Shown: piece by piece, positions 1 to 64,000 of the stretch | Layout of the letters: every line of letters starts with the position of its first letter | How positions within the stretch are numbered: the first letter of the stretch is position 1 | Assembly (NCBI RefSeq): GCF_023016525.1 | Contig: NZ_JALKCG010000001.1 | Span: forward strand, 620,001 to 684,000 | Length of the DNA: 64,000 bases | Direction: 5' to 3' | Source of the DNA: Ancylobacter koreensis | GTDB taxonomy: Bacteria; Pseudomonadota; Alphaproteobacteria; Rhizobiales; Xanthobacteraceae | Notes under the pieces: generated by a model | Told to the model about the DNA's origin: nothing | Seen by the model: the letters and a program-made list of their open reading frames with translations, nothing else | Database searches by the model: none | Program-made: the position numbers and the translations under genes

Positions 1-115
1 TCGCAGGTCGAGATCGTCTATGTCTCCACGGATGACACCTGTGGCCTGTGTAGCCGGATTCCCGCCAAAAGGGAATGCGGCGAGGGGCGGCGCAGGTGCG
101 GGACGCTCACCCTTT

Positions 116-135
116 CCTCTCCCGCCGGGGAGAGG
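116..135 (-). terminator. GC hairpin downstream of plsC
   Basis: An 8-bp perfect stem (CCTCTCCC/GGGAGAGG) with a 4-nt loop lies just past the plsC stop codon. No T-run follows on either strand, so it may be a weak terminator, an mRNA-end hairpin or a copy of a dispersed GC-rich palindrome. Positions 1-146 otherwise show no gene I can support. Confidence 0.3.
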
Positions 136-146
136 GGCCCCCGAGT

Positions 147-926
147 TCACAGTGCGGGAGGCCGTCCCGTCAGTGCCGCGCCCAGCATGGCGCGGGCGGC
201 GCGTTCGGCCTCCAGCGCCGCGGCCTTGCGCCCGCCGGCCGCGAGCGGAGCGCCGAAATGCAGTTCCACATCGACGCCGCCGCGCCGCAGCACCTCCAGG
301 AGATGCGGCGCCAGCTCCATGTCGCCATACCAGGCCAGCAGCGGTCGGCGCGTCCGCCCGAGCGGCAGGCCGCCGAGCCCGACATAGGCGATGGCGAGCG
401 GCTGGATGGTGGCGCCCTCCGCTCCTTCGGCGCCCATGCTCGCGCGCGCCGCGCCGATCAGCGCCGAGCGGAAGGGAAGGACCCGGTTGCCGTCGCTCGA
501 CGTGCCCTCGGCGAACAGCACCACCGGATCGCCGTCGTTCATCCGCGCCGCCATCTCGCCGGCCACCTTGCCGGTGGCGCTGCGCGAGGCGCGGTCGACG
601 AAGATGGTGCGCTGGAGCTTCGCCAGCAGCCCGATGCCGGGCCAGCGCGCCACCTCGCTCTTGGCGACGAAGCACAGCGGCAGGCGCGAGCCGAGCACGG
701 GGATGTCGAGCCAGGAGACGTGATTGGAGACGATCAGCAGCGGGCGGGCCGGCGACGGCGTCCCGACCGTACTCACCCGCACTCCCACCAGCGCCAGCAC
801 GAGGCGGTGATAGAGCACGGGGATGGTGCGCCGGCTCGGCAGGCGCAGCGCGACCGACAGCCATTGCAGGGGAATGCCGACCAGCGTCACCAGCACGACC
901 GGCACGATCACCAGCCACGCCCGCAC
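147..926 (-). CDS. plsC: 1-acyl-glycerol-3-phosphate acyltransferase (PlsC family)
   Basis: This 259-residue inner-membrane acyltransferase transfers an acyl chain to a lysophospholipid, most likely lysophosphatidate to phosphatidate; an OlsA-like ornithine-lipid role is possible. The N-terminal 20-25 residues form a hydrophobic anchor. The HX4D catalytic motif is in NHVSWLD (about residues 68-74) and the glycerol-phosphate-binding motif is FAEGTSSDG (about 138-146). Its start lies 5 nt beyond the fur stop codon, so it is probably the last gene of the tsaB-rimI-fur-plsC transcript. The family assignment is firm; the exact substrate is inferred. Confidence 0.9.
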   Translation of the reverse strand: MRAWLVIVPVVLVTLVGIPLQWLSVALRLPSRRTIPVLYHRLVLALVGVRVSTVGTPSPARPLLIVSNHVSWLDIPVLGSRLPLCFVAKSEVARWPGIGLLAKLQRTIFVDRASRSATGKVAGEMAARMNDGDPVVLFAEGTSSDGNRVLPFRSALIGAARASMGAEGAEGATIQPLAIAYVGLGGLPLGRTRRPLLAWYGDMELAPHLLEVLRRGGVDVELHFGAPLAAGGRKAAALEAERAARAMLGAALTGRPPAL

Positions 927-930
927 GATA

Positions 931-1419
931 TCAGCCCTTGTCGGCGGGATCGGCGGGGGTCTCGCCCGACGTCTTGGCCGACATATTGGCCGACGTCTTG
1001 GCCTTGTCGAGCGGCACGCCGTAGAGCTCCAGCCGGTGGCCGACGAGGCGGAAGCCGAGCCTGCGGGCGATCTCCTCCTGCAGCTGCTCGATCTCCTCGG
1101 AGCGGAACTCCACCACCGTGCCGTTGCGCAGGTCGATCAGATGGTCGTGGTGCTCGTCCGGCACCGGTTCATAGCGCGAGCGGCCGTCGCGGAAATCGTG
1201 GCGCTCGATGATGCCGGCATCCTCGAACAGCTTCACCGTGCGGTAGACGGTCGAGATGGAGATGCGGTCGTCCACCTCGACGGCGCGGCGGTGCAACTCC
1301 TCCACATCGGGATGGTCCTGCGCGTCGGCGATGATGCGCGCGATCACGCGCCGCTGGTCGGTCATGCGCAGACCCAGCGTGACGCAGGCTTCCTCGATCG
1401 CGGTCGGCTTCTCGCTCAT
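931..1419 (-). CDS. fur: Fur-family metal-responsive repressor (Fur/Mur type)
   Basis: A 162-residue Fur superfamily regulator. An N-terminal winged helix (about residues 10-80, with the recognition region around SISTVYRTVKLFEDAGI) precedes a dimerisation and metal-binding domain that starts at HHDHLID (about 90-96). There is no CxxC zinc motif, as in alphaproteobacterial Fur proteins, which in several rhizobia respond to manganese and are called Mur. I chose the internal ATG at 1419 because the 10 residues upstream do not resemble the family. The C-terminal 20 residues are a low-complexity Ser/Thr/Ala tail. It sits between rimI and plsC on the same strand. Whether it senses iron or manganese cannot be read from the sequence. 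Confidence 0.9.
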   Translation of the reverse strand: MSEKPTAIEEACVTLGLRMTDQRRVIARIIADAQDHPDVEELHRRAVEVDDRISISTVYRTVKLFEDAGIIERHDFRDGRSRYEPVPDEHHDHLIDLRNGTVVEFRSEEIEQLQEEIARRLGFRLVGHRLELYGVPLDKAKTSANMSAKTSGETPADPADKG

Positions 1420-1511
1420 CCCAGGGTCCGTGTCCTTCGCGCGTCCCACCCTGCCCGCTTATGGCGCAGGCGGCCGGCCGAGGGCAATGGGGTGCGTGGC
1501 GTCGGCTTGTC

Positions 1512-2021
1512 TCAGGCGATGTCCCGCCGCATGGCGATGGCCGCCACCGGCTCGCCCGCAGGCCCCCGGTAATAGCCGGGCCGGCGGCCGATCTCGTGGA
1601 ACCCGGCGCGCTCATAAAGGCGCAGCGCCGGCCGGTTGCCCTCCTCCACCTCCAGGAACACGGTGCGGAAGCCCTCCGCCGCCAGCGTGCCGAAGGCGGT
1701 GTCGAGAAGGCGTCGGCCGATGCCCTCGCCGCGCCGGGCACCCGACACGGCGACGGAGAGAATCTCGGTCTCCGGCACCACGCCGCTCAGCAGGATGAAG
1801 CCGATGGGCGCGCCGCCCGGCCCGTCGGCCGCCACCAGACAGCGGGTGAGCCGGTTGGCCAGCAGCCGGTCGAACTCGGCCGCGTCCCAGCCGATGCGGA
1901 AGGCGGCGGCGTGGAGGACGGCGAGCGCCGGGGCATCGCCAGAGCGGGCGGGGCGCAGCGCGACCGGCCTGCGGCGCAGGCCGAGCCCCGCGAGCAGCCG
2001 GTCGAGGCCTTGCGCGATCAT
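1512..2021 (-). CDS. rimI: ribosomal-protein-alanine N-acetyltransferase RimI
   Basis: A 169-residue GNAT acetyltransferase that would use acetyl-CoA to modify the N-terminal alanine of ribosomal protein S18. The acetyl-CoA-binding P-loop is RRGEGIGRRLL (about residues 104-114), followed by the beta5 segment FLEVEEGNRPALRLYERAGF and the usual RPGYY motif. Its ATG overlaps the tsaB stop codon as ATGA (2018-2021), which indicates translational coupling and fixes the start. TsaB-RimI adjacency is common in proteobacteria. Confidence 0.92.
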   Translation of the reverse strand: MIAQGLDRLLAGLGLRRRPVALRPARSGDAPALAVLHAAAFRIGWDAAEFDRLLANRLTRCLVAADGPGGAPIGFILLSGVVPETEILSVAVSGARRGEGIGRRLLDTAFGTLAAEGFRTVFLEVEEGNRPALRLYERAGFHEIGRRPGYYRGPAGEPVAAIAMRRDIA

Positions 2022-2701
2022 CGCCGCGCGATCCGTCCGCCGGTCTGCGGCTTGGCGTCGGCCTCGCGCAGATAGAGCGGGCGCGCCTCGGAACGGGCCG
2101 GGTCGGCGACGCCGGCAAGCCGCGCCAGCCAGACCGGATCGGGGGTGAGGTCGCCCAGCAGCACGATGGGCGCCCGCTCGCCGGAGGGCCACGCATCGGC
2201 GATCAGCGGGGCGCCGGAGCCGACGAGGCGCACCGGCCCGTTGGCGACCGAGCGGGCGGCGTCGCGCACTGCCATGGCGCGCGGCGTCACCAGCACCCGG
2301 CCGGCGGCGCCGATCACCTGCAGGTAGACATTGCCGTGCCGGGCGTCGATGGCGGCGGCCACCGGCACGCTGTCGTCGCGCGCCAGCAGGGGCGCGGCCA
2401 GCACGGCGAGGGTGGAGAGGCCGATCACCGGCTTGCCGGTGGCGAGGGCAAAGCCGCGCGCCGCCGCGATACCGACGCGCAGCCCGGTGAAACTGCCGGG
2501 GCCGACGGTGACGGCGAAGGCATCGATGTCGGACATGCTCTGGCCGGCGCGCTCCAGCACGCGGGCCACCATGGGGATCAGCGCCTCGGCATGGCCGCGC
2601 GTCATCGGCTCGCGCAGCACCGCCAGCGTCGTATCGGCGCCAGTGTCGTGCAGCGCCGTCGAGCAGGCTTCCAGTGCGGTGTCGATGGCGAGGATCAGCA
2701 T
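2018..2701 (-). CDS. tsaB: tRNA threonylcarbamoyladenosine biosynthesis protein TsaB
   Basis: A 227-residue ASKHA-fold protein that partners TsaD and TsaE in forming t6A37 on ANN-reading tRNAs. The N-terminal strand LILAIDTALEACS is the usual TsaB beginning. The GPGSFTGLRVGIAAARGFAL segment (about residues 69-88) is the family signature. The motif SVPVAAAIDARHGNVYLQV lies in the middle of the protein. It lacks the metal-binding histidines of TsaD, as expected. It overlaps rimI by 4 nt. Confidence 0.93.
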   Translation of the reverse strand: MLILAIDTALEACSTALHDTGADTTLAVLREPMTRGHAEALIPMVARVLERAGQSMSDIDAFAVTVGPGSFTGLRVGIAAARGFALATGKPVIGLSTLAVLAAPLLARDDSVPVAAAIDARHGNVYLQVIGAAGRVLVTPRAMAVRDAARSVANGPVRLVGSGAPLIADAWPSGERAPIVLLGDLTPDPVWLARLAGVADPARSEARPLYLREADAKPQTGGRIARR

Positions 2702-2787
2702 GCGGGTTCCGGGGCGCGCCCGGCGCGAGACGCGCCGGGAGGAGGGAGGCGCCCGGGCCGGGCTTCAGCTCTGGTGTGCCGGACGGC

Positions 2788-3342
2788 TCAGACCGGGCGG
2801 ACTTCCACCACGTCGGGCACGAAGTGGCGCAGCAGGTTCTCGATGCCGTTCTTCAGCGTCGCGGTGGAGGAGGGGCAGCCCGCGCACGAGCCCTTCATCG
2901 CGAGGAACACCACGCCGTCCTTGTAGCCGCGGAAGGTGATGTCGCCGCCGTCATTGGCGACCGCCGGGCGCACGCGGGTGTCGATCAGCTCGCGGATGGT
3001 GTCGACGACGCCCGCATCCTTCGCCTCGAAGAAGGCGTCGTCCGCCACATGCTCGTGGTCCTCGGGCAGCAGCGGCTGGCCGGAGACGAAATGCTCCATG
3101 ATGGCGCCGAGGATGGCGGGCTTGAGATGCGCCCACTCGCCCTTCTCCTTCGTCACGGTCACGAAGTCGGAGCCGAAGAACACGCCGGCGACACCGGGCA
3201 CCTCGAACAGGCGCGAGGCGAGCGGCGAGCGGCCGGCCTCGTCGGCGTCGCGGGCCTCGAACGTGCCCTGGCCGAGCACGGTGCGGCCGGGCAGGAACTT
3301 CAGCGTGGCGGGGTTCGGGGTGGGCTCGGTCTGGATGAACAT
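2788..3342 (-). CDS. NifU/Nfu-type Fe-S cluster scaffold protein
   Basis: A 184-residue protein with an N-terminal Nfu_N domain (MFIQTEPTPNPATLKFLPG) and a C-terminal NifU-like domain. The thioredoxin-like CxxC is in GSCAGCPSS (Cys153 and Cys156), the site that binds a transient Fe-S cluster. This architecture is the alphaproteobacterial and mitochondrial NFU1-like carrier, which passes [4Fe-4S] clusters to target enzymes. It lies upstream of tsaB on the same strand with an 86-nt gap, a neighbourhood often kept in Hyphomicrobiales. Confidence 0.93.
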   Translation of the reverse strand: MFIQTEPTPNPATLKFLPGRTVLGQGTFEARDADEAGRSPLASRLFEVPGVAGVFFGSDFVTVTKEKGEWAHLKPAILGAIMEHFVSGQPLLPEDHEHVADDAFFEAKDAGVVDTIRELIDTRVRPAVANDGGDITFRGYKDGVVFLAMKGSCAGCPSSTATLKNGIENLLRHFVPDVVEVRPV

Positions 3343-3463
3343 CTGGGGTCTCCTTGCCGACCGGGGTTCAAGGCCGCGGCGACGGGGGAATTTGGAATTT
3401 AGATAAGCCCTCCGGCGCCGCGGGGGAAGGGGCGTCCCCAGGGAAGACGGCGCCGAACGCCGC

Positions 3464-3716
3464 TCACAGCCAGTCGAGCACCGGGCCCACGGGCACGATG
3501 GCGTTCGGGTTCAGCGCCTTGATCGAGTAGTAGCCGCGCTTGATGTGGTCGATGTTCACCCTCGGCGAGCCGCGCCTCCAGTTCGTCCAGCATGGCGACC
3601 AGCTCGGCGAAGGCTTCCTCATGGACGCCCTGCGTGTTGGCGAAGCCGGCGCGGCGGACGCAGTCATTGAGGCGCGGACAGGCCGCCGCGGTCAGCGCGT
3701 CGAGATGTTCTCTCAG
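3464..3716 (-). pseudogene. relic of glutathionyl-hydroquinone reductase (YqjG/ECM4 type)
   Basis: Two collinear pieces of one gene lie in different frames. The upstream piece (about 3716-3563) reads PRLNDCVRRAGFANTQ and ends at AMLDELEARLAE. The downstream piece (about 3562-3464) reads VNIDHIKRGYYSIKALNPN, then IVPVGPVLDWL and a stop. In intact glutathionyl-hydroquinone reductases these two motifs are separated by several tens of residues of GST C-domain, and the catalytic N-terminal thioredoxin half comes first. Both are missing here. The frame change coincides with the join, consistent with an internal deletion. The universal stress protein gene abuts where the N-terminal half would have been. 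Family recognition rests on the HIKRGYYS..NPN.IVPVGP tail. Confidence 0.6.
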
Positions 3717-4234
3717 GCGAGGGCGTCGATCTCGGCATCCGAGAGGCCGCCGGGAACGATGGTGACGGGAATGTGCAGGCCCGCCCAGACACCCTTGGCC
3801 AGCGAGGCGATGAGCGGGCCGGGCCCCGGCGAACCCGCACTTTCGTGGCCGGTGCCGGCGGCCAGCACGAGGATGGCGATATCCTCGTCGGCCTCGATGA
3901 CCTTGAGGATCTCGGCGGCGAGCTCCCCTTCGCGCAGCACCTGCTCGGGGTCATGGGCGCCGGCGCCGGAGACCGCCCGCGCGCGGGCGGCGAGCTGGCC
4001 GAGCCGCGCCTCAGCCTTGTCGGTTGCTTCCGCGCGCATCAGCTCGGCGACGCCGAGCCATTGGCTGGAGGCGTCGGCCAGTTCCAGCACGCCGAGCAGC
4101 ACCACGCCGCCATGGGTGCGGGCGGCACGGCGGGCGGCGTAATAGAGCGCGCGGTCGCATTCCGCCGTGTCGTCGGCGATGACGAGGAACTTGCGGTAAT
4201 GGCCGGGCTCGTGGCTCTGGCGCCTGCGCGACAT
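3713..4234 (-). CDS. universal stress protein (UspA family)
   Basis: A 173-residue single-domain Usp protein. The N-terminal strand FLVIADDTAECDRALYYAA carries the family's conserved Asp. The C-terminal ILVLAAGTGHESAGSPGPGP matches the G-x2-G-x9-G(S/T) ATP-binding pattern only loosely, so nucleotide binding is uncertain. The final segment KGVWAGLHIPVTIVPGGLS is the usual beta5 region. Roles in stress survival are known for the family; no specific role can be read here. Its stop codon sits at the edge of the decayed reductase gene. No clear promoter motif was found in the 315-nt upstream gap. Confidence 0.85.
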   Translation of the reverse strand: MSRRRQSHEPGHYRKFLVIADDTAECDRALYYAARRAARTHGGVVLLGVLELADASSQWLGVAELMRAEATDKAEARLGQLAARARAVSGAGAHDPEQVLREGELAAEILKVIEADEDIAILVLAAGTGHESAGSPGPGPLIASLAKGVWAGLHIPVTIVPGGLSDAEIDALA

Positions 4235-4305
4235 CGGTCTTTTCCGTCACTCGGGGCGGTGGCCGCTACCGCCACTCGCCTTCCTCATAGCACGACCTGC
4301 TGGCG

Positions 4306-4357
4306 CCACCTCATGGCTCCACCTCATGGCTCCACCTCATGGCTCCACCTCATGGCG
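4306..4357. repeat. 13-bp tandem repeat, four copies
   Basis: Four head-to-tail copies of CCACCTCATGGCT begin at 4306, 4319, 4332 and 4345; only the last base of the fourth copy differs. They sit in the 315-nt gene-free gap (4235-4549) between the divergent universal stress protein and GAF-EAL genes. Apart from this repeat and a short palindrome at 4445, I see nothing else in the gap. Copy number is likely to vary between strains. Confidence 0.9.
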
Positions 4358-4444
4358 CACCCCATGCAGCTGCCCCATCGGGGCGATACTGCCGTCGCCC
4401 CCTCCGGTGCAACCGCTGCCCACGTCACTGCAGCCTAAGATTGT

Positions 4445-4454
4445 TTGTCGACAA
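4445..4454. promoter_or_regulatory. TTGTCGACAA palindrome upstream of the GAF-EAL gene
   Basis: A perfect 10-bp palindrome sits about 95 nt before the GAF-EAL start codon in a locally AT-richer stretch. It could be a dimeric repressor or activator site. No cognate regulator is evident, and a 10-bp palindrome may arise by chance. Confidence 0.25.
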
Positions 4455-4549
4455 GGCGTCATGCTATGGTTGAGACGTCTGTCCGTGCTGGCCGGACGAG
4501 CCCGTCGGGAGGGCTGCGGACGACCGGGACGATCCTCGCCAGGGGAGCC

Positions 4550-5775
4550 ATGAACCGCGTCATCGTCCCGCCCGAGCGCACCGACCCGCTGTCCGATGCG
4601 CTCCAGCACGAAGTGGTGCGCGCCGGCCTCGACCGCGTGCTGCGCATGGTGCGCGAGCACCTCGACATGGACGTCGCCTTCATCGCCCGCTTCAGGCGCC
4701 GCGACCGCGTGTTCGAGCATGTCGACGCGGCGGGGGAGGCGCCCATCGTGCGCGGACAGGCGCTCTCGCTGGAGGAGGGGTACTGCCTCAAGGTGGTTCG
4801 CGGGGAAATGCCCTCCTGCATTCCAGACACCTCGGCGGTGCCGGCGGCACGCGACCTTGCGGCTACCCATGCGCTGCCGATCGGGGCGCATCTGAGCGTG
4901 CCGATCCGGGTCGACACCGGCGCGGTGTACGGCACGTTGTGCTGCTTCCACCATCGCAGCGATCCCTCGCTCGGCGAGCGCGAGATGCGCATCATGCACG
5001 CCTTCGCCGATGTGATCGCCGCCCGCATCGAGGAAGCCGCGCTTGCCGACTGCGGGCGGCGGCACGAGAGGCGCGAGCTGCGGTTCGCCATGTCGGCGGG
5101 CGCACCGCGCATGGTGTTCCAGCCCATTGCCGGCGTCGACGGAAGCGGCGTGAAAGGGGTTGAGGCGCTGGCCCGCTTCGATCGCCCGCCGATGCGGGGG
5201 CCGGACATCTGGTTCGACATGGCGCGGCGGGTCGGGCTCGATCACGCGCTGGAGATGCAAGCGGTGCTCAACGCGCTGCCGGCGCTGGACCGGCTGCCGG
5301 CCTCCGTCTTCCTCGCCATCAACGTCTCGCCCGGCCTCATACTCTCCGGCCGGCTGCTGCCGCTGCTGGAGATTGCCGCCACCTTGCGCCTCGTGCTGGA
5401 GGTGACGGAGCACGCATCGTCGCCGACTACGAGGCGCTGCTCGCGGCGCTCGAGCCGCTGCGGCGGGGCGGGCTGCGCCTGGCGGTGGACGATGCCGGCG
5501 CCGGATTTGCCTCCATGCGGCACATCCTCAATCTCGCCCCGAACACGATCAAGCTCGACATCAGCCTGACGCGCGACATCGACACGGACTGGCGGCGACG
5601 GGCGCTGGCGCGCGGGCTCATCGCCTTCGCGCATGACATCGGCTCCTCCATCATCGCCGAGGGCGTCGAGACCGCGAGCGAGCTCGACATGCTGCGCGAC
5701 CTCGGCGCCGATCTGGCGCAGGGCTATTTCCTGCAACGGCCCGTGCCGATCGAGGAGATCGCCGGCACGCCGTAA
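4550..5775 (+). pseudogene. GAF-EAL cyclic-di-GMP phosphodiesterase, frameshifted
   Basis: The ATG at 4550 follows a good AGGGGAG site. The first frame encodes a GAF sensor domain (about residues 20-170), then the start of an EAL domain (GVEALARFD, AINVSPG, LEVTEH). At about 5415 the frame is lost. The sequence continues one base out of register as IVADYEALLAALEPL, then VDDAGAGFASM, NTIKLDISLTRDID, SIIAEGVET and QGYFLQRPVP to a stop at 5775. Restoring one base (GCATC to GCCATC) rebuilds a full EAL domain with all the usual metal and catalytic positions, so the lesion is single and recent or is a sequencing error. As written, the product would end out of frame near 5569 and lack phosphodiesterase activity. 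The next gene, trpS, is convergent. Confidence 0.85.
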
Positions 5776-5786
5776 GGCTGAGGCCG

Positions 5787-6818
5787 TCAGCGCACGAAGC
5801 CGACAATGTCCTTCACATGCGCCATGGTCCGATCCGCGAGCACGCGGGCGCGCGCCGCGCCGTCGCGCAGGATGGCGTCGATATGGTCGGGATCGGCGAC
5901 GAGGCGCTTCATCTCCGCGCCGATGGGACCGAGCTTCGCCACCGAGAGGTCGACCAGCGCCGCCTTGAAGGTGGAGAACTGGCCGCCGCCGAACTGCGCC
6001 AGCACCGCGTCCTTCGGCAGCTCCGCCAGCGCGGCATAGATGCCGACGAGGTTCTCCGCCTCGGGGCGGCCCTTCAGCCCCTCCGCCTCGGAGGGCAGCG
6101 GCTCGGGGTCGGTCTTGGCCTTGCGGATCTTCGAGGCGACGGTGTCGGCGTCGTCGGTCAGGTTGATGCGCGAGAGGTCGGAGGGGTCCGACTTCGACAT
6201 CTTCTTCGCACCGTCGCGCAGGCTCATCACCCGCGCCGCCGGCCCGCCGATCAGCGGCTCGGGCAAGGGGAAGAACGTCTCGCCCAGCCCATTGGCGGCG
6301 ATGGAGGGGCCGAAATCATTGTTGAACTTCTGCGCGATGTCGCGGGCGAGCTCCAGATGCTGCTTCTGGTCCTCGCCGACCGGCACATGGGTGGCGCGGT
6401 AGAGCAATATGTCGGCGGCCATCAGGTTCGGGTAGGCGTAGAGGCCGACCGAGGCGTTCTCGCGGTCCTTGCCGGCTTTCTCCTTGAACTGGGTCATGCG
6501 GTTGAGCCAGCCCAGGCGCGCGACGCAGTTGAACACCCAGGCGAGCTCGGCATGGCCGGAGACCTGGCTCTGGTTGAACACGATGTGGCGCGCGGGGTCG
6601 ATGCCGGAGGCGATGAAGGCCGCCGTGACCTCGCGGATGCAGCGCTTCAGCTCCGCCGGGTCCTGCCAGACCGTGATGGCGTGCAGGTCGACCACGCAAT
6701 AGAGGCAGTCATGGCTCTCCTGCAGCGCCACGAAGCGCTGGATGGCGCCGAGATAATTGCCGAGATGCAGGTTTCCGGTCGGCTGGACGCCGGAAAACAC
6801 GAGCTGCGGAAAGGCCAT
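5787..6818 (-). CDS. trpS: tryptophan--tRNA ligase
   Basis: A 343-residue class I aminoacyl-tRNA synthetase charging tRNA-Trp. The HIGH-type motif appears as [11 protein letters not shown] (about residues 15-25) and the KMSKS loop is intact in [12 protein letters not shown]. The alphaproteobacterial form, slightly longer than the E. coli enzyme, is expected. It lies 96 nt downstream of murJ on the same strand, a pairing often kept in Hyphomicrobiales. Confidence 0.97.
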
Positions 6819-6914
6819 GTCGGAACGTCCTGTGGTCTGCGCCCCGCGATGCGCCGCGCGCGCGAGGGCGCTATGGCACGCCTCGCCCGGCGCCGCAACT
6901 GCGGGCCGGCGGGC

Positions 6915-8450
6915 TCACCGCCTCGGGCCTGCGCCCAGCAGGGCGGGCGCGATGCCGCCCAGTACCCACGCGGCGGCGCCGTAGACGCCGACACCCGCCA
7001 GCACGAGCGCGCCGAGCATGCCGGTCGCGCCGAGCCCGCCCGCCGCCAGCACCGGCTGGGCGATGTATCGGCCGAGACCGACAGCGACGGCCATGGCCAG
7101 CGCCGCAAGGACGAGCCGCGCCAGGCGAGTGCGGCTCGGCGCCGGCACCACCAGAAGGCCACGCCGGCCGAGCCCGATGGCGAGGCCGGCGAGCGCGACG
7201 AGGCTGGAGACCAGCACGCCGAGCGCCGCGCCCGCCATGCCGAGCGGCCCGACGGCGAGGAAGCCGGCAACCGCGCCCGCCGGCAGGGCCACGAGGCCGG
7301 AAAGGCTCACCAGCCGTCCGAGCCCGCTGGCGAAGGCGAGCGCGATCAGGATTTTTTCCAGCGCCTGCACCGGCAGGGTGAGCGCCAGCAGGGCGAGGGC
7401 GGCGGCGGTGAGTTCGCTTGCCGCCGGGTCGAAGGCGCCGCGCTCGAACAGCACCACCACGATGGGATGGGCAAGCACGGCAAGGCCCAGCGCCGCCGGC
7501 AGGGACAGCGCCAGCGCCGCCTCGATGCCGCCAGCGCCGATACCTGTCCTGCCGCCGCTTTGCGCCTCGCTCCCCGCGAGCGCCGGCAGCAGCACCGCTC
7601 CCGCGCTGGCGCCGACGAGCCCGAGCGGCAGCTCGACCAGCCTTGTGGCGTAGAACAGCGCCGCGACCCCGCCCGCAATGCCGGAGGCGGCGGCCGCCGC
7701 GATGAGGAAGCGCAGCTGCGGCAGGGCGGCGGCGAACAGGGTCGGCACGGCGGCGGCCAGCATGGGCAGCGCGGCCCGTAACGCCGCCACGTCGACGCGC
7801 AGGCGGAAGAAGCCGCGCGGCACGGCGAGGAGGTTCAGCGCGAACTGGGTGAACGCGCCCGCCACCGCTCCGGCAGCCAGCCAGCCGAGCGCCGCCTCCA
7901 CGCTTATGGTGTGCGCCCCGGCGAGCCACAGCAGCAGCAGCAGGGCCAGCACGACGAGATTGGCGGCGGCCGGCGCCAGGGACGGCCGGGCGAAGCGCCC
8001 TGCCGCATTGGCGAAGGCGGCCAGCACGCCGGCCAGGATCGCCAGCGGGATCGCCGCCACCGAGAGCCGGCCGGCCAGCACCGCGCCGGCCTCGCGCGGG
8101 CCGTCCGAGGGAAAGCCGGGCGCCAGCAGGGCGACCAACTGCGGCATGAAGAGAAGACACAGCGCCGCCAGCCCCAGAGCGGCGAGGGCAAAGAGCATGA
8201 GCGCCGCCCCGGCGCGGGCCGCGCGCTCCTCGGCGTCGGCGCGCGCGAGGCCCGGCAGGATCGCCGCGTTGAGCGCCCCCTCGCCCAGCAGCCGGCGGGC
8301 GATCTGCGGCAGGGCAAGGCCTGCAACGGAGGCGTCCGCCACCACGCCGGTGCCGAACAGCGCCGCCACGCCGGCGTCGCGCGCGAAGCCGAGCACCCGC
8401 GAGGCGAGTGTGGCGAGGGCGACGGTGGAGGCGTGCCGGAGAAGGGCCAT
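6915..8450 (-). CDS. murJ: lipid II flippase MurJ
   Basis: A 511-residue polytopic membrane protein of the MOP superfamily that flips lipid II across the inner membrane for peptidoglycan synthesis. The N-terminus (ALLRHASTVALATLASRVLGFARD) is the hallmark of MurJ/MviN, with the Arg residues of the central cavity. About 14 hydrophobic segments run through the protein. The usual GALNAAILPGL and FATRLVELPLGLVG-like motifs are present, the latter as FYATRLVELPLGLVGAS. It is probably co-transcribed with trpS. Confidence 0.95.
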   Translation of the reverse strand: MALLRHASTVALATLASRVLGFARDAGVAALFGTGVVADASVAGLALPQIARRLLGEGALNAAILPGLARADAEERAARAGAALMLFALAALGLAALCLLFMPQLVALLAPGFPSDGPREAGAVLAGRLSVAAIPLAILAGVLAAFANAAGRFARPSLAPAAANLVVLALLLLLWLAGAHTISVEAALGWLAAGAVAGAFTQFALNLLAVPRGFFRLRVDVAALRAALPMLAAAVPTLFAAALPQLRFLIAAAAASGIAGGVAALFYATRLVELPLGLVGASAGAVLLPALAGSEAQSGGRTGIGAGGIEAALALSLPAALGLAVLAHPIVVVLFERGAFDPAASELTAAALALLALTLPVQALEKILIALAFASGLGRLVSLSGLVALPAGAVAGFLAVGPLGMAGAALGVLVSSLVALAGLAIGLGRRGLLVVPAPSRTRLARLVLAALAMAVAVGLGRYIAQPVLAAGGLGATGMLGALVLAGVGVYGAAAWVLGGIAPALLGAGPRR

Positions 8451-8627
8451 GATGTCCGCGCGTGAGGATCGACCCTAGCAATAGAAGGGAAGCCGGCGTC
8501 ACGAAAGCGGGGCGCCCTGCCGGCTCGCATCGGGCGGCACGCGGTTCCGGGCGTTGCGGCGGGGCGGCGCGTCTGCTACCGGCTGGACCGCCTTCCTTCC
8601 CGCCCGAACGACAAGGGAAATCCGTCC

Positions 8628-9626
8628 ATGTCCGCCCAGCACCTCGATGTGATCGGCTTCGGCAACGCCATCGTCGACGTGATCTCCCGCGCCGAGGAAG
8701 CGTTCCTCGACCGCCACGACATGCGCAAGGGCGGCATGACGCTGATCGACGAGGCGCGCGCCGAAGCAGTCTACGCCGCCATGGGGCCGGGCGTGGAGAT
8801 TTCCGGCGGCTCGGCCGCCAACACCATGGTCGGCGTCGCCACGCTCGGCGGGCGCTCCGGCTTTGTCGGCAAGGTGCGCGACGACGAACTGGGCGGCATC
8901 TTCGCCCACGATATCCGCGCGGCGGGCGTCGCCTATGCCACCCCGCCCGCCGGCAGCGGTCCGGCGACGGCGCGCTGCCTCATTCTGGTGACGCCCGACG
9001 GCGAGCGCACGATGAACACCTTCCTCGGCGCGGCGCAGGATCTGTCGCCGGCCGATGTCGACGAGGCGGCGGTGGCCGGCGCGGCCGTGACCTATCTCGA
9101 AGGCTATCTCTGGGACCCGCCGGCGGCGAAGGAGGCCTTCCTCAAGGCGGCCGGCATTGCCCACAAGGCGCGGCGCACCGTGGCGCTCACCCTGTCGGAC
9201 GCCTTCTGCGTCGGGCGCTACCGCGCCGAGTTCCTCGACCTGATCCGCACCGGCACCGTCGATCTCGTCTTCGCCAACGAGGCCGAGCTGACCTCGCTCT
9301 ACGAGACCGGCTTCGACGAGGCGCTGGCGCAGCTGCGCGGCGAGGCGAAGCGTGCCGTCGTCACCCGCAGCGAGAAGGGCGCGCTCTGCGTGGCCGGCGC
9401 GGAGACGGCTGCGGTGCCGGCCTTTCCGGTGGCGCGCGTGGTCGACACCACGGGCGCGGGCGACCTGTTCGCCGCCGGCTTCCTGCACGGCTTCGCGCGC
9501 GGCTTCGCGGCGGAGGAGAGCCTGAAGCTCGGTGCGCTGGCGGCCTCCGAGATCATCAGCCATATCGGCGCCCGGCCGGAACGCAAGCTGAGGGATTTCG
9601 CGCTGGAGAACGGCCTGCGCGTCTGA
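8628..9626 (+). CDS. PfkB-family carbohydrate kinase, probable adenosine kinase
   Basis: A 332-residue ribokinase-fold enzyme. N-terminal GFGNAIVDVI and the glycine motif SGGSAANTMVGVATLGG are the substrate-lid and PfkB signature 1. The anion hole and catalytic base lie in VVDTTGAGDLFAAGFLHGF (about residues 273-291). Close relatives in alphaproteobacteria are annotated as adenosine kinase, phosphorylating adenosine to AMP in purine salvage; ribokinase or fructokinase activity cannot be excluded. The start is supported by AAGGGAAA upstream of ATG. It is transcribed divergently from murJ. Confidence 0.85.
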   Translation: MSAQHLDVIGFGNAIVDVISRAEEAFLDRHDMRKGGMTLIDEARAEAVYAAMGPGVEISGGSAANTMVGVATLGGRSGFVGKVRDDELGGIFAHDIRAAGVAYATPPAGSGPATARCLILVTPDGERTMNTFLGAAQDLSPADVDEAAVAGAAVTYLEGYLWDPPAAKEAFLKAAGIAHKARRTVALTLSDAFCVGRYRAEFLDLIRTGTVDLVFANEAELTSLYETGFDEALAQLRGEAKRAVVTRSEKGALCVAGAETAAVPAFPVARVVDTTGAGDLFAAGFLHGFARGFAAEESLKLGALAASEIISHIGARPERKLRDFALENGLRV

Positions 9627-9661
9627 GCACGACAGGCTTTCGCGTAAGTCCCCCTTCGCGC

Positions 9662-9695
9662 AAAAAAAGAGACAGGCCAGCGGAACCGGCCTGTC
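9662..9695 (-). terminator. rho-independent terminator of the DUF2076 transcript
   Basis: On the minus strand an 8-bp stem (GACAGGCC/GGCCTGTC) with a 9-nt loop is followed by TCTTTTTTT. It lies about 95 nt past the DUF2076 stop codon and between convergent genes. Confidence 0.85.
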
Positions 9696-9790
9696 CAGGT
9701 GAGGGGCAGTCAGCGCCGCGCGGGAGCCCGTGGGAAGGCTTCGGGTCGTCCCCGCAAGGCGCAAGCTGGAGACCGGCGGCAGGCCGCCGG

Positions 9791-10588
9791 TCAGATATCC
9801 TCGCCGCTGTCGAACCAGCCGCCGCCGAAAAAGCCGCCATCGTCGGCCGCGCCGATATCCTGTGCGCCGAAGTCCTGATCGGCCGCGCTGCTATCCTGAG
9901 CGCTGGCATCTTGCGCGCTGGCATCCTGCGCGCCGGTGTCCGCCGCCGGCTCGGCCGGTGCTTCCGCCGCCTTGGCCTCGCTGCCGCCGAACATGCCGGC
10001 GATGGCGTTGCCCAGCAGCACGCCGCCGGCGACGCCCATCGCGGTCTGCGCCGCACCGGCCAGGAACCCGCCGCCGCCGAAGCCGGGACGGCCGAAGCCG
10101 CCGGGCTGCATGCCGGGCTGACCCGGCTGGCCGCCGAACGGCCCGGACGGGGCCCCGCCAGCGATCGGCGCGCCCGCCACCGCCCCCGAGCGCCAGGCCG
10201 GCGAGGCGTCGGCGGGAATGGCCCCGGCCTGCGGGCCGCCGGCCGGACGCGGCACGGAAGGCACCGGGCTGCGCCGCGCCGGGGTCTGGCCGGAGCCGAA
10301 CAGGCTGCCGAACAGCCCCCCGCCGCCGGCGGGACGGGCTTCTTCCTCGGACGCCTGCCGGGCCTCTTCGGCCTGCCGCTCCAGCTCCGCGATGCGGGCC
10401 TGCGCCTGGTTGAGGGCGTAGTCCTGCATCACGATGGTCTGCGCCATCAGGTACGGAGCCGCCGGCTGGCCGGCGATGCGCTCGGCGATGAAGCCTTCCG
10501 CCTGCGGGTCGCGCGGACCCGACAGACGCTCGGCTTCGGCGAGCTTGGCGAAGAGGCCGTCAATGGCCTGGCGATCCTGGTCGTTCAT
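9791..10588 (-). CDS. DUF2076 family protein
   Basis: A 265-residue protein. The first 75 residues are the DUF2076 core (MNDQDRQAIDGLFAKL, ERIAGQPAAPYLMAQT), ending in a short coiled coil rich in Glu/Gln/Ala. A Gly/Pro-rich linker follows, then a hydrophobic glycine-rich stretch (LAGAAQTAMGVAGGVLLGNA) and an acidic tail with repeated QDASAQD units. The family function is unknown; members are proposed to be periplasmic or membrane-associated. I chose the ATG at 10588 because the upstream extension is shadow sequence from the neighbouring gene. It lies 29 nt downstream of the Bax-inhibitor-like gene and shares its terminator. Confidence 0.85.
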   Translation of the reverse strand: MNDQDRQAIDGLFAKLAEAERLSGPRDPQAEGFIAERIAGQPAAPYLMAQTIVMQDYALNQAQARIAELERQAEEARQASEEEARPAGGGGLFGSLFGSGQTPARRSPVPSVPRPAGGPQAGAIPADASPAWRSGAVAGAPIAGGAPSGPFGGQPGQPGMQPGGFGRPGFGGGGFLAGAAQTAMGVAGGVLLGNAIAGMFGGSEAKAAEAPAEPAADTGAQDASAQDASAQDSSAADQDFGAQDIGAADDGGFFGGGWFDSGEDI

Positions 10589-10617
10589 GACGAGATTCCC
10601 TTGGGGTTCGGGCTCCG

Positions 10618-11340
10618 TCACTCCCGCTCGCCGGTGAAATTGAGCAGGAGCTGGAAGATGTTGATGAAGTTCAGGTAGAGCGAGAAGGCGCCGAAGACGG
10701 CGAGCTTCTGCTGCGATTCGGCGTCGAAATGGTCGGCGTACTGCTCCTTGATCGACTGCGTGTCCCACGCCGTCAGGCCCACGAAGACGAGGATGCCGAC
10801 CACCGAGACGATGAACTGCAGCATCGTCGAGCCGAGGAAGATGTTGACGACGCTGGCGATCACCACGCCGATCAGGCCCATGATGAGGAAGGAGCCGAAC
10901 TGCGAGAGGTCGCGCTTGGTCGTGTAGCCATAGAGGCTGGTGGCGCCGAACATGGTCGCCGCGATGAAGAAGGTGCGCGCGATCGAGGTGCCGGTGAACA
11001 CCAGGAAGATGGACGCCATGGACAGGCCCATCACCGCGCAGAACGCCCAGAACATCGTCTGCGCCGCACTGCCGGACATGGACTGCATGCGGAACGAGAA
11101 GAACAGCACGAAGGCGAGCGGGGCCAGCATCACCACCCACTTCAGCGGGGTGGAGAAGATCGGCACATAGAGCGCCGGCGTGGTACCGACGATGAAGGCG
11201 ACGGCGCCGGTCAGCACGAGGCCGAGCGCCATGTAGTTGTAGACGCGCAGCATGTGGCGGCGCAGGCCCTCGTCGAAGACGGCCCGGTCGACGCCGCGAG
11301 CGCCGGTCTGCCACTGGAAGCCGTAATTGGGCGTGTTCAT
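10618..11340 (-). CDS. Bax inhibitor-1/YccA family membrane protein
   Basis: A 240-residue protein with seven hydrophobic segments and the BI-1 family layout (about residues 40-235), including the C-terminal FSLYLNFINIFQLLLNFTGERE typical of alphaproteobacterial members. Relatives conduct calcium or modulate membrane proteases; the role here is unknown. ATG at 11340 is preferred over the adjacent GTG at 11343 because GGAG lies 6 nt before the ATG. DUF2076 follows closely, suggesting one transcript. Confidence 0.88.
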   Translation of the reverse strand: MNTPNYGFQWQTGARGVDRAVFDEGLRRHMLRVYNYMALGLVLTGAVAFIVGTTPALYVPIFSTPLKWVVMLAPLAFVLFFSFRMQSMSGSAAQTMFWAFCAVMGLSMASIFLVFTGTSIARTFFIAATMFGATSLYGYTTKRDLSQFGSFLIMGLIGVVIASVVNIFLGSTMLQFIVSVVGILVFVGLTAWDTQSIKEQYADHFDAESQQKLAVFGAFSLYLNFINIFQLLLNFTGERE

Positions 11341-11366
11341 CACGATCTCCTTGACATGATGTGGGT

Positions 11367-12173
11367 TCAGTAGAGCGAGCGGGCAAGCCGGCTCGCGGTA
11401 CGGTCGATCTCGCGAGCACTCGCGGCGCCCTGTTCGGCGTCGTTCGGCGCGACGAGCGCGTAGGCGACTTCGCCGACCTGCCAGTAGGCGGCGGTCAGCC
11501 CGTCTTTCGGCACGGTGGTGGCCGGCACGACGTCGAAGGTGCCGGGCCGCACCGCGAAGAGCGAGACGGCACCGTGCTCATGGGTACGCACGGCGAGTTC
11601 GAGGCTCGGCCCGAAAGCGGAGGGGAAGACCTGCACATCCTCCACCTTCCAGTCCTCCGGCAGCGCCGGCAGCACGATGGCGGTGGCGGCGCGGATCTCG
11701 GCGGGGTCGTAGGAGGCGCCCGGCTGCGAGCGCATGCCGGCGCGAAGCTGCGCCGTGCGATGGGCGCGCACCGCGTCCTCGACATAGGCCGGCGGCAGGC
11801 CGGAGGCGACCACGCGGCTGACCCCGAGCGGGCCGAACTGGGCATGGGCGAACCAGCCCGCGCCGATGAGCAGCGCCACCGTGGCGGCGATGCGCATCCG
11901 GCGCAGCCAGCGCTCGCGCGACAGTGCCCCTTCCAGCCGGCGGGCGGCCTCGGCGGTGGCGAGCCGCGCCGTGGCGGCGGAGGCGGCGCGCGGCGTCTCG
12001 GCGAGCGCGAGGCGAAGCTCGTCGCGGGTGCGCAGGTCCGCCATCACCCGCGAAGCGGCGGCGGGGTTGGCGCTCAGATACGCCTCGACGTCGATGCGTC
12101 GGGCGACGTCGAGCTGGTCGTCGACATAGGCCTGCAGGTCGTCGTCGGAGACCGGATCAACGGGACGGGTCAT
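11367..12173 (-). CDS. membrane anti-sigma factor paired with the upstream ECF sigma
   Basis: A 268-residue protein. The N-terminal cytoplasmic part (about residues 1-85; DDDLQAYVDDQLDVARR) has the helical anti-sigma domain look. It is followed by one transmembrane helix (IAATVALLIGAGWFAHAQ) and a periplasmic domain of about 150 residues. No zinc-binding HxxxCxxC motif is seen, so it is not a ZAS-type sensor. Its start overlaps the end of the ECF sigma gene by 17 nt, the usual sigma/anti-sigma coupling. It should hold the sigma factor inactive until an envelope signal arrives; the signal is not evident. Confidence 0.82.
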   Translation of the reverse strand: MTRPVDPVSDDDLQAYVDDQLDVARRIDVEAYLSANPAAASRVMADLRTRDELRLALAETPRAASAATARLATAEAARRLEGALSRERWLRRMRIAATVALLIGAGWFAHAQFGPLGVSRVVASGLPPAYVEDAVRAHRTAQLRAGMRSQPGASYDPAEIRAATAIVLPALPEDWKVEDVQVFPSAFGPSLELAVRTHEHGAVSLFAVRPGTFDVVPATTVPKDGLTAAYWQVGEVAYALVAPNDAEQGAASAREIDRTASRLARSLY

Positions 12174-12726
12174 CCGCACCTCCCACAATGCGCAGACGGC
12201 TGGAACGCCCGGCGCCGGCGCCGTCCTCGACGGCGCGCAGCGCGGCGCGGGCGCGCGACAGGCGCGACATCAGCGTCCCCTGCGGGATGCCGAGTGCGCT
12301 CGCGGCCTCGGCATAGCCAAGGCCCTCGATCGCCACGAGATGCAGCGCCGCGCGCTGCTCCTCGGGAAGCTCCATGAAGGCGTCGCGCACCTGGGCGAGG
12401 CGCAGGCTGTGTTCCTGCGCGGGCGCTGCCACGGTGTCCGCAAGTTCGCCCGCCTGCGCCTCGCGGCGGGTGCGGGCGGCGTTCAGCCTTCGGCGGTCGA
12501 TGAAGACATTGTGCAGCACGGAGAGCAGCCAGCCGCGCAGGCCGCCGGCGGCACCGCCGCGCTCGGCATCGAAGCTGCCGCGCCGCTCATAGGCGCGCAC
12601 CAGCGCGTCGTGCACAAGGTCTTCGGCATCGGTGTCGTCGCGGGTCAGCGAGCGCGCATAGCGGCGCATGACGGGGAGCTGCCCCATCACGTCGAACCTT
12701 ATGCCGCCTGTCTTCTCGCGCCTCAT
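12157..12726 (-). CDS. ECF-type RNA polymerase sigma factor
   Basis: A 189-residue sigma-70 family protein with only regions 2 and 4. Region 2 (about residues 14-85) includes RYARSLTRDDTDAEDLVHDA and GWLLSVLHNVFIDRRR. Region 4 (about 110-170) includes LPEEQRAALHLVAIEGLGYA and SALGIPQGTLMSRLSRARAAL. It is neither EcfG-like nor adjacent to phyR/nepR. The ATG at 12726 fits the alignment best; an internal ATG at 12687 has a weak AAGG site. A GGGAATA-N16-CGTATA element directly upstream may be its own promoter (listed separately). Confidence 0.88.
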   Translation of the reverse strand: MRREKTGGIRFDVMGQLPVMRRYARSLTRDDTDAEDLVHDALVRAYERRGSFDAERGGAAGGLRGWLLSVLHNVFIDRRRLNAARTRREAQAGELADTVAAPAQEHSLRLAQVRDAFMELPEEQRAALHLVAIEGLGYAEAASALGIPQGTLMSRLSRARAALRAVEDGAGAGRSSRLRIVGGADDPSR

Positions 12727-12732
12727 GATCCG

Positions 12733-12761
12733 TATACGGAGCCGCCCGCCCGCCTATTCCC
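12733..12761 (-). promoter_or_regulatory. candidate ECF autoregulatory promoter
   Basis: On the minus strand GGGAATA (12761-12755) and CGTATA (12738-12733) are separated by 16 nt, a typical ECF -35/-10 layout. The -10 lies inside a perfect 12-bp palindrome, TCCGTATACGGA (12729-12740). A start 6-7 nt downstream would fall on the A of the sigma factor ATG, giving a leaderless mRNA. Confidence 0.4.
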
Positions 12762-12796
12762 GCCACCTGCGAATTTTCGTCGCCGGCCGGGCGAAG

Positions 12797-12822
12797 GGAA
12801 CGCGGAGCCGCCCTGGCCCGTT
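12797..12822 (+). promoter_or_regulatory. EcfG-type general stress promoter for the ROK gene
   Basis: GGAAC (12797-12801), 17 nt, CGTT (12819-12822) exactly matches the alphaproteobacterial sigma-EcfG consensus. The expected start is near 12829, giving a leader of about 50 nt before the ATG at 12882. Confidence 0.65.
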
Positions 12823-12881
12823 CTCCTGCGCCGATGCCGATACCGCCGTCGGCCATCGTGAGGGAGGTTTCCGGCTGCGCC

Positions 12882-14198
12882 ATGACAACGAGCGAGAAGA
12901 CGACCAGCGAAAAGAACAAGGGCGCGAAGAAGTCCGAAACGCGGGCGAAGGAGACGCCGCCGGCGCTGGGCGTGCACGGGGCGGCGACGCTCGCCTCCGT
13001 CACCGTCGACGCCTGCAACAGCCAGCTGCGCGAGGAGGACGGATTCCTCGGCGACCGCGCCCGCCGCGCCGCCTTCTTTGAGGGGCTGGAGCGCTGGCGC
13101 GTCCTCGCCGACGGCGAGGGGAAGGGCCGCAAGGACCGCGGCAAGGACGATGACGGCAAGGATGGGGACGGCAAGGATGGGGACGGCAAGGACGACAACG
13201 GCAAGGACGAGGACGTCTCGCCCCGCTTCGGCGACACGCCGACGCCTGAGCTGTCCAAGAGCCTGATCGACGATGTGCTGATCAAGGGCGAGCCGCGCGA
13301 GCAGGCCGTGGTGCATTCCGCCATGGAGGATTACGCGCAGGACCTCGCCGCCGTGCTGCGCCGCCTGCTGCGCACCAAGGACTGGCGCGACACCGAGCGC
13401 GTCGCGGTCGGCGGCGGGCTCACCTCCGGCCGCTTCGCCGCCCTCGCCATCGCCCGTGCGGAGCTGCTGCTGCGCGCCGACGAGGTGAAGGTGGAGCTGC
13501 AGCCGATCCGCAATCATCCCGACGAAGCCGGGCTGATCGGCGCCGCGCATCTGGCGCCGAGCTGGATGTTCGGCAGCTTCGACGACATCCTTGCCGTCGA
13601 CATCGGCGGCACCAATATCCGCGCCGGCATCGTCAAGCTCAATCTCGGCAAGGCGGACGACCTGTCGAAGGCGCGGGTGCGCACGCTGGAGCTGTGGCGC
13701 CACCGTGACGACGAGACCCATCGCGACGACGCGGTGGAGCGCCTCGTCGACATGCTGCGCGGGCTGATCGACAAGGCCGGCAAAGAGGGACTGAAGCTCG
13801 CCCCTTTCATTGGCGTCGCCTGTCCCGGCGCCATCGATGCGGACGGCTCCATCGAGGCCGGCGCGCAGAACCTGCCGGGCAACTGGGAGAGCCAGCGCTT
13901 CAACCTGCCGGCGGCACTGTGGGACGCGATTCCCGAGATCGACGGCCACGAGACGGCGGTGGTGATGCACAACGACGCCGTGGTGCAGGGGCTGAGCGAG
14001 ACGCCCTTCATGCAGGATGTGGAACGCTGGGGCGTGCTGACCATCGGCACCGGGCTGGGCAATGCCCGCTTCACCAACCGCGCGCGCCCGGGCGGCGCCG
14101 GCGAGAAGGACCGCAAGGCGAAGGACGCCAAGGGAGGGGACGCCAAGGGCAAGGGCCGCAAGGACGGAGACAAGAAGGGCGACGGCGGCAAGGGGTGA
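12882..14198 (+). CDS. ROK family protein (sugar kinase-like) with charged repeats
   Basis: A 438-residue protein. A poorly conserved N-terminal region carries a Lys/Asp/Gly repeat tract (about residues 80-112). The ROK/ASKHA core follows, with DIGGTNIRAGIVK (phosphate 1), FIGVACPGAIDADGSI, a catalytic Asp in VVMHNDAVVQG and WGVLTIGTGLGNARF (phosphate 2). The ROK zinc motif (CxCGxxGC) is absent, and the C-terminal 35 residues are a Lys/Gly/Asp tail. It may be a glucokinase-like enzyme or a non-catalytic relative. An EcfG-type promoter stands upstream, so stress induction is inferred. The start is the first ATG; the AGGGAGG site is rather far away (14 nt). Confidence 0.75.
   Translation: MTTSEKTTSEKNKGAKKSETRAKETPPALGVHGAATLASVTVDACNSQLREEDGFLGDRARRAAFFEGLERWRVLADGEGKGRKDRGKDDDGKDGDGKDGDGKDDNGKDEDVSPRFGDTPTPELSKSLIDDVLIKGEPREQAVVHSAMEDYAQDLAAVLRRLLRTKDWRDTERVAVGGGLTSGRFAALAIARAELLLRADEVKVELQPIRNHPDEAGLIGAAHLAPSWMFGSFDDILAVDIGGTNIRAGIVKLNLGKADDLSKARVRTLELWRHRDDETHRDDAVERLVDMLRGLIDKAGKEGLKLAPFIGVACPGAIDADGSIEAGAQNLPGNWESQRFNLPAALWDAIPEIDGHETAVVMHNDAVVQGLSETPFMQDVERWGVLTIGTGLGNARFTNRARPGGAGEKDRKAKDAKGGDAKGKGRKDGDKKGDGGKG
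13152..13211 (+). repeat. 15-bp in-frame tandem repeat in the ROK gene
   Basis: Four 15-bp units of the form GACGGCAAGGATGGG encode DGKDG-like pentapeptides. The first two copies (13152 and 13167) are identical and the next two diverge. A related Lys/Gly/Asp tract recurs at the 3' end of the gene (about 14090-14195). Length variation would keep the reading frame. Confidence 0.8.
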
Positions 14199-14239
14199 CG
14201 CCGCCGTCCCGCAGCCCTGCGACCATCAAGGCGGACCGC

Positions 14240-14779
14240 CTAGGAGGCGGGTTTCCGGGGCGTGGAAGCGCCGGACGCGGTCTTTTCGGAGGCTGTTTTA
14301 CGCGGGGTCGGGCGGCGGGAAGTCTTCGGCGCCGGCTCGCGGGCCGGCCTCGCCTCTCCCCCGCCCTCCTTGCCGCCGCCGTCGCCCTCCCGCTCGCGGC
14401 GGGCAAGCTCCTCATATTCCGCGCGGATCTTCTCCAGCGCGGTATCGTCCAACTCCTCGAGGTCCAGCAGCACACGCCGCGTGCCCTCGGTGCGGGCAAT
14501 CAGTTCGTCCAGCTTGATGTGCAGGGCGGCGGTGTCGCGGTTCTGGCTGTTCTGGATCACGAACACCATCAGGAAGGTGATGATCGTGGTCGAGGTGTTG
14601 ATGATGAGCTGCCAGGTGTCGCCGAAACCGACAAAGGGGCCGCTGAGGCCCCAGAGTACGATCAGCGCCGCCGCACCGACGAAGGTCGCCGGCTTCCCGG
14701 CGGCGGCCGATATTTTCTGGGCGAAACGGGTAAAGAGCGACTGGTTCGGTCTTCCCGTCTGCGTGCTGCCCGGCGCCAT
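14240..14779 (-). CDS. low-affinity iron permease family membrane protein
   Basis: A 179-residue protein of the low-affinity iron permease family. FTRFAQKISAAAGKPATFV precedes two transmembrane helices (about residues 33-55 and 63-85), then the conserved IQNSQNRDTAALHIKLDELI and a C-terminal Lys/Pro/Thr-rich tail of about 50 residues. Bacterial members have no proven iron transport role and often sit with stress genes. ATG at 14779 is chosen because GGGGA lies about 6 nt upstream. An exact EcfG-type promoter stands just ahead, so general-stress control is likely. Confidence 0.82.
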   Translation of the reverse strand: MAPGSTQTGRPNQSLFTRFAQKISAAAGKPATFVGAAALIVLWGLSGPFVGFGDTWQLIINTSTTIITFLMVFVIQNSQNRDTAALHIKLDELIARTEGTRRVLLDLEELDDTALEKIRAEYEELARREREGDGGGKEGGGEARPAREPAPKTSRRPTPRKTASEKTASGASTPRKPAS

Positions 14780-14809
14780 GAACATTCCCCACACTGTTGC
14801 GGGGGCATG

Positions 14810-14835
14810 AACGCGGTGCCGGGCGTCATCGTTCC
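14810..14835 (-). promoter_or_regulatory. EcfG-type promoter for the iron permease family gene
   Basis: Minus strand: GGAAC (14835-14831), 17 nt, CGTT (14813-14810), an exact consensus match. A start near 14803 would give a leader of about 24 nt containing the GGGGA ribosome binding site. Confidence 0.7.
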
Positions 14836-14860
14836 CGCCCGCAGCGCGGACCTGCGCAGA

Positions 14861-15052
14861 TCAGCGGGGGTTCTCGACGTGATCGGGCTTGCCCTTGCGC
14901 GAGGTCGAGGCGAGCTCCTCCAGCTCCTTCTCGGTCATCGAGCCGGCCATTTCTTTCGACGCGCCGCGCAGCGAGCTCTTGCTCGCCTCGCCGCGCTTGG
15001 CGGCGAGCGCCGCGCCGGCCGCCTTCTGCTGTGCCTTGGATTTTGCGGGCAT
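14861..15052 (-). CDS. DUF3008 family small basic protein
   Basis: A 63-residue Lys/Ala-rich protein, MPAKSKAQQKAAGAAL at the start, then SLRGASKEMAGSM and MTEKELEELAST toward the end, matching DUF3008. Function is unknown; the composition resembles small stress-induced or nucleic-acid-associated proteins. A strong GGGAGG site precedes the ATG. It lies 97 nt downstream of the DUF892 gene on the same strand and may share its EcfG-type promoter. Confidence 0.85.
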   Translation of the reverse strand: MPAKSKAQQKAAGAALAAKRGEASKSSLRGASKEMAGSMTEKELEELASTSRKGKPDHVENPR

Positions 15053-15149
15053 GACTGCCTCCCTTGGGGTGAAAAACGACCGGCCACCGGCCCGGACAGG
15101 GGAGGATCCGGGCCGGCGCCGGCATCGCGCGTCGTCTCCGCGCGCCGCC

Positions 15150-15656
15150 TTACTCGGCGGCGTGCAGGTTGACGCGGGATTCCGCGAGCTTGGTCAGCTT
15201 GGTGTCGGCGTTCTTCTCCTCGGCGAGGTTCTTCGTCAGCACGCCGGCGCAGTCGGGCCTGCCGAGCAGCTTGGCCCAGGCGATGAGCGTGCCGTAGCGG
15301 GTCATCTCGTAATGCTCCACCGCCTGCGCGGCAGCGATCAGCGCCGCGTCGAGCACCTGCTTGTCGGCGACATCGCCGGCGATCTCCTCGGCCTCGTCGA
15401 TGATGCCGTCGATCGCCGGGCAGTTGACCGCCTTCGGCTCGATGCCGTGCATGCGGAAGACTTCCTCGACGCGCAGTATGTGGTTCTCGGTCTCGCCGAG
15501 ATGGTTCTGGAAATCCGCCTTCAGCTGCGCATCGCTCGCCTTGTCGATCATGGTCGGCAGCGACTTGGCGATCTTCTTCTCCGCGTAATAGATGTCCTGC
15601 AGCGTGTGCACGAATAGATCGTCCATCGTCTTGATGTCTTTCGAGAACAGACCCAT
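15150..15656 (-). CDS. ferritin-like DUF892 (YciE-type) protein
   Basis: A 168-residue four-helix-bundle protein. TMDDLFVHTLQDIYYAEKKI, the ETENHILRVEEVFRMHG helix and AVEHYEMTRYGTLIAWAK carry the Glu/His ligands of the YciE/DUF892 diiron site. Family members are stress-induced and of unresolved function. A strong AGGAGG site precedes the ATG. An EcfG-like promoter with one mismatch lies about 95 nt upstream. Confidence 0.92.
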   Translation of the reverse strand: MGLFSKDIKTMDDLFVHTLQDIYYAEKKIAKSLPTMIDKASDAQLKADFQNHLGETENHILRVEEVFRMHGIEPKAVNCPAIDGIIDEAEEIAGDVADKQVLDAALIAAAQAVEHYEMTRYGTLIAWAKLLGRPDCAGVLTKNLAEEKNADTKLTKLAESRVNLHAAE

Positions 15657-15749
15657 GGTGAATTCCTCCTGACAGAGCCGGTAATCATTTAGGGTTTTGT
15701 GGTATTCGGCCGCGCGGATACATTTCCGTCCGCAGCCGGATATCGGGAA

Positions 15750-15774
15750 AACAGGTTCGCGGCGGGAACGTTCC
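15750..15774 (-). promoter_or_regulatory. EcfG-like promoter for the DUF892 gene
   Basis: Minus strand: GGAAC (15774-15770), 16 nt, TGTT (15753-15750), one mismatch from GGAAC-N16-CGTT. The -35 element lies within the palindrome GGGAACGTTCCC (15764-15775). Confidence 0.5.
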
Positions 15775-15796
15775 CGGCCGCAGGAGCAAAGACGCC

Positions 15797-16252
15797 TCAG
15801 AGCAGCGTGCCCGGCGCCGGCTGTCCGGGGTCGCGCGGCGGCAGGTCGATGGGCGCCGGACCCGGCTCGTCGCCGGGTTCCTCTACGTCCGGCACGATAT
15901 CCGGGTCGGGGTCGGGCGGCGTCACCGGGTCGTCGATGGCCGGCGGCGGCCGCTCGGACGGCTCGCGAGGGCCGGCCGCCCGCAGCTCCGTGCCGGTGCC
16001 CGGGCGCTGCGGCGGCGGCGCCGGCGGCGGATCGCTGATGATCGGCTCCTCGGGATCGCGCACCGGCGTAATCTCCGGGTCGCGCACCGGCGCCGGACCG
16101 GGAGCGGGACCCGGCGCGGGACCGGGCGTCGGCCGCGGATCGGGGGTCGGCGCAGGCCCCGGCATGGGCGGCACGCCGGGCACCGGCGCATCGGGCTGGC
16201 CGGGCACGGCGGCATATGGCGTCGGCTCAGGGGTTGTCAGCATGGCGTTCAT
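15797..16252 (-). CDS. proline-rich protein of unknown function
   Basis: A 151-residue protein dominated by Pro, Gly, Ala, Asp and Glu, with PGPAPGP repeats (about residues 28-60) and further PDPDPDI-type repeats. There is no signal peptide, membrane segment or recognised domain. Low-complexity GC-rich ORFs can be spurious, but the well-placed GGAGGA before the ATG at 16252 and an exact EcfG-type promoter argue that it is real. The longer upstream frame lacks support. It is divergent from the M20 gene. Confidence 0.6.
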   Translation of the reverse strand: MNAMLTTPEPTPYAAVPGQPDAPVPGVPPMPGPAPTPDPRPTPGPAPGPAPGPAPVRDPEITPVRDPEEPIISDPPPAPPPQRPGTGTELRAAGPREPSERPPPAIDDPVTPPDPDPDIVPDVEEPGDEPGPAPIDLPPRDPGQPAPGTLL

Positions 16253-16286
16253 GGCCGGTTCCTCCGTTTGGACCGTGTCGGGACCA

Positions 16287-16311
16287 ACGTCCCCTCGACC
16301 GGGGGGTTCCT
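16287..16311 (-). promoter_or_regulatory. EcfG-type promoter for the proline-rich gene
   Basis: Minus strand: GGAAC (16311-16307), 16 nt, CGTT (16290-16287), an exact consensus match. A start near 16279 would leave a leader of about 27 nt that includes the GGAGGA site. Confidence 0.65.
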
Positions 16312-16397
16312 CGTCCTCGCGGCGCGCCGGAGCTTGCCGGCCGCTTCCGCCCGCGATAAGCCCGGCCCACCGGCACGCCAGCAAAGGTGGACGCGAT

Positions 16398-17624
16398 ATG
16401 GCCAAGGACGCGCAGCAGGACGGCCCGGACAGACTCTATGGCGCCGGCGTCAGCCCCGGTGTCCTTCCCGCCCTGGCGGCGCAGGCGGACGAACTCGCCG
16501 GCTGGCGCCACACGCTGCACGCCATGCCGGAGACCGCCTTCGAGGAGACGCGCACCGGCGCCTTCGTCGCGCAGAAGCTGGAGAGCTTCGGCCTGCCCGT
16601 GCATCGGGGGCTGGCCGGCACCGGGCTGGTGGCGACGCTGACGGGAAAAGCTGGTGAGGGCCCCGCCATCGGCCTGCGCGCCGACATGGACGCGCTCGAC
16701 ATCCATGAGGCGACCAATCTGCCGTGGCGCTCCGACACGCCCGGCAAGATGCACGCCTGCGGCCATGACGGGCACATGACCATGCTGCTCGCCGCTGCGC
16801 GCCACCTCAGCCGGAATCCCGACTTCGCCGGCACGGTGCACTTCATCTTCCAGCCGGCCGAGGAGAACGAGGGCGGCGGCAAGGTCATGGTCGAGCAGGG
16901 CCTGTTCGACCTGTTTCCGATGCAGGCGGTGTATGGGCTGCACAACTGGCCGAACGCGCCCTTCGGCACCTTTCTCGGCCGGCCCGACGCCATGTTCGCC
17001 GCCTTCGACATCTTCGAGGTGAAGGTGATCGGGCGTGGCGCCCATGCCGCCATGCCCCAGCGCGGCATCGACCCGGTGCTGGCGGCCTCCCACCTCGTCG
17101 CCCAGCTTCAGTCCATCGTCTCGCGCTCGGTGAGCCCGCAGGAGGCGGTGGTGGTCACCGTCACCCAGATTCATGGCGGCGATACCTGGAACGTGATCCC
17201 CGACGAGGTGCTGCTGCGCGGCACGGTGCGCAGCTTCTCGCGCGAGGTGCGCGACCTCGCCGAGACGCGCTTCCGCGCCATCGTGGAAGGCGTGTGCGCG
17301 GCGCAGGGCGCGCGTGCCGAGATCCGCTACGACCGGCGCTACCCCTCGCTGGTCAATCACGCTCACGAATTCGGGCTGGCGCTGGCCGCCGCGCGGGCGA
17401 CGGTGGGCGAGGCCATCGTGCCCGATTTCGAGCCGATCATGGCGGCGGAGGATTTCGCCTACATGCTGGAGGCGGTGCCGGGCGCCTATCTGTGCCTCGC
17501 CAGCGGCCCGGGACCCAACCTGCACAACGCCCATTACGACTTCAACGACGCGTTGCTGCCGGTGGGCGCCAGCTACTGGGTCAATCTGGTGAGCGACGTG
17601 CTTGCGCCGGCGCGGCCTGCCTGA
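16398..17624 (+). CDS. M20 family amidohydrolase (hippurate hydrolase-like)
   Basis: A 408-residue M20D-type metal-dependent amidohydrolase. Metal-site motifs are GLRADMDALDIHE, MHACGHDGHMTMLL, FIFQPAEENEGGGKVMVEQG and the late His in NLHNAHYDFND. The dimerisation domain includes GRGAHAAMPQRGIDPVLAAS. Enzymes of this type hydrolyse N-acyl amino acids such as hippurate or N-acetyl amino acids; the substrate here is unknown. The ATG at 16398 has AAGGTGG upstream; longer in-frame upstream sequence is antisense shadow. The MFS gene begins 1 nt after the stop codon, suggesting coupled uptake and hydrolysis. Confidence 0.9.
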   Translation: MAKDAQQDGPDRLYGAGVSPGVLPALAAQADELAGWRHTLHAMPETAFEETRTGAFVAQKLESFGLPVHRGLAGTGLVATLTGKAGEGPAIGLRADMDALDIHEATNLPWRSDTPGKMHACGHDGHMTMLLAAARHLSRNPDFAGTVHFIFQPAEENEGGGKVMVEQGLFDLFPMQAVYGLHNWPNAPFGTFLGRPDAMFAAFDIFEVKVIGRGAHAAMPQRGIDPVLAASHLVAQLQSIVSRSVSPQEAVVVTVTQIHGGDTWNVIPDEVLLRGTVRSFSREVRDLAETRFRAIVEGVCAAQGARAEIRYDRRYPSLVNHAHEFGLALAAARATVGEAIVPDFEPIMAAEDFAYMLEAVPGAYLCLASGPGPNLHNAHYDFNDALLPVGASYWVNLVSDVLAPARPA

Positions 17625-17625
17625 C

Positions 17626-18858
17626 GTGGATGCCGCAGCGCCCGAGGCGCGTCACCGGCCGCCGGACGGGCGCTCGCCCTTCATCATCGGGCTGGGCGTC
17701 GCCCAGCTCTGTTCCTGGGGCTCGCTCTATTACAGCTTTCCCCAGATCGCGCAGGCGATGAGCGTCGAACTCGGCTGGTCGAAGGCCGAGCTCTACGGCG
17801 CGGCGACGCTCGGTCTCGCGCTGGCAGGTCTTGCCGCCTATCCCGCCGGCCTCGCCATCGACCGCGGCCATGGCCGACCGGTCATGGCGGGCGGCTCGGC
17901 GCTGGCGGGGCTGTTGTTCCTGCTGTGGTCGCAGGCGGGGAGCCTGATGCTGTTCTATGCCGCCGTCGCTGGGCTCGGCGTGGTGCAGGCGGCGACGCTC
18001 TACGAGCCTGCCTTCGCCGTCGTCGCCCGCCGTGCCGGCCCGCTCAACGCCCGCCCCGGCATCACCGCGCTGACCCTGTGGGGCGGCTTCGCCTCCACCG
18101 TCTTCATCCCGCTCATCCAGTTCCTCATCGAGGCGGTGGGCTGGCGGGACACGCTGCTGGTGCTCGGCGCGGTGAACGTGCTGGTCTGCGCAAGCGCCAA
18201 CTACCTCGCCATCGACCCCTCCCGCGACGCCCTGCCGCCGCGCGTGCCGGACGACGCGCTGCCGCGCCGCTCGCCCGTGGCGCAGGCGCTGCGCCAGCCG
18301 GCCTTCTGGGCGCTGGCGCTCGCCTTCACCGCCTATTCCGCGATGTTCTCGGGCTTCACCTTTCACGTCTACCCGCTGCTGGTGGAGCGCGGCTTCGACA
18401 TTGCCAGCGTGGTCGGCGCCCTCGCCATCATCGGCCCGGCGCAGGTCGCCGGCCGGGTGGTGGTGTCGGTGTTCGCCCCGCGCGCGCCGGTGCGGGCGGT
18501 TGGTGCGGTGATCGTGGCTGTGTTCCCGCTCGCCTTCCTGGCGCTGGAGTTCATGCCGCCGCATTTCGAATGGGTGGCGCTGTTCGCCGTCGGCTACGGC
18601 GCGGTGAACGGCATCATCACCATCGTGCGCGGGCTGGCGGTGCCCGAGCTGATCACGCGGCGGGCCTATGGCGCGGTGAACGGGGTTCTCTCGCTGCCGG
18701 CGACCTTCTCGCGCGCGCTCGCCCCGGCGGGTCTCGCGGCGTTGTGGACGGCGACGGGTTCCTACGACGCGGTGCTCTTCGCCATCATCGCGCTGGCGCT
18801 GGTGCTCGCCCTCGGCTTCTGGACCGCCGCGCTCGTCGCCCGGCCGGCCGAGGACTGA
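17626..18858 (+). CDS. major facilitator superfamily transporter
   Basis: A 410-residue protein with about 12 hydrophobic segments and an MFS loop motif (DRGHGRPVMAGG, about residues 80-91). It resembles the oxalate/formate and monocarboxylate-type MFS branch only generally. The GTG at 17626, one base after the M20 stop codon, is the most probable start; an in-frame TTG at 17602 would overlap that gene. The operon arrangement suggests uptake of the M20 substrate or export of its product. Its stop codon directly abuts the stop codon of the convergent TauE gene (TGATCA, 18856-18861). Confidence 0.85.
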   Translation: MDAAAPEARHRPPDGRSPFIIGLGVAQLCSWGSLYYSFPQIAQAMSVELGWSKAELYGAATLGLALAGLAAYPAGLAIDRGHGRPVMAGGSALAGLLFLLWSQAGSLMLFYAAVAGLGVVQAATLYEPAFAVVARRAGPLNARPGITALTLWGGFASTVFIPLIQFLIEAVGWRDTLLVLGAVNVLVCASANYLAIDPSRDALPPRVPDDALPRRSPVAQALRQPAFWALALAFTAYSAMFSGFTFHVYPLLVERGFDIASVVGALAIIGPAQVAGRVVVSVFAPRAPVRAVGAVIVAVFPLAFLALEFMPPHFEWVALFAVGYGAVNGIITIVRGLAVPELITRRAYGAVNGVLSLPATFSRALAPAGLAALWTATGSYDAVLFAIIALALVLALGFWTAALVARPAED

Positions 18859-19617
18859 TCAGGCCCCCAGCATCAGCCGCGCGCCGTCCCAGGTCAGCTT
18901 GAGCGAGATCAGGAACAGCGCGCCCATCACCAGCCGGTAGAACAGCTTCTCCGGCAGGATGCGTGTCAGCTTCACCCCGACGAAGGTGGCCGCGACCGCC
19001 ACCGGCATCAGCAGCGCCGTGACAGTGAGGTTGGCCGGGTTGAGCTGGCCGAGCGACCAGTAGGGAATGAGCTTGATGGCGTTGACGGCGGCGAAGGTCA
19101 GCGTCGTGGTGCCGGCATAGACCATCTTCGGCAGCTTCTGCGGCACCACATACATCTGGTAGGGCGGCGCCCCGCCATGACTGACGAAGCTGGTAAAGCC
19201 CGACACCGCGCCCCAGAACAGCCCGCGCGGCAGGTCCGCCGGCCGCGCCGCCTGCCCCGCCCCGCCGAGCCAGCGTATGAGGCAGAAGGCGAGGCCGATC
19301 AGTCCGACGATGAGCATCACCTCGGCGTCGGTGACGATGGAGGCGGTGGCCCAGCCGATGCCGATGCCGACCGTGGCGGCGGGAATGAGGATGGCGAGGT
19401 TGCGGGTGGAGAATTCGCGCCGGTAGGCCCACACGCCGAACATGTCGCTGACGACATAGACCGGCAGCAGCAGGCCGGCCGCCGTCACCGGCGACATGAA
19501 CAGCGCCATGGTAGGCACGGCGAGGGAGCCGATCATCGGCACCCCGCCCTTGCTCATGCCGACGAAGACGGCGGCAAGGCCTGCGGCCAGCGCAAAGCCG
19601 ATTTCGGGAGGGATCAT
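18859..19617 (-). CDS. sulfite exporter TauE/SafE family protein
   Basis: A 252-residue membrane protein with about eight hydrophobic segments. The family motifs are GMSKGGVPMIGSLAVP (about residues 20-35), LLLPVYVVSDMFGVWAYRR and the second-half GFTSFVSHGGAPPYQMYVVP. The family exports sulfite, sulfoacetate or other small organosulfur anions; the substrate is not evident here. It follows a terminator after the transaldolase gene, so it probably has its own promoter, although none is clear. Confidence 0.9.
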   Translation of the reverse strand: MIPPEIGFALAAGLAAVFVGMSKGGVPMIGSLAVPTMALFMSPVTAAGLLLPVYVVSDMFGVWAYRREFSTRNLAILIPAATVGIGIGWATASIVTDAEVMLIVGLIGLAFCLIRWLGGAGQAARPADLPRGLFWGAVSGFTSFVSHGGAPPYQMYVVPQKLPKMVYAGTTTLTFAAVNAIKLIPYWSLGQLNPANLTVTALLMPVAVAATFVGVKLTRILPEKLFYRLVMGALFLISLKLTWDGARLMLGA

Positions 19618-19630
19618 GCGTACGCCATCG

Positions 19631-19652
19631 AAAAAGGAGGCCGGAGCCTCCT
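19631..19652 (-). terminator. rho-independent terminator after tal
   Basis: On the minus strand AGGAGGC, a 4-nt loop (TCCG), GCCTCCT and then TTTTC begins 4 nt past the tal stop codon. It separates tal from the TauE gene that starts at 19617. Confidence 0.85.
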
Positions 19653-19655
19653 CTA

Positions 19656-20627
19656 TCAGGCCGCCTTGGCGCCTTCCAGCCGCTTGGCGACCATGCCGCG
19701 CAGCGTGCGCAGGTCCTTCACGAAGAGCCGGATGCCTTCCGAGAGCTTCTCGGTGGCCATCTGGTCCTCGTTGAGCGCGAAGCGGAACGCCTTCTCGTCG
19801 AGATGAAGCCGCTCCGGCGCGCCCGTCGTGTCGGCCGGATCGAGGCGGCGCTCCAGCACGCCCTCGTCGGCGGCGAGCTGGTCGAGCAGCGCCGGGCCGA
19901 TGGTGAGCCGGTCGCAGCCGGCCAGCGCCTCGATCTCGCCGGTGTTGCGGAAGGAGGCGCCCATCACCACGGTCGGGATGCCGTGCTTCTTGTAGTAGGC
20001 GTAGATCTGGCGGACCGACACGACGCCCGGATCGGTCTCGGCGGTGAACGGGCCTTCGCCCGCCTTCACGTGCCAGTCGAGGATGCGCCCGACGAAGGGC
20101 GAGATGAGGAAGGCGCCGGCATCCGCCCCGGCCGCCGCCTGGGCGAGCGAGAACAGCAGGGTCAGGTTGCAGTCGATGCCTTCCTTCTGAAGGATCTCCG
20201 CAGCGCGGATGCCTTCCCAGGTCGAGGCCAGCTTGATGAGGATGCGCTCGCGCCCGACGCCGCGCTCCTCATAGGACTTGATGAAGGAGCGGGCCTTGGC
20301 CAGCGAGGCCTCGGTGTCGAAGGAGAGGTCGGCATCCACTTCCGTGGAGACGCGGCCGGGCACGATTTTGGAGAGCTCGGCGCCGAAGTTCAGCGCCAGC
20401 CGGTCGCAGGTGGCGTCCACCACCGCTTGCGAGGCGCCGCCCTGCCGGCGGCCCCACTCGATCGCCTCGTCGACGAGGAAGGCATAGGCCGGCATCTCGG
20501 CGGCCTTGAGCAGCAGGGTCGGGTTGGTGGTGCAGTCCTGCGGCTTCAGCCGGCGCACCGTCTCGATGTCGCCGGTGTCGGAGACGACGACGGTCATGGC
20601 ACGCAGTTGGTCGAGCTTGGAGGGCAT
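19656..20627 (-). CDS. tal: transaldolase
   Basis: A 323-residue TalB-type transaldolase moving a dihydroxyacetone unit between sugar phosphates in the non-oxidative pentose phosphate pathway. [14 protein letters not shown] (the TTNPSL-type signature), the Schiff-base Lys in [13 protein letters not shown] and [13 protein letters not shown] are present. Length matches the classical 315-320-residue enzyme. ATG at 20627 is chosen by homology ([12 protein letters not shown]); the 63 upstream residues of the open frame are not conserved in composition. Confidence 0.95.
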
Positions 20628-20845
20628 GGCGCTGTCTCTTTCTCGCCGGAGCGGCCGTCGCGGCCGCGTCCGCAGGGGCTGTTCGTGATCCGCATGGTTG
20701 GACCACATTTGGGTGGCCTCGTTCAAGGTGCGCGCCGGCATGACGCGCGTGTGACGAGGCTTGATCGATCCGCTTGTCGCGCTGGCGTCGGCGGCGTAAA
20801 TCTTCTGCTTCTGCATGCGGCGGGCCGCGAGGCGGCGGAGCTTCC

Positions 20846-21688
20846 ATGGACGATATCCACTACCGTGAATACAAGATCCTGCTTCGCCCGGAACGGTTCT
20901 TCGACCCGCATCAGTTCGAGGTGTACTGGCACAAGCTGTGCCTGATCGCGCCCGAGTTCAAGGTCGGCGTCACCACCAACAAGGACGGCTTCAAGCGCCA
21001 GGTCCGCGAGGTGCTGTTCTACGACACGCCCGATTACGACCTCTACCGCAACGCCTTCATCCTGCGTAAGCGCACCTTCTACACCGATGGCTGGCCCGAT
21101 TCCGAGCATGAGCTGACGCTCAAGTTCCGCCACCCCGATCTGGCGACCGCCGCGGGCGTCGACGTGGTGCCGCATATGAGCGGGCGCGCCGACATCAAGT
21201 TCAAGGAAGAGCTGCTGCCGCTCAAGGACGAGCTCGGAGGCATGCGCTCGCTCTACTCGCACAATTGCGTGCTGCTGACGCCCGGCCTCGTGCTCGACGA
21301 GGGGCTGGGGCGCATCACCTCGGTCTTCCCCGAACTCGCGGAGCACTGCCCGGCCGATACCGGCGCCAAGGTGTCGCTGGTCAACAACCTGCCGGTCGAG
21401 GAGGTGCAGGTGAATGTCGGTTCCTTTGACTTCGGCCACGGCCTCATTGCCAAGGCGACCATCGCGGTCTGGCGCGAGCGCGCCACCGAGACCTCGATCA
21501 TCGGCGAATTCGCCTTCCAGGCGAAGTTCGACCGCTACGACGCGCTGCACGCCAAAGCGGTGGCGCGCTCGGAGGAGTTCTTCAAGGCGGCGCAGACCCA
21601 CGCACCGGAATGGGTGAAGCTCGGCGCCACCAAGACGGCGCTGGTCTACAATTTCGGCAAGCAGCTCGTGGCGAGCCACGAGGGCTGA
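20846..21688 (+). CDS. CYTH-like domain protein
   Basis: A 280-residue soluble protein of unknown function that shows the sequence pattern of the CYTH/triphosphate tunnel fold. HYREYKILL supplies an ExK-type start. [19 protein letters not shown] and ILRKRTFY match the YFDTPDxxLxxxGxxLRxR segment. [11 protein letters not shown] and DIKFKEEL supply further basic/acidic tunnel strands. CYTH enzymes act on triphosphorylated substrates such as ThTP or polyphosphate. I infer the fold from these motifs only. The gene is monocistronic, between tal (divergent) and the chromate transporter genes. Confidence 0.65.
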
Positions 21689-21721
21689 GCGCGGACGACG
21701 ACGCACACGGGACCGCCCGCC

Positions 21722-22354
21722 ATGACTTCCCCCATCCCGCCCGGCACCGGTAGCGCCGACGCGCCGGCACCCTACGCCGTGCCGCGCGACGTGCCGCTGT
21801 GGAGCATCTTCCTCACCTTCCTGTTCATCGGCGCCATCAGCTTCGGCGGCGGCGTGGTGGCCTATCTGCGCTCCAGCCTCGTCCTCCAGAAGCGCTGGCT
21901 CGACGAGGAGCATTTTCTCTCCGCCCTCGGCATCGCGCAGGCGTTGCCGGGCCTCAACGCCACCAATATGAGCATCATCGTCGGCGACCGGCTGCGCGGT
22001 GTGGCCGGCGCCATCGTCGCCTTCGCCGGCATGACGCTGCCCGGCGGCACCATGGTTCTGGTGCTCGGCGTGCTCTACGCCGCCAACGCCCATAACCCTT
22101 ACGTGAACGCCGCCCTCGTCGGCGTCGGCGCCGCAGCGGTGGGCATGCTCTCGGCGGTGACGCTGCAGATCGGGCGCAGGCAGCTCGGCGAGATCGTCAA
22201 CGTCACCATCATCGTGGTGACGGTGCTGATGGTGAGCTTCCTGCACATCTCGCTGGTCTGGGTGCTGCTCACCGTCGGGCCGGTGGCGGTCTTCCTGTTC
22301 CGTCCGAAAAAGGGCGACGCGCCGGTCGAGCGCGGGCCGGGAGGCGTGTCGTGA
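21722..22354 (+). CDS. chrA: chromate transporter, N-terminal half-size subunit
   Basis: A 210-residue CHR-family protein with about five to six hydrophobic segments. ISFGGGVVAYLRSSLVLQKRW, EEHFLSALGIAQALPGLNATN and GMTLPGGTMVLVLGV are CHR domain motifs (FGGxxA, PGP-like and GxxLPG). It is a short-chain (single-domain) member that needs the adjacent second half. Its stop codon overlaps the GTG start of the next gene as GTGA (22351-22354). The known role is proton- or sulfate-linked chromate efflux. Confidence 0.88.
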   Translation: MTSPIPPGTGSADAPAPYAVPRDVPLWSIFLTFLFIGAISFGGGVVAYLRSSLVLQKRWLDEEHFLSALGIAQALPGLNATNMSIIVGDRLRGVAGAIVAFAGMTLPGGTMVLVLGVLYAANAHNPYVNAALVGVGAAAVGMLSAVTLQIGRRQLGEIVNVTIIVVTVLMVSFLHISLVWVLLTVGPVAVFLFRPKKGDAPVERGPGGVS

Positions 22355-22902
22355 ACGAGAATCTCTCCGTCTTCGCGGTCTTCTCGTTGCTCTCCGTGCT
22401 GGCGGTCGGCGGGGGCGCCGCCGTGCTGCCGGAGACCAAGGAGCTCGTCGTCGGCAGCTATCACTGGCTCAGCGACGACCAGTTCCGAGACATTTACGGC
22501 CTCGGGCAGGTGGTGCCGGGCCCGAACATGCTGATGGTGATCGTGATCGGCTATCACGTCACCGGCTTCACGGGTGCGCTGCTGGCCTTTCTCGGCTTCT
22601 TCCTGCCCGCCGGGGCGATCTCCTGGGCGGCCTCGCGGGTGTGGGACCATTTCGAGGGCTCGCCCTGGCGCCGCTCGCTTCAGCAGGGGCTCGCCCCGCT
22701 GGTGGTCGGGCTGATGGCGGCGGGCACCATCTCCATCGCACGCACCGCCATCGACGGCACGCTGACCATCCTCATCGCCATCGGCGTGTTCGCCGGGGTC
22801 TACTTCATGAAGAAGGTGAACCCGGCGATCCTCGTGCTCGGCGGCGGCCTCGTCGGGCTGGTGCTGCTCAGCGGCACCGGCGCCGGCATGCCCCCAGGCT
22901 GA
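22351..22902 (+). CDS. chrA: chromate transporter, C-terminal half-size subunit
   Basis: A 183-residue CHR-family partner. VGGGAAVLPETKELVV, FRDIYGLGQVVPGPNMLMV and GFFLPAGAISWAASR are the same motifs as in the upstream subunit, here in the second-domain version. The GTG start overlaps the previous stop codon, giving translational coupling and equal expression of the two halves that form one heterodimeric exporter. Confidence 0.88.
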   Translation: MNENLSVFAVFSLLSVLAVGGGAAVLPETKELVVGSYHWLSDDQFRDIYGLGQVVPGPNMLMVIVIGYHVTGFTGALLAFLGFFLPAGAISWAASRVWDHFEGSPWRRSLQQGLAPLVVGLMAAGTISIARTAIDGTLTILIAIGVFAGVYFMKKVNPAILVLGGGLVGLVLLSGTGAGMPPG

Positions 22903-22908
22903 GCGCCC

Positions 22909-23604
22909 TCAGCCCTGCTTGCCCGGCAGGTAGGGGGCGAGGGCGTGGGCGAGGCTCGGCGCGGTGAGCGACTGCAGCCACACCTTGCCCGGCCCGGAAA
23001 GCCGCACGAGGAACAGCCCGTCGCCGCCGAACAGCGCGTTGCGTATGCCGCGCATCGTCGTCAGCTCGAAGGCGACGCTCTCCTCGAACATGCCGACATG
23101 GCCGGGATGCACCAGCAGCGACTGGCCGGGCTGGAGTTCATACGTGACGAGCTCGCCGCTCAGCTCGACGAAGGCGCTGGCCTGGCCGGCCAGCTTCTGC
23201 AGCATGAAGCCCTCGCCGCCGAACACTGCCCCGCCCAGCGTCTGCTGGAAGGCGGTGGTCACCTCGATGCCGGGCGAGCCGCAGACGAAGCCGTGCCGGT
23301 GCACGATGTAGCCGCCCCCCGGCGCGATCTCAACCGGCACGAAACTGCCCGGCAGCTTGGCGGCGAAGGCGACATTGCCCGGCCCGCGCTCGGCGTGGAA
23401 CTCGGTCATGAACAGTCCGCCGCCGGACACCGCCCGGCTCACCAGCCCGAACAGCCCGCCCGCGCCGCCGCCGGCGGTCGAGGTGGTGAGCGTGACGTCG
23501 CCCGACATCCAGGAGAGCTGGTCCGGCACGCCGACGATGCGGTCGCCGGCGTCGAGCTGGATTTCGAGCACGGGAAGGGTGGTGCCGATGATCTTGGAGC
23601 GCAT
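22909..23604 (-). CDS. AIM24/TIGR00266 family protein
   Basis: A 231-residue glycine-rich beta protein of the TIGR00266/AIM24 family. GGGAGGLFGLVSRAVSGGG, FMTEFHAERGPGNVAFAAK and GGAVFGGEGFMLQKLAG are characteristic. Function is unknown; relatives are linked to membrane or tellurium-type stress. The ATG at 23604 follows GGAG at 7 nt. The convergent chromate gene ends 6 nt away. Confidence 0.85.
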   Translation of the reverse strand: MRSKIIGTTLPVLEIQLDAGDRIVGVPDQLSWMSGDVTLTTSTAGGGAGGLFGLVSRAVSGGGLFMTEFHAERGPGNVAFAAKLPGSFVPVEIAPGGGYIVHRHGFVCGSPGIEVTTAFQQTLGGAVFGGEGFMLQKLAGQASAFVELSGELVTYELQPGQSLLVHPGHVGMFEESVAFELTTMRGIRNALFGGDGLFLVRLSGPGKVWLQSLTAPSLAHALAPYLPGKQG

Positions 23605-23778
23605 GGGAGGTCTCCGGGTATGGCCTCGGGGAGCGGGTGGCGCGGAGCATAGCAAGGCCGCCCCGAAAGTCGCCGGTGGGCCGGGAATTTTTTCGCCGCC
23701 GCATGGGGTTACGGCTGGCGCGGGCAGGCGGCCGTGCTATCGTCCGCCGCATTGATAACAACATTCGGGAGTGCCTTG

Positions 23779-24141
23779 ATGACTGGCCGTTCCGTGATGT
23801 CTTCCCTCGTTGCCCGCCCCCTGCGCCATCTGCGCCGGGCGGTGCTCGCTGTCGCTCTCGTGCTCGGAGCATTCTCCGCCGCCGGCCTCGCCTCCGGCGG
23901 CGCGGAGGCCGCTGTCGCCTCTCCGACGCTCGGCGCCGCCGTGCCGGCGCTGCCCGGCACCGCCTCCACCCTGCCGGTGGAGAATGTGCGCTGGGTCTGC
24001 GGCCCGTGGCGCTGCGTGTGGCGGCCGAACTGGAACTACTGGTACGTACCGCCTTACGCGCGCGGCTGGGGCCCGCCGGTGCGTCCCGGCTGCTTCTGGC
24101 GGCGCAACTGGGGCGGCGCCTGGGTGCATGTCTGCCCCTGA
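23779..24141 (+). CDS. small secreted Cys/Trp-rich protein
   Basis: A 120-residue protein with a long signal peptide (arginine-rich start, hydrophobic core AVLAVALVLGAFSAAGLASG, likely cleavage near AEA-AVA). The mature part ends in an aromatic domain with four Cys (RWVCGPWRCVWRPNWNYW, PGCFWRRNWGGAWVHVCP). Such small periplasmic or surface proteins are common in Hyphomicrobiales and have no known function. A GGGAG site precedes the ATG. Confidence 0.7.
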   Translation: MTGRSVMSSLVARPLRHLRRAVLAVALVLGAFSAAGLASGGAEAAVASPTLGAAVPALPGTASTLPVENVRWVCGPWRCVWRPNWNYWYVPPYARGWGPPVRPGCFWRRNWGGAWVHVCP

Positions 24142-24164
24142 GCCGTCCTGCGGCCGAAAAGACG

Positions 24165-24189
24165 AAGGGCGCCCTCGGGCGCCCTTTTT
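24165..24189. terminator. bidirectional rho-independent terminator
   Basis: AAGGGCGCC, loop CTCG, GGCGCCCTT followed by TTT on the plus strand. On the minus strand the same hairpin is followed by a less perfect run (CGTCTTTT). It lies between two convergent small genes. Confidence 0.9.
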
Positions 24190-24211
24190 CATGCGGCGGA
24201 CCCGTGAGCGA

Positions 24212-24559
24212 CTATTTGAGCCCGATCAGGCTCCGCGCCTTCGCCACCTCGGCGAGGCACTTGGCCTCCTCGCCCGCCGCCTGTGCCGCACGGGCCTCGT
24301 CGAGGGCCTTCTGCGCACGCATCGGCACGGTGCCGTCGCCGATCGCCGCCTCGCTCCTGGCGAGGCCCGCTGGGCTGGGGTCATGGTCGAGCAGGGCGCC
24401 GGTGCTCTCGTCCGCGGTCGCGCCTTTCGCGGCGACCGCCTCGATATAGGTGTCGAGCGCCGCCTGCGTGGGCTCCAGCATCGCCGCGCAGGAGGCGGCG
24501 GAAGCGGCGGCCGGCGCGGCGAGCAGCAGCGCGGCGGCGAGCGGGGTCAGCAATTTCAT
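24212..24559 (-). CDS. small exported protein of unknown function
   Basis: A 115-residue protein with a clear signal peptide (MKLLTPLAAALLLAAPAAAS, cleavage probably at ASA-ASC) and a mature helical domain rich in Ala and Glu with two Cys (CAAMLEP, AKCLAEVAKAR) that could form a disulfide. The ATG at 24559 has AAGGAG 9 nt upstream. I do not recognise the family. Confidence 0.7.
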   Translation of the reverse strand: MKLLTPLAAALLLAAPAAASAASCAAMLEPTQAALDTYIEAVAAKGATADESTGALLDHDPSPAGLARSEAAIGDGTVPMRAQKALDEARAAQAAGEEAKCLAEVAKARSLIGLK

Positions 24560-24572
24560 TGGCGGCGCTCCT

Positions 24573-25163
24573 TCAGTCCCGCGCGAACATCTCGCGCTCG
24601 CCGCGATGCACGGCGGGTTCGCCAAACGGGCGGCCGGCGGCGCGGCGGCGATAGACGCTCGGGCGCCGGTGCTTGAGCGGACCGCGACGCGGACGGCGCC
24701 CGCGCGCCTCGCCGACCACCAGCCGGCCGAGCGTGGCATAGGCCGGGCGGCGGGAGCCATCGGCTTCCGTCACCAGCATGGGCAGGCCGAGGGTCTCGCT
24801 CCAGCCGCGCCATTCCGCCACCACATCGTCGATATGCGGCGCGCTGTAGAGCGTCACCGACAGGGCGCTGTCGGCATGCACGAGAACGATGGCGACGCCT
24901 TCGCCCTCGCCCTCCGGGTCGAGCAGGGCGACCGCCAGCCCGTCATAGTCGCGCAGCGGCCGCGTCGCCTTCATCGGCACGCCGGCGACGCGCCGGCGCA
25001 GCACCACGCGCTCGATTCCCAGCTCCACCAGCCGCACGCCGTCGTCCGCGCCCTCGTCGAGCGACTGGAACACCAGCGGCCAGCCCTCGCCGGCCGGACG
25101 TTCCAGCGCGACATAAGGATAAGTCACCTGCAGAGGCCGCGCCTCCGCCCCCATCTGACGCAT
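24573..25163 (-). CDS. DUF6101 family protein
   Basis: A 196-residue protein matching the Hyphomicrobiales DUF6101 pattern. VELGIERVVLRRRVAGVPM, the segment from VAIVLVHADSALSVTLYSAP to DDVVAEWRGW and the basic tail GPLKHRRPSVYRRR with GEPAVHRGEREMFARD are diagnostic. No enzymatic motif is present. The DUF assignment is from memory of the family consensus. The downstream small exported gene begins 14 nt after its stop codon, so both may be one transcript. Confidence 0.72.
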   Translation of the reverse strand: MRQMGAEARPLQVTYPYVALERPAGEGWPLVFQSLDEGADDGVRLVELGIERVVLRRRVAGVPMKATRPLRDYDGLAVALLDPEGEGEGVAIVLVHADSALSVTLYSAPHIDDVVAEWRGWSETLGLPMLVTEADGSRRPAYATLGRLVVGEARGRRPRRGPLKHRRPSVYRRRAAGRPFGEPAVHRGEREMFARD

Positions 25164-25404
25164 CTTGCCGCTCCCGCCGATGTTCCGGCTGTTGTTTGGC
25201 CATTACCGAGCCCGCAGGCTCCCTGTCATGGCGGCACGCTAGGCGAGGGCTCCCCCGCATCGGCTTAAGGGAAATGGTTGACCGTTTCTTCGCGGCCCTG
25301 CGGGGCCCGCGAATGGCTCCTATGCTTGACGAAAGCTTGTCGGAATCGCTCGCAATGCCGATATCGCCGTTGCGGGCACCTCGCCTTCGCCCTAATCCCT
25401 CTTG

Positions 25405-26241
25405 ATGGACATCACCCCCATTCCGCACCCCGCATCCCCCGATTCCGCCGCCGTCCCCGCCGTCGATCCTCTCGCCGATCCCGCCATCGCCGCGCGCCAT
25501 CTGGCAGACGCGGTGGTGGCCGCCGGCGCAGTCGCGGTGGCGATGTTCCGCGAGGGGGTGAAGAGTTGGTCCAAGCACAATGATTCCCCCGTCACCGAGG
25601 CGGACCTCGCCGTCGACCTGATGCTGCGCGAGCGCCTCAGCCTGATCGGTCCCGGCTATGGCTGGCTATCGGAGGAAACCGCCGACGAGCCCTCGCGCCT
25701 CTCGCGCCGGCGGGTGTGGATCGTGGATCCCATCGACGGCACCCGCGCCTATATGGCGGGCGGGCAGGACTGGTGCGTCGAGGCGGCGCTGGTGGAGGAC
25801 GGCCGTCCGATCGCCGGCGCGCTGTTCGCGCCTGTCACTGACGAGCTGTTCGTCGCCGTGCTCGGCGGCGGGGCTACGCGAAACGGCCAGGCCATCGAGG
25901 TCTCGCGCACGCACGCGCTCGGCGGCGCGGTGGTGGATGGCCCGGCGCCCTGGCTCAACCACATCGACCGTGCAGGCCCGCTACGCCGGGTGACGCGCAT
26001 CCGCTCGCTGGCGCTGCGGATCGCCCGCGTGGCGACGGGCGAGCTGGATGCGGCACTGGCGTCACCCAATGGCAATGATTGGGACCTTGCCGCAGCGGAC
26101 CTTTTGGTGCACGAAGCAGGAGGACGCCTGACCACGCTCGACGGCCATCCTCTCGCCTATAATGCGCCGGTGCCGCGGCATGGCGCGCTGGTTTCCGCCG
26201 GCAGCGTGCTGCACCCGGCCCTGGTGGCGGCGGCACGCTGA
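25405..26241 (+). CDS. cysQ: 3'(2'),5'-bisphosphate nucleotidase CysQ-type (inositol monophosphatase family)
   Basis: A 278-residue metal-dependent phosphatase. Motif A is WIVDPIDGTRAYMAG (about residues 108-122), motif B is NDWDLAAADLLVHEAGG (about 216-232), and the metal Glu lies in WLSEETADE. CysQ removes PAP produced in sulfate assimilation; inositol phosphatase activity is possible. ATG at 25405 is preferred over the adjacent TTG. It leads the conserved run to DUF4170, DUF374, waaA and lpxK. Confidence 0.88.
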   Translation: MDITPIPHPASPDSAAVPAVDPLADPAIAARHLADAVVAAGAVAVAMFREGVKSWSKHNDSPVTEADLAVDLMLRERLSLIGPGYGWLSEETADEPSRLSRRRVWIVDPIDGTRAYMAGGQDWCVEAALVEDGRPIAGALFAPVTDELFVAVLGGGATRNGQAIEVSRTHALGGAVVDGPAPWLNHIDRAGPLRRVTRIRSLALRIARVATGELDAALASPNGNDWDLAAADLLVHEAGGRLTTLDGHPLAYNAPVPRHGALVSAGSVLHPALVAAAR

Positions 26242-26312
26242 GCGGACACGGGCGCGGGCTTCCGGCACGGGACCCACCCGGCACTGACGAAACCGGCACA
26301 GGACCAACCGGA

Positions 26313-26561
26313 ATGACCGAGACCTCCTCACCCGCGCAGCTTCTGCATCTCGTCTTCGGCGGCGAGCTGGAGAACATCGACGGCGTCACCTTCAAGGACC
26401 TCGCCGGGCTCGACATCGTCGGTATCTACCCCAATTACGCCACCGCCCACGCCGCCTGGAAGGCCAAGGCGCAGCAGACGGTCGACAACGCGCAGATGCG
26501 CTATTTCATCGTCCATCTCCACCGCCTGCTGGATCCGGAAACCAGCACCAAGAGCAGCTGA
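26313..26561 (+). CDS. DUF4170 family protein
   Basis: An 82-residue protein (LHLVFGGELENIDGVTFKDL, DIVGIYPNYATAHAAWKAKA, RYFIVHLHRLLDPE) matching DUF4170. Its constant position before the DUF374 acyltransferase and waaA in alphaproteobacteria suggests a role with lipid A or envelope synthesis, but no activity is known. The next gene starts 9 nt downstream. Confidence 0.88.
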   Translation: MTETSSPAQLLHLVFGGELENIDGVTFKDLAGLDIVGIYPNYATAHAAWKAKAQQTVDNAQMRYFIVHLHRLLDPETSTKSS

Positions 26562-26570
26562 CCCTTCCTC

Positions 26571-27317
26571 ATGTGGCGTCGACTGCGCACTTCACCGGCG
26601 GTCCGCTCCGCGCTCGGCCGCGGCATGGCCTCCTATCTGCGCCTCGTCTGGCGCACGCAGCGCGTGGTGATGGAGCCGGCCAATCTCTATGAGCTGGCCG
26701 ACGCGCAGCTCCCGATGATCCTCACCTTCTGGCACGGCCAGCATTTCCTCACCCCCTTCCTGGTGAAGCCCTATCACCGGGCGCGGGTGATGATCTCGCG
26801 CAGCGCCGACGCCGACGTGAACGCCATCGCCGCCGAGGCGCTGGGCATCGGCACGGTGCGCGGCTCGGGCGCGCAGGGGCGCGACTTCCGCACCAAGGGC
26901 GGCTTCAACGCCACGCTGGAGATGATCCGCCATCTCGGCGAGGGCACCAACGTGGCGATGACCGCCGACGTGCCGAAGATCTCGCGCGTCGCCGGGCTCG
27001 GCGTCGTCACCATCGCCAAGCATTCCGGCCGGCCGATCTACCCGGTCGCCATCGCCACCTCGCGCCGCATCGTGGCGCGCAGCTGGGACAAGTCGGCGAT
27101 CCATCTGCCCTTCGGCCGTGCCGCCGTGGTCGCCGGCGACGGTGTGCGTGTCGCCGCCGATGCCGGCCCCGAGGAACTGGAGGCCGCCCGCCGCGAATTG
27201 CAGCGCCAACTCGAGGTCGCCACCGCACGCGCCGAGGAACTGGTCGGCCGCCCGGCGGCGCCGGTGCGCGCGAGCGCGCGCGAGGGGGCTTCCCCCGCAC
27301 AGGCGCCCGAGGGCTAG
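26571..27317 (+). CDS. DUF374 lysophospholipid acyltransferase family protein
   Basis: A 248-residue protein of the DUF374 branch of acyltransferases. The catalytic H(X)4-type region is MILTFWHGQHFLTPF. RGSGAQGRDFRTKGG and VAMTADVPKISRVAGLGVV follow in place of the PlsC EGTRS block. The C-terminal 40 residues are a charged Ala/Glu tail. Its position between DUF4170 and waaA suggests lipid A or another envelope lipid as substrate; this is inferred. Confidence 0.85.
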   Translation: MWRRLRTSPAVRSALGRGMASYLRLVWRTQRVVMEPANLYELADAQLPMILTFWHGQHFLTPFLVKPYHRARVMISRSADADVNAIAAEALGIGTVRGSGAQGRDFRTKGGFNATLEMIRHLGEGTNVAMTADVPKISRVAGLGVVTIAKHSGRPIYPVAIATSRRIVARSWDKSAIHLPFGRAAVVAGDGVRVAADAGPEELEAARRELQRQLEVATARAEELVGRPAAPVRASAREGASPAQAPEG

Positions 27318-27325
27318 GACGCGCG

Positions 27326-28621
27326 ATGGCGAAGGCGCGCACCTCCCTCCTCATCCGCCTCTACCGGGCGGCGACCTGGCTGGCGACGCCCTTCATCGGC
27401 CTGCTGCTGGCGCGCCGGCTCAAGCGCGGCAAGGAGGACGGCACCCGTCTGCGCGAGCGCTACGGCCATGCCGGCGCCCCCCGCCCGCGCGGCCCGCTGG
27501 TCTGGCTGCACGGGGCGAGCGTCGGCGAGATGATCGCCGTTCTGCCGCTGATCGACCGGCTGCGGGCGCGCGGCTTCCAGGTTCTGTTCACCTCGGGCAC
27601 GCTGACCTCGGCGAAGCTCGCCACGGCGCGCCTGCCGCCTGACGTGCCGCACCAGTTCGTGCCGCTCGATTCGCCGCTCTTCCTGCGGCGCTTCCTCAAG
27701 CACTGGCGGCCGGACCTCGTGCTGCTGGTGGAATCCGAGCTGTGGCCCAACCTCATCTGCGAGGTGAGCGCGCGCGGCACGCCATTGGTGCTGGTGAACG
27801 CCCGCATGTCGCCGCGCTCCTTCGCGAGCTGGCAGCGCATCGCCGGCTCGGTCGGCGCGCTGCTGTCGCAGGTCGATCTGTGCCTTGCGCAGGGCGCGGA
27901 GGATGGCGGGCGTCTGCGCCGGCTCGGCGCGCCGCGCGTCACCGTCACCGGCAACCTGAAATTCGACGCGCCCCCGCCCCCGGTCGACCTTGCCGCCTTC
28001 GACGCGCTGGCGACCGCCGTGACCGGGCGCGAGGTGTTCGTCGCCGCCTCAACCCATCCGGGCGAGGAGGAGATCATCGTCGAGGCGCATCAGCGGCTCG
28101 CCAAGGAGATGCCCGGCCTGCTCACCGTCATCGCCCCGCGCCATCCCGAGCGCGGACCTGCGGTGGTGAAGCTCGCCACCGAGGCGGGCTGCCCGGCGGT
28201 GCTGCGCTCGGACGGCTATCTCCCCGATCGGGGCACCGGCATCTATGTCGCCGACACGATCGGCGAGCTCGGCATCTTCTACCGGCTGGGCGGGGTGGCG
28301 CTGCTGGGCGGCTCGCTGGCGCGCAAGGGCGGGCAGAACCCGATCGAGCCGATCAAGCTCGACACGGCGATCCTGCACGGCCCGCATGTGACGAATTTCG
28401 CCGAACTCTACGCCCGGCTCGACGAGGCGCGCGGGGCGGCGCCGGTGACGGACGCCCGTTCGCTCGCCGCCAGCGCCTACATGCTGCTCGCCGATGCCGC
28501 CTCGCGCCGGCGCATGGTCGGCGCCGGCCAGACGACGGTCGAGAGCTTCGGCGGCGCGCTGGAGCGAACGCTCGCGGCCATCGACCCCTATCTGGTACAG
28601 ATAAGGCTGGAGAGGCACTGA
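27326..28621 (+). CDS. waaA: 3-deoxy-D-manno-octulosonic acid transferase
   Basis: A 431-residue GT30 glycosyltransferase that adds Kdo from CMP-Kdo to lipid IVA at the inner membrane. An N-terminal anchor (ATWLATPFIGLLLARRLK) is followed by WLHGASVGEMIAVLPLI with the catalytic Glu, VESELWPNLI, VTGNLKFDAPPPP and the C-terminal GGSLARKGGQNPIEP. It begins 8 nt after the DUF374 gene and its stop lies 5 nt before the lpxK ATG. Confidence 0.95.
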   Translation: MAKARTSLLIRLYRAATWLATPFIGLLLARRLKRGKEDGTRLRERYGHAGAPRPRGPLVWLHGASVGEMIAVLPLIDRLRARGFQVLFTSGTLTSAKLATARLPPDVPHQFVPLDSPLFLRRFLKHWRPDLVLLVESELWPNLICEVSARGTPLVLVNARMSPRSFASWQRIAGSVGALLSQVDLCLAQGAEDGGRLRRLGAPRVTVTGNLKFDAPPPPVDLAAFDALATAVTGREVFVAASTHPGEEEIIVEAHQRLAKEMPGLLTVIAPRHPERGPAVVKLATEAGCPAVLRSDGYLPDRGTGIYVADTIGELGIFYRLGGVALLGGSLARKGGQNPIEPIKLDTAILHGPHVTNFAELYARLDEARGAAPVTDARSLAASAYMLLADAASRRRMVGAGQTTVESFGGALERTLAAIDPYLVQIRLERH

Positions 28622-28626
28622 GCGAG

Positions 28627-29646
28627 ATGCGGGCGCCGGCTTTCTGGTGGCGGACGGAGCGCAGCGCGGCGGCGCGGCTGCTGTCGCCGCTCGGCGCGCT
28701 GGTGGGCGGCGCCACGCTGGCGCGCATGCGCCGGCCGGGCGCCGAGGTGGGCCTGCCGGTCGTGTGCATCGGTAACCCCACGGTGGGCGGCGCCGGCAAG
28801 ACGCCGACCGTCATCGAGGTGGCGCGCCGGCTCGGCCTGCGCGGCCTCAGGCCCGCCGTGCTGTCGCGCGGCTATGGCGGGCGGCTTATCGGCCCGGTGC
28901 GGGTCGATCCGCTGCTGCACAGTGCCGAGGATGTGGGTGACGAGCCGCTGCTGCACGCGCGCGCCGTGCCGACCTTCGTCGCCCGCGACCGGCTGGCCGG
29001 CGCGCAGGCCGCCGCCCAGGCCGGCGCCGACATCCTCATCATGGATGACGGCTTCCAGAGCCCGACGCTCGCCAAGGCGCTGTCCATCCTCGTGGTCGAC
29101 GCGGGCGTCGGCGTCGGCAACGGGCTGTGCCTGCCGGCGGGGCCCCTGCGCGCGCCGCTCGCCCCGCAGCTCGAACAGGCGCAGGCGCTCCTCGTGATCG
29201 GCGAGGGCGCGGGCGGCGAGCGGGTGGCGCGCGACGGCTACGCCGCCGGCACGGTGGTGCTGCGCGGACGCCTTGCCCCGGAAGCGCAGGCGGTGGCGCG
29301 GCTGTTCGGCAAGCGGGTGCTCGCCTATGCCGGCATCGGCCGTCCCGCCAAGTTCTTCGAGACGCTGCGCGGGCTCGGCGTGCTCACCACGCTGACGCGC
29401 GCCTTCCCCGACCATCACGTCTACACGGCGGCCGAGGTCGAGGAACTGCGCGCGCTGGCGGAGGAGAAGGACCTGGTGCTGGTCACGACGGAGAAGGACG
29501 CGATGCGCCTTGCCGGCAGCGATATCGGCCAGCATCTGCTCGACGTGTCGGACGTATTGCCGGTGCGCATGGCACTGGAGCCGCAGAGCGCGCGGGCGCT
29601 GGAGCGCATGCTGGCGGGACTGGGCAAGCGGCTCGAAGGCGGCTGA
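28627..29646 (+). CDS. lpxK: tetraacyldisaccharide 4'-kinase
   Basis: A 339-residue P-loop kinase phosphorylating the lipid A precursor at the 4' position. The Walker A is GNPTVGGAGKTPT (about residues 42-54), followed by LSRGYGGRLIGPVRVD, the catalytic DDGFQSP motif and TTEKDAMRLAG near the C-terminus. The ATG at 28627 is 5 nt past the waaA stop codon, fitting the waaA-lpxK operon. Confidence 0.95.
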   Translation: MRAPAFWWRTERSAAARLLSPLGALVGGATLARMRRPGAEVGLPVVCIGNPTVGGAGKTPTVIEVARRLGLRGLRPAVLSRGYGGRLIGPVRVDPLLHSAEDVGDEPLLHARAVPTFVARDRLAGAQAAAQAGADILIMDDGFQSPTLAKALSILVVDAGVGVGNGLCLPAGPLRAPLAPQLEQAQALLVIGEGAGGERVARDGYAAGTVVLRGRLAPEAQAVARLFGKRVLAYAGIGRPAKFFETLRGLGVLTTLTRAFPDHHVYTAAEVEELRALAEEKDLVLVTTEKDAMRLAGSDIGQHLLDVSDVLPVRMALEPQSARALERMLAGLGKRLEGG

Positions 29647-29660
29647 CGCCGCTCCGGCCT

Positions 29661-29879
29661 CTAGCGCGCCCGCTCCGGGTGCAGCCGGGCGATCACCGCC
29701 TGCGGCGTGGCATAGGCTTCCTGCAGGTCGACGCTCCAGTAGCGCAGTTCGTCGAGCGGGATCGGCTCGCCGGTCACGGCGCAGCGCACGAAGGTGCCCG
29801 GACGCACGACCCGGAAGTCGCCGTCGAGATAGCGCAGCTCGGCTTCGCCGGAGGCTGAGAAACGTTCGAAGCGGTTCAT
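29661..29879 (-). CDS. DUF2093 family protein
   Basis: A 72-residue protein (FERFSASGEAELRYLDGDFR, RPGTFVRCAVTGEPIPLDEL, RYWSVDLQEAYATPQ) matching DUF2093, a short conserved alphaproteobacterial family with no known role. It is convergent with lpxK and lies downstream of xseA on the same strand, its usual neighbour in Hyphomicrobiales. Confidence 0.88.
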   Translation of the reverse strand: MNRFERFSASGEAELRYLDGDFRVVRPGTFVRCAVTGEPIPLDELRYWSVDLQEAYATPQAVIARLHPERAR

Positions 29880-29961
29880 GGTCCCGCTGATCCTGCTGTT
29901 CGTCCGGCCCCGACAATAGAGAACCGGGGCACCCCGCCGCAACCCCGACCGGCGTCGAGGC

Positions 29962-31533
29962 CTATCCGCCGAACAAGGTGGGTTGGCTGTCCTCGTCCGG
30001 CAAGGGACGCGCGCGCGGCGCGGCCGAGGATTTTCGCGGCGCCCGGGGCGGCTGTGCCGGGCCGCTCGGCGGAGGCGGCGAGCCGCCGCCCGCCACCGCC
30101 TCGACCCGCCCGTCGCGGAACTCGATCTGCAGCGCGTCGCCCGCCGTGATGCCTGCCGCCGCGTGCACCGGGACGCCGGACGCGTCGCGGACGAGGGCAA
30201 ATCCACGCGCGAGCACGCCCTTGTAGGACAGCGCCTGCATGAGCTGTTCGAGCGCGCGCAGGCGGCGGGCGCGCTCCTGCTGGGAGCGCAGCAGCGCCGG
30301 CTTCAGCCGCGCATGCAGCCCCTCCGAGCGCTCGCGGGCACGGGAAATCCGCTCGCGATGCGCACCGGCATTGGCGCGCAGGGCCGAGGCGAGCCGGCCG
30401 GCGAACAGGTCGAAGCGCTCGCGCCGCCGCTCCACCAGACCGGCGAGGCGCTGTGGCGTGAAGCGGCCCTCGATGCGTGTCAGCGCCAGACGGTGCGCGC
30501 CGGCATTGGCCTTTAGCGCGCGCGGCAGCCGCTGGCCGGCAATGTCGAGCCGTTGGCGGGGCGAAGCGAGCAGCGCGTCGGCGCTCGGCAGCAGGCGGGC
30601 AAGGCCGCGCAGGTCGGCGCGCCGCCGGTCGAGCCCGCGCGCGAAGCTGGCGCGCAGCCGCGCATGCAGGCCCGCCACCTCGGCGACGAGATCGGCACGC
30701 ACCGGCACCGTCATCTCGGCGGCGGCGGTCGGTGTGGGGGCGCGCACATCCGCCGCGAAGTCGATCAGCGTCACGTCGGTCTCGTGGCCGACGGCCGAGA
30801 TCAGCGGAATCGCACTCTCCGCCGCCGCCCGCACTACGCTCTCCTCGGAAAAGCCGAGCAGGTCTTCCAGCGAGCCGCCGCCCCGCGCCACGATCAGCAC
30901 GTCCGGGCGGGGAATCGGCCCGCCGACGGGGAGCGCGTTGAAGCCGCGTATGGCCGCGCTCACCTCGGCCCCCGAGGTGTCGCCCTGCACGCGCACCGGC
31001 CAGACCAGCACGTGGCGCGGGAAGCGGTCCTGAAGCCGGTGCAGGATGTCGCGGATCACCGCGCCGGTCGGCGAGGTGACGACGCCGACGACGCGCGGCA
31101 GGAAGGGCGGGCGGCGCTTGCGCTCGGGCGCGAACAGGCCCTCGGCGGCGAGGCGGCGCTTGCGCTCCTCCAGCATCGCCATGATGGCGCCGGCGCCGGC
31201 GAATTCGAGCTGCTCGATGACGATCTGGTAGGAGGACTTGCCGGGGAAGGTGGTGATGCGCCCGACGGCGACCACCTCCAGCCCTTCCTCGGGCTTCAGC
31301 CGCAGCCGGCCGAAATTGCCCTTCCACACCACGGCGTCGATACGCGCGTTCTGGTCCTTCAGGCTGAAATAGGCGTGGCCCGAGGAGTGCGGCCCGCGAT
31401 AGCCGGAAATTTCGCCGCGCACCCGCACATGGCCGAAGGCGTCCTCCACCGTGCGCTTGAGCGCGCCGGAGAGTTCCGAGACGGTCCAGTCGGGGGCGTT
31501 GGAGGTCGGCGATTCGGGCGCGAGGTCGGACAT
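29962..31533 (-). CDS. xseA: exodeoxyribonuclease VII large subunit
   Basis: A 523-residue nuclease subunit. The N-terminal OB-fold (about residues 15-115; [39 protein letters not shown]) precedes the catalytic domain with [13 protein letters not shown], the [17 protein letters not shown] motif and [21 protein letters not shown] coiled-coil helical region and a long Pro/Ala-rich tail end the protein. With XseB (not in this window) it degrades single-stranded DNA. The ATG at 31533 is chosen by homology. Confidence 0.95.
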
Positions 31534-31602
31534 GAGGGAGTGATAGTCGGATTTGGCTGAGGCGGAAACCGTGCGGCGGGGGGTGACGGCCCCCCACACG
31601 CC

Positions 31603-31684
31603 GTCATGGCCGGGCTTGACCCGGCCATCCTCGTGTTGCTGCCGCGCCGAAGGCGTGGATGCCCGGCCCAAGGCCAGGCATGAC
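31603..31684. repeat. pair of type-A palindromic repeats, opposed
   Basis: Two 30-bp units face each other. One reads GTCATGGCCGGG..CCCGGCCATCC (31603-31632) and the other is its reverse-complement form, GGATGCCCGGCC..AGGCATGAC (to 31684). Each is itself a hairpin. They fill the gap between xseA and glyQ and belong to the same family as the elements at 36.3, 40.1-40.7 and 48.4 kb. Confidence 0.85.
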
Positions 31685-31766
31685 GGTGCATCCGCCTCCC
31701 CACCTTGATCCCCGCCCCGCCGCGCCTTAGGTTGCGCCGCCTTTCCCGCCCAACCGCCGAGCCTCC

Positions 31767-32708
31767 ATGATCGATCCCGCTCTGCCGCCGCACATGCGCC
31801 CCGACAAGTCGTTCCAGGGGCTCATCCTTGCGCTCCATGCCTTCTGGGCAGACAAGGGCTGCGTCGTGCTCCAGCCCTACGACATGGAAGTCGGCGCCGG
31901 CACCTTCCACCCGGCGACCACGCTGCGCGCGCTGGGACCGCTGCCGTGGAAGGCGGCCTATGTGCAGCCCTCGCGCCGGCCCAAGGACGGGCGCTACGGC
32001 GAGAACCCGAACCGGCTGCAGCATTATTACCAGTATCAGGTCATCCTGAAGCCCTCGCCGACCGACCTGCAGGACCTCTACCTCGCCTCGCTCTCGGCCA
32101 TCGGCATCGACCTGAACCTGCACGATGTGCGCTTCGTCGAGGACGACTGGGAGAGCCCGACGCTCGGGGCCTGGGGGCTCGGCTGGGAATGCTGGTGCGA
32201 CGGCATGGAGGTGAGCCAGTTCACTTACTTTCAGCAGGTCGCCGGCTTCGAATGCGCCCCGGTCGCGGGCGAGCTGACCTACGGGCTTGAGCGCCTCGCC
32301 ATGTATGTGCAGGGGGTCGAGAACGTCTACGACCTCAATTTCAACGGCCGCGAGGGCGACGAGAAGGTCACCTATGGCGACGTGTTCCTGCAGGCCGAGC
32401 AGGAATATTCGCGGCACAATTTCGAGCATGCCGACACGGCGATGCTGTTCGAGCAGTTCCGCATGGCCGAAAGCGCGGCGTCAAAATATCTCGAAGCCGG
32501 CTGGAGCGACGACCGCAGCCGCCATCTGATGGCGCAGCCGGCCTATGACCAGTGCATCAAGGCGAGCCACGTTTTCAATCTGCTGGACGCGCGCGGGGTG
32601 ATTTCCGTCACCGAGCGGCAGAGCTACATCCTGCGGGTGCGTGAACTGGCCAAAGCCTGCGGCGCCGCCTGGCTCGCCACGGCCGCAGGCGGCACGCCCG
32701 CGGGGTGA
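31767..32708 (+). CDS. glyQ: glycine--tRNA ligase alpha subunit
   Basis: A 313-residue class II synthetase alpha subunit forming an alpha2beta2 enzyme with GlyS. Motif 2 and 3 regions are visible in [20 protein letters not shown] and in [20 protein letters not shown] through [16 protein letters not shown]. It is separated from glyS by an inserted fic gene; the two are normally adjacent. Confidence 0.97.
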
Positions 32709-32739
32709 TGATCACGCCTTTCAATAACGCGCACATGGA

Positions 32740-32766
32740 TTATAACAAAAGCGCCTTTTGTTATAA
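32740..32766 (+). promoter_or_regulatory. AT-rich palindrome overlapping a promoter for fic
   Basis: A perfect 12-bp inverted repeat (TTATAACAAAAG/CTTTTGTTATAA) with a 3-nt centre. A consensus TATAAT (32762-32767) overlaps its right arm and a weak -35-like TTATAA its left arm, 16 nt apart. Transcription would start near 32774, just before the fic ATG at 32791. The layout suggests an operator-promoter, possibly for autorepression by the Fic protein's winged helix. Confidence 0.5.
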
Positions 32767-32790
32767 TCTTGGTCCGAGTGATTGCACCAA

Positions 32791-33954
32791 ATGAAACCGG
32801 ACGATTTCGCGGGCACGCCGAGCGGCACGTTGGTGCCTACAGACCGTTCGCAGTGGGCTTTCGTGCCCAACCGCTTGCCGCCGCCGCTCGACCTCAGCTC
32901 ACTTGCGGAACCCCTGGCGCGCACCTCGCAGCTTCTCGGCGAATTGAACGGCATTGGCCGAACCCTGGCCGACCCGCTGCTGCTGATCCGTCCGCTTCAG
33001 GCCCGCGAGGCCCTCACATCGTCAAGCATGGAAGGCACCTACACGACGCTCGACGAACTCCTCCTCGTTGATGCCGGCGGCCCCGAAACGGAGGCTCTCC
33101 ACGACACGCGGGAGGTTGTGAACTACCGGCGCGCGCTGGCAAATGCCATCGAGAGCCTGGAGAGGCTCCCGCTGTCGCTTCGGACCATGCGGGATGCTCA
33201 TCGGACCCTTCTCGCCGGCGTCCGGCGGCACCGGGGCTCATCCGCCCAACCCGGCGAATTCAAGGTCCACCAGAACTTTATCGGTGCTCGCGAGATCGAG
33301 GCGGCGCGCTTCGTTCCGCCGCCGCCCGTGGAGGCCGCCGCCTGTCTCGGCGAACTGGAAAAATACATCCACCGCGAGAATCGGGGTGGCATTCCCGATC
33401 TCGTCGACGCCGCGCTTATTCACTATCAGTTCGAAACCATTCACCCCTTCGCGGACGGAAACGGCCGGGTCGGGCGCATGCTCATACCGTTGCATCTGTT
33501 CGTTCGAAGGGCACTTCGGGAGCCGATCCTGTATCTCAGCTCGACCCTTGAGGCGCGCAAGGACGAGTATATCGACCTGATGTTCGCCGTTTCGCAGCGC
33601 GGCGAGTGGCTCGAATGGATCGCCTTTTTCCTTGAAGTCGTCGCCGACGCCTGTACCAGTGCAATCGCTACGGCGGACGCTCTGCTGGCCTTGCAACGCG
33701 ATTACCGCAGACGTGCGACAGGCGCGGGACGCTCCTCGAACCTGCTCGCGATCATCGACCACCTGTTCCGCAGCCAGATCGTCACGATACCGTCCGTTGC
33801 CAGTCTGCTGGGGGTCCAGTATCGCTCCGCGCAACTGAACATCGAAGCCCTGGTCTCGGTCGGCATATTGTCCGAGATCCCCGGCACCTCTAACCCGAAA
33901 TACTTCATGGCGCGCGAAATCCGTGACGTCATCAATCAGAGCTTGGCCCGCTGA
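32791..33954 (+). CDS. Fic family protein (class II, with C-terminal winged helix)
   Basis: A 387-residue Fic/AMPylation-type protein. The canonical active-site motif [12 protein letters not shown] is intact (about residues 220-231). The inhibitory motif (S/T)xxxE(G/N) occurs as SSSMEG N-terminal to the Fic core (about residue 75-80), so the enzyme is auto-inhibited class II. The last 70 residues ([37 protein letters not shown]) form a winged helix. The target is unknown. Base composition is noticeably less GC-rich than the neighbours, and the gene interrupts glyQ-glyS, indicating transfer. Its stop codon overlaps the glyS ATG (TGATG, 33952-33956). Confidence 0.93.
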
Positions 33955-36224
33955 TGCCCGATCTCCTGCTCGAACTGTTCTGCGAAGAAATCCCCGCCCG
34001 CATGCAGGCCGGCGCGGCGGAGAGCCTGCGCAAGCTCGTCACCGACGCGCTGGTGGAGCGGGGACTCGTCTATGAGGGCGCCAAGGCTTTCGTCACCCCG
34101 CGCCGGCTGGCGCTGGCGGTGCACGGCCTGCCGGCCCAGCAGCCGGACACCCATGAGGAGCGCAAGGGCCCGCGCGTCGGCGCCCCGCAGGGCGCCATCG
34201 ACGGCTTCCTCAAGGCGGCGGGGCTTTCCTCGCTCGATCAGGCCAGCATCGAGACCGATCCGAAGAAGGGCGAGTTCTACGTCGCCCGCCTGCACCGGCA
34301 CGGCCGGCCGACGCCGGAGGTGATCGCGCAGATCGTGCCGGAGATCGTGCGCGCCTTCCCCTGGCCGAAGTCGATGCGCTGGGGCAAGGCCTCCGCCCAG
34401 CCCGGCGCGCTGCGCTGGGTGCGCCCACTGCAGTCCATCCTGTGCACCTTCGGTCCCGAGACCGAGGAGCCGGAAATCGTGCGCTTCGACGTCGACGGCA
34501 TCCAGTCCGGCGACACCACGCGCGGCCACCGCTTCCTCTCCGAGGGCACGATCCGCGTGCGCCGGCTGGAAGACTGGATGGCGAAGCTCGAAGCCGCCTT
34601 CGTGGTCGTCGACCGCGAGCGGCGCAAGGACATCATCCTCAATGACGCCAAGGACCTCGCTTTGGCGCAGGGACTGGAGCTGGTCGAGGATGCCGGCCTG
34701 CTCGACGAGATCGCCGGCCTGGTGGAGTGGCCGGTGGTGCTGATGGGCGCCTTCGAGCAGAGCTTCCTCGATGTGCCGGACGAGGTGATCCGCGCCACCA
34801 TCCGCGCGAACCAGAAGTGCTTCGTACTCAAGGACCCCAGGACCGGCCGCCTCGCCAACCGCTTCATCCTCGTCTCGAATCTGGCGGCGAGTGACGGCGG
34901 CAAGGCCATCGTGGCCGGCAATGAGCGCGTCATCCGCGCCCGCCTGTCGGACGCCAAGTTCTTCTGGGAGACGGACAAGCGCACCAACGCCACCGTGCCG
35001 CTGGAGGAGCGGCTGGACAAATTCGCCAACGTGACCTTCCACGAGAAGCTCGGCTCGCAGCTGGAGCGCATCAAGCGCATCGCCGCGCTGGCGCATCTTC
35101 TAGCGCGCGAGGTCGGTGCCAATCCAGACCTCGCTGAGCGCGCCGCGCTCTACGCCAAGAGCGACCTGCGCACGGAAGTCGTCGGCGAGTTCCCCGAGGT
35201 GCAGGGGCTGATGGGCAAATATTACGCCCGCCTCGAAGGCCTGCCCGAGGAAATCGCCCTCGCGGCTGAAGAACATTACAAGCCGCAGGGCCCGACCGAC
35301 TTTGTTCCAACCGCGCCGGTTTCGGTGGCGGTGGCGCTAGCCGACAAGCTGGACACGTTGGTGGGCTTCTGGGCTATCGACGAGAAGCCGACCGGCTCGA
35401 AAGACCCCTATGCTCTACGTCGTGCGGCGTTGGGCGTGGTGCGCATCGTCCTGGAGAACAACCTTCGGCTCGAACTACTCGGAGTTATCGCCTTTGGCCT
35501 GATGGGCGTGGCGGGAGCGGCAGCCACCGCATCTGAGAATACGATATTGCGTCAGAACTTGAGTTCTATTCTCGACGATCAATTGACGGCCGGCGCAGCG
35601 CTGGAGAAAGCTGAAAATCAGGTCGATCTTTTCGCGCAAGCGGTTGGGATTTTTAAGGATCCGGTGAAAGGACGCCACGATAAGGCGCTTTCTATCACAA
35701 TCGACCTCCTCTCCTTCTTCGCCGATCGCCTGAAGGTCCATCTCCGCGAAGCCGGTGCCCGGCACGATCTCGTCGACGCCGTCTTCGCGCTTCCAGGTCA
35801 GGACGACCTCCTCCTCATCGTCAAACGCGTCGAGGCGCTCGGGCGGTTCCTCGCCACGGAAGACGGCAGGAACCTGCTCGCCGGCACCAAGCGCGCGGCG
35901 AACATCCTGCGCATCGAGGAGAAGAAGGACGGCGTCTCCTATGAGGGCGGCGTCGACATGGTGCTGCTGCACGAGCCGGAGGAGCGCGCGCTGGCCGACG
36001 CCATCGCCGCGCTCGGCCCGCAGATCGAGGCCGCACTGGAGCGGGAGGATTTCGAGGCCGCCATGGGCTTCATCGCCCGGCTGCGCGCGCCGGTGGACGC
36101 CTTCTTCGACAAGGTGACGGTGAACGCGCCCGAGCCGGAGCTGCGCGCCAACCGCCTGCGCCTGCTCGCGGACATCCGCCGCACCACCCGCGCCATCGCC
36201 GATTTCGACCGCATCGAGGGGTAG
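33954..36224 (+). CDS. glyS: glycine--tRNA ligase beta subunit
   Basis: A 756-residue beta subunit. N-terminal [20 protein letters not shown] is characteristic, and the HD-like central domain and C-terminal anticodon-binding region ([20 protein letters not shown]) are complete. Translation start is coupled to the fic stop codon by a 1-nt overlap. The segment from about 35270 to 35720 (residues about 440-590) is AT-richer, uses rarer codons and encodes an unusual stretch ([33 protein letters not shown]) before conservation resumes at [19 protein letters not shown]. It appears functional. Confidence 0.95.
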
Positions 36225-36270
36225 GGTCTCCCCCCGCTCTCTCCTGCGGACCGCTGCGTTCCCAAACGCC

Positions 36271-36362
36271 GTCATCCCCGGGCTTGGCCCGGGGATCCAC
36301 GACTTCGGATCCGCATGCGCCCGGCAAAAGACGTGGAGGACCGGGTCAAGCCCGGCCATGAC
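36271..36362. repeat. pair of type-A palindromic repeats
   Basis: A unit GTCATCCCCGGG..CCCGGGGATCCAC (36271-36300) and an opposed unit ending GGGTCAAGCCCGGCCATGAC (36333-36362) lie between glyS and the DUF3096 gene. A further divergent hairpin, CCCGGAACGG..CCGTCCGGGATGAC (36671-36692), lies after DUF3096. Confidence 0.85.
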
Positions 36363-36495
36363 GATGTCCTTTTCGCCGACGCCAAAGGGCGGAAGAGGGG
36401 AGTTGCCGAGCCGCCCGCGCGGGCCGTCCCACGGTTTCGCTGGAACTTCCCGCGCGGCTCAGGCTTATTGAGCTACCGCTCCGGGGAGACCGCAC

Positions 36496-36654
36496 ATGGA
36501 AATCAACGTCGTCACCATCCAGCCCATCGTCGCGCTGATCGCCGGGATCCTCATCCTGGTGATGCCGCGCCTGCTCAACTACATCGTGGCGCTCTACCTG
36601 ATCTTCATCGGCGTGGTCGGCCTGCTCGGCCGCAACGGCCATTTGCCGTTCTGA
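36496..36654 (+). CDS. DUF3096 small membrane protein
   Basis: A 52-residue protein almost entirely hydrophobic: VTIQPIVALIAGILILVMP and LLNYIVALYLIFIGVVGLL form two short membrane helices, matching DUF3096. Function is unknown. The ATG at 36496 has GGGGAG upstream. An imperfect GGAAC element at 36442 was judged too weak to call. Confidence 0.82.
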   Translation: MEINVVTIQPIVALIAGILILVMPRLLNYIVALYLIFIGVVGLLGRNGHLPF

Positions 36655-36732
36655 GCCACGCCCGCGTCAGCCCGGAACGGCCGCAAGCCGTCCGGGATGA
36701 CGCCGCTCGGCGCGTGCGGTCAGCGCTTGCTG

Positions 36733-37131
36733 TCAGCGCTTGGCGGAACCGCGGAAATTGTCGACCGCCCATGGGCCGGGGCCGGCGAAGAAGAGATAGA
36801 GGAACACGAAGGAATACAGCGCCGCCAGCTCGCCGCCATTGACGATGGGGAAGAAGTCCTGCGGCGCGTGGACGTAGAAATAGGCGACCGCCGTCATGCC
36901 GGAGAGGATGAAGGCGGTGGGGCGCGAGAACAGCCCGATCAGCAGCAGCACGCCGCCGACCAGCTCGATCACGCCGGCGAAGCCCGGCGGCGTGAAGATG
37001 TTGATGCCGCTCGCCTGCGTGGCCGGGAAATGCAGAATCTTGGTGGTGCCATGCTGCAGCAGCAGCAGCGAGGACGCGACCCGCAGCAGGCTGAGCACAT
37101 GCGGGGAAAGCCGGTTCAACATTGCGATCAT
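36733..37131 (-). CDS. DoxX family membrane protein
   Basis: A 132-residue DoxX-family protein with four hydrophobic segments. LSLLRVASSLLLLQHGTTKI, GFAGVIELVGGVLLLIGLFS and FYVHAPQDFFPIVNGGELAA are the family blocks. Relatives act in quinone or thiosulfate redox systems, but most are uncharacterised. ATG at 37131 has GAGGGG 6 nt upstream; a longer start at 37164 is also possible. Confidence 0.85.
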   Translation of the reverse strand: MIAMLNRLSPHVLSLLRVASSLLLLQHGTTKILHFPATQASGINIFTPPGFAGVIELVGGVLLLIGLFSRPTAFILSGMTAVAYFYVHAPQDFFPIVNGGELAALYSFVFLYLFFAGPGPWAVDNFRGSAKR

Positions 37132-37350
37132 GGAAAGCCCCTCGCGGCTGGTTGATACGCCCATGCAATACCATCCTTCCTTCCCTGCCGTCACAATGCA
37201 TTGGCGCCCGGATACCCGTGCAGGGCAGCAATCCGTGCCGCATGTGCGAATGACGGATTGAAGGAAACCCCTCAAGACGCTAGATCAACATTGGGAAAAG
37301 GCACGGCGCCGTCGCTCGGCATCCGTCCAACCCGTTGACAGTGCATATAT

Positions 37351-37366
37351 TTCAGCCGTGGCTGAA
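37351..37366. promoter_or_regulatory. TTCAGCC-GT-GGCTGAA inverted repeat before ppdK
   Basis: A 7-bp inverted repeat with a 2-nt centre lies 54 nt before the ppdK ATG and about 10 nt after a TTGACA (37335-37340). No good -10 follows at normal spacing. It could be an operator. The 288-nt gap between doxX and ppdK shows nothing else. Confidence 0.3.
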
Positions 37367-37419
37367 TTTCCATCATGGTGGCGGGCCCTCCCGGCTGCCA
37401 CCGAACGGGGCTCTGCGAA

Positions 37420-40098
<2,679 letters not shown>

Positions 40099-40112
40099 GG
40101 GCGCATTGAGCC

Positions 40113-40261
40113 GTCATCCCGGCCAAGCGAAGCGCGAGCCGGGATCGCTTATCATGTCCGCCCCCTACCGTCATGCCCGGGCCTGGTCCGGGCATCCACG
40201 CCTTTCTTCTTGCTCGCCACCTAGGCGAATCGTGGATCCCCGGGTCAAGCCCGGGGATGAC
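40113..40261. repeat. cluster of palindromic repeats after ppdK
   Basis: One type-B unit (GTCATCCCGGCC..AGCCGGGATCG, 40113-40147), a type-A unit (40170-40199) and an opposed type-A unit (GTGGATCCCCGGG..GGGGATGAC, 40232-40261) are packed between ppdK and the GIY-YIG gene. Confidence 0.85.
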
Positions 40262-40335
40262 GTTGCTGTGCGTGGCGTGCAGGCGCGTGAACCCACAGCG
40301 CTCCCGGGCCCGTACGGGCACCCGGAATAAACCCC

Positions 40336-40365
40336 GTCATGCCCGGGCTTGACCCGGGCATCCAC
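40336..40365. repeat. type-A palindromic repeat before the GIY-YIG gene
   Basis: GTCATGCCCGGG..CCCGGGCATCCAC, in the plus orientation, ending 18 nt before the GIY-YIG start codon. Confidence 0.85.
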
Positions 40366-40383
40366 GTCCCCGACGCTTTCCTC

Positions 40384-40674
40384 ATGCGGGGCGGCTTCGT
40401 CTATATCCTCACAAACCGGCCGAACGGCACGCTCTATGTCGGCGTGACCTCGGATATCGTCCGGCGCGTCTTCGAGCACCGCGAGGGTCTGGCCGATGGC
40501 TTCACCGCGCGGTATGGGCTGAAGACCCTCATTCATCTCGAACGCTTCGATGACATCGCGAGCGCCATCCAGCGCGAGAAGACACTCAAGCACTGGTCGC
40601 GGGCATGGAAGGTCGCGCTGATCCTTGAGGGCAACCCCGCATGGCGCGACCTCTACGACGAGATTGTCCGCTGA
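40384..40674 (+). CDS. GIY-YIG nuclease domain protein
   Basis: A 96-residue single-domain protein of the UPF0213-like GIY-YIG class. VYILTNRPNGTLYVGVTSDI supplies the VYI..YVG motif, R in IVRRVFEHREG is the catalytic Arg region, and AIQREKTLKHWSRAWKVALI holds the metal-binding Glu. Single-domain members are widespread and of unknown function. The open frame extends upstream through a palindromic repeat, but ATG at 40384 matches the domain start. Type-A repeats lie immediately before and after it. Confidence 0.88.
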   Translation: MRGGFVYILTNRPNGTLYVGVTSDIVRRVFEHREGLADGFTARYGLKTLIHLERFDDIASAIQREKTLKHWSRAWKVALILEGNPAWRDLYDEIVR

Positions 40675-40683
40675 AGCGAGGAC

Positions 40684-40713
40684 GTGGATCCCCGGGTCAA
40701 GCCCGGGGAGGAC
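40684..40713. repeat. type-A palindromic repeat after the GIY-YIG gene
   Basis: GTGGATCCCCGGG..CCCGGGGAGGAC begins 10 nt after the GIY-YIG stop codon, in the opposite orientation to the copy before the gene, and ends 25 nt from the mutS stop codon. Confidence 0.85.
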
Positions 40714-40737
40714 GTCGTGAAGGTGCCCTGTGCCCCC

Positions 40738-43521
40738 TCACCCGCCCTTCGCCATCCCCTTCAGCTTGTACAGCGCCTCCAGCGCCTCGCGCGGGGTCAT
40801 CTCGTCGGGGTGGAAGCTGTCCAGCGCGCCCTTCACCGCCGCCGCCACCGGGTCGGCCTTGGCCGCCGGCGCGGCCGGGGCGGGGGCGCGGTTCAGCGCG
40901 GCGAAGAGCGGCAGGTCGTCGAGAATGCGCTGCGTCGGAGCGGCGCGGTCGGCGCTCTCCAACTCGGTCAGCACGGCCCGGGCGCGTTCGACCACCGCCG
41001 GGGGCAGGCCGGCGAGCTTGGCGACCTGGATGCCGTAGGAGCGGTCGGCCGCGCCCGGCACCACCTCGTGCAGGAAGATCACCTCGCCCTCCCACTCCTT
41101 CACCTTCACCGTCGCGTTGACGAGGCGTGAGAGGCGCTGCGACAGCGCGGTCAATTCGTGGAAATGGGTGGCGAACAGGCCGCGGCAGCGGTTGGCCTCG
41201 TGCAGGTGCTCAAGGCTCGCCCAGGCGATGGAGAGGCCGTCGAAGGTGGCGGTGCCGCGCCCGATCTCGTCGAGGATGACCAGCGAGCGCTCGGTCGCCT
41301 GGTTGAGGATGGCGGCGGTCTCGACCATCTCGACCATGAAGGTCGAGCGCCCGCGCGCCAGATCGTCCGCCGCGCCGACGCGCGAGAACAGCCGGTCCAC
41401 CACCCCGATGCGCGCCGCCCGCGCCGGCACGAAGGCGCCGGCCTGCGCGAGGATGGCGATCAGCGCGTTCTGCCGCAGGAAGGTGGACTTGCCCGCCATG
41501 TTCGGGCCGGTGACGAGCCAGATGCGGCCGGAGCGCGCCTTCTCGGGCGGGGAAAGCTCGCAGTCATTGGCGACGAAAGGTCCTCCGTCGCGGCGCAACG
41601 CCTGCTCGACCACGGGATGGCGGCCGGCTTCGATCGCGAAGTCGAGCCCGCCATCGACCTCCGGGCGCACCTGCATCTCGTCGACGGCGAGCTTGGCGAG
41701 GCCGGCGGTGACGTCGATGACGGCGAGCGCCTCGGCGCAGGCGCGGATCGCCTCGGCATGGGCCATCACGGTGGCGACGAGTTCGTCGAAGACGCGCTGC
41801 TCCAGCCCCAGCGCCCGTTCGCCGGCGCTGGCGATCTTCGCCTCCAGTTCGGCGAGTTCGGTCGAGGTGAAGCGCATCGCCCCCGCCATGGTCTGGCGGT
41901 GCACGAAGACGACGTCGAAGGGCGGCTCCCGCAGCCGGTCGGCGTTCTGCTGGCTGACCTCGACATAATAGCCGAGCACCGCGTTGTGGCGGATCTTGAG
42001 CGCGCGCACGCCGGTCTCCTCGACATAGCGGCGCTCCAGGTTGGCGACGACGCGCCGGCTCTCGTCGCGCAGCGCACGGGTGGCGTCGAGATCGGCGCTG
42101 TAGCCGGCCCGCACGAAGCCGCCGTCGCGCCGGTTGAGCGGCAGTTCGTCGGCGAGCGCGGCGCCGAGCATTGCCGCCAGCTCCGGGTCGACGCCCGCCA
42201 GCACGCCCGCCGCCTGCGTCAGTTCCTCCGGCGCGGGGGAGGCGGCGATCAGCCCGGCGATGGTTGCGCCCTCGGCGAGCCCGCGCCCGATGGCGGCGAG
42301 GTCGCGCGGGCCGGAGCGCCCGAGCGCGACGCGCGAGAGCGCGCGGGCAAGGTCCGGCGCGCCGGCGAGGCGCTCGCGCAGCTCGGCGCGCAGCCCGGCT
42401 TCGTCGACGAGATGCTCTACCGCGTCGAGCCGGCGGGCGATGCGGGCGGGGTCGGTCAGCGGCTCGGCAAGCCGGCGGGCGAGCAGCCGCGCCCCGGCCG
42501 AGGTGACGGTACGGTCCACCGCCGCGCACAGGCTGCCCGTGCGCTCGCCGGTGGTGGTGCGCAGGATTTCGAGATTGGCCCGCGTCGCCGGGTCGATCAC
42601 CATGGCCTCGCTGGAGGCCTCGCGCTGGGGCCGGCTCAGCGGCGGGCGGGCACCGAGCTGGGTGCGCTCGATATAGGCGACGATGGCGGCGGCGGCGGTG
42701 ATCTCGGCGCGCGAGAAGCTGCCGAAGGAATCGAGCGTCGCCACGCCGTAGAAGCCGGCGATGCGCCGCTCCGCCGCCGCGCCGTCGAAGCTCTCGCGTG
42801 GCAGCGGCGTGACGGCGGGCAGCGCGCGCCAGAGCGGGCGCAGCGCCGGCTCGTCATAGATGGCGTCGGCAACCAGCAGTTCGGCCGGCTCGATGCGGGC
42901 GAGGTCGGCGGGCAGGCGGCCGGCCTCCGTCTCGGCGACGCGGAAGGAGCCGGTGGAGATGTCGGCGAAGGCGAGCGCATAGACATAGCCGTCCTCGCCT
43001 TCCCCGCCCTTCACGCGGGCGAGGCTCGCCAGCACGTTCTCGCGCCGCGCATCGAGCAGCGCGTCCTCGGTCAGCGTGCCGGGGGTGACGAGGCGGATGA
43101 CGTCGCGCTTCACCACGCTCTTGGGGCCACGCCTCTTCGCCTCGGCGGGGTCCTCCACCTGCTCGCAGACGGCGACGCGGTGGCCGGCCGCGATGAGCCG
43201 GTTGAGATATTCCTCGGCGCGCTCCACCGGCACGCCGCACATCGGGATGTCCTCGCCCAGGTGCTTGCCGCGCTTGGTGAGCACGATGCCGAGCGTGCGG
43301 GAGGCCAGCTCGGCATCCTCGAAGAACAGCTCGTAGAAATCGCCCATCCGGTAGAACAGCAGGCTGCCGGGATTGGCGGTCTTGATCTCGATGTACTGCG
43401 CCATCATCGGCGTGACGCGCTCAGTGTCGCCTGCCGCCTTGGGCGTGACGCGCTCGGCATCGCCTGCCGTCTTGGGGGCGGCGGCCTCGTCGGGACCCGC
43501 GTTCTTCAGGGGAGCGTTCAT
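40738..43521 (-). CDS. mutS: DNA mismatch repair protein MutS
   Basis: A 927-residue MutS. The mismatch-wedging motif is [11 protein letters not shown] (about residue 56-66). The Walker A is [16 protein letters not shown], the Walker B region is [20 protein letters not shown], and the helix-turn-helix region follows. The N-terminus has two near-identical short repeats ([18 protein letters not shown]). The C-terminal tail carries the short beta-clamp/tetramer region. Start at 43521 is chosen because upstream codons are not family-like. It is complete and expected to be functional. Confidence 0.97.
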
Positions 43522-43578
43522 GGGCCGACGCTGGCAGAGGCGGGGGCGGCGACGCAAGCGCGCTCGCCCGTTATCCCC

Positions 43579-44079
43579 TCAAAGCTCGATGCCGCGCAGC
43601 GCCTCGGGGTCCATCAATCCCATCAGCCGGCCGGCGGCGGCGCGGGCGAAGCGAAGAGTGAGCGCCTTGCGGGTGGCGCCCGGCATCGGGTGGTGCGGCG
43701 CCTCGCGCACAAGCCCGGCGCCGAACGGATCGGCGACCAGTATGCCTGTATCGTCAGGCAATATGTCGAGCGGGAAGTCCGGTCCGACGGCGAAGAACAG
43801 CCGGTCGCAGTGCAGACGGTAGTCTCTCCACTTGCGGTCGGTGCGGAAGTCGATGATCGAGGATTTGATCTCGACCACCCAGACCTGCCCGCGCGCATCC
43901 AGCGCGGCGATATCCGCCCGCCGTCCGGAGGCGAGGCAGAATTCCGGCACGCCGACCATGCCGCAGGCCGCGAGATAGCGCAGAGCGCCGCGCTGTATGC
44001 CGCGCGCGGTTTCCGATTGCCGGCCGTCGGCGGGAAACACGAGGCCGGCGAGAGGGTCGTGGAATGAGGTGTCGCTCAT
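43579..44079 (-). CDS. mmcB: MmcB family DNA repair protein
   Basis: A 166-residue protein of the MmcB family, a PD-(D/E)XK-like nuclease fold. GVPEFCLASGRRADIAALDA and QVWVVEIKSSIIDFRTDRKW carry the D and ExK residues. In Caulobacter the homologue is a LexA-regulated SOS gene involved in mitomycin resistance. A LexA-like box stands 6 nt before its ATG (listed separately). It is upstream of, and on the same strand as, mutS. Confidence 0.9.
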   Translation of the reverse strand: MSDTSFHDPLAGLVFPADGRQSETARGIQRGALRYLAACGMVGVPEFCLASGRRADIAALDARGQVWVVEIKSSIIDFRTDRKWRDYRLHCDRLFFAVGPDFPLDILPDDTGILVADPFGAGLVREAPHHPMPGATRKALTLRFARAAAGRLMGLMDPEALRGIEL

Positions 44080-44084
44080 CCGGT

Positions 44085-44099
44085 GTACCCTATCCGTTC
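44085..44099 (-). promoter_or_regulatory. LexA-type SOS box upstream of mmcB
   Basis: Plus-strand GTAC-N7-GTTC differs at one base from the alphaproteobacterial LexA site GTTC-N7-GTTC. It lies 6-20 nt before the mmcB ATG, where LexA binding would block expression. Confidence 0.5.
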
Positions 44100-44135
44100 T
44101 CGTCGCCGGACGGAAGCAAATGGCGCGCGAGGCGT

Positions 44136-45635
44136 CTAGCGCCGGTGTCCCGCCTCGTCCGCCGGCATCACCTCCACCGGCGCCGCCTCGATGGCGGAAG
44201 CATCCTCGCCGCGCGAGAAGGCGGGAAGCTCGGCGCCGGCGAGCGGGGTGGCGGGCGCGGGCGGGCGCGCCCCGGCATGCAGGCGCCGCACCACCGCAAA
44301 GGCGCAGATCAGCGCCGCCACGCCGAAGGCGACGGAGCCGAGCGCCTGCCCGGCGATGACGCCCTCGGCGCCGAACCAGTGCCCGCCGAGCCAGACGAAG
44401 GGAATGGTGCCAAGGCTCGCCCGGCCCCAGTTGAACAGGGTGGACAGCAGCGGTGCGCCGAGATTGTTGAAGGCCGCGTTGGCGACGAACAGCGCGCCGA
44501 AGAACACATAGGCGCCGGCCGCGTAGAGGCAGAAGAAGGCGACGAGATGCACGCCTTCCGCCGACAGGCCAAACACGCCGGCGACGAGGTTGCGCGAGAG
44601 CGCTAGCACCGCCCAGACCGCCAGCACATAGACGAGGGTCAGCATCAGGCTGTCGCGGATCGACTGCCGCACGCGGTCGTAGCGCCCGGCGCCGACATTC
44701 TGGCCGATCACCGGGCCGATGGCGCCGGTGAGGGCAAAGAGCGGGCCGAAGGCGACCGGGATCAGCCGGCCGATCACCGCCCAGGCCGCCACCGCCGCAT
44801 CGCCATGCGGCGCGAGCGCATAGGTGACATAGGCGTTGCCGACAGGGGTGGCGACATTGGTGAGGATGGCCGGCACGGCGATGGCCGAGAGCGGGCCGAG
44901 ATCGTTCATCAGCGCGGCGAGGCTCGGGCGTTCCGCCAGCCTGTGCACCCGCACCACGGCATTGAGCCCGTAAGCCGCCATGACGATGCGCGCCAGCACC
45001 GAGGCGATGGCGGCGCCCTCGACGCCCCATCCGAGGCCAAGGATCAGCAGCGGGTCCAGCACGGCGGTGGCGAGCCCGCCCGACAGCGTGACCCACATGG
45101 AGCGGCGCGCGTCGCCGATGCCGCGCAGCGTGCCGGACGCCGCCATGCCGAGGCCGAGCAGCGGCGTCGAGGGCAGCACGATGAGCAGGAAATTCCGCGC
45201 CAGCTCCAGCGTGCGCCCGCTCGCGCCGAGGAGGGTCAGCAGCGGCGTGAGCGCCGGCAGCATGGCGAGCGAGATCGCGGCCGTGGCGAGGCCCATATAG
45301 ATGAGCGAGGAGGTGGAAAGCCGCCGGCCGGCCTCGATATCGGCGCGTCCGACAGCGCGCGAGACCAGCGCCGAACCCGCGATCATCACGCCGATGCCGA
45401 CCGAGGTGATGAAGAACATCACCGTGCCGGCATAGCCGATGGCCGCCGCCAGTTCCTCCTCGCCGAGCAGCGAGATGTAGAACAGGTTCAGCAGGTCGAC
45501 GACGAACACCGCCATCAGCCCGATCGAGCCCGCCGCCGTCATCGTCGCAACGTGGCGCAGGGTCGAGCCTTGGACGAAGCGCGCCGTCATCGGGCGGGAA
45601 CCTTCGGGGCGGGCGGGAGCGGATGGGGAGTTCAT
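44136..45635 (-). CDS. MATE family efflux transporter
   Basis: A 499-residue transporter with about 12 membrane segments and the MATE repeat motifs FYISLLGEEELAAAIGYAGT and IGPVIGQNVGAGRYDRVRQS. It would export cationic drugs or metabolites using a sodium or proton gradient; the substrate is unknown. The start is uncertain: ATG at 45635 is listed, but ATG at 45590 (MTARFVQGS) is also plausible and neither has a strong ribosome site. The cytoplasmic tail of about 50 residues is Pro/Ala/Glu-rich. Confidence 0.88.
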   Translation of the reverse strand: MNSPSAPARPEGSRPMTARFVQGSTLRHVATMTAAGSIGLMAVFVVDLLNLFYISLLGEEELAAAIGYAGTVMFFITSVGIGVMIAGSALVSRAVGRADIEAGRRLSTSSLIYMGLATAAISLAMLPALTPLLTLLGASGRTLELARNFLLIVLPSTPLLGLGMAASGTLRGIGDARRSMWVTLSGGLATAVLDPLLILGLGWGVEGAAIASVLARIVMAAYGLNAVVRVHRLAERPSLAALMNDLGPLSAIAVPAILTNVATPVGNAYVTYALAPHGDAAVAAWAVIGRLIPVAFGPLFALTGAIGPVIGQNVGAGRYDRVRQSIRDSLMLTLVYVLAVWAVLALSRNLVAGVFGLSAEGVHLVAFFCLYAAGAYVFFGALFVANAAFNNLGAPLLSTLFNWGRASLGTIPFVWLGGHWFGAEGVIAGQALGSVAFGVAALICAFAVVRRLHAGARPPAPATPLAGAELPAFSRGEDASAIEAAPVEVMPADEAGHRR

Positions 45636-45867
45636 GCAGGGCATATGGCACGCGCGGGGAGCTTCGCACAGGTTGCGGTACGCAAGCGGCGTCTTGCACC
45701 GGTGCCCGCGCGCATGCCGGGCCGACCGCCGGTGCAATTGCCCGCGAGCGTCGCGCGCGAGCGATTGAGAAGCGTCATCGAAATCGGCTAGAAGGGCACG
45801 CCCCGCACGGGCCCGCGCCGTGCCGGCTCCCGATTCACCGCCTCCCGCCCGCGCCAACGGATCCGCC

Positions 45868-46761
45868 ATGACCGCTGACATTATCGACGACCACGCCAAG
45901 GCCCGCGTGCTGGTGCAGGCGCTGCCGCACATGCAGCGCTACGACGACGCGGTCATCGTGGTGAAATATGGCGGCCACGCCATGGGCGACGAGCAGGTGG
46001 CGCGCGACTTCGCGCAGGATATCGTGCTGCTCGAACAGTCCGGCGTGAACCCGGTCGTGGTGCATGGCGGCGGCCCGCAGATCGGCGCCATGCTGGCCAA
46101 GCTCGGCATCAAGTCGGAATTCGCTGCGGGCCTGCGCATCACCGACAAGGCCACCGTCGAGATCGTCGAGATGGTGCTGGCCGGCTCGATCAACAAATCC
46201 CTTGTCGGCTTCATCAACGAGGCGGGCGGCAAGGCGCTCGGCCTGTCCGGCAAGGACGGCAACATGGTGATCGCCTCCAAGGTCACGCGCTCGGTGCGCG
46301 ATCCGGCGTCGAACGCCGAGCAGGAGATCGACCTCGGCTTCGTCGGCGAGCCGGAGACGGTGGACACCACGGTGCTCGACCAGATCCTCGGCCGCGAGCT
46401 GATCCCGGTGCTCGCCCCCGTCGCCACCGGCAAGGACGGTGGCACCTTCAACGTCAACGCCGACACTTTCGCGGGCGCCATCGCCGGCGCGCTCGGCGCC
46501 AAGCGGCTGCTGCTGCTGACCGACGTGCCCGGCGTGCTCGACGCGAACAAGCAGCTCATCAAGGAGCTGACCATCGCGCAGGCGCGCGCGCTGATCGCCG
46601 ACGGCACCATCTCCGGCGGCATGATTCCGAAGGTGGAGACCTGCATCTACGCGCTGGAGCAGGGTGTCGAGGGGGTGGTGATCCTCGACGGCAAGGTGCC
46701 CCATTCCGTGCTGCTGGAGCTGCTGACCGACCACGGCGCCGGCACGCTGATCCGGCCCTGA
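45868..46761 (+). CDS. argB: acetylglutamate kinase
   Basis: A 297-residue amino acid kinase catalysing the second step of arginine synthesis. [15 protein letters not shown] (phosphate loop), [14 protein letters not shown] and [20 protein letters not shown] are the substrate- and ATP-binding blocks, and [17 protein letters not shown] closes the protein. The N-terminal helix that mediates hexamerisation and arginine inhibition is present (about residues 1-28). The ATG at 45868 is the first family-like start. A HAD gene follows 10 nt later. Confidence 0.96.
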
Positions 46762-46771
46762 GGCGCGCGCC

Positions 46772-47485
46772 GTGACCTCATTGCCGGCACCGCGCCCGGT
46801 CGATTTCACCCGGGTGGATACCTGGGTGTTCGACCTCGACAACACGCTCTACCCGCCGGGCCTCGACCTGTGGCGGCAGATCGACCTGCGCATGCGCAGC
46901 TACATCGCCGACTATCTCGGGGTCTCGCTGGACGAGGCTTTCGCGCTGCAGAAGGGTTATTACCGCAAATACGGCACCTCGCTGCGCGGGCTGATGATCG
47001 AGCACGGCATGGACCCGGACCCGTTCCTCGCCCATGCGCACGCCATCGACCTCGTCTCGCTCGATCCGGCGCCGGAACTGGGCGAGGCGCTCGGCGCGCT
47101 GCCCGGCCGCAAGCTCGTCTACACCAACGGCTCGCGCGGCCATGCCGCGCAGGTGCTCGACAAGCTCGGTATTTCCGGCCATTTCGCAGATGTGCACGAC
47201 ATCGTCGCCGCCGAGTTCCACCCCAAGCCGCACGAGACCGCCTATCGCGGCTTCCTCGCCCGCTTCGACGTCGATCCGGCCCGCGCGGCGATGTTCGAAG
47301 ACCTCGCGCGCAATCTCGAAGTGCCCGCTCAGCTCGGCATGCGCACCGTGCTCGTGGTGCCGCAGGGCGAGGCGGTCAGCCCGGCCGACCGCGAGGCATG
47401 GGAGCATGAGGGCCGCGACGGGGACCATATCGACGTGGTGACGGACGACCTGACGGCGTTCCTGAATTCGCTGCGCGCCACCTGA
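46772..47485 (+). CDS. pyrimidine 5'-nucleotidase (HAD family)
   Basis: A 237-residue HAD hydrolase of the pyrimidine 5'-nucleotidase (YjjG/SDT1-like) subgroup. Motif I is WVFDLDNTLYPPG, motif II is KLVYTNGSRGHA, motif III is the Lys in FHPKPHETAY and motif IV is AMFEDLARNLEVPA. GTG is the start. It lies 10 nt after argB and upstream of dapD, a common arrangement in Hyphomicrobiales. It dephosphorylates UMP/CMP or related nucleotides; physiological substrate is inferred. Confidence 0.9.
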   Translation: MTSLPAPRPVDFTRVDTWVFDLDNTLYPPGLDLWRQIDLRMRSYIADYLGVSLDEAFALQKGYYRKYGTSLRGLMIEHGMDPDPFLAHAHAIDLVSLDPAPELGEALGALPGRKLVYTNGSRGHAAQVLDKLGISGHFADVHDIVAAEFHPKPHETAYRGFLARFDVDPARAAMFEDLARNLEVPAQLGMRTVLVVPQGEAVSPADREAWEHEGRDGDHIDVVTDDLTAFLNSLRAT

Positions 47486-47551
47486 GCCACATCCCCGTTG
47501 ACAGAAGCCGCCCGCGACCGGACAAGACGCCCCGGACAGCGGGAGAATGAC

Positions 47552-48394
<843 letters not shown>

Positions 48395-48423
48395 GCGCCG
48401 GTTCCGCACGCTCCCGCTTGACC

Positions 48424-48525
48424 GTCATCCCGGCCGAAGCGTAGCGAAGAGCCGGGATCGCTTGCGGCATCCGGACATGCCACCGGCACGCGATCCCGGA
48501 TCGGCCTGCGGCCGTCCGGGATGAC
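48424..48525. repeat. pair of type-B palindromic repeats between dapD and dapE
   Basis: A unit GTCATCCCGGCCGAAGCG..AGCCGGGATCGC (48424-48461) is followed by an opposed variant, GCGATCCCGGATCGGC..GCCGTCCGGGATGAC (48490-48525). Each forms a long hairpin within the dap operon. Confidence 0.85.
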
Positions 48526-48558
48526 GACGGCAGAAGGGCTGGACAGAGGAGACGAGGC

Positions 48559-49755
48559 ATGCCCGAGGCGATCAAGGCCGATCCCGTCGAGATCCTGCGC
48601 AACCTCATACGCTGCCCCTCGGTGACGCCGGAGGAGGGCGGCGCGCTCGCCCTGCTCGACGCCCTGCTTTCCAATGCCGGCTTCACCACCCACCGGGTGA
48701 AGCTGACCGCGCCCGACACGTCCGATGTCGAGAACCTCTACGCCCGCTTCGGCACGCGGGGCCCCAATCTGTGCTTCGCCGGCCATACCGACGTGGTGCC
48801 GCCCGGCGACCCCGCGCACTGGCGCTTTCCTCCTTTTGAAGGCGCCATCCAGGACGGGCTGATCTACGGGCGCGGCGCGGTCGACATGAAGGGCGGGGTC
48901 GCGGCCTTCATCGCCGCCGGCCTCGATTTCGCGGCGGCGCACGACAACGACCCCGAAAATGCCGTCCTGCCGGGCTCCATCTCCTTCCTGATCACCGGCG
49001 ACGAGGAAGGCCCGGCCATCAACGGCACCGAGAAGCTGCTGCGCTGGCTCGCCGACCGCGACGAGCGCATCGACCATTGCGTGCTGGGGGAGCCGTCCTC
49101 GCGCGCGGCGCTGGGCGACATGGTGAAGATCGGCCGGCGCGGCTCGCTTTCGGGCACGCTCACCGTGCACGGCAAGCAGGGCCATGTCGGCTACCCCCAC
49201 CTCGCCGAGAACCCGATCCCCGGCATGGTGCGGCTGCTCGCCGGGCTGAAGGCCGAGCCGCTGGACGGCGGCAACGCGCATTTCCAGGCGTCGAATCTCG
49301 AAGTCGTCTCCGTCGATGTCGGCAATCCCGCCTTCAACGTCATCCCGGCGCAGGCGCAGGCGCGCTTCAACATCCGCTTCAACGATCTGTGGACGCCGGC
49401 GACGCTTGCCGCCGAGATCGAGCGCCGGCTGACGGCGGCGGCCGGCAACGAGGTGCGCTTCAGCGTCGCCTTCGAGGCGCGCTCCTCCGACAGCTTCCTC
49501 ACCGCGCCGGGCGAGTTCGTCGATCTGGTGGTGGATGCCATCGCCGGGGCGACGGGCCGGCGGCCGGAGCTGTCCACCACCGGCGGCACGTCGGACGCGC
49601 GCTTCATCAAGGATTACTGCCCGGTGATCGAGTTCGGGCTGGTCGGCACCACCATGCATGCGGTGGACGAATCGACCCCCGTCGACGAGGTGCGCGCGCT
49701 CGCCCGCGTCTATGCCGGCATGATCGGGCGCTACTTCGCCGCCTTCGGACGCTGA
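48559..49755 (+). CDS. dapE: succinyl-diaminopimelate desuccinylase
   Basis: A 398-residue dizinc M20A peptidase producing L,L-diaminopimelate for lysine and peptidoglycan. Metal ligands and catalytic residues are in [44 protein letters not shown] and the C-terminal TMHAVDE region. The dimerisation domain includes [16 protein letters not shown]. The 164-nt gap from dapD is filled by palindromic repeats. Confidence 0.97.
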
Positions 49756-49771
49756 GGGTTCGCGCGGCGCC

Positions 49772-50041
49772 CTATTTCGGCGCCGGCGCGCCCGAGCGCG
49801 TGCCGGAGACATTGGTCGAGTAGAGGTCCGTCTGCACCCCGCCGCTCACCTTCACGCAGGTCGAGCCGCCCGCCACGCGGGCAAAGCCCGGACCGAAGGA
49901 CGCGCAGAACGGATCGGGCTTGGGCGGGTTGGACGGCGGCGGCGGATTGCCGGCGAAGGCCGGTGCGGCGCCCGCCAGCAGGGTGACGAGAAGCGCCGCG
50001 CCGGCGGCTCTGGACAAAGTGCGGTGCGTTGCGGCCTGCAT
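49772..50041 (-). CDS. small exported protein with a porin-like N-terminal motif
   Basis: An 89-residue protein with a signal peptide ([20 protein letters not shown]). The mature part reads [34 protein letters not shown], closely recalling the first periplasmic turn and strand of rhizobial porins (CxxYGxGFYYIPGTDTCIKIGG). The beta-barrel that normally follows is absent, so it is either a porin-derived small protein or a decayed porin 5' end. The two Cys can form the same disulfide. Confidence 0.6.
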
Positions 50042-50184
50042 GCGCGTCTCCCGTGCCGAGGTTGCGGAATCGGGCGTCGAAATCTCGGGTGCCGAAATCT
50101 CGGTTCCGATTGCGGCTCCAATCGGGCGGCGCCTGTTCTACACTCCCCGCGCCCTCGTGCCGATCACTTCATGGAGCCCGCCAA

Positions 50185-50637
50185 ATGGAGCCCGCGACGT
50201 CCGCGATCCGCCCCGTCCTTGCGGCCAGCACCGCCGTCTTCCATGAGGGGCGCGTGCTGCTGGCGCGGCGCGGCAAGGCGCCCTCGCTCGGCCTGTGGAC
50301 CCTGCCGGGCGGGCGCGTCGAGCCGGGCGAGACGCTGGCGGACGCCGCCGCCCGCGAGGTGCGCGAGGAGGTGGGCGTCGACTGCGCCGTGCTCGGCGTG
50401 GCCGGCGCGCTCGACATCATCCAGCACGACGCGGCGGGCGCACTCGCCGCCCATTTCGTCGTGGTGAGCCATGCCGCGCGCTGGATCGTCGGCGAGCCCG
50501 CCACCGGGCCGGAGGCGGCCGAGGTCGGCTGGTTCGAGCCGGACGCCCTGCCAGCGGAGACCACGCCGGGCCTTCAAGGCATCGTCGACGCGGCCGTGCT
50601 GGTCGTTCAGGCGATGGAGGGGCCGGACGCGATGTGA
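50185..50637 (+). CDS. Nudix hydrolase
   Basis: A 150-residue Nudix protein. The complete box GX5EX7REUXEEXGU is [20 protein letters not shown] followed by EVGVD. It starts close to a (A/S)[15 protein letters not shown] beginning typical of ADP-ribose or nucleotide-diphosphate hydrolases. The substrate is unknown. The next gene follows at 76 nt. Confidence 0.88.
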
Positions 50638-50713
50638 TCTGTCCGCGCGGCGTTTTCGCGCCCGCACGCGGGACCTCTTGACGCCCGCGCGGGCGCGGCG
50701 CACCACAGCGGCC

Positions 50714-51151
50714 ATGATGCTCGCGGTTCTCAGGCTTCAGTCGTTCCGGCGCGGCGTGCGCGCGGCGCTCCTGCTTGGCCTTGTCGCCGGGGTGCCGGCC
50801 GTCGCTTTTGCCCCCCCCGCCGCCGCACAGTCGACGCAGGGCGGCGCCCCGCCCTATGAGGGCGACCTGCTGCGGCTCTCCGAAATCCTCGGCGCGCTGC
50901 ATTATCTGCGCCCGCTCTGCGGGGCGGGCGAGGCGACGCGCTGGCGCGACGAGATGCAGGGCCTGGTGGACCTCGAAGCGCCCTCCGGCGACCGGCGCGG
51001 CCAGCTCATCAGCGCCTTCAACAACGGCTATGACAGCTACAAGCAGGTCTACCGGAGCTGCACGCCCTCGGCCGAGCTCGCCAGCCAGCGTTATCTCGAA
51101 ACGGGCGCCAAGCTCTCGCGTGACATCGCCGCCCGCTACGGCAGCAACTAG
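50714..51151 (+). CDS. TIGR02301 family exported protein
   Basis: A 145-residue protein with a signal peptide (ALLLGLVAGVPAVAFAPPAA, cleavage near AAA-QST). The mature domain PPYEGDLLRLSEILGALHYL, RPLCGAGEATRWRDEMQGL and FNNGYDSYKQVYRSC matches TIGR02301, a conserved alphaproteobacterial periplasmic family of unknown function with two conserved Cys. Confidence 0.85.
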   Translation: MMLAVLRLQSFRRGVRAALLLGLVAGVPAVAFAPPAAAQSTQGGAPPYEGDLLRLSEILGALHYLRPLCGAGEATRWRDEMQGLVDLEAPSGDRRGQLISAFNNGYDSYKQVYRSCTPSAELASQRYLETGAKLSRDIAARYGSN

Positions 51152-51305
51152 TCGGACGGGGCGGCCGCGTGGCGCGGTACGATTGCGCGCCGCTGTCACT
51201 TTTTTGCCGCGGCATATTAACCGTCCTTCAATTCTTGGGCGGACCGGGCGAATCCTCGTGTTAATGTCTTTTCAAGGCGCGTCGCCCGCACGCGGAGGAT
51301 CCGTT

Positions 51306-51578
51306 TTGTCCCAGCTTCCCGAAACGCTCGACATCGACGACAAGGCCGACCAGGCCCATGAGGACGAGCGTCACGCGGCGCTCGCCTATCTCGACGAGGC
51401 GTGGAACGAGGCGGTCTATGACGGTCTCGACGAGGATTGCCTGGCGCAGGCGGCGCTGTTCACCGCCATCCGCTCCATGGTCGCCACCTATGGCGAGGAA
51501 GCCGCCGCCGGCTTTGCCGAGCGTCTGGCCGGGCGCATCCGCGCCGGCGAATATACCGTGCCCTTCAACCGCCAGTAA
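51306..51578 (+). CDS. conserved hypothetical acidic protein with a TTG start
   Basis: A 90-residue acidic helical protein (ETLDIDDKADQAHEDERHAA, LAYLDEAWNEAVYDGLDEDC, YGEEAAAGFAERLAGRIRAG). TTG at 51306 is favoured because GGAGG lies exactly 7 nt upstream; the in-frame ATG at 51264 has no ribosome site and its extra 14 residues look non-conserved. Function is unknown; no domain is recognised. Confidence 0.7.
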   Translation: MSQLPETLDIDDKADQAHEDERHAALAYLDEAWNEAVYDGLDEDCLAQAALFTAIRSMVATYGEEAAAGFAERLAGRIRAGEYTVPFNRQ

Positions 51579-51703
51579 GACGGCGGTACGGCTCGTTTCC
51601 CGACATTCGGCCTGATGCGGCGCCTGAACGGGCGACCGCGCGAGTTGCGCCCGCCAGAGCGGGTTCGACGCGCCGGCCTTCGCGCACGCCACCTCGCAAC
51701 GGC

Positions 51704-51735
51704 AAAAGGCGCGGCGACTTCCGTCACCGCGCCTT
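51704..51735 (-). terminator. rho-independent terminator of rpsU
   Basis: On the minus strand AAGGCGCGG, a 12-nt loop and CCGCGCCTT is followed by TT (a four-T run in all), 47 nt past the rpsU stop codon. A second small hairpin (GGTTCCG/CGGAACC, 51757-51774) lies nearer the gene. The 204-nt gap holds nothing else. Confidence 0.8.
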
Positions 51736-51782
51736 GCCAATCGCCGTGCCTTGAGGGGTTCCGCGTGCGGAACCGTCGCCTC

Positions 51783-52022
51783 TCAGCGGGCGCCCATCAC
51801 CGGCTTGGGCTTGGAGGGGATCAGACCCTCGCGCTGGGCGCGCTTGCGGGCCAGCTTGCGGGCGCGGCGGACAGCCTCGGCCTCTTCGCGGGCGCGCTTC
51901 TCGGAGGGCTTCTCGTAGTGACCGCGCAGCTTCATCTCGCGGAAAATGCCCTCGCGCTGCATCTTCTTCTTCAGCGCCTTCAGGGCCTGATCGACATTGT
52001 TGTCCCGAACGAGAACCTGCAC
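51783..52022 (-). CDS. rpsU: 30S ribosomal protein S21
   Basis: A 79-residue S21. The start is GTG ([19 protein letters not shown]), giving [17 protein letters not shown], the family N-terminus. The basic C-terminal half [20 protein letters not shown] and [15 protein letters not shown] is typical of the longer alphaproteobacterial S21. It acts in mRNA selection on the 30S subunit. Confidence 0.97.
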
Positions 52023-52180
52023 GTGTAACCCTCTTCGTGCTTCGCGGTGCCGCGCATGCGTTGAATTCTGGCGACCGGTGCGGCCCCCTGCGCGGGCGCA
52101 GGATGGCGGGCTGCCGGTCAAGGTGAGCGCACTTAGCAGAATGCGGCCGGCTTGTCCACCGTGCGCACGGCCGGGGCGGC

Positions 52181-52801
52181 CTACAGGCCCTGTATGATGA
52201 TCGCCTCGGCCACCGCCGCCTTCTGGCGGATGGCGAGCGCCGCCTGATATTCGGGCGAGCGATAGGCGGCGAGCGCGGTCTCATAGTCCTTGAAAGCGAG
52301 CACGACATTGCGCGAACGCGCCGGCCCGTACACCGCTTCATGGCGCCCGCCGCGCACCAGGAACCAGCCCTGATATTTGCGCACCGCCAGCGCGTCGGCG
52401 GTGATGTAGCCCTTGTAGGTTTCCGGGTCGTGCACGTCGATGCGCATCACCCAGTAGGCGGCGCCCGGCCCTTCCGGCGGGCCGGAGACGAGGCCGGCGG
52501 CCGGCTGGTCGCCCTCATAGCCCTCGATCACCAGATGGTCGCCCTCGGAATGGGCGACGCGGTGGGTGTAGGCGGCCTGATATTCGGGCGAATGGAAGCA
52601 GGCGAGGGCGGTCTCGTAATCTTTGAATTCCACGACAACGTTGCGCGAGCGCGAGACCCCTTCCACCGCCTCGAAGGCGCCGCCCTGCGCCAGCATGCGG
52701 CCGCCGAAAGCGGCGATGGTCGGCAGCGCGCCCTGCAGATACGGCTTGTAGCCGTCGGCATCGGTCACATCGAGGCGGCTGATCCAGTAGCCCTTGGCCA
52801 T
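52181..52801 (-). CDS. tandem DUF1330 protein
   Basis: A 206-residue protein made of two DUF1330 (dimeric alpha/beta barrel) domains, about residues 1-100 and 112-206. The block [20 protein letters not shown] with SPEYQAA in the first half recurs as [20 protein letters not shown] with SPEYQAA in the second. Single-domain relatives form dimers, so this protein is an internal duplication that builds the dimer in one chain. Function is unknown. Confidence 0.9.
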
Positions 52802-52821
52802 TCGTCTTTCCTTCGTGTCGT

Positions 52822-53538
52822 TCAGGACGTGGCGAGCGCCCGCGCGATCTCGGCCTGCACGGCCCGCGCGGCCGCCGCCGGGTCGGGCGAGGCGACGATC
52901 GGGCGGCCGACCACGAGATGGTCGGCGCCGGCGCGGATGGCGGCGAAGGGCGTGGCGATGCGCTTCTGGTCGCCCGCCGCCGCCCCGTCCGGCCGCACAC
53001 CGGGCGTCACGATGGCGCCCTTCGCTCCCAGCGCGGCGCGCACCGATGCCGCGTCGGTCGGCGCGCAGACGATGCCGTCTATGCCGATCTCGCGCGCCAA
53101 CGCCACACGGCGCGCCACGGTGGAGGCGACGTCGCCGCGATAGCCGGCTTCGTCGAGGTCGGCGTCGTCATAGGAGGTGAGGACGGTGACGGCGAGGATG
53201 CGCAGCGGGCTGGCGCCCTTGCCTTCCATCGCCGCACGCATGGTCTGGGGATAGGCGTGCACCGTGGCGAAGGACGCGCCGAGCGCGGCGAGGCTCGCCA
53301 CCCCGCGCGCCACCGTGTTGCCGATGTCGTGCAGCTTGAAGTCGATGAACACCTTCTTGCCGTCGCCGATCAGTTCGCGGGCGAAGCCCAGCCCTCCGGC
53401 GAAGCCGAGCTCGTAGCCGATCTTGTAGAAGCTCACCGTGTCGCCGAGGCGTGCAACGACGCTTTCCGCCGCCCCGACCGAGGCGAGGTCGAGCGCGACG
53501 ATCAGCCGGTCTCGCGGATCGGGAAGGGGCGCGCTCAT
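52822..53538 (-). CDS. pyrF: orotidine 5'-phosphate decarboxylase
   Basis: A 238-residue enzyme of the last UMP-forming step. The catalytic DxKxxDI motif lies in [16 protein letters not shown] (about residues 61-76). [17 protein letters not shown] starts the barrel, and [12 protein letters not shown] and [15 protein letters not shown] bind phosphate. It sits 20 nt upstream of the DUF1330 gene, so the two may be co-transcribed. Confidence 0.96.
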
Positions 53539-53555
53539 CGAGAGGTCTCCGCGGC

Positions 53556-54137
53556 TCAGGCGCGCAGACCAGCCCTGAGCGCCGCCTGCTCGATAAGCGT
53601 AGTCAGCACGGCGCGCAACCTCTCCAGCGCCCGGCCGTCCTTGAAGCCGCCATCGGAATCGAAGGCGCCGGCGGCACCCGCCACCATCACCTGCTCGGCG
53701 AGCACGAGGCTGTTGAGCCCGAGCGCCAGCGTCTGGCGCAGCGACATCGAGGCGCGGTAGCCCCCGAGCCCGCCCGGCGAGGTGGAGCCGATGGCGTAGA
53801 CCGGGCCCTTGAACGGGTCGCCCTCGCCCTTGGCGCGGCTTGCCCAGTCGATGGCGTTCTTCAGCAGCGGCGGCAGGCCGGCATTGTATTCCGGGGTCAC
53901 GAGGAACACGCCGTCGGCGCGCGCGAGCTGGTCGCGCAGCTTGCGCGCCGCCTCGGGCACGCCCTCTTCGGCTTCCAGATCGCCGTCATAGATCGGCATC
54001 GGGTAGTCGGCGAGCGAGAGCAGCACCGGCTCGCATTCCATCAGCGCGAGCTCGCGGGCGGCGAGCGCGGCGAGGGCGGCCGAGAAGGAGCCGGTCCTTA
54101 TGGAGCCGGCAAAGGTCACGATCCTCGGGGGTCGCAT
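53556..54137 (-). CDS. NADPH-dependent FMN reductase family protein
   Basis: A 193-residue flavodoxin-fold protein. The FMN phosphate loop is [17 protein letters not shown] and the flavin-ring motif is [20 protein letters not shown]. The next conserved block is [13 protein letters not shown]. Relatives reduce FMN, quinones or azo compounds. It begins upstream of pyrF with an 18-nt gap and follows pmtA. Confidence 0.92.
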
Positions 54138-54187
54138 CTTTTCCTCCGCGTGTGGGGCCGCGTGGGGGGCGCCGGTGAGCGCGTTGC

Positions 54188-54829
54188 CTATTCGGCGGCG
54201 ACGGCGCTCGGCGCGGTGCCGTCCAGCCCGCGATAGACCCAGACGCGGGCCGGCGGCAGGTTGGCCCAGATCCGCTGGCTGACATGGGCGTCGAAACGCT
54301 CCGGCGCCAGCGGCATGGGCGAGACCACCGCATAGGTGAACTGGATGAAGGGCGCGCGCGGATGCGACAGCTCGAACGCCTGGTCGAGCAGGCTGTAGCG
54401 CTCTTCCACCGGCCGGGTGAACAGCGGCAGGCTGGAGACCACGGCGACCGCGCGATCGGCCAGCGCTCCGCCGATGGTCGCCTTCATGTTGTAGGCGTCA
54501 CCCTGGATCACGGTGGCGGCGGGAAAGCGCGCCCGGAGCATGTTGCAGAATTCCGGATTGTACTCGATCAGTACCAGCCGCTCGGGTGCGATGCCGCGTT
54601 CCACCAGCGCCGTGGTGACCGGGCCGGTGCCCGGCCCGAGCTCGATGACCGGGCCGTCCTGCGCGGGATCGACATAATTGGCCATGGTGCGCGCCAGCGC
54701 CCGGCCGGAGGGCGACACCGCGCCGGTGCGCAGCGGGTCCTGAAGCCAGGAGCGGAGGAAATGGACCTCGTCGGGACGGGGTTTGGTGGCACAGCGCCGC
54801 GAGGCGCGGGAAGCGGGACGGTGCAGCAT
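54188..54829 (-). CDS. pmtA: phospholipid N-methyltransferase PmtA
   Basis: A 213-residue class I SAM-dependent methyltransferase of the rhizobial PmtA type, converting phosphatidylethanolamine stepwise to phosphatidylcholine. FLRSWLQDPLRTGAVSPSGR and the SAM motif VIELGPGTGPVTTALVERGI are diagnostic. LVLIEYNPEFCNMLRARFP and SSLPLFTRPVEERYSLLDQA follow. The 237-nt upstream gap has no recognised promoter. Confidence 0.88.
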   Translation of the reverse strand: MLHRPASRASRRCATKPRPDEVHFLRSWLQDPLRTGAVSPSGRALARTMANYVDPAQDGPVIELGPGTGPVTTALVERGIAPERLVLIEYNPEFCNMLRARFPAATVIQGDAYNMKATIGGALADRAVAVVSSLPLFTRPVEERYSLLDQAFELSHPRAPFIQFTYAVVSPMPLAPERFDAHVSQRIWANLPPARVWVYRGLDGTAPSAVAAE

Positions 54830-55066
54830 GCCAGCGAAGTTCCGATGAGGGCCCGAGAAGGACTACCGAGGCGGGGACGATCTCCGGCAGGGTGGGCCCG
54901 ACCGGAAGTCGAAGCGAATTCAAGACGCCGAGCCCCGCCAGCCCGGTCCGGCACTCCGGTCCGAAAGGCGAGGGCTCTGGCCGGCGAGTCGATGTCCGCG
55001 ACTCTAGAGTGCTTGGCCGGGCATGTTAAGTCCCCGCGATGACAGCGCGATTACGTGCCGCGCGGC

Positions 55067-56200
55067 TCATTCGGCGTCGCCGGCGAAGAAATCCTTCACC
55101 CTGGCGAAGAAGCCGCTCGATTCCGGGTGCGTGTCCTTTGAACATTCGGCGTCGAATTCGGCCAGAAGTTCACGCTGACGGCGCGTCAGATTCTGCGGCG
55201 TCTCGACGACGACCTGCACATACATGTCGCCTCGCGTGCGGCTCCGCAGCACCGGCATACCCTTGCCGCCGAGGCGGAAGCGCTTGCCTGACTGCGTGCC
55301 CTCCGGCACCTTCACCTTGGTGGTCTCGCCGTCGATGGTCGGCACCTCGAAGGAGCCGCCGAGCGCCGCCGCGACCATGGAGATCGGCGCGCGGCAGAAC
55401 AGGTCCGCGCCATCGCGCTGGAAGAAATCGTGCGGGGCGAGCGACAGGAAGATGTAGAGGTCGCCCGGCGGGCCGCCGCGCACGCCGGCTTCGCCCTCAT
55501 TGCCGAGGCGGATGCGGGTGCCGTCCTCGACACCGGCGGGAATGGCGACCTGGAGCGTGCGCTCCCGCGTCGTGCGCCCGGCGCCCGCGCAGGCCGGGCA
55601 GGGGTCCTCGATCACCTGGCCGCGGCCCTGGCAGCTCGGGCAGGTGCGCTCCAGCGTGAAGAAGCCCTGCGCCTGGCGGATGCGCCCGCTGCCCGAGCAG
55701 GTGCGGCAGGTGGTGGGCTGGGTGCCGACCTTGGCGCCGGTGCCCGAGCAGGCCTCGCAGGTGATGGAGGTCGGCAGCCGGATGGTGGCATCCTTGCCGG
55801 CGAAGGCCTCCTCCAGCGTGATTTCCATGTTGTAGCGCAGGTCCGCCCCGCGCTCGCGCCCGCCGCGCCCGCCCCCGCCGCCCCGGCGGTTACCGGCCAT
55901 GCCGAACAGGTCATCGAAAATGTCGGAGAAGGTCGAGGCGAAATCGGCGCCGAAGCCGGGACCGCCGCCCCCGCCCTCGAAGGCGGCATGGCCGAAGCGG
56001 TCATAGGCGGCGCGCTTCTGCGGGTCCTTCAGGCAGTCATAGGCCTCGCTGATCTCCTTGAAACGGAGCTCGGCCTCTTCATTGCCGGGGTTCTTGTCCG
56101 GATGCCACTTCATGGCGAGCTTGCGGTACGAGCTCTTCAGCTCGCCGTCGCTGCAGGTCTTCGTGACCTCAAGAAGTTCGTAATAGTCGCGTTTGGACAT
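55067..56200 (-). CDS. dnaJ: chaperone protein DnaJ
   Basis: A 377-residue type I Hsp40. The J domain (residues 1-70) carries HPD in [11 protein letters not shown] Gly-rich segment follows, then four CxxCxGxG zinc repeats ([40 protein letters not shown]) and the C-terminal substrate-binding domains. It delivers clients to DnaK. It lies 224 nt downstream of dnaK behind a strong hairpin that may lower read-through. Confidence 0.98.
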
Positions 56201-56382
56201 GGGTCGGTGTGCCGTCGCATCCTCTGGCGCCGCCGGCGACCCGGCGCGATGGGCCGGCGCGGCGGGCGCGCGGTCCGGTCCGGCATGCAGGAAACCTGCC
56301 GCTTCGCGTCCGGGCGGGGTCTCGCCCCGGGTCGCCGCGTGGCGGCCCGGGGTCGGCCCATGCCGGAATGCCGTACAGAAAT

Positions 56383-56410
56383 CCGCCGCCGGAACGAATC
56401 CCGGCGGCGG
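56383..56410 (-). terminator. hairpin between dnaK and dnaJ
   Basis: A perfect 10-bp stem (CCGCCGCCGG/CCGGCGGCGG) with an 8-nt loop begins 14 nt after the dnaK stop codon and is followed on the minus strand by ATTT. It is probably an attenuator or mRNA processing/stability hairpin that sets the DnaK:DnaJ ratio. Confidence 0.55.
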
Positions 56411-56424
56411 CGTTGGGGCTCAGC

Positions 56425-58320
<1,896 letters not shown>

Positions 58321-58455
58321 ATTGTTTCTCCTTCCGGCAGGCCGGCCGGACCTTCTCGAAGCGTCCTGTGAAGAGTGTCGGGCGATGCCCGCCGCTCCCC
58401 CTTGAACCGGCCCCCAAACAATAGGGTACGGCGCTCAGCGCGCCGTTCGAGGCCG

Positions 58456-58484
58456 ATATAGGGGGCGGCCGTTTCCGCCGCAAG
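58456..58484 (-). promoter_or_regulatory. candidate RpoH (heat-shock) promoter of dnaK
   Basis: Minus strand: CTTG (58484-58481), 15 nt, CCCCCTATAT (58465-58456), resembling CTTGAAA-N11-15-CCCCATAT. The start would be near 58449, leaving a leader of about 130 nt. Confidence 0.5.
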
Positions 58485-58579
58485 AAGCTGCATGCGCTTT
58501 AACAGGGCAAGGCGGGGAGGCGGGCGCGGGGCGTGCACAAAGCGGCGCGCCGCCGGCCCTTTTGCGCCCGGGGCAGGCT

Positions 58580-59521
58580 TCAGCCGGCCGCCACCGGCGC
58601 GGCCTGGAAGCGGGCGGCGAGCGCGCGCACCACGGGGACCTGGTTCTTCAGCGCGCGCCAGTGCACCGGGTTCAGCTCCAGTATGGCGACGGCGCCCGCC
58701 GGCGGGCGCACCGCCGCCACCACGGCGTCCCAGTCGATGCCGCCCCAGCCGACCGGCAGGTGCAGGTCGCCCTCGCCGAAGGCCACCGCCTCGGCCGGGT
58801 GGTAGTACCACATCTCGCCGGCCCGGCTCTGGTTCGGGCGCCCGAAGGAATCGTGCAGGTGGAAATGCGCGACATGGGGCGCCAGCGCGGCGATCTCGGC
58901 GATCGGATCGAGGCGCGACTCGGTGCAGCGTATATAGGCGTGGCTCACGTCGAGCGTCGCCTTCACCGCCGGATGGTCGATGGCCGCCAGCTCGCCGGCG
59001 AGCTTGGCCGGGGTCGCGGTCTCGCGCACGTCACGGAAGCGGAAGATGTTCTCCACGCACAGCCGCACGCCGCGCGCCGCCGCGAGGTCCCCGGCGCGGT
59101 TGAGGGCGTCGCGCTGGCGCGAATAGGCGACTTCGAGGTCGTCCTCGGGGTGGCGCACGAAGCCGGTATGGATGACGAGATGTTCGGCGCCAAGGGCGGC
59201 GGCGATCTCGATATTGGCCGCCAGCACCTGCTCGTGTCGCGGCAGGCGCTCGGGCAGGTCCATCAGATTGATGGCAAGCGCGCCATGCGCGCTGTAGCCG
59301 AAGCTGCGGCCGGCGACGAGGTTCTGCAGATCCTTGAGCCGGTCGCCGAGGACGCGGCCCTCGACCATCAGATGCCAGGCATAGATCGGCAGCTCGACGA
59401 TATCGACGCCCAGCGCCTCCGCCTCGTCGAGCCCGGCTCCGACATCGTCGAATTCGGGGCTGCCGTCCTGCAACGCATAGCCGGAGGCACGAATGGCGGG
59501 AGGCTGGATGTGGAGCTGCAT
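58580..59521 (-). CDS. sugar phosphate isomerase/epimerase family TIM-barrel protein
   Basis: A 313-residue protein of the xylose-isomerase-like TIM barrel superfamily. VIHTGFVRHPEDDL, LCVENIFRFRD, LDVSHAYIRC and HFHLHDSFGRPNQ supply the usual Glu/Asp/His metal ligands. The substrate is unknown; homologues include sugar epimerases and endonuclease IV-like proteins. The ATG at 59521 follows AAGGGAAG. Confidence 0.85.
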   Translation of the reverse strand: MQLHIQPPAIRASGYALQDGSPEFDDVGAGLDEAEALGVDIVELPIYAWHLMVEGRVLGDRLKDLQNLVAGRSFGYSAHGALAINLMDLPERLPRHEQVLAANIEIAAALGAEHLVIHTGFVRHPEDDLEVAYSRQRDALNRAGDLAAARGVRLCVENIFRFRDVRETATPAKLAGELAAIDHPAVKATLDVSHAYIRCTESRLDPIAEIAALAPHVAHFHLHDSFGRPNQSRAGEMWYYHPAEAVAFGEGDLHLPVGWGGIDWDAVVAAVRPPAGAVAILELNPVHWRALKNQVPVVRALAARFQAAPVAAG

Positions 59522-59678
59522 CGTGTCGATCTTCCCTTGGGAGAGGAGGGGCGGGAGGACGAGGCGTCCGGCGAGCGCCGCAACGCCCATTACGCCCACT
59601 TTATGGCATACACGTTACAGCTGGGCCGAATCTCTAATGGAACCGGATAGTTAGCGGGCGCATCGAGCCCCCGGACGC

Positions 59679-60020
59679 TCACATTGCCGGCGTGATCCAG
59701 CCCGAAACGGCCCCTTGCGAATCGCGCAGCACCGCCCCGCCGGCACTGTCGACGGCCGCTGCGCGGGCGTCGACGTCATCCACCGCGATGTAGGAGAACC
59801 AGTGCTCGGGTACGCCGTCGAATTCCGGTCCCCCCAGAACGAAGATGCCGCCGACGCGTGTGTCGCCCTGGCGGATGATGCAGTAGTCGGCGCGGCCTTC
59901 GATCGGCATGGGCTCGAAGCTCCAGCCGAGGGTCGCGCCATAGAAGGCCTTGGCGGCGGCGATGTCGCGGGTGTTCAGCTCGTTCCAGACGAAGATGCCG
60001 TGCGGGCGGACGTCGCTCAT
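59679..60020 (-). CDS. VOC family protein, C-terminally shortened
   Basis: A 113-residue vicinal-oxygen-chelate protein. HGIFVWNELNTRDIAAAKAF, YGATLGWSFEPMPIEGRADY and GGIFVLGGPEFDGVPEHWFS are the normal N-terminal two-thirds of a CFP-30-like domain. The end, AAAVDSAGGAVLRDSQGAVS, lacks about 15 residues usually found between GGxV and DPQGA (the P.DVPGVGRFAVLAD segment), indicating an in-frame deletion. The fold may still dimerise, but function is doubtful. Start at 60020 is chosen by homology. Confidence 0.75.
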   Translation of the reverse strand: MSDVRPHGIFVWNELNTRDIAAAKAFYGATLGWSFEPMPIEGRADYCIIRQGDTRVGGIFVLGGPEFDGVPEHWFSYIAVDDVDARAAAVDSAGGAVLRDSQGAVSGWITPAM

Positions 60021-60221
60021 GACCGCTTTCCCTCCTGTTGCCGGGCCTGCGGCCGGCGCGGCATTAACCCGGCGGATACCATAGCGCGAAATCCTCCGGG
60101 GTGCCGGCGGCCAAGCACGGCCCGCCATGCCATGTTGCCGCCGCTAAACCTTGCGATGACGCCCGATCCCTTCTAGACCGTTCTCCAGCGCCCGCTGGCG
60201 GCTCGCCGAACCTCCCGGAAA

Positions 60222-60911
60222 ATGCAGCTTTATCACCACCCCTTCTGCGCCCATTCGCGTCTCGTGCGCCTCGCCCTCGGCGAGCTCGGCGTCGAGCCGG
60301 AGCTGATCGAGGAGCGTGTGTGGGAGCGCCGGCCCGAATTCCTGATGCTCGACCCCGCCGGGACCACGCCGGTGCTGGTGGAGGATGACGGGCTGGTGGT
60401 GCCGGGTATCGACGCCATCACCGAGTATCTCGACGAGACGCGCGGCGCCGGGCTCGGCGACCGGCGCCTGCTGCCGGTCGACAGCGTCGCCCGCGTCGAG
60501 GTGCGCCGGCTCTCGGCCTGGTTCAACCACAAATTCTTCGCCGAGGTCTCCGAGCCGCTTGTGCGCGAGAAGGTCTACAAGCGCTACACGCCGCGCGAAC
60601 TGGGCGGCGGCCCGCCGGACATGGCGACGATCCGCGCCGCCCGCGCCAATATCCGCTATCATCTGCAATATATCGGCTGGCTGCTGAAGGCGCGGAACTG
60701 GCTCGCCGGCGAGCGCATGACCTATGCCGACCTCGCCGCCGCCGCGCATATCTCCAGCGTCGACTATCTCGGCGACGTGCCGTGGGACGAGGATGAGGGA
60801 GCCAAGATCTGGTACGCGCGCATCAAGTCGCGTCCGGCCTTCCGGCCGCTGCTCGCGCTGACCATGGCGGGCATGCCGCCGGCGCCGTGCTACGCGGACC
60901 TCGATTTCTGA
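60222..60911 (+). CDS. fzlA: FtsZ-binding protein FzlA (GST family)
   Basis: A 229-residue glutathione S-transferase-fold protein. [20 protein letters not shown] starts the thioredoxin domain. [31 protein letters not shown]-like sequence (with [13 protein letters not shown]) and [20 protein letters not shown] precede the short C-terminal tail PCYADLDF. This tail and the interior motifs match Caulobacter FzlA, which binds and curves FtsZ filaments. Glutathione activity is not expected. It overlaps queG by 25 nt, a conserved pairing. Confidence 0.88.
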
Positions 60912-62071
60912 CGCCCGGGGCGGCGAAGGCGCTGCTCTTCGCCCTCGCCCGCGAGGAAGGCTTCGACGCCATGGGCATCGCCCGCGCCGACGCCATTCCC
61001 GAGGCCGCCCCGCGCCTGCGCCAATGGATCGCCGAGGGCGCCCATGGCGACATGGACTGGATGCCTGAGACTGCCGAGCGCCGCGCCGCCCCTGCCAATA
61101 TGTGGCCGCAGGTCCGCTCGCTTGTAATGCTCGGGCTGAATTACGGGCCGGACGAGGATCCCCGCGCGGCGCTGGCCGAGCGCGGGCGCGGCGCCATCTC
61201 GGTCTATGCGCGCGGCGACGACTATCACGAGCTGATCAAGGGCAAGCTGAAGCGCATCGCCTCGCGCTTCGTGCCGCGCGCCGGCGGGCCGGAACATGTG
61301 CAGGTGAAGGTGTTCGTCGACACCGCGCCGCTGATGGAAAAGCCGCTCGCCGCCGCCGCCGGCCTCGGCTGGCAGGGCAAGCACACCAATCTCGTCTCCC
61401 GCGAAAAGGGATCGTGGCTGTTCCTCGGCGCCATCGCCACCGATCTCGACCTGCCGCCCGATGCGCCCGAGCGCGACCATTGCGGAAGCTGCCGCGCCTG
61501 TCTCGACGCCTGCCCGACCAACGCCTTCCCCGCACCCTACCGCATCGATGCCCGGCGCTGCGTCTCCTACCTCACCATCGAGCATCGCGGGCCGATCCCG
61601 CGCGAGCTGCGCGCGGCTGTCGGCAACCGCATCTATGGTTGCGATGACTGCCTCGCCGCCTGCCCGTGGAACAAGTTCGCCGTGCTCGGCCGCGAGGCGC
61701 GGCTCGCCGCCCGCGACGAGAACCGGGCGCCGGAACTCGCGGAACTCGCCCGGCTCGACGAGGCTCAGTTCCGCGCACGCTTCGCGAAAAGCCCGATCAA
61801 GCGCAGCGGGCGTACGCGCTTCCTGCGCAACGTGCTGGTCGCCATCGGCAATTCGGGCGAGGCCGGCCTCGCGCCGGAAGCCGGGCGGCTGCTCGCCCAT
61901 GAGGACGCGACGGTGCGCGGCGCCGCAGTGTGGGCGCTTGCGCGGCTGCTCGCGCCGGCCGAGTTCGCGCGGCTCGCCGCCACCCATGCGGGCGATCCCG
62001 ATGCCGGGGTCGCCGAGGAATGGCGGCTCGCCCTCACCGATGTTTCGCCAGTGCCGGAGACCCACGCGTGA
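60887..62071 (+). CDS. queG: epoxyqueuosine reductase QueG
   Basis: A 394-residue cobalamin/Fe-S enzyme that makes queuosine in tRNA from epoxyqueuosine. Two [4Fe-4S] motifs are visible: [16 protein letters not shown] and [13 protein letters not shown] (about residues 200-270). The N-terminal cobalamin-binding domain (about 10-185) includes [20 protein letters not shown] and [18 protein letters not shown]. The GTG at 60887 is the only good start; the first ~10 residues are not conserved and overlap fzlA, so the true start may be slightly inside. Confidence 0.93.
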
Positions 62072-62943
62072 ACGCCACCCTGCTCTGCCTCGGCCATGGC
62101 TACTGCGCGCAGCACTTCGTCGCCCGCCACGGCGAGGCCTTCGCCCGCCGCATCGGCACCAGCCGCGACGGCGCGCCTCGCGCCGGGATGGAGATGCTGC
62201 GCTTCGACGGCACGCCCACCGACGCCCTGGTCGCGGCGGCGCGGGCGGCCGATGTCGTGCTCTCCTCCGCCGCGCCCGGCGAGGAGGGCGATCCCTTCCT
62301 CGGCGTGCTGGGCAAGGCGCTGGCGGCGTCGGGCGGGACGGGCCCGCTGGTCTATCTCTCGACCATCGGCGTCTATGGCGATTCCGGTGGCGCCTGGATC
62401 GACGAGGAGGCCCCGCTCGCCGCCGCCGCGCCGCGTGCGCGCCGGCGCATCGCTGCGGAGGACGCGTGGAGGCAGCTTGGCGCGGCAACAGGGCGGCCCG
62501 TCGCGGTGTTGCGGCTCGGCGGCATTTACGGCCCCGGCCGCAACGCGCTGGACGACGTTGCCGCCGGCACCGCCCGCTGCATCGAGCGCGCCGGGCAGGT
62601 GTTCAACCGCATCCATGTCGACGACATCGCCGGCGCGATAGGCGCGTCGGTCGCCAAGGGGTTTTCGGGCGCGGTGAACGTCGTCGACGACGAACCCTCG
62701 CCCTCCTGCGCGCCCGTGCGCTTCGCCGCCGGCCTGCTCGGGGTCGATCCTCCGCCCCCCGAACCCTTCGAGGTCGCGGCGCTCAGCATGTCGGCGATGG
62801 CCCTCTCCTTCTGGGCCGACAATCGCCGGGTCCGCAACCGCCGGTTCCACGAGCTTCTGGGCGGCGGGCTGCTCTATCCCAGCTATCGCGAGGGACTGAC
62901 GGCGCTGTTCGCCGCGCGCGAAAGCCAGCCGCGCAAAAGCTAG
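62068..62943 (+). CDS. NAD(P)-dependent epimerase/reductase-like protein (SDR family)
   Basis: A 291-residue Rossmann-fold protein of the extended SDR type. The dinucleotide motif is atypical: [14 protein letters not shown] at the N-terminus (GxGxCA in place of GxxGxxG). The substrate side has [16 protein letters not shown] and [16 protein letters not shown], with [13 protein letters not shown]. Substrate is unknown. The GTG start overlaps the queG stop codon (GTGA), and its own stop codon overlaps that of the convergent TetR gene (CTAG, 62940-62943). Confidence 0.85.
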
Positions 62944-63602
62944 CCGCGCGGCGCGAAGGCGCGCAGGAAGGCGTCGACCGTGTGGCCGACCACGCGCTCG
63001 ACACTCGCCGCGCCGGGCTGCGTCTCATCGCCGAACACCATGGGCATGACCAGCTTGGCGTGGCAGCCGATGATGAACTGCCACGCGGCGAGCTCCACAT
63101 CGTCTATGGCGAGTTCGCCGCGCGCCATCTTCAGGCGCAGCCAGTCGCCGAGCTGGCGGACGCCCGCCTCCTGCCCGGCCTGGACATAGGTGCGGCCGAT
63201 CTCCGGCAGCTTCTCCGCCACCCCGATGACCATCCGCACGGTGCGGATATGGGCCGGCTCCATCATGGCGCGGATGTAGCGATGGCCGACCTGAAGCAGC
63301 GCGGCGCGCACATCCGCGCCGGGGTCCATGTCGAAGCAGGCTTCCGCCGTGCGCTGGCACTCCTCGGTCACGAGGGCGGCGAAAAGCTCCTCCTTGGAGG
63401 GGAAATAGACATAGAGCGTGCCCTTGGAGACGCCGGCGCTGCGCGCGATCTCGCCCATGCTGGCGCCGTCGAACCCGCAGCTCAGGAACACCTGACGGGC
63501 GCCGCCGAGGATCTGGCGGCGCTTGTCCGGCGAGGCGCCCGTGGCCGCCGGGAGCCGGGAAGGGGGTGTCGCGGCGCGGTCGATGTCGGGCGCATACGCC
63601 AT
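62940..63602 (-). CDS. TetR/AcrR family transcriptional regulator
   Basis: A 220-residue repressor. The helix-turn-helix region is KRRQILGGARQVFLSCGFDG, ASMGEIARSAGVSKGTLYVY, FPSKEELFAALVTEE (about residues 27-80). The ligand-binding half is helical and ends FGDETQPGAASVERVVGHTV. Homologues often control a divergently encoded efflux pump. A palindrome suited to it lies upstream (63727-63738). Start at 63602 is chosen by homology. Confidence 0.9.
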   Translation of the reverse strand: MAYAPDIDRAATPPSRLPAATGASPDKRRQILGGARQVFLSCGFDGASMGEIARSAGVSKGTLYVYFPSKEELFAALVTEECQRTAEACFDMDPGADVRAALLQVGHRYIRAMMEPAHIRTVRMVIGVAEKLPEIGRTYVQAGQEAGVRQLGDWLRLKMARGELAIDDVELAAWQFIIGCHAKLVMPMVFGDETQPGAASVERVVGHTVDAFLRAFAPRG

Positions 63603-63726
63603 GGGGCAGTCCGACGGTCCGGCGAGGGTGAAAAAGGATCGAAAACAGAAGCAGCTTGCGGCAATCGCCCCGCGCTTGCAACGCGGTGTGCCTGAAAAGC
63701 GCGGCATTTGGGCCGCGAATTGACTG

Positions 63727-63738
63727 AACCGTTCGGTT
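63727..63738. promoter_or_regulatory. AACCG-TT-CGGTT palindrome upstream of tetR
   Basis: A perfect 12-bp palindrome lies about 125 nt before the TetR ATG and just 5 nt before a TTGATT (63743-63748) that pairs with GATAAT (63764-63769, 15 nt spacer) as a possible rightward promoter. This layout is that of an operator between divergent TetR and efflux genes. Confidence 0.45.
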
Positions 63739-63838
63739 TTGGTTGATTGTTTTCAACGGCACCGATAATGAATCTGCCACACCGGCCGCCGTCGCCGGAG
63801 GGAACCCGCAAGCCCTTCGGCACGTACGGCAGTTGGTA

Positions 63839-63877
63839 GAGGGAGGAGGGTTATCCGCCCCCCAATCCTCCTCCCTC
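63839..63877 (+). other. gene-free right edge with an 11-bp hairpin
   Basis: The last 398 nt (63603-64000) contain no supported gene. A purine/pyrimidine inverted repeat, GAGGGAGGAGG (63839-63849) and CCTCCTCCCTC (63867-63877), could form a stem in the leader of a gene that would start beyond the window. No T-run follows. Confidence 0.45.
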
Positions 63878-64000
63878 GTCCCAACGCTGCGTTCGCCTCG
63901 TCGCCCTGCCAAAAGCGCCCTTGATGCGCGCCGCCGCCGGAGGTCGCACGCCATCCGGGATTGTCTGTGCTTGGCGGCGCTCACGTGCCGGAGTATTGCT

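Follow-up and report, generated by a model that had tools for sequence, protein, structure and literature searches.

Conserved EcfG-type promoters and a circularly permuted ROK protein in a putative stress gene cluster of Ancylobacter koreensis

Computational analysis of a 64,000-nucleotide stretch of the Ancylobacter koreensis genome (the window) and of related loci shows that a 3.5-kb cluster carries four EcfG-type promoter motifs conserved within the genus, that the genes for PhyR, NepR and EcfG are present in the same genome, and that the first gene of the cluster encodes a circularly permuted ROK protein. From these sequence features we infer that the cluster depends on EcfG, and on balance it probably constitutes, as a whole, an EcfG-driven stress effector block with a permuted sugar kinase. 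The features are listed in Table 1. Gene starts were placed at ATG 12882 for the ROK gene, not at 12834, and at 14785 for the permease gene, not at GTG 14794, as given by the gene caller. Family searches with the proline-rich protein returned no match. The host of the cluster is a soil bacterium.

Table 1 Features of the cluster and of the adjoining genes, in window coordinates
Feature	Position	Strand	Basis
Putative anti-sigma factor of adjoining ECF	11367..12173	-	weak match alone: E 2.7e-5, 24.3 bits vs cut-off 100
ECF sigma factor adjoining cluster (PRK12511 equivalog)	12157..12726	-	profile match
Separate promoter-like element 5' of ECF gene	12732..12761	-	GGGAATA-N17-GTATAC
EcfG-type promoter, permuted ROK gene	12797..12822	+	GGAAC-N17-CGTT, exact
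ROK-type protein, circularly permuted, 438 aa	12882..14198	+	profiles, models, fold searches
Low-affinity iron permease family protein (PF04120)	14240..14785	-	family match
EcfG-type promoter, iron-permease-family gene	14810..14835	-	GGAAC-N17-CGTT, exact
DUF3008 protein (PF11450)	14861..15052	-	family match
DUF892 ferritin-like protein (PF05974)	15150..15656	-	family match
Near-match EcfG-type promoter, DUF892	15750..15774	-	GGAAC-N16-TGTT; kept at one position in genus
Proline-rich protein	15797..16252	-	gene call
EcfG-type promoter, proline-rich gene	16286..16310	-	GGAAC-N16-CGTT, exact

All three exact GGAAC-N16/17-CGTT elements and the one near match proposed in the initial annotation were recovered, the third exact element lying one base away from the coordinates first given (16311-16287). 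In the window, GGAAC-N15-18-CGTT matched five times against 1.24 expected, a number reached by 0 of 100 shuffles. The whole genome (4,057,091 bases) contains 64 exact N16/17 sites compared with 16 for the reversed pattern. Placement was assessed for 61 of these 64 sites, in 762,718 bases made up of the window and 40 stretches around sites, with one of those stretches left out (masked bases): 55 of the 61 fall outside called genes, although the intergenic share is just 91,443 bases (12%), and 48 are within 250 bp of a start on the same strand. The motif is enriched genome-wide. Local clustering taken alone is modest, since 64 sites placed at random form one or more triplets within 3,513 bp in 8.4% of cases (P = 0.084), and the cluster is not the densest place, as the phyR/nepR/ecfG region holds eight sites in 14 kb. 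Site density by itself is weak evidence for a stress island; it is conservation across genomes that decides the case for the promoters.

All four promoters lie just 5' of a start codon and are kept there among relatives, while the spacers vary across the genus. Of 16 same-genus loci, 14 have the ROK site in exact form and the other two have it with one mismatch, and the proline-rich site is exact in all six orthologues found by tblastn. Upstream of DUF892, 10 of 11 same-genus orthologues have the site at -106 to -116 (one exact, nine with one mismatch). The permease site is exact in 8 of the 12 loci having the gene and within one mismatch in 9; the three orthologues without a match even at one mismatch are all in genomes with other surroundings. 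Random 250-mers from the same loci contained the exact motif in 81 of 4,800 cases. In six genomes (L138, L139, L140, L143, L144 and L147) the five genes have different neighbours; all six keep exact ROK and proline-rich sites, whereas the DUF892 site is kept within one mismatch in 5/6 and the permease site in only 3/6. A promoter of its own for DUF3008 was rejected, as none of 11 orthologues has an EcfG-type site even with one mismatch allowed; in line with the earlier suggestion that this gene rides along, it is probably co-transcribed by read-through from DUF892.

The genes for PhyR, NepR and EcfG lie away from the cluster, and the exact motif also precedes phyR and nepR-ecfG. Together with the four promoters conserved in the genus, this supports the general stress island proposed at the outset. 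The motif agrees with published EcfG motifs, which are GGAAC-N16-CGTT in R. etli (PMC3892343), GAAC-N16,17-C/GGTT in M. extorquens (PMC4814048) and GGAAC-N17-20-GTT in S. melonis (PMC6599016). The system resembles the regulons of R. etli EcfG1, S. meliloti RpoE2 and M. extorquens EcfG in its -35/-10 motif, spacing and regulator genes, but differs from them in its targets, which here form a block made up of the ROK, iron-permease-family, DUF892/DUF3008 and proline-rich genes. In the EcfG-regulon papers searched by term, the main text nowhere mentions 'rok'. In the passages covered, literature on both the ROK family and EcfG held nothing about this gene, and the literature searched yielded no paper linking a low-affinity iron permease to the general stress response.

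Two other origins of the promoter motifs have to be weighed. That they arose by chance in GC-rich intergenic DNA, for which the frequency of random triplets would speak, is highly improbable: their position is conserved in the genus with a variable spacer and at a rate far above that of random 250-mers, and the genome-wide excess over the reversed pattern and the placement outside called genes point the same way. Scarcely more probable is that the adjoining ECF sigma/anti-sigma pair, rather than EcfG, serves the cluster promoters. The ECF gene is divergent from the ROK gene across a gap of 155 bp, and GGAAC-type -35 boxes are also used by non-EcfG ECF sigmas such as E. coli RpoE (PMC8103513). 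However, the adjoining ECF is not EcfG, its best match being PRK12511 (257.5 vs cut-off 185) with nepR and ecfG elsewhere in the genome, and it has a different conserved element of its own, which ends in CGTATAC and not in CGTT: GGAATA-N17-GTATAC precedes the ECF gene in the window and in 5/5 same-genus loci (four as GGGAATA; L134 as TGGAATA). In addition, the six loci with other surroundings keep the ROK and proline-rich promoters with no ECF match found there, and phyR and nepR are preceded by the identical motif. The adjoining ECF was therefore rejected as the reader of the cluster promoters. More generally, it speaks against the EcfG reading that ECF sigmas can have promoters of this kind in common, as RpoE6 does with RpoE2 in S. 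meliloti (PMC6180224).

The ROK gene encodes a circularly permuted protein, in which the C-terminal half of the ROK fold (about aa 127-227) stands before the N-terminal half (about aa 236-400), and a low-complexity Lys/Asp/Gly insert and tail are present. PF00480 scores 36.9 bits against a curated cut-off of 22.9, and its profile matches are swapped and non-overlapping, residues 127-227 aligning with ROK positions 197-288 (E 5.8e-6) and residues 237-393 with positions 4-134 (E 6.4e-6). Against a duplicated ROK profile the alignment runs continuously over the junction (E 7e-11 with six sequences, 1.2e-14 with nine), while a family in normal order aligns collinearly. The break point lies after the phosphate-2 loop (GTGLGNA). 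The swapped order is seen in 41/41 aligned rows from several genera, including three Acidovorax/Burkholderiales members, and each of the 41 has a PF00480 hit with an E of at most 0.01. A full-length predicted model reached a pLDDT of 82.2 and a pTM of 0.77; a Foldseek search with the first-half model gave a best E of 2.1e-3, with none reaching 0.001. The first part taken whole (234 aa) drew no hit from Pfam up to E 10; trimmed to 118 aa, it matched at E 0.068. As the halves are swapped and the regular N-terminal-then-C-terminal order is not found, the protein is filed as a homologous, permuted ROK variant and not as a regular member. The permutation had escaped the initial annotation. No description of a permuted ROK protein was found in titles and abstracts in a full-text literature search, although one may still exist in print.

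DIGGxN, CPG, QNLPG, HND, GTG and GGG are invariant in the 41 rows. They include phosphate, catalytic and adenosine motifs and serve ATP and sugar, and on this basis the protein most likely still phosphorylates a hexose. It shares the family match and the invariant motifs with ROK kinases of PF00480 (NanK, glucokinase, polyphosphate glucokinase) and differs from them in its permuted order, its extended low-complexity ends and the lack of the zinc motif CxCGxxGCxE, which is present in E. coli NanK and NagK, with CYCGKQGCIE in Mak. This lack is not decisive, since the zinc motif was also unseen, by eye, in the normal-order PPGK-like proteins L181 and L182. The ROK domain is also common to repressors of the Mlc/NagC type, but no helix-turn-helix family was matched, and a DNA-binding repressor of that kind was rejected for this reason. 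Through the permutation, the protein may have come to use another substrate or to be regulated differently.

In principle, the swapped order could stem from an error of assembly or gene prediction, or from the fusion of two halves that are unrelated, since Pfam at E 0.001 or better reports the N-terminal half alone in the window protein and phmmer of the first part found no ROK protein among PDB sequences. This is very unlikely, however, as the same order recurs in every aligned row across genera, both halves map to one family and the alignment is continuous over the junction. A more serious alternative, though still the less likely one, is that the protein is a kinase by name alone, an inactive or regulatory remnant such as a sugar-binding stress protein. 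The missing zinc motif, with the CPG cysteine as the sole invariant one in 41 rows, the charged low-complexity tail and the low scores against family models (26.9 bits for the best NCBIfam match vs cut-off 250) would fit such a remnant, but the invariance of DIGGxN, HND, GTG, GGG and QNLPG would be unusual for a dead enzyme.

Relatives of the permuted ROK protein occur in Hyphomicrobiales, including S. meliloti 2011 (on pSymB at about 477-478 kb) and R. etli CFN 42, and in some betaproteobacteria. The same kind of motif stands before the gene in several root-nodule bacteria, and among fetched plasmid loci of other genera the exact motif precedes it in 12 of 14. In contrast, Acidovorax/Burkholderiales-type loci have the motif in 0/4; EcfG has been described as 'exclusively present' in Alphaproteobacteria (PMC3892343). 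In a first strict test on 87 loci with enough upstream DNA, the exact motif was found in 17, compared with 21/692 other genes, the 17 comprising 14 loci of the genus, two duplicates of them and L115. At -35, loci of the Bradyrhizobium type read GAAAC or GCAAC, most chromosomal ones having the variant only; with the -35 pattern widened accordingly, post hoc and after those sequences were seen, 50/63 distinct loci matched compared with 10/560 other genes. In other alphaproteobacterial families, with class-wide loci anchored by tblastn, the exact form was found in 4/11 (one far upstream) and the wider form in 5/11.

We propose that the 3.5 kb forms a block of effector genes for the general stress response of alphaproteobacteria, and that this block stays together at different genome positions. 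PhyR would free EcfG from NepR, and EcfG-RNA polymerase would then act at the promoters of the ROK, iron-permease-family, proline-rich and DUF892 genes, with DUF3008 probably transcribed together with DUF892. As to substrate and role, we infer that the ROK product most likely phosphorylates a hexose under stress, perhaps glucose released in trehalose turnover. The link to trehalose is drawn because otsB adjoins the permuted ROK gene in five fetched loci, four of them Rhizobium; a motif facing otsB was found in 0/5 of these, and the Shinella locus is without any motif.

For the majority of the genes that depend on RpoE2 in S. meliloti, no function has yet been predicted (PMC6180224). The gene for a conserved permuted ROK protein that looks catalytically intact, with an EcfG-type promoter in genera from Ancylobacter to Sinorhizobium, would be a tractable stress gene and, as S. 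meliloti 2011 and R. etli CFN 42 both carry it, its role could be tested by deletion. As a natural permutation of a ROK kinase, it would also offer a clean case for the evolution of two-domain sugar kinases.

The promoter cluster is real and would bring new members to a known regulon. All three exact EcfG-type elements (GGAAC-N16/17-CGTT) and the one near match claimed in the initial annotation are present in the window sequence, although the third, put at 16311-16287, was off by one base. The genome-wide scan proposed with that claim (4,057,091 bases, 19 contigs) returned 64 exact sites against 16 for the reversed pattern, but clustering of the triplet itself is modest, as 64 uniformly placed sites give a triplet within 3,513 bp in 8.4% of 20,000 simulations. 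Clustering is the weakest part of the case for a promoter cluster. Site positions were analyzed in 40 stretches around sites, with genes from a small codon-usage caller; a stretch with masked bases and two other sites were left out, so that 762,718 bases and 61 of the 64 sites were covered. Exact sites lay outside called genes in 55 of 61 cases, and in 48 of 61 they also had a same-strand start within 250 bp, while the reversed-pattern controls were inside genes (3/3); as the stretches were selected for holding sites, these counts are informative for position class only. The same genome holds a denser region (locus L011), with eight exact sites in 14 kb and phyR, nepR and ecfG all within it. 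Its targets, named by eye, include small secreted-looking proteins, a peroxiredoxin-like gene and a glycine-zipper-like lipoprotein.

Coordinates of features in the window, contig C11 and the same-genus locus L135
Feature	Position	Strand	Remark
PRK12511-type ECF sigma gene	12157..12726	-	not EcfG
GGAATA-N17-GTATAC element	12732-12761	-	before the ECF gene
ROK protein gene	12882..14198	+	438 aa
Lys/Asp/Gly-rich repeats	13110-13230		inside ROK protein
Lys/Asp/Gly-rich repeats	14090-14195		end of ROK protein
Near match, GGAAC-N16-TGTT	15750-15774	-	before DUF892
Third exact element	16286-16310
phyR/nepR/ecfG region	C11:970776-984730		eight exact sites
Site within this region	984706		inverted repeat after gene; may be a terminator
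Run of six exact sites	L135:4900-10510		includes those of ROK and permease

Conservation was counted in 16 same-genus loci out of 20 sampled around the ROK homologue. Of these 16, 14 have an exact ROK promoter and all have one with at most one mismatch; the permease promoter is exact in 8 of 12 (9 of 12 with at most one mismatch), and the proline-rich promoter is exact in 6 of 6 orthologues, a count limited to those found by tblastn. Before DUF892 an exact site occurs in 1 of 11 orthologues and one with at most one mismatch in 10, all ten at -106 to -116 with CGTT, TGTT or GGTT as the -10; DUF3008 has no site in its 11 same-genus orthologues. Random 250-mers from the same loci, real sites included, gave 81/4,800 exact matches and 264/4,800 with at most one mismatch. 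An exact motif near the matching place also occurs in L134, L142 and L145 with the proline-rich gene unmatched (inside a called frame in the latter two), and in L146, where no proline-rich gene was matched, it precedes DUF892.

The ECF gene adjoins in five of the 16 loci (L134, L141, L142, L145, L146), and the five-gene block occurs without it in six (L138, L139, L140, L143, L144, L147), only three of which have the permease site. ROK stands without the block in L136, L137, L148 and L149, and with the permease only in L135, where both genes lie in a run of exact sites with several unidentified genes. The GGAATA-N17-GTATAC element, seen in 6/6 loci compared, is a candidate autoregulatory promoter of the ECF gene.

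In the family, matches at E 1e-10 or below occur in 151 of 248 genomes, the own genome included; those in G136, G179 and G228 are weak and may represent ROK proteins of the normal kind. Sampling across the class gave 12 positives among 289 genomes, again including the own. The window protein matches 206 out of 72,556 plasmid records, mainly from Rhizobium (111) and Sinorhizobium (79), and those listed are annotated as 'ROK family protein', 'glucokinase' or 'hypothetical protein'. Permuted copies at 45-47% identity stand in four loci with Acidovorax, Burkholderiales or Gammaproteobacteria titles (L123, L124, L125, L127) and possibly reflect horizontal transfer.

Of 14 plasmid loci fetched, 12 have the exact motif upstream of the homologue; they come from Rhizobium, Sinorhizobium, Phyllobacterium and a single Bradyrhizobium plasmid, with several close relatives and two S. 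meliloti loci among them. The two that lack it are from Methylobacterium bullatum and Shinella. Class-wide loci have it in 4 of 11 cases, among them L200 at ~250 bp upstream; two further ones, L196 and L201, show GGAAC-N16-GGTT by eye, and Acidovorax/Burkholderiales-type loci have no exact motif (0/4). A first strict test found exact sites at 17/87 loci vs 21/692 other genes and none at any chromosomal Bradyrhizobium-titled locus; these mostly carry a G[A/C]AAC form at -55 to -65 (L067 at -87). This wider form occurs at 50/63 distinct non-Ancylobacter loci (exact L115 included) vs 10/560 other genes and 0/63 in the reversed control, counts that are supporting evidence only because the form was defined after inspecting those very sequences and the species are closely related.

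The permuted order of the ROK protein is supported by profile comparisons, and the predicted structures agree. Counting residues from the ATG at 12882, PF00480 positions 2-143 match residues 237-401, and the end of the NCBIfam NanK model (214-286) matches residues 152-225; a stretch of 118 aa from the first half reached PF00480 positions 211-292 at E 0.068, and the whole first 234 aa had no Pfam match at E 10. The window protein was aligned with 40 of 86 homologues free of inner stops, and hhalign compared these 41 rows with six ROK proteins in normal order (NanK, NagK and Mak of E. coli plus three from relatives), where 127-227 aligned to 197-288 (E 5.8e-6) and 237-393 to 4-134 (E 6.4e-6). 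Doubling the six-sequence profile head to tail gave one alignment, 197-434, across the junction at 291 (E 7e-11), and with nine sequences the junction-crossing alignment reached E 1.2e-14. With three PPGK-like proteins the alignment was significant for the second half only (E 3.7e-9), and this PPGK-like set, itself in normal order, was collinear with the six (E 1.1e-17).

The AlphaFold2 model (pLDDT 82.2, pTM 0.77) has NanK 2yhy as top Foldseek match (157 columns, 2.6 A, E 5.0e-6). For a model of the first half of the relative L046 (pLDDT 72.2, ends below 50) no Foldseek match reaches E 0.001; ten of its top 11 rows are, judging mainly from titles, ROK kinases or repressors, the other being MurK. 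When the first part was searched with phmmer against PDB sequences, no ROK protein came up. Invariant in the 41 rows are D240-I-G-G-x-N245, C314-P-G, Q329-N-L-P-G, H363-N-D365, G389-T-G and G177-G-G. The analogy with ROK kinases suggests roles for three of these: D365 as catalytic base, GTG as phosphate-2 loop and GGG as adenosine motif. Unlike E. coli ROK enzymes, the permuted protein lacks the zinc cysteines. The Lys/Asp/Gly insert is missing from L046.

In five loci on rhizobial and Shinella plasmids (L155, L163, L164, L166, L167) otsB is the divergent neighbour of the permuted gene. Passages of PMC8092242 place trehalose synthesis in B. diazoefficiens under GSR control and describe stress and symbiotic defects that otsA/otsB mutants have in common with GSR mutants. 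A putative stress-induced kinase re-phosphorylating trehalose-derived glucose would fit this, but as no EcfG-type site faces otsB in these five loci, that role is a guess. The main texts searched of papers on EcfG, RpoE2 or stress do not contain 'rok', and as supplementary tables lay outside this search, the S. meliloti homologue may already stand there as RpoE2-dependent; SMa2004 appears in PMC11387232 as one ROK-family transcription factor in an S. meliloti network. We somewhat favor an EcfG-driven block that would include a permuted sugar kinase, and it is the permuted ROK protein that lifts this promoter cluster above ordinary regulon members.
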